From: a virus
Reading direction: 5' to 3' (one strand)
Virus record (IMG/VR): IMGVR_UViG_3300025154_000385
Location: 1-23,764 of that record
Length of the DNA stretch: 23,764 nucleotides
Notes under the pieces: model-generated
What the model was told of the DNA's origin: nothing
The model's database searches: none
What the model saw: only the letters and a program-made list of their open reading frames with translations
Translations under genes and position numbers: made by a program
In this document: positions 1 to 23,764 of the stretch, one piece after another
Layout of the letters: the number at the start of each line of letters is the position of its first letter
How positions within the stretch are numbered: the stretch's first letter is position 1

Positions 1-305
1 GGGAACTCATCGGCTAGACCGAGAAGTTCTATGTCCCCAAGCGGCGCATTCCAACAAACGCAAAGATCGTGGAGTGGCTCCATCGGAACTTCTTTCCCGC
101 TTCCATCGTGATAAACCCCAAACCACTGCATACATTCAGCGCACGGCCCGCTTGCGCTTACGCCTTCCATCCTCACAAAAGTATTCGCAGAATACGCCTT
201 CTCTGCTTTTCTTGCCCGCCCCGCCATTTCTAAAAGCGACGGCACAAGACCTTCCGGCCCCACATCCACAAACTCGACGGATAGGCTTATATTAAGCGGA
301 CTCAT
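1..305 (-). CDS. Hypothetical protein with two cysteine pairs, C-terminus cut by window edge
   Basis: An open minus-strand frame starts at the ATG at 303-305 and runs without a stop off the left edge, giving at least 101 residues. Its ATG overlaps the stop of the upstream gene (302-1018) in the arrangement ATGA, which is strong evidence for a real, translationally coupled gene. The visible protein begins MSPLNISLSVEF and has a CAEC pair near residues 55-58 followed by a CVC near 82-84, a spacing that could bind zinc. It follows the capsid and fibre genes, where phages usually keep head-completion or connector genes, but I do not recognise the family. It could equally be a small accessory protein. 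Confidence is high that it is coding and low for any role. Confidence 0.72.
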   Translation of the reverse strand, partial: MSPLNISLSVEFVDVGPEGLVPSLLEMAGRARKAEKAYSANTFVRMEGVSASGPCAECMQWFGVYHDGSGKEVPMEPLHDLCVCWNAPLGDIELLGLADEF

Positions 306-1018
306 CCCGTCGCGGCCTCAAGGTCTGGGGCTTCATGCCGACTTATTTGTTCCCCCGCCAAAATGTAGGCGGCATAATAAAGCCGTTCGGCAAATCGCGC
401 CACGTTCCTGACTGCCGCATCCACAGCCCCTTCAATTATTTTGCCCGCATTCTCATGCAAGTCTCTTGCGTTGGGCTGTCGCCGCAGCTCTGCAATCACC
501 GCGCCATAGATTCGGGCGGGGAGACCGTCAACAAAAAGCGAAATACCTTGTTCGACGGTCAGTCCTTCCGCGCCGCGAATTTCGGTCGCCTGTTTTTTTT
601 CTCCCTCGCTCAATTCCAGCGTGGCTGTTATTCCGGGAAGTTGATTCATGGCCCGCGCGAGATTCCCGCCGCGTGTCAAAAATGTTTTTCTGTGAGTTTC
701 CGCAACTCCTCGCTCAATTTCTCTCCGAAGATCAAAAAACAAACGTGCCCCGCTTGTCGCAATCGCGGTTTTGAAATTGTTGTCCCCTCTTAGCACACGC
801 TCCGCTTTGGTCTGCTCGATAGGTGTGAGAGGTTCCGGCTTTAGGAAAACTTTGAAGGCTGGGCGCAAAATAACGAGCGCAAGTGAGTTTTTGATCGCTG
901 TTGAAAATTTTGTGCCCAGCCCCAAAAGCCGTGCTTCATTGTCGGGCAGCGAGTGACCTTTGAAATCGTCACCGGCCTGTCGCACGGCGGCGATGAACTG
1001 TTGGGCCTTCTCATTCAT
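302..1018 (-). CDS. Hypothetical protein of the head-morphogenesis region
   Basis: A 238-residue soluble protein, rich in alanine, arginine and glutamate and probably mostly helical. I see no signal peptide, membrane segment or catalytic motif. The start ATG at 1018 follows a GAGGAG ribosome-binding site, nine bases away, that lies inside a short perfect palindrome at 1022-1035. It is downstream of the fibre-like gene with a 29-base gap, and its stop overlaps the start of the next gene as ATGA, so the two are probably translated together. Position suggests a structural or morphogenesis role, such as head-tail connection, but this is inference from gene order only. Plus-strand frames across this interval are shadows: they lack ribosome-binding sites and run against the uniform gene direction. 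Confidence 0.8.
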   Translation of the reverse strand: MNEKAQQFIAAVRQAGDDFKGHSLPDNEARLLGLGTKFSTAIKNSLALVILRPAFKVFLKPEPLTPIEQTKAERVLRGDNNFKTAIATSGARLFFDLRREIERGVAETHRKTFLTRGGNLARAMNQLPGITATLELSEGEKKQATEIRGAEGLTVEQGISLFVDGLPARIYGAVIAELRRQPNARDLHENAGKIIEGAVDAAVRNVARFAERLYYAAYILAGEQISRHEAPDLEAATG

Positions 1019-1021
1019 ATT

Positions 1022-1035
1022 CTGAGGCTCCTCAG
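1022..1035 (-). promoter_or_regulatory. Palindrome covering a ribosome-binding site
   Basis: CTGAGG at 1022-1027 and CCTCAG at 1030-1035 are exact reverse complements separated by two bases. On the transcribed strand the GAGGAG ribosome-binding site of the 238-residue gene lies inside this element. If it folds (opening the inner pair to make a realistic loop), it would partly hide that site. A protein-binding site is the alternative. The inverted repeat is directly visible; a regulatory role is inferred. Confidence 0.4.
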
Positions 1036-1047
1036 TCCACGCAAAGT

Positions 1048-2259
1048 TTACTCGAATATCACATACATGAATGCAATTGCCTCGGTCTCAGTCACCGGCG
1101 TGGTTCCATCAGCTTCATCAAAGGAATAGACAGCGAAAGAGCCCGCGCCGGGACTGACAACCCAACGACCCAAAGGAGCGCGTGTCGTGCTCAGGGGCAT
1201 AACCATAACTTCAGAATTGCCCGTGCAAGCCGCCGCCGTTGTGGTGTCTGAGCTTGTGCCACTATCAAAGGAGCCGCGAGTAGTGATAATGGCCCCCCAT
1301 TCTTGAGCGTCAATCTTGAGCGCCGCCCCGCGCAGAGTTCCAGAAGCCACCACGTCGTCTTGGCTCCCCACGCTTGTTGACAGGGATAGTAAATCGGTTG
1401 TCCCCGTTCCTCCATTTGCAATTGGTAAAGCCCCGGTAATCGCTGCGCTTTGATTCAGAGCGACCGCACCAAATCCGATTGATGTACCGCTCCGCCGCAG
1501 CACTTGATTGTCCGAGCTAGCCGCGATAGATGCGTTATCAGCCGTCGAAGCCCCCGTCACGCCAAGCACCGACCGCGCAGAGCCTTGGGTGAGATTCGCA
1601 AACGGAAGGTCGCCGGTGACATCGGTTGTCAAATCTACCATCCCCGATCCTACGCCTCCTAGCGTCGGGGCTACTGCAACTCCCCCCGCCTGACTCCCCG
1701 CATCGCTCAGTGTCAACACGAGGTCGGTCGGAGCCGCCATTTGCTGCCCGTAAAGATAGATCGCAGGAATGGCGATTGTGATTGTATCTCCTTCGTGCCA
1801 GCTATTGCCCGCCGAAGCGGACGTTGCAAAATCAGCCGTCGCCACGCCGTCGGTAAACGTCGGCTTAGGCGCGACTGAATAAGCGGGATTAAAAACCCCC
1901 GACCCGCTATCCGAGATCGTCCAGCTCGTCGGCGTCTGCCAGTCAAGAGCGGTCATCGCATTTCCGTCGGCGTCTGTGACGGTCAGAGTAATGGTTCGCG
2001 TGGCTCCGGCATTGGCTTCAACGGACGTTACCACATCGTCAATCGTAGTGTTTTGCCGGAAGTCTCCCCGCGCCCCGGAAGCAACAGCTTGGAGGAAATT
2101 CGCCCCATCCCCATCATGCCAGAAACCATACTGATTAAGGACAACGGCGGCGGCTTCATCCGCTCCCGGCTCGGCTGCTTGCGTTTGAATTGTGAAGAAA
2201 GAAAAGACGGCGGCGAATAAAAACGCCATGAGCCGTCCGTGAGTTGTAAACCCCTTCAT
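1048..2259 (-). CDS. Fibre-like structural protein with N-terminal signal peptide
   Basis: A 403-residue protein. Residues 1-28 look like a signal peptide: basic start, hydrophobic core around MAFLFAAVFSFFTI, then TQAAEP. After this come glycine, serine and threonine rich beta-type segments. Residues about 60-185 resemble an immunoglobulin-like or beta-sandwich region. Residues about 205-300 contain motifs common in phage tail and head fibres, for example GDLPFANLTQGSARSVLG and GALPIANGGTGTTD. The extreme C-terminus is a compact region ending AIAFMYVIFE. The ATG follows AGAGGGAG. The gene lies two genes after the capsid gene rather than in a tail block, so a head fibre or decoration protein is possible. 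A cleavable secretion signal is unusual for a virion protein assembled in the cytoplasm. A membrane anchor or a chance hydrophobic start cannot be excluded. Confidence 0.7.
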   Translation of the reverse strand: MKGFTTHGRLMAFLFAAVFSFFTIQTQAAEPGADEAAAVVLNQYGFWHDGDGANFLQAVASGARGDFRQNTTIDDVVTSVEANAGATRTITLTVTDADGNAMTALDWQTPTSWTISDSGSGVFNPAYSVAPKPTFTDGVATADFATSASAGNSWHEGDTITIAIPAIYLYGQQMAAPTDLVLTLSDAGSQAGGVAVAPTLGGVGSGMVDLTTDVTGDLPFANLTQGSARSVLGVTGASTADNASIAASSDNQVLRRSGTSIGFGAVALNQSAAITGALPIANGGTGTTDLLSLSTSVGSQDDVVASGTLRGAALKIDAQEWGAIITTRGSFDSGTSSDTTTAAACTGNSEVMVMPLSTTRAPLGRWVVSPGAGSFAVYSFDEADGTTPVTETEAIAFMYVIFE

Positions 2260-2274
2260 TTTTTTCTCCCTCTG

Positions 2275-2583
2275 CTACGGTTTTCCAAACATTTTGCGAA
2301 TTGCCGCCATGCTATCTGTGCAAGCCTCTTGATGCGATTTAATGAACTCCGCCGTCTCTGGATCGGCTGCGGTAAGCGTCGGCGGTATTCGTAGCGTCTC
2401 CGCCACGATGTTTTGAACCAACCGGCGATCCTGCATGATCGTCTGTCCGGCTTGATTTTTGAACCGGAGGATTCCATCCCAAGCCTTAACCGCTTCAGGC
2501 GGTTTCGCTTCCGGGGGCTTGACTTCCGGCGGTTTTTCCTCTGGCGGCTTTACGCCGGTCGCTTCTTTGTCTGCTTTTCCCAT
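2275..2583 (-). CDS. Small protein with N-terminal KPPE repeats
   Basis: A 102-residue protein whose first third is a proline/glutamate-rich linker: GVKPPEEKPPEVKPPEAKPP, four KPPE units at about five-residue spacing encoded by imperfect 15-bp DNA repeats. The remaining two thirds look globular and helical (LRFKNQAGQTIMQDRRLVQN onwards) and end in FGKP. The ATG is preceded by GAGGTGAAAC. It sits directly downstream of the major capsid gene and upstream of the fibre-like gene, which fits a minor head or capsid-associated protein with a flexible tether. I do not recognise the family and no enzymatic residues are apparent. The stop is 15 bases before the fibre gene start, so the genes are probably co-transcribed. 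Confidence 0.75.
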   Translation of the reverse strand: MGKADKEATGVKPPEEKPPEVKPPEAKPPEAVKAWDGILRFKNQAGQTIMQDRRLVQNIVAETLRIPPTLTAADPETAEFIKSHQEACTDSMAAIRKMFGKP

Positions 2584-2604
2584 GTTTCACCTCGGAGATT
2601 TTGA

Positions 2605-2637
2605 GGCGGGAAAGATGCGCTCCCCCGCCCCATCTTT
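2605..2637 (-). promoter_or_regulatory. Two interleaved inverted repeats downstream of the capsid gene
   Basis: On the plus strand GGCGGG (2605-2610) pairs with CCCGCC (2624-2629), and AAAGATG (2611-2617) pairs with CATCTTT (2631-2637). The arms alternate, so the two helices compete or form only a strained pseudoknot. They lie in the 68-base gap between the capsid stop and the next start. No U-run follows on the transcribed strand, so this is not a standard terminator. An attenuator, RNA-processing site or mRNA-stabilising structure is plausible by inference. Confidence 0.45.
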
Positions 2638-2651
2638 TTTACATCACTCGA

Positions 2652-3551
2652 TTAAATCGCAATGTGAGCCGCAACAATGCGGGTCGTATGCGTCGCCTTG
2701 CGCCCGAAAACATTCAGGATTCGAGCCACGTCACCGAACTTCGTGGTATGGCGGAAAGTTTCAGGCGGCTTGATCTGCCCGGCGACGTCCACGGCGCTTT
2801 CGTGCATGAACAGCGCGTATGGCAGCGAATTCGATGTTGGGAGATTATTGCTTGGATAAACATCAAACCCCGACACGACATCCATTGCCCCCCGCGTAAG
2901 TGCGATTGAACGAATTGGGTCTGCCGCTTCAGTAATCGTAGCCGTCTTGACAACAGCCGCGCTTACTTCAGGCGGGACAACTGCGATACGTCCAGTATCA
3001 GGCACATCCAACTTGTCCAGCACTAGTTTCGCCTTAGCAAAAAGCGAAAGCGTGTAAAGTGACCCCGTCACTCCGGCCCCGGTGTAATCGCTGGTGCTGA
3101 GAATCTGATAAGGCACGAGAGTAATGCCCGTGGTCGCCCCGCCCCCGTATGTCGAGCCAAGCAGGGTTGTTCCGGCCTGCGACTGTGCAAGCGCCAGAAC
3201 ATTAGTCAGCGTGTTGGAAATCAGGGCGCTGACATAGTTGCGGATTGCCTGCGCCTCATCCGCCGTATTCGAGAACATCTGATTGATGTCGTAGAAAAGT
3301 TCCCCGATATAGCGAAATTGATCCACGGTCAAATCAGAAGTTGAGAATGCGGCGTTAGAATAGGTAAGGTCGCCAGTGCGATCCGAAAGAGTCTGCACGG
3401 TGGGAGCCGTGTAGGTCTTGATTTTGACGACGTTTCCGGGGAAAACATCGCCTTCATATTTTCGGCGAAAACGGGCGAGAACGCTCTGAGTATTTCCCCA
3501 CAACAGTTCCTCGAAGATGGTTGCCCACCGCGAGATGTCAAAGTCAGCCAT
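2652..3551 (-). CDS. Putative major capsid protein
   Basis: A 299-residue protein, the expected size for an HK97-fold major capsid subunit without a large prohead protease domain. It begins MADFDISRWATIFEELLWGN and continues through alternating beta-type and helical segments (VVKIKTYTAPTVQTLSDRTG; IRNYVSALISNTLTNVLALA), with a glycine/threonine-rich loop near the middle and a beta-rich C-terminal half ending in RKATHTTRIVAAHIAI. Gene order, portal then scaffold-like gene then this gene, is the classical arrangement of podovirus and siphovirus head modules and is the main support. The start has AAAGGA upstream, adjoining an inverted repeat at 3561-3580. I see no cysteine-rich or enzymatic motif. 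An alternative is a different abundant head protein, but no other gene here fits capsid better. Confidence 0.8.
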   Translation of the reverse strand: MADFDISRWATIFEELLWGNTQSVLARFRRKYEGDVFPGNVVKIKTYTAPTVQTLSDRTGDLTYSNAAFSTSDLTVDQFRYIGELFYDINQMFSNTADEAQAIRNYVSALISNTLTNVLALAQSQAGTTLLGSTYGGGATTGITLVPYQILSTSDYTGAGVTGSLYTLSLFAKAKLVLDKLDVPDTGRIAVVPPEVSAAVVKTATITEAADPIRSIALTRGAMDVVSGFDVYPSNNLPTSNSLPYALFMHESAVDVAGQIKPPETFRHTTKFGDVARILNVFGRKATHTTRIVAAHIAI

Positions 3552-3560
3552 GAGAATATC

Positions 3561-3580
3561 CTTTCAGGTTTTTCTGAAAG
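3561..3580 (-). promoter_or_regulatory. Inverted repeat just upstream of the capsid ribosome-binding site
   Basis: CTTTCAG (3561-3567) and CTGAAAG (3574-3580) are perfect reverse complements around a six-base loop. The 3' arm on the transcribed strand includes the AAAGGA ribosome-binding site of the capsid gene. The hairpin occupies most of the 40-base gap after the scaffold-like gene. It could gate translation, mark an RNase cleavage site or stabilise a capsid mRNA. The pairing is visible; its function is inferred. Confidence 0.5.
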
Positions 3581-3591
3581 GACTTTTCGGA

Positions 3592-4359
3592 CTACTTTTT
3601 TGCCGCTTTCTGCGCGTCGAGAGCCTTTTCAATCCCACCGGGCTTGAGGAGGTCTTGGGCTGAGAATGTCGTTTTGATAGCTCCGCCCTGTTGACTTCCG
3701 CCCCCGCCGCTTCCTGTGCTGGCGTTATCGGCGGGCTTTGCAAGATTGGGTTGTTCTTTGAGCCATCTCGCAAAATCGGCTTCGACAGAAAGAGGTTTCC
3801 CGTCGTCATCATAAGGTGTCGCCCAGTTACCGGTATCATCCAAAACTTTGACAGAAATCCCGCCATTCGCATTGGTTAAAAACTGACGTGTTGGTCGGAC
3901 AAATTGAGGAGCATAAGACCCTATAGCGTTCTCATAGGCATCGTTCTTAGAAACAACCCGCAGCAGGATATTTGTAATTTCCTTATCCTGCGCTATCTTT
4001 GTTATTTCCGCCTCACGCTGCTCGCGTTTCTCTATTTGTTTTTCAAGAGCCGCGATTCGTGCTGCTTGATCCTCTTTTTTAGGGTCTTTTTCAACGTCTT
4101 TTCCCTTTTGCATCTCCTGATAGTCAATCCACACATCATCAAAGTTTGCATGGCGATTCGGATCAAATTTCACGCCAAGTTTTCGAGCGGCCTTTTCAGC
4201 GTCTTGCTTGTGTCCGAGTCCTTTCAGTTTGTGCTCTAATGCCTTCAATTGCTCGGCTGTCAGGCCGCCGTCTGCCACGGTAGTTTCAGGAGCGCCCAGC
4301 TCCAGTGTTGCGGTAGTTGTTGAGGAAGTTTCCGCTGCTCCCTTGTCTTCATCCGGCAT
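3592..4359 (-). CDS. Putative scaffold protein
   Basis: A 255-residue, highly charged protein lying between portal and capsid genes, the usual place of the scaffold that templates procapsid assembly and then leaves or is degraded. The N-terminal 30 residues are acidic and low complexity. Residues about 33-50 (LTAEQLKALEHKLKGLGH) and about 85-120 (a K/E/R/Q-rich stretch including RIAALEKQIEKREQREAE) should form helices or coiled coil. A glycine-rich linker near residue 215 (STGSGGGGSQQGG) precedes a short helical C-terminal segment ending DAQKAAKK. A basic helical C-terminus that binds capsid protein is typical of scaffolds. The start has AAAGGGAG upstream. The assignment rests on composition and position rather than recognisable family motifs. 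Confidence 0.7.
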   Translation of the reverse strand: MPDEDKGAAETSSTTTATLELGAPETTVADGGLTAEQLKALEHKLKGLGHKQDAEKAARKLGVKFDPNRHANFDDVWIDYQEMQKGKDVEKDPKKEDQAARIAALEKQIEKREQREAEITKIAQDKEITNILLRVVSKNDAYENAIGSYAPQFVRPTRQFLTNANGGISVKVLDDTGNWATPYDDDGKPLSVEADFARWLKEQPNLAKPADNASTGSGGGGSQQGGAIKTTFSAQDLLKPGGIEKALDAQKAAKK

Positions 4360-4389
4360 GATTCAAAACTCCCTTTCGCAAATTTGTTA

Positions 4390-6018
4390 TCAGGCCAGAG
4401 CCGTCGCTGCCTCTTGACTCTCGGCCATTATTTCCTCTGTATCAGGCCCCGGCATTTCTGCAGAGCCACTTTCATCTTCTTGAACGACCGGCGCAATCTT
4501 CGCCCGCTCGCTCATGGCTTTTATGCGTAAATCAAAGTCGGCTTCGATTGCAAGTTTTTTCTCTTCGGAAAACATCGGATACTCAGGATCGGCATAAACA
4601 AACAGCCGTTCCTTTTCAACCCGATACGTCGGCGAATTGGGGACAGCCTGACTAACTAACGTAAGATCGTTTGCGCGCTCGCTCATCGTCTGGACATTAA
4701 AATCATTCGGGTAGGATACTTGAGTCATTCGTTCTCTTGCAACCCTAGTATCGCCGTCGGCCTCCCACAAGGCCCTGAAGTAGTGGACTCGCTGCTCGGC
4801 CCATTCGAGGCGGTCTGCCAGCGTTGAAAGGTCTTGATTCGTGGGCAGGTAGTCCCACGCCTTTGACACCCCGCTAGTCTCATCCGCGCCCGCGCCAACC
4901 TGTCGAACCAGCATCAAGTCAAAGAGCTGTTTGAGCAGAGAGTTTCGCTCCTGAATCAAAATCCTATAGGGCTGGCCGTTGGTTTCAAGCAGTGTCGGCG
5001 CGAATTTCGCATCAAGCGGGACGCCGATAAATCGCGTCGAGCCGAAAGCCAGTGTAGTCCCCGGCGCGGGCTGACCCGAAATACACGCCGTGCTAACAGC
5101 CGAGAGCCGCACATCTTCCTCAATCTCTGATTCGAGATTGTAGAGTCGCCATATCAAATCCCAGACATCTGCTATCCGCGACACGCCCTGCATGTGATCA
5201 ATCCGGCGGGAAGGCACATAGACAAACGGAATTTCATGCAGCCCGTGAATCTGTGAAGCGACAACCACTTCTAGACCCTGTGCGTCCACGCCGTAGCGCG
5301 TCCATCCTTGGCGTGTCCATATCACTATGCGTTTAGTACTTTCGGCAGTTCGCTCTTGATTCAGCGCGATGTCCGAGGGAATCCACTCACGGAGTTTAAG
5401 TTCCAGAAGATTCCCGCTCGCGTCAACGCGCCAGTCCATGATGTCCGATTTACGGAAAAATGAGACGAATGGCGCAAGGCCCCACTCCTGCTGCTGGGCG
5501 AGAGACTTAGGCCGCAGCACTTCGCCAGTCTTTGGGTCAATCGGCGCGGGTGGACGATCTACAAGAATCCCGCAACCTCCTTCGACTTCCGGCCACGGGA
5601 AAACCAGCTCGGCCATGAAGTTATCAAGTGACATCCCGCCGCGATTGCAGTTTTCCAGAAAGTTTTCTTCGGCCTTTTCATCGCTATCCACAAAGAAAGC
5701 CCGATTGATCGCCCCGGCCTTGAATATGGCCGCAACCTTCAACATTAGTAGCCGCGCCGCAAAATTCAGATAGGTCGCCCGCTGAACCCGCTCATAAAAA
5801 TGCAGAGGAACTTCTTCGGGGTGGCGAAAGAGATAGCCATGACAGGCCGCGTAAGAAAAAGTATTTTGGGGATCGTCTGGATTTTGTCGCGGGGGTGGAT
5901 TCAAGGTTTCGCCAGCCTTGATAACCGCATCACCGCCCAAATAAAAATCAGCTGCCCGCGCATCACGAGCCGCACAAGCACTTACGAAGGGATGAACTTG
6001 GTCAGTGATGACTCCCAC
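4390..6018 (-). CDS. Putative portal protein (DUF4055-like)
   Basis: I place the start at the GTG at 6018: it has AGGAG seven bases upstream and begins VGVITDQVHPFVSACAARDA, giving 542 residues. The longer open frame up to 6078 lacks a ribosome-binding site. The size, the position between large terminase and scaffold-like gene, and the character of the N-terminal part (YERVQRATYLNFAARLLMLK, then FFVDSDEKAEENFLENCNRG) resemble the DUF4055 group of phage portals. Portals form the dodecameric DNA-entry ring at one capsid vertex and dock the terminase. The middle contains beta-rich segments with tryptophans (EWIPSDIALNQERTAESTKR). The last third is helical and ends in an acidic alanine-rich tail. 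No tape-measure or head-closure fusion is apparent. Alternatives are few given size and context. Confidence 0.82.
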   Translation of the reverse strand: MGVITDQVHPFVSACAARDARAADFYLGGDAVIKAGETLNPPPRQNPDDPQNTFSYAACHGYLFRHPEEVPLHFYERVQRATYLNFAARLLMLKVAAIFKAGAINRAFFVDSDEKAEENFLENCNRGGMSLDNFMAELVFPWPEVEGGCGILVDRPPAPIDPKTGEVLRPKSLAQQQEWGLAPFVSFFRKSDIMDWRVDASGNLLELKLREWIPSDIALNQERTAESTKRIVIWTRQGWTRYGVDAQGLEVVVASQIHGLHEIPFVYVPSRRIDHMQGVSRIADVWDLIWRLYNLESEIEEDVRLSAVSTACISGQPAPGTTLAFGSTRFIGVPLDAKFAPTLLETNGQPYRILIQERNSLLKQLFDLMLVRQVGAGADETSGVSKAWDYLPTNQDLSTLADRLEWAEQRVHYFRALWEADGDTRVARERMTQVSYPNDFNVQTMSERANDLTLVSQAVPNSPTYRVEKERLFVYADPEYPMFSEEKKLAIEADFDLRIKAMSERAKIAPVVQEDESGSAEMPGPDTEEIMAESQEAATALA

Positions 6019-6102
6019 GAAAACTCCTCTTCTTACTTCTTGAGCACCGCAGCTACTCCCCGGTTCAAACCACGTCAAGGCTTTTCTTTTCTGGCGTTCA
6101 AT

Positions 6103-7554
6103 CTACCGAACCTGAATCGCCGTATAACCAAAAGGTGTTTTCAGCGCGTGGCGAATGAAGGTCGCGGCTTTCAGAATATCAATGTGCGCGTCGCGCTCGC
6201 CCCATTTCTTTAATTGCCAGTTGCGATGCGAGGCTATTTCGTAGCGCGTCTTTTCAAGTTGCCGGTTCACTTCGTCGTCAAGCGGGTTGCCATATCGCCG
6301 CTTCCAGAATTTGAGCGCCCCGGTCTTGACCATGCTCATAAATTCCCAGAGGTCTTGTGTCACGCTATCAGCCGTTGCCCGATATTCGACGAAGCGCGGG
6401 ATGTATTGTTTCATGGCGCGGCCCAATTGAGCGCCAATGCCCAGCACATCGCCAACGCCGTCACGAGGTCGCCAAGCCCAAGCCAGCCCCTCAGCGTCCT
6501 TGATCTGCCTGTCCATGCCTTGCCCCGTCCACCACTCTACATGGACAAGCCGGATCATGGGAAACCGCGCAACCTTTTTGTCCCAGAAGACGCGCCAGAA
6601 AAGAATTGCAGTAGAATCCTGCCACGGCTTTTCAACTCGCACATCTTCGCTCACGCGCTCAAGATCATCGTCACCCCCAACGTCATAGGTGATGACATAG
6701 TATGCCCCCGCAACAGGCCGTTCCTCATACTCAATATCAGAGTCCCACAGCGAATTGATTTCCGACTGCGAGAGAAATCCGCCGAGCGAGGCCACGGATT
6801 TGAGAAGATACTGAGTCTGGATAACCGGGTGATCTTCGCCGCCCTTGTCGCGCACAACTGCCTCGTAGTGGCTTCGATATTGCGGGCGGTATTCAATCCA
6901 CAGCGGGGCGGGCAGGACGATGTTTTTCTCAGGGAAACCCAGCTCCTCGTTGCGCTTCATCGCCTGCTCAATCATAGAATCGCCATCGGAAGCGACGCCG
7001 GAAAAGATAGTCGCGCCGTCGGTATCGGCTGTCATCGGGCGGAAAATTTTCTCATAGACAGCCTGATCGAAATCCTGCGCCTCGTCAACATCGAGAACGT
7101 GCGCGGTCTTGCCTTTTGAAAAGGTGTCTTCGGAAAGAAATCTCACACGAGCCGCGCCGAGCCGGGTGTCCAGTGTACCGCCGCGCCTGCATTGCCAAAG
7201 GGGGCGGTCGTTTGCGGCATGTGCCAAGGGGTCGAGGGAAAGCAGAAGTTCAAGGCGCTCCATTGAGGTCAGACACGAATCAATCGTCGGGGCCGCGCCG
7301 ATCCACTGGGGCTGATCTTTACGCCGCGCGTTTTTTATCAGCCAGCGTTCCTGTCCAGTTCCCTTGCATTCGTTTTTCGCCGTCTGTCGGGCGGTCATAA
7401 TGCAGAGCGGACGGCCTTGGTGGTTGTGAATATGATTTTCGATTGCGCGGACGATACTGATTTGCAATGGCCTGAGCGGACGCTGCATCAAGGCTTCGCG
7501 GTGATACTCCGGTGAGCGCAGCGCAAAATCAATCAGGGATTCAAGGGTGAGCAT
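6103..7554 (-). CDS. terL: Terminase large subunit (packaging ATPase-nuclease)
   Basis: A 483-residue protein with the two-domain layout of phage large terminases, which pump DNA into the procapsid using ATP and cut the concatemer. The Walker A position is TARQTAKNE at residues 54-62, in which an alanine replaces the usual glycine before the lysine. Walker B is HVLDVDEAQDF at about 152-162, with the catalytic glutamate after the aspartate. The coupling segment is ATIFSGVAS at about 181-189. The nuclease domain starts with YYVITYDVGGDDD near 285-297, whose aspartate would be the first metal ligand. The RLVHVEWWTGQG segment is a further core strand. It starts three bases after the small terminase stop with no strong ribosome-binding site, so translational coupling is likely. 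The portal gene follows. Confidence 0.93.
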   Translation of the reverse strand: MLTLESLIDFALRSPEYHREALMQRPLRPLQISIVRAIENHIHNHQGRPLCIMTARQTAKNECKGTGQERWLIKNARRKDQPQWIGAAPTIDSCLTSMERLELLLSLDPLAHAANDRPLWQCRRGGTLDTRLGAARVRFLSEDTFSKGKTAHVLDVDEAQDFDQAVYEKIFRPMTADTDGATIFSGVASDGDSMIEQAMKRNEELGFPEKNIVLPAPLWIEYRPQYRSHYEAVVRDKGGEDHPVIQTQYLLKSVASLGGFLSQSEINSLWDSDIEYEERPVAGAYYVITYDVGGDDDLERVSEDVRVEKPWQDSTAILFWRVFWDKKVARFPMIRLVHVEWWTGQGMDRQIKDAEGLAWAWRPRDGVGDVLGIGAQLGRAMKQYIPRFVEYRATADSVTQDLWEFMSMVKTGALKFWKRRYGNPLDDEVNRQLEKTRYEIASHRNWQLKKWGERDAHIDILKAATFIRHALKTPFGYTAIQVR

Positions 7555-7557
7555 CGG

Positions 7558-8010
7558 TTAAGCATCTGGCAGATCGGAAATTTTTTCTGTCTCTTGTCCA
7601 CCAAGCCCGCGTTTCTCACGCTCTTGCTCCTCCCGATTCAGCCGGTCAAGGGCGCGTTGCAACGGATTGGTGTCTTCGCTCCCAAAGCTTGCGCGGGGGC
7701 CATAGTGCTCAGGGAACTCAAGCTCGAGGAGTCGCGCCGCCGCCGTCCAGTATTTCGGGTCGTTCGCTGCGATCCGAATTCTGTTCAGCAAGGCGAGTCG
7801 TCTTTGTTGGCGGGATTTTTTTAATTCTGAAAGAAATGTTTTATCGCTGGCCTTCCATGCCATGAAGGCGCGAACGGAAATTCCTGCGGCTTCGCAAGCT
7901 TCGTTCGTGGTGAATCCAGACCCGAATGCGGAAACGAGGATGGTCTTGATTTCTGGAGTGCGAATCGTAGGTTGTCCGCGTGGAGGGGCAGGGGGCTTTT
8001 TCGTTTTCAT
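7558..8010 (-). CDS. terS: Putative terminase small subunit
   Basis: A 150-residue protein directly before the large terminase. The N-terminus is basic and proline rich (MKTKKPPAPPRGQ). Residues about 30-58 form a helix-turn-helix (GSGFTTNEACEAAGISVRAF, then MAWKASD) of the type small terminases use to recognise the packaging site. A helical middle (KKSRQQRRLALLNRIRIAAN) suits oligomerisation, and the C-terminal tail is acidic and charged (REEQEREKRGLGGQE), as expected for contact with the large subunit. I find no good ribosome-binding site before the ATG at 8010, and no better in-frame start. Gene order supports the assignment strongly. A generic phage HTH protein is the alternative. Confidence 0.85.
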   Translation of the reverse strand: MKTKKPPAPPRGQPTIRTPEIKTILVSAFGSGFTTNEACEAAGISVRAFMAWKASDKTFLSELKKSRQQRRLALLNRIRIAANDPKYWTAAARLLELEFPEHYGPRASFGSEDTNPLQRALDRLNREEQEREKRGLGGQETEKISDLPDA

Positions 8011-8042
8011 GCCACGAAGGTGCTACATGAGCGGGGGCGGTG

Positions 8043-9416
8043 TCAAGGGGAACTGTCCGATTCTGTAGCTGTCTCTGTTGCCCCGAATTCAACAGGCCCA
8101 ACTGCTGCTGTTGCTTTTCGCGGATCGCCCTTCACAAAAACAAGGACGTGCTCATGCACAGGAACGAGTTTTCTCATGGTTTGAAACATTTTACGAGCCC
8201 TTAACGCCGCGCTTGCGAGGGGCTTTAGGTGAATGGCGTGATTGTAAAACGAACATCCCGCAACCTCGAATCCCCGGATTGTGTCAGAAACAAGACTCAG
8301 TTGCTTCCCAGACTTGTCTCGCGTTTCCGCCACCTCAAAACATGCAAAACGGTGTTCGTGCAACACAGATACCGTCTCTTTAATTGCCCTGAAAAACCCG
8401 TCAAGGAAAGCTTCATAATCAACGGCATTATTCAAATCGTTTTTCAGGTCAGAGTAGTGTTCGCGATTAAAATATGGAGGGGAGGAAAAAATAAAATCTC
8501 CCCGGACTTCTCCTACCAGACGAGCGAAATCTCGACTATCCCCAACCATCCAATTGGGAGCCAACTCAAGCCGTTCTGCTTCTTTTCTATTTGCATCTAT
8601 TTGTTCTTGGCGTAAATCAATTCCGAGATATTCATAGCCGAGTTTCGCCGCAACAATTCCTCGCACACACCCACCAGCAAATGGATCAAGAATAAGACCC
8701 CCCGGAGGACAAAACCACCGATAAGCAATTTCGCATAGCGTGGGGTCAAAAACTCCCGTCCTCTCTCCTTGCATTGGACATGCTTGCAACATTTTCTTGC
8801 TTATTTTTAAAAGGTTTTTCGCACGCCCAGCCAAACTATCAAAACCCAAAGAATCCCAGTCGGCACGTCTTGCCTTCCAATAACTTCGCTTTGCATCAAA
8901 GATAGAAAATGGCGGGATTAAAAAGTCCTTGACAAGATTTCCGGCGCTCGTGCCATCCCCCGGTATAAAATAAGTTACAAGTTCCTCAAACCTCAGCGCC
9001 TCGAATAACTCCGCGTCGCCTATCTTGAGTTCGTCCAGCAGCGACCCCAGCCCCTCGTCAAACTCTCCCGCGACGTGCGGATTGTTCGCGGCGATATTTC
9101 CGGCCTGCTCTGTCTGCAAATCCCAGTCAACCACGCGCACCGGAAATCGCTCGCCCGCCGGTGTGATGACCGCCCCGCCCTCCAGTTTCAGCCTGTCGCC
9201 ATAGAGCGTCTTGAGTGCGTCGAGCCTCTGATGTCCACAGACCAAGTTCCTACTGCGTGAATTGAATACCAAACCTGAAATATCTCCGAACTTTTTGAGC
9301 GAGACTCGCAGCCCTGCCGCCGCCTCGCTCGTGATGGTTCGCGGATTGTAGGAAGCGGGCTTAAGGTCTGCGATTGTCTTGGGCGTCTTTGGCTTGGTCG
9401 TCGCTGCTAGTTTCAT
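8043..9416 (-). CDS. ParB-like domain fused to a DNA methyltransferase
   Basis: Chosen start is the ATG at 9416 (457 residues); a TTG at 9452 would add 12 residues. The N-terminal part has ParB/Spo0J N-domain features: LKPASYNPRTI, then LVCGHQRLDALKTL around residues 58-70, matching the family G-x-Q/R-R box. The C-terminal half has S-adenosylmethionine-dependent DNA methyltransferase motifs: motif I LILDPFAGGCVRG near 241-253, an acidic strand end YLGIDLR, and a catalytic SPPYFN near 312-317. Motif I precedes the SPPY motif, unlike the companion methyltransferase at 9565-10494. Such fusions occur in phages and may protect DNA from restriction or mark it for other processes. The target base cannot be read from sequence; N6-adenine or N4-cytosine is implied by SPPY. 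It lies between the terminase genes and the second methyltransferase. Confidence 0.88.
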   Translation of the reverse strand: MKLAATTKPKTPKTIADLKPASYNPRTITSEAAAGLRVSLKKFGDISGLVFNSRSRNLVCGHQRLDALKTLYGDRLKLEGGAVITPAGERFPVRVVDWDLQTEQAGNIAANNPHVAGEFDEGLGSLLDELKIGDAELFEALRFEELVTYFIPGDGTSAGNLVKDFLIPPFSIFDAKRSYWKARRADWDSLGFDSLAGRAKNLLKISKKMLQACPMQGERTGVFDPTLCEIAYRWFCPPGGLILDPFAGGCVRGIVAAKLGYEYLGIDLRQEQIDANRKEAERLELAPNWMVGDSRDFARLVGEVRGDFIFSSPPYFNREHYSDLKNDLNNAVDYEAFLDGFFRAIKETVSVLHEHRFACFEVAETRDKSGKQLSLVSDTIRGFEVAGCSFYNHAIHLKPLASAALRARKMFQTMRKLVPVHEHVLVFVKGDPRKATAAVGPVEFGATETATESDSSP

Positions 9417-9471
9417 GGTTTTTCTTTTGCGCCTTTCAGAAATCAAAGTCAACCTATAGGTTCATGGGGTC

Positions 9472-9477
9472 ATTATA
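9472..9477 (-). promoter_or_regulatory. Candidate promoter -10 box in the gap before the ParB-methyltransferase gene
   Basis: Reading the minus strand, a perfect TATAAT lies in the 148-base gap 9417-9564, with an A/T-rich stretch including ATATATTTT just upstream that could act as an UP element. There is no good -35 box at 17 bases. It would drive the ParB-methyltransferase and possibly the packaging genes. The gap also holds GAGGAG and AGGAGG sequences but only tiny reading frames. This is a weak inference. Confidence 0.3.
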
Positions 9478-9564
9478 TCGGCTTGTAAAATATATTTTTG
9501 TTTTCTCCTCTTTTTTTTACGGGTCTCCTACAAACATATCCTCCTGCGCGAGGGCGGCGCGGAT

Positions 9565-10494
9565 TCAGAGACTCCCGAACATGTCCTCATCCTCACCATG
9601 ATGTTTTATCTCGGCAAGGTTGCGAACCGCTTGATGGTAGTAAGAGGGTTTTAATTCGATTCCAATCCCGCGCCGTCCGTTCATCACCGCTCCATAAACT
9701 TCAGAGCCGACGCCCATGAATGGCGTGAGCACAACCTCGCCGGGGTTAGACCACAAGACGCAGGCGCGCTCAATCACGTCGAGCTGAAGGGGACAAATGT
9801 GCTTTTCGTCCATTGGATCGCGCCCTGCTCTTGCGTTTAGTGTTCTTGTTTGGCGAATGTCCATCCAAACAGGAGATGCATAAGCGCGCCAGATGTTATG
9901 TGCCGCGCCAATTCCCACTCCTCCCGGCGCGTGTTTCCCACAATACGTTTTTAATCCGTCGAGGTGAGAAATCGGCGTTGCATTTTCTCCGGGCTTCCGA
10001 AAAGTCAAAAGATAATCTGGAAGTCCGGCGCGACAAATCGCACTATCCTTAACGAGTTGCTTGTGCATAAGGCCAAGTGCTTTTGTCCTCGTCGCCTCAA
10101 TCAACGGGTCTTTCCAAATGATGTGACGTGAATGATAGATGAACCCGTTGCTCTGAAACAGCCGGATAATATCTCCCGGAAAATCCTTCAATCCAATATA
10201 TCCGTCGCGTTCCTTCATCGCCGGAATATCTATACAATGAACCGCACAGTTGCGCCCAAGTTTCATGACTCGGAAAATCTCGCCGACAATATATCCGAAG
10301 TGCTCGAAGAATTCTGAGTAATTCCTACAATTCCCAAGGTCTGCGGGATTATCGCTATAGCAGTAGAGATCGGCAAATGGCGGAGAAAAAAGAGTCATGT
10401 CTACGCTTGACTCTGGCAGCGTTTTTAACACTTCGCACGAATCTCCGCAATAAAGTGCATATCTCTCTGTGATCGTTTGTTCCATCACAGCCAT
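9565..10494 (-). CDS. DNA methyltransferase, N6-adenine/N4-cytosine type
   Basis: A 309-residue methyltransferase in the order typical of the beta class. The catalytic motif DMTLFSPPFADLY is at residues about 32-44, near the N-terminus after the YCGDSCEVLKTLP segment. The cofactor-binding motif VVLTPFMGVGSEVYG is near residues 254-268, followed by GRRGIGIELKPSYY. The middle region (about 60-240) would carry target recognition. The start ATG at 10494 has AGGAGG seven bases upstream inside the preceding helicase gene and overlaps its end by ten bases, so the two are translationally coupled. The protein probably methylates phage DNA, giving protection from host restriction or altering regulation. 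No partner endonuclease gene is visible. Which base and sequence it modifies cannot be told. Confidence 0.92.
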   Translation of the reverse strand: MAVMEQTITERYALYCGDSCEVLKTLPESSVDMTLFSPPFADLYCYSDNPADLGNCRNYSEFFEHFGYIVGEIFRVMKLGRNCAVHCIDIPAMKERDGYIGLKDFPGDIIRLFQSNGFIYHSRHIIWKDPLIEATRTKALGLMHKQLVKDSAICRAGLPDYLLTFRKPGENATPISHLDGLKTYCGKHAPGGVGIGAAHNIWRAYASPVWMDIRQTRTLNARAGRDPMDEKHICPLQLDVIERACVLWSNPGEVVLTPFMGVGSEVYGAVMNGRRGIGIELKPSYYHQAVRNLAEIKHHGEDEDMFGSL

Positions 10495-11921
10495 GATGGG
10501 GCCTCCTCTTTCTTCGTGTAGATATTGGTTCGCTCAATCTTGAGTTCATCCATCATCAGAGCAACAAGGCGCTCGAACATTTTATCTGCCGCTTCCGTTT
10601 TCCGCTTCATGTTCGCCAACACCCCCGCCTGTCCCTCAGTTGAAATGATGTCAACGACAACTGCGCGGGTCTGTCCGAATCGCCAACACCTGCGCGTCGC
10701 TTGGTAAAACTGCTCGTAACTGTGCGACGGGAAAAATGTTTCGTGGGCGCAATGCTGCCAATTGAGGCCGAATCCCGCAATCGTTGGCTTGGAAACAATA
10801 ACGCGCACCTGTCCGGTTGCAAATGCCCGGAATGTTTCTTCTTTGAATTCCTCAGCATCGCCGCCCTCTACATTCACGCTCCCACGGATTAGTTTCTCAA
10901 GCATGTCGCCTTCATCGTTGAGATGACACCATGTAACGGCGGGACGGTTGTGCGCGTTCGCAAGTTGCGCCGCCATTTCGCACCGCTCTGGAAGTGTTCG
11001 GCGCAGTTCTTCGCGTTGCTCTTGAAGATTTATTGCGGCCAAATCGAAGAGCATCCCTTCGGGCTTTCTGCGAGCCATTACAATATGCTCTCGCATCGTG
11101 AGCGACGGTAGAATAAATCCATCATCCTCAAATCCAAAGTCAGAGGGTTTTCTCATCGCTCGTGCCCACGAGCAAATCCAGCGCCAGAAAATATGTAAGG
11201 CGGCGTGTCTTTTTAACCTCCACCTTGATGTTTCCCCGCCGTCGTGATTAAAAAATCTTGCGAGCATTTCTCTGTATTTCATTTCCCCCAACGCCTCGCT
11301 GCTTGTTCCCAACTCCATGTAATCATTCGGTGCGGCGGTTGCCGTGCATAGAAGGCGATAGGGGGTCTTTCGCATAAAATCGGTCACAGCTTGGCGCGTT
11401 GCCCCGTCAAAATTCTTGAGGATGCTCGACTCATCGCAGACAACGCCAGAATAGTCCGCGCTATCAAAATAGTGAAGCCGCTCATAGTTTGTGATTATCA
11501 AAGAATCCCCCACCTTCCGGCCTTCGCGCCGGTGCAACACATCGAGACCAATCTTCTGTCCCTCAAGGACTGTTTGAAAAGCGACGGCGAGCGGCGCAAG
11601 AATCAAAACAGGCTTTCCCGTTTTCCTAGCCACATTTTCAGCCCAAGTGAGTTGAATTAAAGTTTTCCCAAGCCCACAGTCAGCAAATATCGCAGAGCGG
11701 CCTTTGCGCGTCGCCCATTCGACAAGGGCTTTCTGAAACGGGAAAAGCAGATCGGGCATGAATGTCGGCTCGAATCCATGTTCGGCCCCGACTTGGGTTT
11801 TGCGCTCAAGAAACGATTTATAGTCGCCGTTTGAATTATTCACTTGGCTATCACATCGCTTTCTTTTTTTTCTTTCACCCGCCGCACCGGTTTTATGTTT
11901 CAATCCCGCCGCTTTTCCCAC
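10485..11921 (-). CDS. SNF2-type superfamily 2 helicase
   Basis: A protein of up to 478 residues. Motif I (Walker A) is ADCGLGKTL at about 80-88, motif II is VVCDESSIL at about 160-168, and motif III is LCTATAAPND at about 191-200. Motif VI is QATRRCWRFGQTR at about 407-419, close to the SNF2 pattern ending in a GQ. It is therefore an ATP-driven DNA translocase or remodeller. The start is uncertain: GTG at 11921 overlaps the previous gene by 22 bases, and a TTG seven codons in overlaps that gene's stop as TTGA. The first 35 residues are basic and low complexity. It is coupled to the methyltransferase that follows. Phages often pair such helicases with methyltransferases in the replication region, but its exact substrate is unknown. 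Confidence 0.9.
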   Translation of the reverse strand: MGKAAGLKHKTGAAGERKKRKRCDSQVNNSNGDYKSFLERKTQVGAEHGFEPTFMPDLLFPFQKALVEWATRKGRSAIFADCGLGKTLIQLTWAENVARKTGKPVLILAPLAVAFQTVLEGQKIGLDVLHRREGRKVGDSLIITNYERLHYFDSADYSGVVCDESSILKNFDGATRQAVTDFMRKTPYRLLCTATAAPNDYMELGTSSEALGEMKYREMLARFFNHDGGETSRWRLKRHAALHIFWRWICSWARAMRKPSDFGFEDDGFILPSLTMREHIVMARRKPEGMLFDLAAINLQEQREELRRTLPERCEMAAQLANAHNRPAVTWCHLNDEGDMLEKLIRGSVNVEGGDAEEFKEETFRAFATGQVRVIVSKPTIAGFGLNWQHCAHETFFPSHSYEQFYQATRRCWRFGQTRAVVVDIISTEGQAGVLANMKRKTEAADKMFERLVALMMDELKIERTNIYTKKEEAPSWL

Positions 11922-12178
11922 TGCTCACAACTTTCATCCCAGCGCGTATCAACCCAAAGCGGCCTGCCCAAACCCGCCGCCTCTTCTGATTTAAGCAGGC
12001 ACGAGGACTTGAACTTCGAGGAGTTCGCCCCGGCCCCTTCGCGGCCCCTCCAGTGCTGGCAGGATTTGCAAATTCCGTCAAGGTAGGTGACGCGGGGTTT
12101 GTGTGCGAGCGGCTCATTGAGCGCCGCGCAAAATGTGAGGACGATGTCAGGCATGTAATTGAACTGGGAGCAGCTCAT
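11900..12178 (-). CDS. Small Cys-rich protein, probable zinc binder
   Basis: A 92-residue protein with the pattern GICKSCQHWRG (Cys 37 and 40), then Cys 60 in KSSCLL and Cys 84 in DESCEQWE. A CxxCxHW box followed by two single cysteines and a tryptophan is a layout I associate with small phage proteins that probably bind one zinc ion. Its ATG overlaps the stop of the helicase-loader gene as ATGA, with AGGAG upstream at a rather long distance. A competing minus frame starting at 12117 overlaps it but has no coupled start. The role is unknown. Its place between a helicase loader and an SNF2 helicase suggests a replication accessory function, by inference only. Confidence 0.7.
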   Translation of the reverse strand: MSCSQFNYMPDIVLTFCAALNEPLAHKPRVTYLDGICKSCQHWRGREGAGANSSKFKSSCLLKSEEAAGLGRPLWVDTRWDESCEQWEKRRD

Positions 12179-13152
12179 TTTGTTTTTGCCTCTCCTGTTT
12201 TTTGGGAATCAAGCGCAGCCTTGTTTTCTTTTTTATCCCACGTCCTAAGCGAGTTATGCCCGAAATAAATCTGCGGCCCGCTTTTGAATCTATCCGCCAC
12301 CGCGTCCCAGGGATCGCCCCATGCCGCGATTTGGTCTAGCGAGGCATTACAGGCCAGCAGGACGGGCTTGAGATTTTCATATCGCAAGTTTATGAGGTTG
12401 TAAAAAGTAGTGGACTTGTAGGGTGTCCGATTGATTTTATCCGCGTCGTCAAGAATCAAGAGATCGGCAAGGTAGAGCCGATCAAGGATTTCGTTTTCTG
12501 ATTCATCGCTTGCAGGGTCATTCGAGGCCGCAAGTTTTTTCAGAAGCATCTCACCCTCGTAATAGGCGACAGTGACGTGATGTTTTTCACAGTGCTGTCG
12601 GACGCCAAGGCAAAGAAATGATTTTCCCGTTCCTTTCCCGCCGTAAATAAAACACGGGGAGCCTTCATGTTTCGGGTTTTTCAGGATCGGCCCAAGCCAC
12701 TCAGACATGACTCTGGTTTTGATCGTTGAAAGAGCCGTACGGGTTGCCGGTGGAAATTGATTCTGCGCTTCGCGGGCGGCTTGCAGATAGCGATGACCCG
12801 TGGGGGTCGAGTCTTGCCGGATAGATTCTCCCACGGCGGCGACGTGGTCTTGCTGGAGTCGCGCCACCATGTTTGGACAGGCACGGGTAGTCGGGCAATA
12901 GATGGATTCACGGGCGATATTGAGACAGGTAGGGCGAAAGGAAATAGAAACGCCACTGGAGTCCGTGCTTCGCTTCTGGATTATTTTTGCCCGCTCGACA
13001 AGAGCATCTTCGGCTGACAGGTGCGCGAGTTCCAGGAAGGCGGTTCGCCAGTTCCAACGCTCCCTCCATTCGAGGGCTTCGATAGGGGCATCGAGCAGAC
13101 AGGCTTCGCGCTTTGGCATTCCGCAATGTTTGCAAGATTGAACAGCAGTCAT
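12175..13152 (-). CDS. DnaC/IstB-type helicase loader, AAA+ ATPase
   Basis: A 325-residue AAA+ protein. Walker A is IYGGKGTGKSFLC near residues 169-181, Walker B is LLILDDADKI near 231-240, sensor 1 lies in VLLACNASLD near 264-273, and a DRF near 287-289 could hold a sensor or arginine-finger residue. This matches the DnaC/IstB group that delivers the replicative helicase to single-stranded DNA. The first 95 residues are unusual for the family: they contain SCKHC at 6-10 and a later set C76, C86 and C92, which could bind zinc or an iron-sulfur cluster. The start ATG overlaps the DUF1376 gene's stop as ATGA. No replicative helicase is encoded here, so it may load the host one. A primosomal role fits the upstream initiator-like gene. 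Confidence 0.88.
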   Translation of the reverse strand: MTAVQSCKHCGMPKREACLLDAPIEALEWRERWNWRTAFLELAHLSAEDALVERAKIIQKRSTDSSGVSISFRPTCLNIARESIYCPTTRACPNMVARLQQDHVAAVGESIRQDSTPTGHRYLQAAREAQNQFPPATRTALSTIKTRVMSEWLGPILKNPKHEGSPCFIYGGKGTGKSFLCLGVRQHCEKHHVTVAYYEGEMLLKKLAASNDPASDESENEILDRLYLADLLILDDADKINRTPYKSTTFYNLINLRYENLKPVLLACNASLDQIAAWGDPWDAVADRFKSGPQIYFGHNSLRTWDKKENKAALDSQKTGEAKTK

Positions 13153-14306
13153 ATCGGGCCTACACTTCTATGGCCTTTAAGGAATTGCTCCGTCTCGGCC
13201 CTTGTGACTTCGGGTTGTTTGATTTCTGCGGCGGCGAGTTCTGCGTCGCGTTTATCGGCAGCGTCTGCCAGTTCGGTCGCTGTCGGGCACGGCCTTCGTC
13301 GTTGCGCTTCCTCAGCCTCGCGCTCGGCAAGCCAAGCCTGTGTTTCTTCACGCTCCTTCGCGTCTTCGGCATCCCACAGGGCAATTTCTTCCGGCGTTGG
13401 CGTCTTCATAGGCGGGGCCGTCTTTTTCTGGGCATCCTTCTGCCCGTTGCCCGCCCGCCACTTTTGCGCTTTCTGGATAAGCGTTGACTTCTGGCGGATA
13501 AGGGCGTGGGTGTATCCGCGCTTCATATTCCCAAGCCCGAAAGCCCAGTCCGGGTCAGCGGCGGGGTCTGCCAAGTACTCGAGCAGCAGGTTGACCTGTC
13601 CAAGCCCGGTGTCGTCGAGGATGGTGTCCATGACCCCGGCAAAGAAAAGGGCGACAGCTTGGGAGCCGTGAGTTCCCCCGTCGCGGGTTGCTCTGAGGTC
13701 AGCATAGAGTGTTCCAAGGTTGACGGCTTCTGGGTGTCGGTATTTGTGGGGTAGTTTGTTGGTTTTTTCTTTGTTTTTTTGTTGTGTTTTTTTTGTGGGG
13801 GTAGGGGGTTCTTTTTCTTTCTTTGAAGATGAAGAAGAAGATGAAGAAGAAGATGAAGAAGAAGAGCACGACCAATCGTTAGACGATTGGTTAGACGATT
13901 GGTTAGACGATTGGTTAGACGGATCGTTATCGTTTTCTCTCTCAGCAATCCTCTGTTGGCGAGCCAGAACTCCAGCCCTCGACGCTGATTCTCTTCGACT
14001 TCTGCGCTCCGCCTGTGCTTCTTTTTGCTTTTGTAGGCGGTCGTTGAAGTAATACTCCGCCCCGTCAATAGTCCTTCGATCAAAATGCTGTTCAATGGTC
14101 GGCCATGCTTCAGCAAGCTCGGATTCGGTACAACCAATCATTGAACGAATCGTTGAACGATTGGTTGGCAATCCCCTTGACATCGGGTAAGTCCAGAACT
14201 GATCGAGTAGATCACGGTAAATCGCACGCGCAACAAGAGACATTTCGTGGCGCGTGCCGCTCGCAAGCCAATCCTTCGGATACCACTGATACGCTGGGGC
14301 GTCCAT
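13149..14306 (-). CDS. DUF1376-type replication initiator-like protein
   Basis: A 385-residue protein. Residues about 5-95 (YQWYPKDWLASGTRHEMSLV onwards, including RAIYRDLLDQFW) match the DUF1376/YdaU N-terminal domain found in phage proteins that sit before DnaC-like loaders and are thought to start replication. Residues about 129-161 are low complexity: SNQ repeats encoded by 12-bp DNA repeats, followed by a long serine run. A basic linker (KKEKEPPTPTKKTQQ) then leads to a helical C-terminal half rich in glutamate and alanine. This is the lambda-O style layout: DNA-binding N-terminus, linker, and a C-terminus that would contact the loader. The start has GAAAGGG upstream. The gene overlaps the loader by ATGA. 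The candidate origin inside it is listed separately. Confidence 0.85.
   Translation of the reverse strand: MDAPAYQWYPKDWLASGTRHEMSLVARAIYRDLLDQFWTYPMSRGLPTNRSTIRSMIGCTESELAEAWPTIEQHFDRRTIDGAEYYFNDRLQKQKEAQAERRSRRESASRAGVLARQQRIAERENDNDPSNQSSNQSSNQSSNDWSCSSSSSSSSSSSSSSKKEKEPPTPTKKTQQKNKEKTNKLPHKYRHPEAVNLGTLYADLRATRDGGTHGSQAVALFFAGVMDTILDDTGLGQVNLLLEYLADPAADPDWAFGLGNMKRGYTHALIRQKSTLIQKAQKWRAGNGQKDAQKKTAPPMKTPTPEEIALWDAEDAKEREETQAWLAEREAEEAQRRRPCPTATELADAADKRDAELAAAEIKQPEVTRAETEQFLKGHRSVGPI
13828..13926. repeat. 12-bp iteron-like repeats and purine-rich tract, candidate replication origin
   Basis: Three exact tandem copies of TTAGACGATTGG occupy 13879-13890, 13891-13902 and 13903-13914, and a partial fourth runs to 13926. 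The first copy forms an inverted repeat with the preceding bases: CCAATCGT, three bases, ACGATTGG. Next to them lie three exact copies of GATGAAGAAGAA (13828-13863), and beyond that a T-rich stretch (about 13760-13820) giving strong strand asymmetry. Iterons next to an easily melted, asymmetric tract inside an initiator gene is the layout of the lambda origin. The repeats are in frame and encode SNQS units and serines, so a coding explanation is also possible. Confidence 0.55.
14141..14164. repeat. Second pair of 12-bp iteron-related repeats
   Basis: TTGAACGAATCG (14141-14152) is followed directly by TTGAACGATTGG (14153-14164), with CCAATCA just before at 14134-14140. The second copy differs from the main iteron TTAGACGATTGG at two positions. 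It lies in the part of the same gene encoding the DUF1376 domain, where the protein is not low complexity, so coding bias does not easily explain the match. It may be a second initiator-binding site about 240 bp from the first. Confidence 0.45.
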
Positions 14307-14311
14307 TGTCG

Positions 14312-14359
14312 TTATACCCTTTCAAGAGAGAGTAGAAAATCCAGTTGTATCACTCTCAT
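14312..14359 (-). CDS. Possible 15-codon coupled mini-ORF
   Basis: An ATG overlapping the stop of the HTH gene as ATGA opens a 15-residue frame, MRVIQLDFLLSLERV, ending in TAA within the ribosome-binding region of the DUF1376 gene. Such an arrangement could be a leader peptide that couples translation across the gap. The ribosome-binding site is weak and the frame is short enough to occur by chance. Confidence 0.22.
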   Translation of the reverse strand: MRVIQLDFLLSLERV

Positions 14360-14550
14360 TTCACCGCCCCCATAAGAAAGAAATCAGTAAACCTCTTTAA
14401 CGTCTGTTCATTGAGGGACGGATCATCATTGAGTATTTGGTGGCACGTAGCAACATTGACACCCGTTTCTTTGCTGAGCTTGCGGCCAGAGTCCAAACCC
14501 CGCGCAATGGCCGTGCGCTTGATCTCGGCGGACGAAAGAAGAGTTTCCAT
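14356..14550 (-). CDS. Small helix-turn-helix regulator
   Basis: I choose the ATG at 14550, with GGGAGG ten bases upstream, giving 64 residues beginning METLLSSAEIKR. A longer frame from a TTG at 14613 has no ribosome-binding site. The segment GRKLSKETGVNVATCHQILN, then DDPSLNEQTLKRFTDFF, resembles a Cro/XRE-type fold: helix, turn, recognition helix, then a helix of the kind used for dimers. It probably represses or activates a nearby promoter. A candidate TTGACT box lies just upstream near 14608-14613. Its location before the replication genes, with all neighbours in the same direction, suggests control of replication gene timing, but no clear operator pair is visible. Confidence 0.68.
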   Translation of the reverse strand: METLLSSAEIKRTAIARGLDSGRKLSKETGVNVATCHQILNDDPSLNEQTLKRFTDFFLMGAVK

Positions 14551-14609
14551 CTGCGGCGAGCCTCCCTCTAAAAGCCTGTTAGAAAGTCTTAATAGATTTC
14601 GCGGCGAAG

Positions 14610-14957
14610 TCAAGAATTTTCTTTAACACCCTCCACCGCCCCGATCACGTCCTCCAGACTCCGAACCTCCACGTAAAGCCCCCCGGCAGCGCGAATAGCA
14701 TCCCTCATCCGCCTCTGCTCGGTGCCCAACGCTCCTTTCCCGGTCTTGATCTCAAGGCCCAGAAAAAGACCACACGGCGGTAGCACGGCGGTAATATCAG
14801 GCCAGCCCGCCGTCGCCTGAGACCTGCGCCGCGAACCATCGGGGGCAAGGTGCGCCCCCGAATCCGTGACACTGAAAGGGATTCTCTTGATTGAGAGATA
14901 CGCGCAGACCGAACGGACAAGCTGACTATGAAGGCTCCGTTGGTTAGTGGCTCCCAC
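14610..14957 (-). CDS. VRR-NUC domain nuclease
   Basis: A 115-residue stand-alone nuclease of the PD-(D/E)XK superfamily. GWPDITAVLP places the first catalytic aspartate at about residue 54. FLGLEIKTGKG supplies the E-x-K pair at 69 and 71, and Gln 81 in GTEQRRM completes the usual VRR-NUC set. A basic loop, DGSRRRSQATA, precedes the active site. Related phage enzymes act on branched DNA such as Holliday junctions, or nick DNA during replication and packaging. The start is GTG at 14957 with GGAGG six bases upstream, overlapping the end of the previous gene by 14 bases. The length is typical for phage single-domain VRR-NUC proteins, and no active-site residue is missing. Confidence 0.88.
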   Translation of the reverse strand: MGATNQRSLHSQLVRSVCAYLSIKRIPFSVTDSGAHLAPDGSRRRSQATAGWPDITAVLPPCGLFLGLEIKTGKGALGTEQRRMRDAIRAAGGLYVEVRSLEDVIGAVEGVKENS

Positions 14958-15300
14958 AGCGAACCTCCAACGCCGGGGTCTTCGGCCCTTCGCCCCGAAA
15001 GGATTCTGGTTTCTCCCCCCGCCTCTTCCACGCCACGCGCCGCTTCACCAATTGCCTGTATTTTGCCACAACCTCGCCCGTGACGTGTCTTGCCCCGAAC
15101 CTACGGGCGATCATGTCTAGGATCGAAGCGGTGGCCTTGTCTGCCGCCGTCCAGGGGGCCGGATCGTCGCGCTTTTCGGCGGCGGTTCGCTCGGCGGTAT
15201 GAATCCGCATGACAATCCCTTGGTTGCTCAGATAGCCGAGCCGGTGGAGGGCCGGTTCAAAACCAGCATCGCAGAGGGTAAGAAATTCAAGAGCGGTCAT
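14944..15300 (-). CDS. Hypothetical protein upstream of the VRR-NUC gene
   Basis: A 118-residue basic protein beginning MTALEFLTLCDAGFEPALHR. The C-terminal half is rich in arginine and lysine (AKYRQLVKRRVAWKRRGEKP), so nucleic-acid binding is plausible. The middle (AADKATASILDMIARRFG) should be helical. No metal-binding or catalytic motif is evident and I do not recognise the family. The ATG has GGGAGG five bases upstream, and the gene overlaps the nuclease gene by 14 bases, suggesting coupled expression. Downstream of the pentamer array at 15329-15408, it is the first gene of the replication block. Confidence 0.72.
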   Translation of the reverse strand: MTALEFLTLCDAGFEPALHRLGYLSNQGIVMRIHTAERTAAEKRDDPAPWTAADKATASILDMIARRFGARHVTGEVVAKYRQLVKRRVAWKRRGEKPESFRGEGPKTPALEVRCGSH

Positions 15301-15328
15301 TTAAGCCTCCCATATTTGAAAGAATCTG

Positions 15329-15408
15329 TGCTATGCTATACAGTGCAACGCAGCGCCCCGCCGGACAAAGCGAAGCTACGCGATGCCAAACTACGCGGAG
15401 CAATGCTA
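15329..15408. repeat. Pentamer-phased NGCNN array, 16 units
   Basis: Read in steps of five from 15329, the sequence is TGCTA TGCTA TACAG TGCAA, CGCAG CGCCC CGCCG GACAA, AGCGA AGCTA CGCGA TGCCA, AACTA CGCGG AGCAA TGCTA. C is third in 16 of 16 units, and G is second in 13 of 16. The other positions vary, so this is a phase rather than a simple tandem copy. It ends two bases before the stop codon (15411-15413) of the 179-residue gene. A five-base period does not match codons, and no convincing reading frame uses it. Confidence 0.8.
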
Positions 15409-15410
15409 CG

Positions 15411-15950
15411 TTAAACCTTCCAAAGTGTTACAACCGCTCTCCCAAACGATCCCTTACACTCCGGGCGGAAGGCCATAATCCCACAGCGGTTAAAAGTCTC
15501 GTCCACGACATGCCGAATCTGCTCCTCGCTCAAAAGCACATCGTCCCATTCCACGAAGAAACTCAATGCCCACGAATCGAACCGATAGCGATGGGCCATA
15601 ACCCGGACGCCCTTGCCGACATTGTGATTGACAACCGTGCGGGAATCAATTTCCGGCGTCTGATTGTCTAAGATCAAGTCGGCGGGCGTGACAAAGACGC
15701 AAGCCGCCACCACCTTTTGCAAACTCCCTCGGCCCTTGCCTTTGCAATAGGTCGCGCCACTAATAAGAGCGCGTTGAACATTGGCCGAGGGAACATAAAA
15801 CTGTTTTTCTTTCGGCGTCCGATAGGCCACATATTCAGCCTGCTCTTTTACCTGGCGCTTGTTCATTCCCTCAATTTGTACTGCTGGATACGCGCACATG
15901 AGAAGCGGGGTGATTCCCTTGATTGAAACTTCTGCTTTCTGAGTCGGCAT
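15411..15950 (-). CDS. Conserved-looking phage protein, possible RAMP/Cas7-like fold
   Basis: A 179-residue protein with AAGGAG before the ATG. It has the appearance of a phage protein group I have seen but cannot name: an opening beta strand VSIKGITPLLMCAYP, a central EAEYVAYRTPKE-like region followed by FYVPSANVQRALISGA near 51-66, IDSRTVVNHNVGKGVRVMAH near 101-120, a strand WALSFFVEWDDVLLSEE, and a final FRPECKGSFGRAVVTLW near 161-177. A C-terminal glycine-rich GSFGR loop with alternating strands recalls RRM/RAMP-type nucleic-acid-binding folds, but that is inference only. It stands alone between two pentamer arrays, in a gap between the small-gene cluster and the replication genes. No catalytic residues are evident. 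Confidence 0.72.
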   Translation of the reverse strand: MPTQKAEVSIKGITPLLMCAYPAVQIEGMNKRQVKEQAEYVAYRTPKEKQFYVPSANVQRALISGATYCKGKGRGSLQKVVAACVFVTPADLILDNQTPEIDSRTVVNHNVGKGVRVMAHRYRFDSWALSFFVEWDDVLLSEEQIRHVVDETFNRCGIMAFRPECKGSFGRAVVTLWKV

Positions 15951-15972
15951 CTGTCTCTCCTTTTTGAAATTT

Positions 15973-16037
15973 GGCTGTGCTATGCTTTGCAGTACCCGGC
16001 GATGCCACGCGAAGCGCCGCGCCGCGTCACCTAGCTA
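15973..16037. repeat. Pentamer-phased NGCNN array, 13 units
   Basis: From 15973 the sequence divides into GGCTG TGCTA TGCTT TGCAG, TACCC GGCGA TGCCA CGCGA, AGCGC CGCGC CGCGT CACCT, AGCTA. C is third in 13 of 13 units and G is second in 11 of 13. This is the same periodicity as the array at 15329-15408, on the other side of the 179-residue gene and in the same orientation. It lies between that gene's ribosome-binding site and the end of the upstream gene. Confidence 0.78.
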
Positions 16038-16082
16038 TGATTATTTATATTCCCGCAGGCTCTCTCCTTTCCTTCGCGGTCA

Positions 16083-16181
16083 TTAGGGCCTTCTGAGGAG
16101 CCTTGCCGCTAAATCCATCACCTCCATATTCCCGCCCGGCGGTCGCTGCGCGAATTCGAGGAGCACACGCTCGAAACTCAT
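16083..16181 (-). CDS. Small coupled ORF, 32 residues
   Basis: The ATG at 16181 overlaps the stop of the 300-residue gene as ATGA and opens a 32-residue frame beginning MSFERVLLEFAQRPPGGN, ending LLRRP. A longer frame extends upstream but would lie inside the 300-residue gene without a ribosome-binding site. The peptide is amphipathic and helical except for a central RPPGG turn. The coupling is the only evidence. Function is unknown, and a chance frame is possible. Confidence 0.4.
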   Translation of the reverse strand: MSFERVLLEFAQRPPGGNMEVMDLAARLLRRP

Positions 16182-17080
16182 CTCATATCCCTCGCCCCGT
16201 AGAATTTCCAGACTCTCTCGGCTGCGTCGGCTATGTCCCTTGCCGAGTCGGGCGAAATGTCCTTCAAGAAAGCATAGGAATAGACCAGCGCACGCCAAGG
16301 ATTGATCGGGTTGAATACCTTGATCTCATCGAAGATCGTTTCGCTCCCCGCCGTCCTTGTGTCATCGCTCCTGTCGAACTCGCCCGTTGGCTTGACCTTG
16401 GCGTAGAGCCACGCGGCGGCGGCGATAAGGGCTTCCTTGGTGTCCCCAGAAGGAGCACCGAGTTGAACCGCGTCAAACAAAAGGTTCATGCAGGTGGCAT
16501 GATAGTCAGTGTCGGGTTCGAGAGCTCCGCTTGCCATTTGCATCTCCAAAGCCATGTCAAGAATCGCGGAGTCCCAGAGGGCGACGGCGGCAAAGAGCAG
16601 CCGATTGGTAAAGCGGGCGTCGGCCTTGAGGAGCTCGCTTTTATGCAAGGCCAGATACGAAACAGCCGCCTTGGCCGCAACCTCTTGTTTGGGGTCAAGC
16701 TTGCCGATGACCGTCTGAGCGGTTCGCAGAGCCGCAAGGTAGAAGGACTGAGCATCAAGACAGTCGGAGTCGGTCAGCGTAAAGAAATTCAGCGCCGGGG
16801 GCACCATTGATTCCATGACCCCTGAGATTTTGGTGTGAGCCAAGGGCAAGAGCAGGGCGTTTCGGGCGAGGCCGAAGAGGTAGGGGCGGTCGGCTAAATG
16901 GAAAATCCGACAGGCGAAGGCGGCGGCGCACTGCCCGCGTGGGGTGAAGTAGCCGCGATACTTCACATTGAAGCCGATGAGCGAAGTCTGAGGGCCGGTG
17001 ATGGCCTTGGGAACCCCCGCCTCTGCGATTCTCTGAAATCCGATGGGTGCGAATGAAAAGGCTGCTGAGTCGAGGTTCAT
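16178..17080 (-). CDS. Hypothetical alpha-helical protein, 300 residues
   Basis: The ATG at 17080 follows AAGGAG and begins MNLDSAAFSFAPIGFQRIAE. A longer frame up to 17215 runs through the neighbouring 37-residue gene and is not used. The protein has a short beta-like start (TSLIGFNVKYRGYFTPRGQC) and then a long, mostly helical body rich in alanine and leucine (QTVIGKLDPKQEVAAKAAVS). No known motif, membrane segment or signal peptide is evident. The end overlaps the next small frame as ATGA. It is the largest gene in the accessory stretch between recombination and replication genes, and I cannot suggest a function. The helical repeats could support protein-protein contact. Confidence 0.75.
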   Translation of the reverse strand: MNLDSAAFSFAPIGFQRIAEAGVPKAITGPQTSLIGFNVKYRGYFTPRGQCAAAFACRIFHLADRPYLFGLARNALLLPLAHTKISGVMESMVPPALNFFTLTDSDCLDAQSFYLAALRTAQTVIGKLDPKQEVAAKAAVSYLALHKSELLKADARFTNRLLFAAVALWDSAILDMALEMQMASGALEPDTDYHATCMNLLFDAVQLGAPSGDTKEALIAAAAWLYAKVKPTGEFDRSDDTRTAGSETIFDEIKVFNPINPWRALVYSYAFLKDISPDSARDIADAAERVWKFYGARDMR

Positions 17081-17082
17081 CT

Positions 17083-17196
17083 TCAATCTCCTTTCAAAAG
17101 GTCTTGAATCTCCTGGACGATCCAAACAACCAACCCGACAAGGCCCGTCACGATCAGGGCGAAAAGGCAGAGGAAGAATTTCAGGGCGTCTTTCAT
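17083..17196 (-). CDS. Small single-span membrane protein, 37 residues
   Basis: The ATG at 17196 has GAGGAAG upstream and encodes a 37-residue peptide beginning MKDALKFFLC. A hydrophobic stretch of about 20 residues (LFALIVTGLVGLVVWIV) would cross the membrane, followed by a charged tail ending QDLLKGD. Its stop is two bases before the ATG of the next gene, and its last codons contain that gene's ribosome-binding site, a sign of a real coupled gene. Small phage membrane proteins include holin-like, spanin-like and host-takeover peptides. One helix alone does not decide among them, and no lysis genes are visible nearby. Confidence 0.62.
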   Translation of the reverse strand: MKDALKFFLCLFALIVTGLVGLVVWIVQEIQDLLKGD

Positions 17197-17215
17197 CTTG
17201 ACTTCCTCGCCTCAA

Positions 17216-17434
17216 TCACGGCCTCGCGCTCCTTGGGTCTTCTGGGGAATTGCAGCCCCATTTTTTGGCAAACCGCTTCGCGCCAGCTTTATTTGTGTCC
17301 CGGTAAAAAACGCGAGGGAATCTCATGCGGCTCCCCGAATAGTAGAAGTCAACTGTCCAGTAAATGCGGAAATCACCCCAAGACATCCGTTTAATTGAGT
17401 GGTCATAACTACCGCCGCCTGAGAATCGTCCCAT
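17216..17434 (-). CDS. Small basic protein with a possible Arm-type DNA-binding fold
   Basis: A 72-residue protein with GGAGGT eight bases before its ATG. The pattern FRIYWTVDFYYSGSRMRFPR followed by DTNKAGAKRFAKKW looks like three strands then a helix, as in the arm-binding domain at the front of tyrosine integrases, where a W-x-V-x-F strand and a K-x-A-x-x-F helix are typical. Here the domain would stand alone, without a catalytic part. That resemblance is a visual inference. The end (NSPEDPRSARP) is unstructured. It lies 19 bases upstream of the 37-residue membrane-protein gene and is probably in the same operon. Confidence 0.65.
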   Translation of the reverse strand: MGRFSGGGSYDHSIKRMSWGDFRIYWTVDFYYSGSRMRFPRVFYRDTNKAGAKRFAKKWGCNSPEDPRSARP

Positions 17435-17440
17435 ATTTTT

Positions 17441-17653
17441 CTACCTCCATCTCTGCGTTTGCCGTTGGCACTTTGCACAAAGCCGAGCGCCCTGCAAACT
17501 TAAAACCCCACGAACCTTCTTTCCGCATTTTGGACACCACCAATAGCCATGAATGCGGAGTCGGATTTCATATTTTTCTATTGTGCCCGCTCTTTCTTTC
17601 CCCCGCCGCGTCAACAGCCAGCGCAACAGCAGCTTGGATTCCCGGACTGCCAC
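17441..17653 (-). CDS. Small zinc-ribbon protein, start uncertain
   Basis: An open frame of up to 70 residues with WWCPKCGKKVRG followed by RLCAKCQRQTQR, a CxxC-x15-CxxC zinc ribbon at about residues 40-62. The ribbon is well formed, so the C-terminal half is convincing. The start is not: the frame's first codon is a GTG deep inside the upstream gene (overlap 86 bases) and no ribosome-binding site or ATG is evident. Translation may start at a TTG near 17614 or by coupling. Small zinc ribbons in phages often bind RNA polymerase or nucleic acid, but nothing here fixes the role. Confidence 0.5.
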   Translation of the reverse strand: MAVRESKLLLRWLLTRRGKERAGTIEKYEIRLRIHGYWWCPKCGKKVRGVLSLQGARLCAKCQRQTQRWR

Positions 17654-18020
17654 TTGAAAGCATCTCTAGCGCGGGAATCTTAGTGTCGCAGACAAACGCA
17701 ATCCCCCACTCCTTTTCCGAGCCAACGATAATCAACGCGGTCTTTTGCTCGGTTGCTTGTGCTCGTAACCAATCAAGCATCTCCTTCAGGAGCGCGAGGG
17801 CGGTAGAATACTTTTTGCAAGGGAGCTTTGCGTGAATCATTGGTTCGTCGCTAGAATCAGCCGCATAAAACTTTTCGCACTTGTCGCATTGGTACCCGAA
17901 ACGGCTTTCGCGTTCATCCCCATACCATTCAAATTCGCCATCGCATTCCTCTGGTGGCAAGGTTCCCATTGCCCGCGCCACAGCAAGGTCAAGTTTTGGG
18001 CCAGTTAGTTCTTCGGACAT
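17568..18020 (-). CDS. Hypothetical protein with a CxxC zinc pair
   Basis: A 150-residue protein, MSEELTGPKLDLAVARAMGT at its start. A segment near residues 33-50 (WYGDERESRFGYQCDKCEKF) contains a CxxC pair. Together with earlier C26 or later C68 this could bind zinc. The C-terminal half is helical then alanine rich (AAVALAVDAAGERKS). The opening resembles small phage proteins that begin with a GxxLDxxVAxAMG pattern, which I cannot name. The start overlaps the previous gene by 16 bases with AAGAAAGAG upstream. Function is unknown. Confidence 0.72.
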   Translation of the reverse strand: MSEELTGPKLDLAVARAMGTLPPEECDGEFEWYGDERESRFGYQCDKCEKFYAADSSDEPMIHAKLPCKKYSTALALLKEMLDWLRAQATEQKTALIIVGSEKEWGIAFVCDTKIPALEMLSSGSPGIQAAVALAVDAAGERKSGHNRKI

Positions 18021-18193
18021 TTCTCTTTCTTCAACGAGGTTGTAAATCGCTTTAGGGTCTCAGTGTACCGCGAATCGTTATATGCCATTGCCGATCCGAG
18101 ATGCTTGCGCTGTTCGTTCTCGGCATTCATGGCGGATACTTCTGCGAACAAGACCATCGCCGCAGCAAACAGTTTTACGGAATCATCGTTCAT
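18005..18193 (-). CDS. Small hypothetical protein, 62 residues
   Basis: The ATG at 18193 follows AAGGAAAG and overlaps the stop of the upstream gene as ATGA. A longer open frame reaching 18325 lies inside that gene and is not supported. The protein begins MNDDSVKLFAAAMVLFAEVS and ends KKEKCPKN. An alanine-rich N-terminal helix and a charged C-terminal half are the only features visible. It is one of a chain of small coupled genes, with unknown function. Confidence 0.65.
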   Translation of the reverse strand: MNDDSVKLFAAAMVLFAEVSAMNAENEQRKHLGSAMAYNDSRYTETLKRFTTSLKKEKCPKN

Positions 18194-18411
18194 TTCTTCT
18201 TTCCTTTCTTCGGCGGGTCGGGGGTCAGCGTGAAGCGGCGGCAGCGATAACCGCTTTCCACGGCATATTTCCAAGCCCAAAGTTCGCCAGTCGGCGTCCA
18301 TTCTCGTAGGAATCTTTTTATGCAATCTTTACGAGAATCAGCGTTTGTCCTACATACTAGCGCGTCCGGCATTTCTTCAAGATAGATGAACCACTGTTTT
18401 TTCGGCTTCAT
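18190..18411 (-). CDS. Small basic hypothetical protein, 73 residues
   Basis: The ATG at 18411 overlaps the upstream stop as ATGA, with GGAGGAGAG just before it. The protein starts MKPKKQWFIYLEEMPDALVC and contains KDCIKRFLREWTPTGELWAW, then a lysine-rich tail (PDPPKKGKKK). Several tryptophans and a compact alpha/beta look suggest a folded domain despite the small size. No motif is recognised. The high lysine content would allow nucleic-acid contact. It belongs to the coupled small-gene chain. Confidence 0.72.
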   Translation of the reverse strand: MKPKKQWFIYLEEMPDALVCRTNADSRKDCIKRFLREWTPTGELWAWKYAVESGYRCRRFTLTPDPPKKGKKK

Positions 18412-18674
18412 TTCTCTCCTCCAAGTTTTTCGATTGCGGCGTAGAATGCGACTTCAAATTCGGCTCGGCAGTTCTCCCACTCGTCTGCTTCAATATCAGC
18501 AGACATAAATGCTGCGCTGCTTTTAGCAAAGGTTTCCGCCGCCTCGACCGCGTCCAGCAGTCCTTGTAACAATGCTGCCAGATGCTTCTCTCGCGGGGAC
18601 GCCCCGTCATTGCCCGAAATATGAGAAACAATTTCTTTCAGCCGGTTAATCTTCGCCCACAGTTCCGGGGTCAT
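18408..18674 (-). CDS. Small acidic helical protein, 88 residues
   Basis: The ATG at 18674 overlaps the upstream stop as ATGA with GAGGAG nearby. The 88-residue protein begins MTPELWAKINRLKEIVSHIS and is mostly helical and acidic (LLDAVEAAETFAKSSAAFMS; EADEWENCRAEFEVAFYAAI). No metal-binding pair, membrane segment or enzyme motif is visible. Similar composition in the next upstream protein suggests the two could be distant relatives or partners, but I cannot align them with confidence. Function is unknown. Confidence 0.7.
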   Translation of the reverse strand: MTPELWAKINRLKEIVSHISGNDGASPREKHLAALLQGLLDAVEAAETFAKSSAAFMSADIEADEWENCRAEFEVAFYAAIEKLGGEK

Positions 18675-18958
18675 TTCTCTTTCTCCTCAGCCTTGACTGC
18701 GGCGAGGGCGGTTTCAAATGTTGCAAGATACAAATCAACAACTTCCGGCGAATTTCCGTTCTCAATAACAGAAAGCAACTCACTTCCCTTCTCATACAGT
18801 CCATCGAGCCGTGCCTGACAGTCGGCCAGTTGCTTTTCCGACGCGGTAAGACGACGCAAAAACTCCGAAACGCACTCGCGGGTGACTGGTTGAAAGCCAA
18901 CATGCTTTAAGGCATACACCGTGAGTTGATCGTTGCTCGTCTTCTCAAGTTCAGTCAT
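18671..18958 (-). CDS. Small helical protein, 95 residues
   Basis: The ATG at 18958 has GAAAGG upstream and overlaps the end of the previous small gene by eight bases. The protein starts MTELEKTSNDQLTVYALKHV. It has a coiled-coil-like middle (LTASEKQLADCQARLDGLYE) and an acidic helical end (FETALAAVKAEEKEK). Such short helical proteins are common in phage early regions and include inhibitors of host enzymes, but no specific function can be read here. Confidence 0.7.
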   Translation of the reverse strand: MTELEKTSNDQLTVYALKHVGFQPVTRECVSEFLRRLTASEKQLADCQARLDGLYEKGSELLSVIENGNSPEVVDLYLATFETALAAVKAEEKEK

Positions 18959-19136
18959 CGCTCTTTCCTTTCTCCATTTCGTCGAGACGCTCTTTTAATA
19001 GTTGATGCGCCGCAACGCTAAGGTCTTGGGGCCACCTCCCAGTTCTGGAAAAGGATAGTTGCGCAGAATCTGCGTCCTCAATCGCCCGAAGAATATCCTT
19101 GCCGTCCATTATTGTCTCAAGCAAGTAATCGCTCAT
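18951..19136 (-). CDS. Small hypothetical protein, 61 residues
   Basis: The start is the ATG at 19136, two bases after the stop of a 27-residue gene and preceded by AAGGAGG, an excellent ribosome-binding site. A longer open frame up to 19250 is not used. The protein begins MSDYLLETIMDGKDILRAIE and continues SAQLSFSRTGRWPQDLSVAA, then a helical end (QLLKERLDEMEKGKSDD). It looks alpha-helical and acidic. The family is not recognised. Confidence 0.7.
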   Translation of the reverse strand: MSDYLLETIMDGKDILRAIEDADSAQLSFSRTGRWPQDLSVAAHQLLKERLDEMEKGKSDD

Positions 19137-19138
19137 CC

Positions 19139-19222
19139 TCACACCTCCTTGAGTCCTCTGGCGATCACAACTCCCTTGTCGGTTGCAACGCGCAGACAGT
19201 TTTTCTTTGGTTTCGGTTTCAT
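19139..19222 (-). CDS. Very small coupled protein, 27 residues
   Basis: The ATG at 19222 overlaps the upstream stop as ATGA and has GGAGG seven bases before it. The frame encodes MKPKPKKNCLRVATDKGVVI and ends RGLKEV. Its last codons carry the AAGGAGG site of the next gene. The double coupling makes this more credible than length suggests. It is basic at the front and beta-like after. Function is unknown. Confidence 0.55.
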   Translation of the reverse strand: MKPKPKKNCLRVATDKGVVIARGLKEV

Positions 19223-19557
19223 TCCGCGACCTCCCAGTCGTCCAATTCAAAAAGCGGCGATTCGTTTTGCCGCGACTTGTTGTAGGCGTGGATTAAAGCC
19301 TTGAATCCCAAACAGAATCGTTCCGCTTCTTCTCTAGACTTGCAATCGCAAGCCCCCGTCCGAAAACCAAGGAGGCTGGTTTTGTTAGTGCCCCTAGCCC
19401 AAAGATAGGTCATCCGGTGATTGGGGTCATTACCACGCTCCAATAAAAAATCACCCGATCCAAAAACACCCCGCAGTGGAAAGCTATCCGGTTGTTCCAC
19501 TACTTTCATCAGCAAGAGGTTATCAACAACCTTGAACGCGCAACGAAGCTTTTGCAT
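19219..19557 (-). CDS. Hypothetical protein, 112 residues
   Basis: A 112-residue protein with AAGGAG before its ATG. It begins MQKLRCAFKVVDNLLLMKVV, continues with a beta-rich stretch (TYLWARGTNKTSLLGFRTGA), and has CDCKSREEAERFCLGFKALI near residues 70-89. Three cysteines in that segment, CDC and FC, could bind a metal but do not form a standard zinc pattern. The acidic C-terminus (FELDDWEVAE) overlaps the 27-residue gene by ATGA. The alternating strands and single long helix suggest a compact alpha/beta fold. Unrecognised. Confidence 0.72.
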   Translation of the reverse strand: MQKLRCAFKVVDNLLLMKVVEQPDSFPLRGVFGSGDFLLERGNDPNHRMTYLWARGTNKTSLLGFRTGACDCKSREEAERFCLGFKALIHAYNKSRQNESPLFELDDWEVAE

Positions 19558-19558
19558 A

Positions 19559-19804
19559 TTACTCTCCTTGATTCGTCGGAATCTCGACGATCATAGGAAC
19601 GCAGCGATAACCCCGCTGGTAGAAATAATCCCATGTCGTCGGTGGCGCACAGTGATAAATTATGGCATAGAACGTATTGGCGTGCTTGATAAAGTCTTCG
19701 ACGGCCATGTCTTTACTCGGCTGATTTGTTCTTGTCTCAACCGTTTTTCCGTCCCCGCGCACGATTACCCAGTGCCTCACTTTTTTAATCTTGCGAGTTT
19801 TCAA
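19559..19804 (-). CDS. Hypothetical protein, probable TTG start
   Basis: The most likely start is the TTG at 19804, with AAAGGAG 11 bases upstream directly after the previous gene's stop, giving 81 residues beginning with LKTRKIKKVRHWVIVRGDGK (the L read as Met). An ATG at 19864 would give 101 residues but overlaps the previous gene by 43 bases without a ribosome-binding site. The protein has a basic start, then VEDFIKHANTFYAIIYHCAP and ends MIVEIPTNQGE. It looks like a small alpha/beta domain. Family unknown. A non-ATG start would keep expression low. Confidence 0.6.
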   Translation of the reverse strand: MKTRKIKKVRHWVIVRGDGKTVETRTNQPSKDMAVEDFIKHANTFYAIIYHCAPPTTWDYFYQRGYRCVPMIVEIPTNQGE

Positions 19805-19821
19805 TTTCGTCTTTTCTCCTT

Positions 19822-20097
19822 TCAGTTTTGGGCGGTTGTAATCACCTTCTCGAATAAGTGCCATACGAAAGGCGGGGCCTGAAACGAGGCGACGTGATTG
19901 ACTGCGCCCGGAATCGGATGACCTGTCCCGCGCAAGACAAATTTACGAAGTTTAGGTTGCTCATTCACGTCAACAAGCGCCCAGATGCAGGGGCCGGAAC
20001 CGATCTGAGACTCAACTAAAACAATCTTCGCCCCACCGGGCATACCTATTTCAAACTCATCTCGAATAGGAAACGCATACTTGAATACTTGTCTCAT
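19822..20097 (-). CDS. Small conserved-looking phage protein (DUF7352-like)
   Basis: A 91-residue protein that I read as belonging to a widespread family of small phage proteins, possibly DUF7352. The marks are an N-terminal K-Y-x-F-P-I strand, the PGGAKIVLVESQIGSGPCIW segment, a V-L-R-G-T-G-H-P-I-P motif near residues 53-62, and a closing APPFVWHLFEK. The family is typically found alone in phage genomes and its role is unknown. The ATG has AAGGAGAAGGG upstream. Immediately upstream of that site lies the end of the large structured RNA (20121-20740), so this gene is the first coding sequence after the RNA, and the RNA could be its leader. Confidence 0.78.
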   Translation of the reverse strand: MRQVFKYAFPIRDEFEIGMPGGAKIVLVESQIGSGPCIWALVDVNEQPKLRKFVLRGTGHPIPGAVNHVASFQAPPFVWHLFEKVITTAQN

Positions 20098-20425
20098 TTT
20101 CCCTTCTCCTTTTCTTTATTCTGTGCAACGGCCCGAAGGCCCACTCAAGCGGTTTCCCGCAACCACAGCCGCCCAACTTTGGAGGCGCGGGGTCGAGCGG
20201 CGTTTCCGTGAGACGCTAGCTTCTCACTCGTTTCATCCCTCGACCCTGTCAACGGCTTCACGTGCCGTAAGCGCCTCAACTTTTTGCCAGCGAAACCCGC
20301 CTTGTCAGCTCTGGTAAGCTGCGGCCCGTCGGCTGATTTCGCGTTTCGACCACTTTCCGTCTTGTGGCCTTGCGGACACCCGGTAGCAGCCCTTCCTGTC
20401 CACAACGAGCGGGTCTTGAGAACTA

Positions 20426-20448
20426 TCGCCGGCAAACTCAAAGATCGT
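20426..20448 (-). repeat. 23-bp direct repeat in the structured RNA, copy A (domain III)
   Basis: The 23 bases here match 20616-20638 except at one position (C here, T there). On the RNA strand the first part is the single-stranded-looking ACGATCTTTGAG, and the rest is the 5' arm of the domain III closing helix. The single difference turns an A-U pair in copy B into a G-U pair here, so pairing is kept on the minus strand only. Confidence 0.85.
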
Positions 20449-20615
20449 ATTTTTGCCAGCGACGCCGGATTCTCACCGACACGATGCGACCATTAACGGA
20501 ACTCCTATCTATCACGACAATTTCGCTTTCGCTGGAATGTCGCTTACCATTCTACTAGGCGTTTCCCGTTGCGAGACCGCCGTTCAGTCCCGCAGGTTCG
20601 TTCCCGCCGAACCGG

Positions 20616-20638
20616 TCGCTGGCAAACTCAAAGATCGT
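20616..20638 (-). repeat. 23-bp direct repeat in the structured RNA, copy B (domain II)
   Basis: Second copy of the repeat at 20426-20448. On the RNA strand it supplies the invariant ACGATCTTTGAG followed by the 5' arm of the domain II closing helix (TTTGCCAGCGA). Both repeats stand in the same place relative to their domains, which suggests an ancient module duplication or a shared docking element. Confidence 0.85.
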
Positions 20639-20755
20639 GGCGCATGAAGCGCCGAAGTTAAGTGGGGCTGGCCGGTGACGAACCATTTCACTACGAGCCA
20701 TTCTCTCGCGCTTGTCTGGTGCGACCAGACCGCAGCCCCATACTTTGAAGCCCGT

Positions 20756-21103
20756 TCAAGTCTTCAGTTCATCAAAAGTCTCGGATTTCAAAATCTCCAA
20801 ATCTTTTACTCGGACATCTCCAGCCTTAATTGTTTCTCGCAGCGACGCCCTGTAGTCTGTTCGCATGAGAATACAACCACAAAACGCGCAGATTGAAAGA
20901 CGCTCTAGGATATAGTTTCCTGCTTTTGAATAGATAGGCTTATCTTCTCGCGCAAGACTATTACAATCTGGACACCGTGCAGAGTCGATTAGGGAACGAA
21001 TCCTTTGCTTAAGCCAGTCGTCAAGCCACCACGCATCTTCCTTCTTAGAATCATACAAAAGAAGCTCCTGAAAAATTTCCATCTCTGTTCGCTCATGTTT
21101 CAT
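20756..21103 (-). CDS. Small zinc-ribbon-like protein, 115 residues
   Basis: A 115-residue protein with GAAAGGG before its ATG. It starts with a charged helical segment (MEIFQELLLYDSKKEDAWWL, DDWLKQRIRSLIDSA), then has RCPDCNSLAREDKP (Cys 44 and 47) and LSICAFCGCILM (Cys near 72, 75 and 77), a two-knuckle zinc ribbon. The C-terminus is helical and charged. The family is not recognised; zinc ribbons of this type often bind nucleic acids. It ends 15 bases before the structured RNA begins, so the two are probably on one transcript, or the RNA promoter lies inside this gene. Confidence 0.75.
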   Translation of the reverse strand: MKHERTEMEIFQELLLYDSKKEDAWWLDDWLKQRIRSLIDSARCPDCNSLAREDKPIYSKAGNYILERLSICAFCGCILMRTDYRASLRETIKAGDVRVKDLEILKSETFDELKT

Positions 21104-21165
21104 TTTGAAGCCCTTTCAAACCTTGATTTTCTCCCACTCCTCCAAAACCCAAAGCGCCTTGCCGA

Positions 21166-22134
21166 TTAAACCGCGACTTCTTTTTTCTCCGCCTCCACAG
21201 CAAGCCGCTCAAACTTCACGCTCCACGTTTCAATAGTGTGCGCCTCTTGTGCCTTGAAAGTTTTTGTCCCCTGTTCACCCCGGACTATCCAGTCGCCACA
21301 TAACGCAGACTCAATGCCCCGGAAGCGTTTCTTGAGTTTTCCATCAAGGGAATTATATTCCTTGCCCGTCTCCCTAAGTTCACCGAAACGGTCAAGGTCT
21401 GCTTGCAGATCGGCATCTTCGATCACGCTTGCCCCCGCGCCGGTATTGATCGGGGGATTACAGGCTCGCCCGAAGGCCCAACACCGGAAACAAACCGACG
21501 GGTCTTTGTGGAAGTCGGGCAATGTTCCTTCGGCAATATGGGCAACGGAGTTTTCACATCGTTTCAAAATCTTTTCCATCGCCTCAAAATCGAGACTAAC
21601 CGGAATGAGCTTCCAATGCCCCAAACAGTCATCAAGCAGAAACAGCCCTTCCTCTAAGTTGTTGCCATAAAGATAGGTCTGGAGTTGACGCGGATATTTC
21701 GCCGCCCAATGGAATTTGTTGAAGTCATCGGCGGTTTCAATCCGCGCAAAGATGTTCGGATTCAGACTCTTAACCTCGAAAGGGAAGTCCTTGCGGTCAA
21801 CAGAAATAAACCCGTCCACGCGCCCGCGCACAACGATACGCCCCACCTTATCCTTCAATTCAAACGGTGTCCGCTCCACGCGCACCGTAAAGCCCAAGTC
21901 TGCCAGTTCACGGACTACGGCATTTTCGATTAAGTTTCCCCGCTCGAAACGGGCCTTTAGTTCGCTATCGGGTAATGGACGGTCTTTCCAATTCTGGATT
22001 GCAAGAACCATTTCGCGCTCGCACTCGCCGAGGTCGGAGGCTATCGGGTGTGAGCGTGGATAAGCGGAGACGCGGGCGGTCAGAGCCTCGCGTCTCCTCA
22101 TTTCGATTTGTTGAATCAGATCAGCAGCGTTCAT
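21166..22134 (-). CDS. Cas4/RecB-like PD-(D/E)XK exonuclease with four cysteines
   Basis: I use the ATG at 22134, which overlaps the upstream stop as TAATG and has GGAGGG before it (322 residues). An earlier in-frame codon at 22161 is not supported. The nuclease core is readable: VVRGRVDGFIS with the catalytic aspartate near residue 107, FPFEVKSLNP with the E-x-K near 120-122, and YPRQLQTYLYG giving the RecB-type Q-x-x-x-Y motif near 150-154. One cysteine (LGECERE, near 38) and three later ones (CFRCWAFGRAC, near 215-225) are arranged as in Cas4 and AddB nucleases, which hold a 4Fe-4S cluster. In phages such enzymes resect DNA ends for recombination. No other Cas genes or CRISPR arrays are present. 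Confidence 0.87.
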   Translation of the reverse strand: MNAADLIQQIEMRRREALTARVSAYPRSHPIASDLGECEREMVLAIQNWKDRPLPDSELKARFERGNLIENAVVRELADLGFTVRVERTPFELKDKVGRIVVRGRVDGFISVDRKDFPFEVKSLNPNIFARIETADDFNKFHWAAKYPRQLQTYLYGNNLEEGLFLLDDCLGHWKLIPVSLDFEAMEKILKRCENSVAHIAEGTLPDFHKDPSVCFRCWAFGRACNPPINTGAGASVIEDADLQADLDRFGELRETGKEYNSLDGKLKKRFRGIESALCGDWIVRGEQGTKTFKAQEAHTIETWSVKFERLAVEAEKKEVAV

Positions 22135-22922
22135 TATTCCTTGCCCTCCGCCCAAGTGCAAAGAGCCTCGTAATGTTTCCTCTGAATCTCGCGGGTGTGG
22201 TCAACCCCCGCAACCTCTTTGACCTTGGTACGAAGATCATCGTCGCTGATTCCCGATCCCTTCGCAATCGCGTAAAGCCGTTTCGCTTGAGCTTCGGAAA
22301 TCACGTCGCCTTGGCTCTCAAGCGTTTTGCTTTTCGCCGAGTAGTCAATCTTGCCGATCTTGTCGGGGTTCAATCCGGCGGCGGCAAGAATCTCAGGACA
22401 TGGATTGCGCACGCCCGCGATGCGGGTTACGGCATTGACGATCCAGTTGGAATACGCAGCTTTCTTCACGTCGCCTTCTCCGGTGAAAGGATTCCACTTG
22501 GGGCGGGCATTGAAAAATTGGTCTTTGGAATCGCAGCATCCCACGTACCACCCCCGCCGTCCCAGAGCCTTTGATTCCACAAAGCCCTCACACCAGTAAA
22601 TGTAATAAGGACTTCCGGCGTCATCTACCTTGTCATCGCGGTAAAGGTGGGGCTTCTCGCAATTGATTCCGAGCGGGTTCATAAGTTTCTCCGCGCCCGA
22701 CGATTGGAGGCAAAACGACTTGCCCTGATTGATCCAGTCGCTTTCGTGTGTCAGCCGAAAACACGCGGCCTGAAATCGCTTGTAAACCTGAATTCCTTTC
22801 TCGAATTTCCCGACGTAATCTTCGGTTAGTAGTGAAGGAAGGGCCGGGCCTTCCTCAATTGGTTCGATTCTCGCCAAGTCAGCGACTTGGTTTTCCGCGT
22901 CCGATGTTCCTACTATTGTCAT
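22134..22922 (-). CDS. Recombination-module phage protein, function not established
   Basis: A 262-residue protein with AAGGAG before its ATG, overlapping the Cas4-like nuclease gene as TAATG. The N-terminal third is helical and acidic. The middle has a conserved-looking SFCLQSSGAEKLMNPLGINC segment, followed by beta strands with YYIYWCEGFVESKALGRRGW and VGCCDSKDQFF, then a helical DVKKAAYSNWIVNAVTRIAG. The C-terminus (ISEAQAKRLYAIAKGSGISD) resembles a short helical DNA-binding tail seen in several phage recombination proteins. The close coupling to an exonuclease is the typical arrangement for a single-strand annealing protein, so that is a reasonable hypothesis, but no Erf, RecT or Rad52 motif is obvious to me. 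Confidence 0.75.
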   Translation of the reverse strand: MTIVGTSDAENQVADLARIEPIEEGPALPSLLTEDYVGKFEKGIQVYKRFQAACFRLTHESDWINQGKSFCLQSSGAEKLMNPLGINCEKPHLYRDDKVDDAGSPYYIYWCEGFVESKALGRRGWYVGCCDSKDQFFNARPKWNPFTGEGDVKKAAYSNWIVNAVTRIAGVRNPCPEILAAAGLNPDKIGKIDYSAKSKTLESQGDVISEAQAKRLYAIAKGSGISDDDLRTKVKEVAGVDHTREIQRKHYEALCTWAEGKE

Positions 22923-22934
22923 GCTTGCCTCTCC

Positions 22935-23336
22935 TTAGACGACTCCGATTTTACAGCGCGTCGCGTTTTTGAGTTTTGCAACTTCATCGGCCAACTTCTT
23001 GAGCCGCGCCTCTTTCTTTTCGAGCGCGGCAGCGGATCGGGCGTTTCGACGCAAGGCTGCGCCCCACGCCTTTGTAATGATACTCAGCACTTTCTTTTGC
23101 AGACTTAAAATCGCATCGAATTGGCGTTGAGTAAATTCCTGCTTTCTGAGCGCGAGCGCGATGGACTCGAAATCAACCGCGAGCGTTTTGAGAAATTCAG
23201 GCGGGGCCAACATGACCGGCCCCTTCTTTTTCTTCACGCCGTCGGGCTTTGTGGTCGGAGTATTTTCAATCGCCCTCTTTGCCGTCTCTTTCTTCTCGGC
23301 CTTTTTCGCCAGTTTTTCTGCTTCTGTAAGTTTCAT
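22935..23336 (-). CDS. Basic coiled-coil protein, 133 residues
   Basis: The start is the ATG at 23336 with GAGGAACC upstream. A longer open frame to 23402 lacks a ribosome-binding site. The protein begins MKLTEAEKLAKKAEKKETAK, has a basic lysine-rich linker (GVKKKKGP), a globular middle (LAPPEFLKTLAVDFESIALA) and a strongly helical C-terminus (SAAALEKKEARLKKLADEVA) before RCKIGVV. It opens the recombination block, 12 bases before the 262-residue gene. Its basic charge suggests nucleic-acid binding. Family unknown. Confidence 0.72.
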   Translation of the reverse strand: MKLTEAEKLAKKAEKKETAKRAIENTPTTKPDGVKKKKGPVMLAPPEFLKTLAVDFESIALALRKQEFTQRQFDAILSLQKKVLSIITKAWGAALRRNARSAAALEKKEARLKKLADEVAKLKNATRCKIGVV

Positions 23337-23604
23337 TTTGGTTCCTCTCTTTCCTTTTGAGTTAGACGGGTGGCCCCGTGTTTTGGCCCACATCAGAACC
23401 ACCCGCCGCCGTTGGACATCCTCGACTTTCAGGAGATTTCCTTTCTCGGTGCTTCTCCGTGCGAGCCAAAAGGCCCGGACGTTCCTGCAAAATAACTTTG
23501 AGATTTCGCGGCGGCTCGGAGCACGAGGCCGCGCCGCCGCGTAGCATTGACTTCAGACTTTCCTTTCTTGTTTGAAGTGCGCGGCCCGCAAACGCGGGCG
23601 GCGT
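23337..23604. other. 268-base gap with one GC-rich hairpin
   Basis: No gene with convincing evidence. A 61-codon minus frame (23362-23547) has a poorly placed ribosome-binding site and an unlikely composition. GCCCGC (23584-23589) and GCGGGC (23594-23599) form a six-base-pair hairpin with loop AAAC just after the stop of the repeat-containing gene. It lacks a U-run on the minus strand, so it is at most a weak terminator. The gap may hold a promoter for the recombination block, but I see no clear -35/-10 pair. Confidence 0.4.
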
Positions 23605-23764
23605 TCAGTCAAAAATACCCTTCGAGATCAACCATGTCGGGATCGTTTCTCGTCGGAGTTTATCGCACCCACTCAGATAAAGCCCGCCCCCGATAGACAT
23701 GCCTTCGGGAATTGTCAGCGAGGTTAGAGCCGAACACCCGCGTAGATCAAGCCAGCCCCCGATA
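23605..23764 (-). CDS. Leucine-rich-repeat-like protein, C-terminal part only
   Basis: An open minus-strand frame enters from the right edge and stops at TGA 23605-23607, giving the last 52 residues. It contains GGWLDLRGCSALTSLTIPEG, then a second, related unit beginning MSIGGGLYLSGCDKL, and ends TWLISKGIFD. Both units share GG-x-L-x-L-x-GC and TIP/LTIPEG features at a spacing of about 23 residues, like the LRR-type repeats of some phage and bacterial surface or accessory proteins. The N-terminal part, any signal peptide and the number of repeats lie outside the window. The role is unknown; binding to another protein is typical of such repeats. Confidence 0.65.
   Translation of the reverse strand, partial: IGGWLDLRGCSALTSLTIPEGMSIGGGLYLSGCDKLRRETIPTWLISKGIFD

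Follow-up and report, generated by a model that had tools for sequence, protein, structure and literature searches.

In phage lambda, the replication origin is located in the middle of gene O (PMC7466680). The RepA_N initiators of plasmids and PLE satellites (pSK41, pTZ2162, and PLE RepA) bind semi-palindromic iterons by means of an N-terminal winged helix (PMC7145576). Origins of the pSK41 type lie inside rep, and the RepA_N plasmids of the pSK41/pTZ2162 type are not known to carry a loader gene. In iteron plasmids of the RK2 TrfA type, the unwinding element consists of repeats that are read by Rep on one strand (PMC4081077), and the Rac prophage is said to hold an active origin, oriJ (PMC3945230). 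Phage replication modules are reportedly treated by Weigel and Seitz (2006). The domain DUF1376 has no function assigned in Pfam; in the literature searched, we found neither a replication study of this domain nor a report of the intragenic origin proposed here, and subscription papers, such as that of Weigel and Seitz (2006), may hold parts of it.

Here, we describe a stretch of viral DNA of 23,764 nucleotides (the window) in which a DUF1376-like gene carries clustered short repeats. It is likely, with a probability of about 0.8, that these repeats form an intragenic, lambda-style replication origin that is bound by the DUF1376 winged helix; both the binding and the origin activity are inferred. 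What the analysis shows is the repeats and their frames, the constraint at the DNA level, the position in the gene, the low stability of the DNA, the adjacent loader gene, and the recurrence of the arrangement throughout the family.

The initiator-like gene of the window and its repeats

The product of the initiator-like gene (Table 1) comprises an N-terminal winged helix, a long helix, a low-complexity linker, and a C-terminal part without a recognized family. The protein matches phrog_12767 (E 9e-10), a profile that also matches five of the five tested genomes holding DUF1376 genes, and phrog_6451, a "primosomal protein" (E 6.5e-6). Its match to DUF1376 itself (PF07120; E 1.4e-4, 22.6 bits) is under the Pfam cut-off of 30.1 bits, and no Pfam match to Phage_rep_O, the N-terminal domain of O, was obtained at E ≤ 0.01. 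The domain can be aligned with 60 DUF1376 domains. With a common profile and fold and a score under the PF07120 cut-off, the protein is a divergent DUF1376 relative in the wider sense. Residues 1–130 gave a confident winged-helix model (pLDDT 89.4), whose top structural matches were RepA plasmid-initiator chains (Z 7.2 to 6.2), including 4pql (Z 7.2, rmsd 4.2, 90 residues aligned) and 5kbj (Z 6.7). These scores are middling, and the RepA matches are weak: Z remains below 8, with ORC2 and other winged helices close behind.

The product of the downstream gene matches phrog_50 (E 1e-21), phrog_3277 (E 8.6e-19), and the AAA+ family Bac_DnaA (E 5e-10). The sequence-only reading had placed a DUF1376 gene before a DnaC-like loader, and this order held, with the reservation about PF07120 given above. 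Elsewhere in the window, positions 8043–9452 encode a ParB-like nuclease/partition domain fused to a DNA methyltransferase, and a second methyltransferase is encoded at 9565–10494.

Table 1. Positions of the genes and repeat elements in the window.
Feature	Position	Strand	Remarks
DUF1376-like initiator gene, 385 aa	13149–14306	−	ORF; initiator role inferred
DnaC-like helicase loader gene	12175–13152	−	Directly downstream of 13149–14306, 4-nt overlap
Iteron AACCAATCGTC, linker cluster	13906–13916	−	
Iteron AACCAATCGTC, linker cluster	13894–13904	−	
Iteron AACCAATCGTC, linker cluster	13882–13892	−	
Terminal inverted iteron GACCAATCGTT, linker cluster	13870–13880	+	
GATGAAGAAGAA repeats, 3.4 × 12 nt, 100% match, polyserine-coding, GA/TC-rich	13825–13865		TRF
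Candidate unwinding element, T-rich (A-rich on coding strand)	13763–13862		Nearest-neighbor stability profile
Iteron AACCAATCGTT, second cluster, winged-helix-coding part, other reading frame	14156–14166	−	
Centre of near-palindromic second cluster, AACGAATCGTT	14144–14154	+	
Inverted iteron closing second cluster, AACCAATCATT	14132–14142	+	

Along the minus-strand gene, the elements follow the order domain, iterons, serine/GA repeat, A-rich tract, and C-terminal part. The sequence-only reading had described three perfect 12-bp repeats with a partial fourth, an 8-bp inverted repeat over the first, three other 12-bp repeats, and a T-rich stretch. Direct reading and TRF confirmed three perfect copies of TTAGACGATTGG (13879–13890, 13891–13902, and 13903–13914) and the partial fourth (13915–13926), as well as the GATGAAGAAGAA repeats and a T-rich stretch at about 13755–13823. 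The inverted repeat held in part, its actual length being 9 bp (ACCAATCGT at 13871–13879 and ACGATTGGT at 13883–13891). The orientation had to be corrected, the array being in a minus-strand gene, and a second cluster at 14131–14167 had been missed. The three TRF rows at the linker region score highest in the window (92, 88, and 82; the next scores 74), and the linker peptide reads SNQSSNQSSNQSSND, then polyserine. The second cluster, about 240 bp from the first and in the winged-helix-coding part, consists of AACCAATCGTTC / AACGATTCGTTC / AATGATTGGTTG with a 12-nt step and in other frames; it is near-palindromic, with 18-nt arms that are 89% complementary. In a nearest-neighbor profile of a 46 kb relative (see below), only one 100-bp stretch is less stable than that starting at about 13763 (99.95th percentile).

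Across the 23.8 kb window, five copies of the word ACCAATCGT are present, compared with 0.21 expected, and none of 100 dinucleotide shuffles reached five. All five copies are inside the initiator-like gene, four in linker-coding DNA (three direct, one inverted) and one in the second cluster, and they are read in different frames. When the gene was recoded synonymously with the protein unchanged, five copies of any 9-mer were produced neither in 3000 recodings with codons permuted within the gene nor in 3000 that followed the phage codon usage. The different frames of the copies, together with the failure of all 6000 recodings to reach five, therefore indicate selection or copying on the DNA and not on the peptide. 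The earlier view of the linker as dictated by DNA signals is well supported for the iterons, and also for the heptamer arrays of relatives presented below; for the polyserine/GATGAAGAAGAA stretch it is possible but unproven.

A 46,227-bp record is 99.93% identical over the whole window. It also contains five copies of ACCAATCGT, all in the DUF1376-like gene, and the motif does not cluster anywhere else in the 46 kb. There are no differences between the two sequences beyond window position 7759, and 14 of the 16 differences are packed into 7627–7759, within the terminase small-subunit gene (7558–8010), and 4570–4622, within an ORF at 4390–6078; this crowding into two short stretches suggests local exchange. 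The right end of the window (23666–23764) lies within a tandem repeat of about 78 bp of this relative, where it has two further matches, and the assembly was therefore probably broken there. A search of viral contigs for closer but distinct relatives of the window phage gave near-identical records only. The protein and the phage had no match in the phage collection, and no relative of the phage was present among 387 genomes of one phylum, where an empty result is uninformative. Since only near-identical relatives were found, the window's own motif could not be followed beyond them.

Helically spaced repeats and heptamer arrays in DUF1376 genes

For the family-wide count, loci were gathered with peptide patterns that covered only the first ~25 residues of DUF1376 proteins, a limit that avoids any bias toward repeats further on. 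Among 240 loci (L028–L267), eight were without a suitable ORF, and genes shorter than 360 nt were excluded before clustering; with the addition of 12 seed genes, 116 non-redundant genes were obtained. Exact repeats of at least 8 nt were counted under a proportional low-complexity filter, with 50 rounds of synonymous shuffles and 282 neighboring genes as controls. The 9-mer counts in the family were unchanged between two low-complexity filter rules.

The 116 genes contain 56 repeats at 11 nt (shuffle mean 3.8, maximum 9; neighbor-scaled 2.3) and 28 at 22 nt (shuffle 2.4; neighbor-scaled 0.9). One or both of these spacings were found in 52 of the 116 DUF1376 genes and in 6 of the 282 neighbors (Fisher 7e-26; shuffle mean 6.0, maximum 11), and the exact test detected no 11- or 22-nt repeat in the remaining 64. 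Further clear excesses within distances of 8–40 nt were seen at 8, 12, 14, 21, and 23 nt. As 11 and 22 are not multiples of 3, neighboring copies are in different frames and are not amino-acid repeats. These 84 repeats are mostly located at nt 300–450 of the gene (67), with 14 at nt 100–250. In addition, 13 of the 47 genes with linker iterons have a further copy of the iteron word at nt 100–250 (shuffle mean 4.0, maximum 9), and such copies mirror the second cluster of the window. The iteron motifs vary among phages and fall into several unrelated classes (AACGACCGTTCAACG, GCGAACGCA, AACCCA, GCAAATGCA, and others). DNA repeats conserved despite protein divergence, which had been proposed as a check, are thus found family-wide in the form of a conserved spacing and position, with differing motifs. 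The correlation between motif and recognition helix was positive but tiny (partial r 0.08, p 0.011).

In 16 longer records, such repeats reach 0.85 per kb within the DUF1376 gene versus 0.032 outside. The A/T content is maximal in the 60 nt after the iterons, at 0.55–0.59 versus a gene mean of 0.48 and a synonymous expectation of 0.49–0.53 (46 genes). For both measurements, the filter dropped long words with one base seven or more times, and for the density in the 16 records, as for their skew (see below), the gene ends of the G-records were estimated from domain positions. The ORF after the DUF1376 gene, examined at 100 family loci and counted family by family, is lambda-P-like in 12, DnaC-like in 8, and DnaB-like in 7. 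A pair test behaved as expected on its controls, being positive for lambda O and Gifsy-2 O (both p 0.002) and negative for lambda P (p 0.32) and for the window's loader (p 0.50). In Gifsy-2 O (L308:559-1536), 9-mers occur at 22-nt spacing (454/476 and 559/581); helically spaced intragenic repeats are therefore not confined to DUF1376.

The 14-nt repeats are mostly an array of AACCANN heptamers, present on the coding strand only and, in most genes with both elements, just downstream of the iterons. The word AACCANNAACCA is found in 45 of the 116 DUF1376 genes (shuffle mean 15.2, maximum 24) versus 1 of the 282 neighbors, and four consecutive AACCANN units in 35 of the 116 (shuffle mean 0.63, maximum 4; 200 rounds). 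Because the arrays were found by their bases, codon counts within them are partly circular, and the evidence rests on the shuffle test instead. When viral contigs were scanned with the AACCANN DNA pattern alone, at least 80 loci were recovered; in 75 of 80, the array is within a DUF1376 ORF, at a median of 372 nt from the domain start. Of the other five, two are apparently DUF1376 genes truncated at the ends of contigs, and the remaining three are of another kind. In viral contigs, the array is nearly diagnostic of DUF1376 genes, and it could possibly serve as an unwinding or single-strand binding element. Examples of carriers are L126, L141, L179, and L187, with the array at about nt 350–500 of the gene. 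The window gene has no AACCANN array, and an A-rich tract is found in its place.

The origin reading and its rivals

Under the origin reading, the gene product would be an origin-binding initiator with the origin inside its own gene. The N-terminal DUF1376-type winged helix would bind the repeated AACCAATCGTY sites, which form two arrays, the first in the coding sequence of the disordered linker and the second about 240 bp away in that of the winged helix. Once bound, the initiators are predicted to wrap the DNA and to melt the A/T-rich tract that follows the linker array; recruitment of the DnaC-like loader encoded by the next gene would then fall to the C-terminal part, and this loader would put host DnaB on the opened strand. 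The scheme would correspond to the lambda O-ori-P system with a different DNA-binding domain and with a step that is usually 11 bp, and 12 bp in the window. Binding, wrapping, melting, loader recruitment, and origin activity are all inferred, in the absence of binding or replication data. The same hidden layout recurs across DUF1376 genes, which makes it a pointer to the family's function. The lambda-like origin candidate of the sequence-only reading is supported by the family repeats and by the match in layout with annotated lambda O.

The GC-skew check did not support an origin in the window's own phage: in the 46 kb relative, the skew does not reach a minimum near the gene, the detrended one lying 14 kb away. 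In 9 of the 16 longer records, the detrended minimum lies at most 1.5 kb from the gene (random mean 1.5, p 0.0005), a result that is confounded by strand switches. This agreement is given little weight because most minima are near divergent gene switches, which would be sufficient alone. The 12-nt step of the window, a multiple of 3, also speaks against the origin reading, as do the 64 family genes without an 11- or 22-nt repeat, the divergence of the window protein from DUF1376, the near-identity of its only relatives, and the weakness of the motif–helix correlation.

One alternative is that the array is a mere amino-acid repeat generated by slippage, as in other low-complexity linkers. The 12-nt step preserves the frame (SNQS repeats), and the neighboring GATGAAGAAGAA array is microsatellite-like. 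However, the same word is found 240 nt away, inverted and in another frame, and the 11- and 22-nt steps of the family are impossible as amino-acid repeats and are not produced by synonymous shuffles; this explanation is largely refuted. The repeats might instead be operators through which the DUF1376 protein or another regulator controls its own or downstream transcription, with the origin elsewhere. A winged helix suits a repressor, and many structural matches of the model are transcription factors. Nevertheless, the sites lie 140–440 nt inside the gene, in tandem, helically spaced and beside an A/T-rich tract, and what follows the gene is often one of three kinds of loader or replicative helicase. 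We regard this rival as very unlikely, although autoregulation in addition to origin function is still allowed.

There is equally little to recommend the view that the repeats serve for packaging or, in the manner of a centromere, for partition, and are not an origin. The Foldseek matches of the model include TubR, a winged helix that binds centromeres, and iterons occur in partition sites too; against this, it is helicase loaders or replicative helicases that recur next to the gene, no partition ATPase was recognized in its neighborhood, and the packaging genes are 5–7 kb distant in the window. Lastly, the region could be an accessory replication element, such as a second origin or an enhancer, in a genome whose main origin is elsewhere. 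The GC skew of the phage itself points elsewhere, and two clusters 240 bp apart are unlike the single array of lambda. Nonetheless, there is no other motif cluster in 46 kb, and the initiator and loader genes are adjacent, which leaves this possibility improbable as well.

A bolder version of the origin reading, toward which we lean by a narrow margin, is that DUF1376 proteins form a large, so far unassigned class of phage initiators, with the origin embedded in the DNA for their own linker. Such origins would consist of 11-bp-phased iterons with a phage-specific motif, followed in many cases by a strand-specific AACCANN unwinding array, and linker peptides such as NDRSTTVQ and N-H-K-P-I-T-N would be by-products of DNA signals. 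The window would then represent a variant with a 12-bp step and an additional array in winged-helix-coding DNA, and E. coli oriJ would lie in ydaU. If this is true, it would reveal for many phages and prophages, one of them in laboratory E. coli, what the protein does, by which mechanism, and where the origin maps. The family would also illustrate clearly how a DNA signal can shape the sequence of a protein, and its heptamer array would be a new candidate unwinding element.

Comparison with known systems

RepA chains of the RepA_N type provide the best structural matches of the window protein, but their Z of 7.2 is within the range of unrelated winged helices. The relatives with AACCANN arrays resemble iteron plasmids of the RK2 TrfA type in having a short A/T-rich repeat array beside the iterons on a fixed strand (PMC4081077), whereas the heptamer and its coding position are apparently new; the window itself is without this array.

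The likeness to lambda concerns layout. In both phages, iterons and an A/T-rich tract are within the initiator gene, between the parts that code for the DNA-binding and C-terminal regions, and the loader gene comes next. The four annotated iterons of lambda are at nt 349–433 of O, nearly the same gene position as the DUF1376 iterons (nt 300–450). The window differs from lambda in its DUF1376-type DNA-binding domain without a Phage_rep_O match, in its DnaC-like loader, and in its second cluster in the winged-helix-coding part. The repeat step also differs: 12 bp in the window, 11 bp in relatives, and about 20–24 bp in lambda.

The YdaU-YdaV pair of the Rac prophage (E. coli K-12), like the window, combines a DUF1376 protein with an ATPase gene. 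In YdaU, a DUF1376 domain is followed by a C-terminus that shares 47% identity with the C-terminus of the Gifsy-2 protein annotated as a lambda-gpO homologue; its list of structural matches is of the same kind as that of the window protein, and the low-confidence residues of its model (123–163) partly overlap the iteron-coding part. In contrast to the window, ydaU has a different motif, spacings of 33/22, and an O-like C-terminus. In its linker-coding DNA, GTTCAAACA occurs three times, twice in direct and once in inverted orientation (NC_000913, about 1421512–1421576; locus L017); A-rich DNA comes next, and these iterons and the A-rich DNA may be the core of oriJ.

What the first reader, a model, noticed from the sequence alone, without database searches (positions are those of the whole stretch)
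15973..16037. A second NGCNN array flanks the other side of the same gene
Thirteen units with the same rule (C third in all 13, G second in 11) lie upstream of the 179-residue gene, so the gene is bracketed by two arrays in the same orientation. Unit strings TGCTATGCT and CGATGCCA are shared. Bracketing suggests a cassette: recombination arms for gene exchange, an autoregulatory binding site, or a mobile unit. It is very unlikely that two independent random arrays would fall exactly on the edges of one gene.
Basis: partly seen in the sequence, partly recalled or inferred. Interest (0 to 1): 0.8.

Follow-up and report, generated by a model that had tools for sequence, protein, structure and literature searches.

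The report
Phage VIPR guide RNAs flanking vipr
The two five-base repeat arrays around this small phage gene look like the guide-RNA genes of a VIPR system, an RNA-guided phage weapon related to CRISPR that was reported in a 2026 preprint, here in a version with a looser repeat and unknown targets.

Summary
The array is real. It is one of only two in the window and in a near-identical 46 kb contig, and both touch the 179-codon gene. The gene's protein family (phrog_4652) matches the solved SUSP1 Vipr protein (5e-42 for the family profile; 9e-4 for this protein alone), and its model is a Csm3/Cas7-type RAMP fold. A preprint (PMC13142463) describes VIPR systems: a small RAMP protein loaded with guide RNAs (vrRNAs) made of five-base repeats, encoded in intergenic stretches beside vipr.

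Blind tests agree. Of 120 viral loci chosen only by a period-5 DNA pattern, 89 encode this protein, against 1 of 120 period-6 control loci. All 8 named phages checked have arrays beside vipr. Among arrays of the common GGC form, 94 of 95 lie in vipr's sense.

The window is a divergent member: its skeleton is NGYNN, the first G of GGYNN not being conserved. A few relatives share this, and repeat type follows the Vipr tree. No target was found under the published one-base-skip rule or a contiguous reading. Expression, loading and silencing are inferred. The recombination-cassette idea is not supported; the gene-array link is.

The parts
15974..16037 (-). Upstream array, predicted vrRNA 1: 13 NGYNN units, leader of the vipr gene
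   Evidence: Period-5 scans, decoded units
15325..15412 (-). Downstream array, predicted vrRNA 2: 16-17 NGYNN units, between vipr and the 118-codon gene
   Evidence: Period-5 scans, decoded units
15975..15993 (-). Shared 3' tail segment of vrRNA 1, ACTGCAAAGCATAGCACAG
   Evidence: Sequence; matches the tail of vrRNA 2 at 17 of 19 bases
15326..15344 (-). Shared 3' tail segment of vrRNA 2, ACTGTATAGCATAGCACAG
   Evidence: Sequence
15411..15950 (-). vipr: 179-aa RAMP (Csm3/Cas7-like) protein, phrog_4652
   Evidence: phrog_4652 E 5.8e-15; family profile hits SUSP1 Vipr 36pp_D at 5.3e-42, protein alone 9.4e-4; fold pLDDT 90.6, RAMP matches with Z up to 12.7
14944..15300 (-). 118-aa gene of unknown function whose leader carries vrRNA 2; possible accessory (vap) gene, not shown
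   Evidence: ORF list; no Pfam match and no PHROG match below E 0.1; no conserved homolog beside vipr elsewhere

Best explanation
This is a VIPR system. The gene encodes a Vipr-type RAMP protein, and the two arrays are transcribed from the same strand as vrRNAs. Copies of the protein coat the RNA at about one per five bases and hold the conserved GY core away, so that the variable bases of each repeat can pair with matching double-stranded DNA. The complex then sits on the target gene, probably in a competing phage or satellite, and blocks its transcription. Shown here: protein family, fold, association, orientation, repeat pattern. Taken from the preprint's work on other VIPRs: RNA loading, DNA reading, silencing. 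Inferred for this phage: expression, targets, role.
For: Family profile matches the solved SUSP1 Vipr at 5.3e-42. Model is a Csm3/Cas7-type RAMP. 40 of 49 records chosen by the repeat alone encode the family; 89 of 120 loci against 1 of 120 controls. 8 of 8 named phages chosen by protein have arrays beside the gene. Arrays keep the gene's sense, 94 to 1, at a median of 86 nt. Repeat skeleton follows the Vipr tree, 9 changes against 21.3 shuffled. The anatomy matches the published system.
Against: The first G of the published GGY core is not conserved here (0.02 bit). One of the G-loop glycines is replaced: GIM where the family has GxG. No vap gene recognised, no strong tail structure (fold z -1.5 and -0.6), no target found. 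No expression data.
Confidence: 0.9

Rival explanations
1. The protein binds its own leader and the next gene's leader as an autoregulatory RNA or DNA operator; the variable bases carry no target information.
For: Both arrays lie directly before ribosome-binding sites; three of five bases are free in this class; no target was found.
Against: Relatives are reported to use such RNAs as reprogrammable guides. Arrays are often only downstream of the gene (43 of 91 loci), where they are not its leader.
Confidence: 0.07
2. A decayed VIPR: a former guide system losing its repeat constraint.
For: Long branch, changed G-loop residue, relaxed first G, no target found.
Against: The open frame is intact; GY is kept in all units of the sense reading, which decay would not spare; the same skeleton recurs in other lineages (L044, L023 group, L121).
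Confidence: 0.06
3. Recombination arms or a mobile gene cassette.
For: Two arrays bracket one gene and share short strings.
Against: The arrays are not copies of each other outside the tail; side and number vary; the orientation is fixed; the gene is the same family everywhere rather than varied cargo.
Confidence: 0.02

Closest known systems
VIPR system of Escherichia phage SUSP1 (PMC13142463; PDB 36pp; KT454805)
   Same: Homologous RAMP protein of about 20 kDa; period-5 arrays in the gene's sense in the flanking intergenic stretches
   Different: SUSP1: GGY core, four vrRNAs, vap1 gene, structured tail. Window: NGY core, two vrRNAs, no recognised vap, simple 19-nt tail merging into a ribosome-binding site
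Listonella phage phiHSIC ORF22 locus
   Same: Homolog at 26% identity with two arrays beside it
   Different: Both arrays are downstream; skeleton GCA rather than NGY
IMG/VR loci L044 and L023 (NGY class)
   Same: L044 is the nearest relative of the window protein (33%); both have the NGYNN skeleton
   Different: L044 has more and longer arrays; L023 has one array found, directly before another gene's ribosome-binding site
Csm3/Cas7 RAMPs of type III CRISPR-Cas
   Same: Fold
   Different: No CRISPR array or other cas subunits recognised beside the gene; five-base rather than six-base period; about 11% identity

Membership tests
VIPR system | Vipr protein: minimal single-domain RAMP, homologous to SUSP1 Vipr | tested here: met
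   36pp_D at 5.3e-42 by family profile and 9.4e-4 alone; RAMP fold
VIPR system | vrRNAs of about 9-16 five-base repeats, GGY/NN or a related consensus, in intergenic stretches flanking vipr | tested here: met
   13 and 16-17 units on the two sides, as a related consensus: strict GGY is not kept, the core is NGY
VIPR system | Glycine-rich loop | tested here: inconclusive
   C-terminal G...RP...GSFGR is present, but one of the two near-invariant glycines reads M
VIPR system | Constant 3' tail after the repeats | tested here: inconclusive
   Both arrays end in a shared 19-nt segment, but no significant structure
VIPR system | Accessory vap gene (typical, not universal) | tested here: inconclusive
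   118-aa neighbour without family match; vap sequences not at hand
VIPR system | vrRNA expressed and bound by Vipr | not testable with these tools
   Needs small-RNA sequencing and pull-down
VIPR system | Targets read with a one-base skip | tested here: inconclusive
   No target above chance
CRISPR-Cas | CRISPR array of long repeats and spacers beside several cas genes | tested here: not met
   Tandem-repeat scan shows no such array, and the tested neighbours match no cas family apart from a Cas4-domain exonuclease of phage recombination type about 5 kb away
Mobile cassette with recombination arms | Matching arms around varied cargo, empty sites | tested here: inconclusive
   Arms do not match outside the tail and the cargo is always the same family; empty sites not examined

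The most novel reading that the evidence does not exclude
In the NGY class of VIPR (window, L044, the L023 group, L121) the base that is always G in the published repeat is free to vary and could read the target base that other VIPRs skip. The guide would then be a continuous code of three letters per repeat. A basic residue present in 65 of 70 other Viprs is A or C at position 119 in all four NGY rows and may be what releases that base.
Probability: 0.15. Interest if true: 0.8.

Novelty: new member of a known kind. Interest (0 to 1): 0.5.

Why it matters
It identifies a family so far labelled 'unknown function' in PHROGs, and its strange intergenic arrays, as an RNA-guided inter-phage system in a divergent phage. 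It also gives an array-only DNA pattern that recovers such systems without protein similarity. The division of repeat skeletons into GGC, CGC, GCA and NGY classes that follow the Vipr tree is a direct handle on how the protein recognises its guide, and the NGY class asks whether the one-base skip is universal. The preprint mentions related consensus repeats in a supplementary figure that could not be read here, so the NGY class may already be among its seven types.

Tried and rejected
Literature search for pentanucleotide arrays in phages by general words or literal repeats gave nothing relevant. Targets: exact 8-unit cores under the skip rule in IMG/VR (77, 4 and 2 matches; none extends convincingly beyond the core), a 10-unit core in GTDB genomes (1 match, no extension), BLAST of contiguous guides against phages (best E 0.05, not convincing), and 9-unit cores of two other NGY loci (0 and 2 matches). 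In the loci held, no skip length stands out from shuffles; the down and up guides at skip 1 are inflated because those loci were fetched with them. Rfam: no match. Stop codons in the decoded triplets: not decisive. Promoter and terminator scans: nothing beyond chance. Residue 119 ties for first among columns associated with NGY, but does not survive correction for 2864 tests.

Full report
Observation. A scan for GC spaced by five bases ranks the reported array (15974 onward) and its partner (15325-15414) first in the window, each with 24 of 26 core letters over 13 units; the best of 200 Markov shuffles reaches 20. A chained scan finds these two and nothing else in the window, with none in shuffles. 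The window lies in a 46 kb IMG/VR contig that differs at 16 sites, none in this locus, and that contig also has only these two arrays. On the gene strand the core is G followed by C or T in every unit, so the repeat is NGYNN. Both arrays end, on the gene strand, in nearly the same 19-nt segment ACTGYAWAGCATAGCACAG and then run into a ribosome-binding site.

The gene. The 179-aa product has no credible Pfam match and belongs to PHROG 4652, unknown function. Its only relative in named phages by direct search is phiHSIC ORF22 at 26% identity. phiHSIC has exactly two period-5 arrays in 38 kb, and both lie immediately 3' of ORF22. That coincidence prompted a blind test.

Blind association. A DNA pattern of ten GC units spaced by five was run over IMG/VR without using any protein. 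Of 49 such records searched whole, 40 encode phrog_4652; the 14 control genomes have none. With a profile grown from the window protein, 89 of 120 array loci contain a homolog, against 1 of 120 loci fetched with a period-6 control pattern. Several of the 31 array loci without one are short or cut, and some are simple repeats. In the other direction, phages picked by protein carry arrays: LESphi2, Mushroom, MakoManhole, Trine, UmaThurman, Brocalys, phiHSIC and SUSP1, 8 of 8. The control locus with a homolog, L245, showed no array.

Geometry. Over 91 loci the arrays lie a median of 86 nt from the gene, 94% within 1 kb, where 28% of the DNA lies. GGC-type arrays run in the sense of the gene in 94 cases and against it in 1. 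Arrays are upstream only in 18 loci, downstream only in 43, on both sides in 30. Strand locking points to RNA; the variable placement argues against recombination arms.

Identity. The 74-member profile hits PDB 36pp_D, 'SUSP1 Vipr protein', at 5.3e-42; the window protein alone hits it at 9.4e-4. AlphaFold2 gives pLDDT 90.6. Nearest solved folds are Csm3 and other Cas7-type RAMPs, Z up to 12.7. The preprint PMC13142463 reports VIPR: a minimal RAMP protein, vrRNAs of 9-16 YNNGG repeats encoded in the intergenic stretches flanking vipr, reading of double-stranded DNA through the NN bases with one target base skipped per repeat, no PAM, transcriptional repression, and targets mostly in competing phages and satellites. 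SUSP1's record shows GGY arrays in sense on both sides of its vipr gene and the gene next to it (read by eye, because the GC-tuned scan missed the GGT arrays). The window locus matches this anatomy.

What differs. Per-locus letter counts give four skeletons: GGC (62 of the 84 rows on the tree), CGC (8), GCA (7) and NGC/NGY (7). They cluster on the Vipr tree with 9 changes against 21.3 for shuffled labels, as expected if the protein reads the skeleton, although near-copies contribute to this. The window is NGY: the base before G carries 0.02 bit over 29 units, so three of five bases are free. Its nearest rows, L044 and the L023 group, are also NGY, with weak support for the grouping and a long branch. 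All four NGY rows of the alignment have A or C at position 119, where 65 of 70 others have R or K. This column ties for first among those tested, but does not survive correction for 2864 tests. The window's G-loop reads GIM where the family has GxG. No vap gene, structured tail or Rfam match was found.

Targets. Under the one-base-skip rule, exact 8-10 unit cores of the two arrays were sought in IMG/VR and GTDB genomes; no match extends convincingly beyond its core. A contiguous reading, suggested by the three free bases, gave only weak BLAST matches. Two other NGY guides gave no convincing target. The reading rule for this class is therefore open.

Conclusion. The locus is most likely a VIPR system of a known kind with a relaxed repeat. 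Protein family, fold, arrays, strand and association are shown here. Guide function rests on the preprint's experiments with relatives. Expression, loading and targets in this phage are inferred.

Noticed in passing
L125 (AY772740) 12164-12445: Annotated ORF21 of phage phiHSIC is an open frame read across, and antisense to, two period-5 arrays; probably an annotation artefact over vrRNAs.
   Followed up: partly
L245: A homolog of the protein in a control locus with no period-5 array found by the scans used; either an unusual skeleton or a member without arrays.
   Followed up: partly
Array loci such as L064, L006, L007: Long open frames antisense to arrays (Ala/Pro/Cys/His-rich) recur in 51 loci and would be annotated as proteins by mistake.
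   Followed up: no
window 21166-22161 and 22134-22922: Cas4-domain exonuclease (phrog_1990) next to an unidentified 262-aa gene; looks like a phage recombination module.
   Followed up: no
window 14610-14957: 115-aa VRR-NUC / Holliday-junction-resolvase-like protein (phrog_5702) two genes downstream of vipr.
   Followed up: no
window 13825-13929 and 14132-14160: 12-bp tandem repeats inside the 385-aa minus-strand gene (encoding Ser-rich and NQSS repeats).
   Followed up: no
L100 860-1352: The one locus in which a GGC-type array runs antisense to the vipr fragment; the gene is cut by the end of the contig.
   Followed up: no

Follow-up and report, generated by a model that had tools for sequence, protein, structure and literature searches.

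To our knowledge, only a few large ornate RNAs of phages are known, and their functions are open. GOLLD assembles into a 14-mer RNA cage and is often located near tRNA islands, which is not a strict requirement, and ROOL is a homo-octamer that forms through conserved kissing loops. GOLLD, ROOL and OLE (Ornate Large Extremophilic RNA) form homo-oligomers via kissing loops and A-minor contacts; OLE dimerises, partly through a palindromic loop, and its self-pairing palindromic loops are GGCC, GAUC and AGCU (PMC12286853). Protein-free assembly of large RNAs, in part by palindromic loops, has precedents in all three (PMC12286853).

The locus described here belongs to a tailed phage and is credible, on the basis of folding models, as an orphan structured RNA outside the catalogued classes, as far as tested, with three domains well supported by folding and two doubtful.

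Genomic setting and coding content

The window, which is the whole stretch of DNA that was analysed (23,764 nt), is an IMG/VR virus record and is contained in a longer record, IMGVR_UViG_3300009285_001551 (46,227 bp, hereafter the 46-kb contig), as bases 21740-45503 with 16 mismatches. There are no mismatches from 7760 to the window end, so the RNA region is identical in both. Fourteen of the 16 differences are concentrated in 7627-7759 (a 150-aa gene before the terminase) and in 4570-4622 (the portal gene), and this clustering suggests local recombination or mixed strains. The source is a tailed phage that encodes a portal and a major head protein and has nearly all of its genes on the minus strand. 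Its terminase matches only itself in IMG/VR, in two records, and has a 26%-identical relative in a Bacillus phage, while the relatives of its nuclease are 29-30% identical. In MW202801, a phage related by the nuclease gene, no comparable gap is found beside that gene. A 69-bp unit repeated in tandem (3.2 copies, 96% match), apparently within a reading frame and forming a 23-aa repeat, occupies the right edge of the window (23675-23764, continuing at L064:11414-11635), and the end at 23764 may be an assembly break on this repeat. A DUF1376-like protein with long serine and SNQSSNQSS low-complexity runs is encoded at 13149-14306.

The interval and its two neighbours are:
20756..21103, minus strand: upstream gene, 115 aa, no family assigned, with two CxxC pairs, a zinc-ribbon-like feature seen by reading the sequence
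20098..20755, minus strand: gene-free interval holding the structured RNA; codon log-odds about 0; folding z -3.72 on the minus strand and -1.24 on the plus strand
19822..20097, minus strand: downstream gene, DUF7352 (PF24043), 91 aa, with its own Shine-Dalgarno sequence

The RNA-like part of the interval has about 620 bases, at about 20121-20740. It had been placed 15 bases after the stop of one gene and just before the ribosome-binding site of the next, and both borders agree with this: the 115-aa gene ends at 20756, 15 bases before the 20740 edge, and AAAGGAGAAGGGAAA precedes the ATG of the DUF7352 gene, whose start is 20097. The 658-base gap between these genes is the largest ORF-free gap of the 46-kb contig, which is tightly packed, once a biasless 98-codon TTG frame is discounted. 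This frame, the longest of the interval, has neither a Shine-Dalgarno sequence nor a Pfam match. Each minus-strand frame of 20100-20755 contains eight stops, and the codon log-odds are about 0, compared with 0.04-0.22 in the neighbouring genes. The claim that the interval holds no supportable gene is thus borne out by stops in all frames, by the lack of codon bias and by the lack of a protein-family match. No tRNA or tmRNA is present in the region, and no tRNA is found anywhere in the 46 kb of a contig that is possibly incomplete.

A hidden peptide, TIFEFA[S/G]D, whose frames are present in both copies of a 23-nt repeat of the interval, was considered and rejected. These frames have no Shine-Dalgarno start, no codon bias and no accepted family match (one nucleoporin line is below the cut-off, E 0.011), and the S/G change between the copies is non-synonymous.

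Folding of the RNA region

The minus strand of 20121-20740 has a minimum free energy (MFE) of -261.1 kcal/mol against a mean of -235.4 kcal/mol for 60 dinucleotide shuffles (25.7 below, z -3.72), whereas the plus strand is 8.1 kcal/mol below its shuffles (z -1.24). The RNA region is the strongest of 29 minus-strand windows of 620 nt, the other 28, one of which overlaps it in part, deviating by -13.1 to +14.9. A slightly longer stretch, folded separately with 20 shuffles, gives z -3.94 on the minus strand but also -3.46 on the plus strand, which leaves the tighter 620-nt test as the basis of the strand contrast. In windows of 300 nt, several coding stretches score as low as or lower than the RNA region, whose folding signal is therefore long range. 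Minus-strand 300-nt z values of -4.0 to -4.5 are reached at 3151-3450 and 9751-10200, within the genes of the major head protein and of a DNA methyltransferase-like protein, beating every 300-nt window of the RNA region.

The helices had been described as nearly all perfect Watson-Crick, which is overstated: 19 of the 188 pairs of the fold are G-U, and the counts of perfect helices of at least 7-8 bp match those of shuffles (7 against a mean of 5.7; 3 against 1.9). The signal lies in total stability and in long helices. The G-U wobbles of the original prediction are present in the fold where they had been placed, and its assignment of the RNA to the minus strand is upheld by the strand-specific stability in the 620-nt test (z -3.72 against -1.24), by the lack of coding signal and by a paralogous domain frame. 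From 5' to 3', the elements of the fold are:
20663..20740, minus strand: candidate domain I, 8-bp closing helix UGGGGCUG/CAGCCCCA; z -2.0 alone, P 0.01
20662-20655/20179-20172, minus strand: candidate long-range helix CUUAACUU/AAGUUGGG, inside which lie the hairpin and domains II-IV
20639..20653, minus strand: hairpin GGCGC-UUCAU-GCGCC between domains I and II, P 1.00
20443..20636, minus strand: domain II, 12-bp closing helix 20626-20615/20463-20452, P 0.98; four-part interior
20283..20436, minus strand: domain III, 11-bp closing helix 20436-20426/20293-20283 with one G-U; P 0.94, z -2.95
20182..20277, minus strand: domain IV, 7-bp closing helix, inner 8-bp helix GGGUCGAG/CUCGACCC, two hairpins; P 0.95-1.00, z -3.99
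20121..20168, minus strand: candidate domain V, three-way junction with GAAA (20156-20153) and UUCG (20137-20134); z -0.7 alone, P 0.00-0.11

Every helix named in the original prediction exists; the closing helices of 8, 12, 11, 7 and 5 bp and the GAAA and UUCG loops are all found where they had been proposed and nest without conflict. Of the five domains originally claimed, II, III and IV are robust (closing P 0.94-0.98), but I and V are not (P about 0.01 and 0.00 in the full-length ensemble), because the two ends of the RNA prefer pairing with each other; the region of candidate domain I is predicted to favour pairing with the 3' end. Forcing all five domains raises the energy by only 3.5 kcal/mol over the MFE, a difference covered by the error of the model, and the choice between domains I and V and end-to-end pairing is beyond energy models. 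Only a fold constrained to contain domains I and V has the candidate long-range helix, whose probability in the unconstrained ensemble is 0.03. Folded alone, domains I and V are weak and domains II, III and IV are strong, domain II having z -3.66 (20452-20626). Domain II also has an outer clamp, GAUC/GAUC (20636-20633/20446-20443, P 0.97). In domain III the closing helix is stacked on an 8-bp helix and there are three inner hairpins. Domain IV has the same stability on the plus strand, and its apical loop AGCUAGCG (20221-20214) contains the palindrome GCUAGC, which is not significant, since about 0.28 such 6-nt palindromes in some hairpin loop are expected by chance from the loop lengths.

The 620-nt RNA contains four copies of the pentamer AAUGG (minus strand, 20698-20702, 20683-20687, 20547-20551 and 20490-20494, one of them in a hairpin loop), where about 0.6 would be expected at equal base frequencies. 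Short GC-rich hairpins (e.g. CCCGCCCGGACTCGCCGCCGGGCTGGGGG) recur, as judged by eye, in intergenic gaps of the contig (L062), at about 600-900 and 1200-1320, at least one of them on the minus strand directly before a ribosome-binding site, and the GGGCC-UUCG-GGCC hairpin before the DUF7352 gene may belong to this recurrent kind.

Domains II and III have a common closing frame around unlike interiors, a feature absent from the original prediction. The frame consists of a 23-nt direct repeat (96% identical) and a common 3' strand, with the consensus ACGAUCUUUGAGUUUGCC(A/G)GCGA for the 5' strand and UCGCUGGCAAAAA for the 3' strand. The two copies of the repeat are:
20616..20638, minus strand: frame copy 1, ACGAUCUUUGAGUUUGCCAGCGA
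20426..20448, minus strand: frame copy 2, ACGAUCUUUGAGUUUGCCGGCGA, 96% identical to copy 1

The interiors of the two domains have no evident likeness, and domain II is the only other match in the window to a covariance model of domain III, via the frame (E 0.011). The sole substitution within the 11 shared pairs changes A-U to G-U, a change that leaves the minus strand paired, whereas the plus strand would have an A-C mismatch there. This is a single event, yet one that does not depend on energy parameters. The 5' frame of domain III also supplies the GAUC (20446-20443) that clamps domain II. One of the two domains probably arose through duplication of the frame.

Searches for relatives

Scans of the window and of the 46-kb contig with Rfam at gathering thresholds give no family in either, and the RNA region, with lax filters and E<=5, has a single irrelevant 15-bit match (E 2.6). 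The RNA had been suggested as a possible member of the GOLLD or ROOL class, which these searches do not sustain. At E<=10 the GOLLD model (RF02032) has no match in the window or the 46-kb contig, the ROOL model (RF03087) has none, control genomes giving none in this search either, and there is no tRNA island. No credible match is thus obtained with GOLLD, ROOL or the whole of Rfam. The region has no blastn match among phages and plasmids. When IMG/VR is scanned for CTTTGAGTTTGCCRGCGA, ACGATCTTTGAGTTTG, the closing frame in paired form and the repeat in doubled form, only the same phage proves significantly similar to the rest of the RNA; at the other motif loci, those flanks that were inspected, and also the one closing-frame match, resemble gene or chance sequence. 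Relatives of the flanking genes in IMG/VR are distant and exist for DUF7352 only, and the RNA is detected in none of them with BLAST, nhmmer or covariance models for domains III and IV. No nhmmer similarity is found among the matches listed in a pattern scan of GTDB. Class- or phylum-wide samples of about 1,150 genomes contain one 26-base and one 46-base match, which are taken as chance from their length and the number of genomes searched. The collection of homologues, nhmmer being among the searches, recovers only the same phage, identical over the region. Motif scans require exact matches and would overlook homologues with an altered frame, so this absence means no close homologue and not no homologue.

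Proposed nature of the RNA and comparison with known large RNAs

Slightly better than an even chance is given to a stand-alone structured non-coding phage RNA, about 500-620 nt long and encoded by the minus strand within the leftward gene run, formed by a chain of domains and acting in trans as a scaffold. By the folding models the structured-RNA step of this proposal is a likely one, and the step to a scaffold or oligomer a guess. The RNA would be co-transcribed within the leftward polycistronic run and then probably released by processing; co-transcription is suggested by the same-strand gene run together with the fact that no sigma-70 promoter or intrinsic terminator of its own is recognised between the genes. 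Its body, as predicted by folding, would consist of three or more autonomous helical domains in a row, two of which have, at the sequence level, one duplicated closing frame around different interiors. It may act in trans as a compact scaffold, where the repeated frame would be a reused docking or stacking unit and the GCUAGC loop and the two GAUC clamps could serve as contacts from one RNA copy to another, broadly as in GOLLD, ROOL and OLE, although the RNA is unrelated to them in sequence. A more specific proposal, that of a new single-phage RNA class in which the frame was duplicated and the interiors varied, and which self-assembles via the palindromic loop and the clamps into an RNA-only particle, is tentative and rather doubtful.

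An unlikely alternative is a cis-acting structured intercistronic leader, which would insulate or stabilise the DUF7352 gene and its cluster or control how they are translated or processed. The RNA directly precedes the Shine-Dalgarno sequence of 19822-20097 with no terminator recognised between them, and the UUCG and GAAA hairpins are just before the ribosome site, as other short GC-rich hairpins precede genes on the same contig (about 600-900). However, the Shine-Dalgarno sequence is outside the fold and unpaired in the MFE structure, giving no indication of a simple translational lock; nothing that matches the leader in sequence accompanies the DUF7352 relatives of 25 other viral contigs, and 620 nt far exceeds the need of such a role. 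Rather improbable is a non-functional, decayed or recently inserted GC-rich stretch that folds by chance. The lack of homologues in the collections searched, perfect-helix counts equal to shuffles and unexceptional 300-nt z-scores would agree with it, but not the strand-specific z of -3.7 over the full region, the best of 29 windows, nor the 11- and 12-bp domain-closing helices on one duplicated frame, and the reading frames tested contain no protein-family remnant. A DNA-level element (replication origin, packaging or recombination site), with inverted repeats acting as duplex or single-stranded DNA, is very unlikely: 12-bp inverted repeats 151 nt apart, the 23-nt direct repeat and a domain IV as stable on either strand would suit it, but stability is confined to one strand for domain III and for the region as a whole, domain II is far more stable on the minus strand, G-U pairs have no DNA counterpart, and the sign of the GC skew is unchanged here, with genes and direction running on unbroken. 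That the RNA is a divergent representative of one of the known classes of large RNAs (GOLLD, ROOL, OLE, HEARO) or a self-splicing intron is hardly credible, as size, phage location and ornate fold are set against the lack of an Rfam, GOLLD or ROOL match (E<=10 for the two models), of a tRNA island and, for the intron, of a split gene around the region.

If the stand-alone RNA is real, an unrelated RNA with duplicated domains would suggest that phages invent such RNAs repeatedly and that large phage RNAs can grow via duplication of a closing frame, and structural studies would gain a compact construct; should it prove to be just a structured leader or chance folding, its significance is small.

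Among the known systems, OLE is similar in being ornate and about 600 nt long, but OLE lives in extremophilic Gram-positive bacteria with protein partners, and the RNA described here has no Rfam match. With GOLLD it shares the character of a large ornate phage RNA with separate domains, and GNRA-type and palindromic loops are present; unlike GOLLD, it is shorter, with no model match, no recognisable conserved 3' half and no tRNA nearby. ROOL is likewise a multi-domain phage or prophage RNA of about 600 nt, of unknown function and with no known protein partner, from which the RNA described here differs in having no match to a model that was silent in the controls too, no tRNA island and no homologues. 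In the generic sense it resembles a large structured phage RNA, being non-coding and, by prediction, stabler than shuffles on the transcribed strand.
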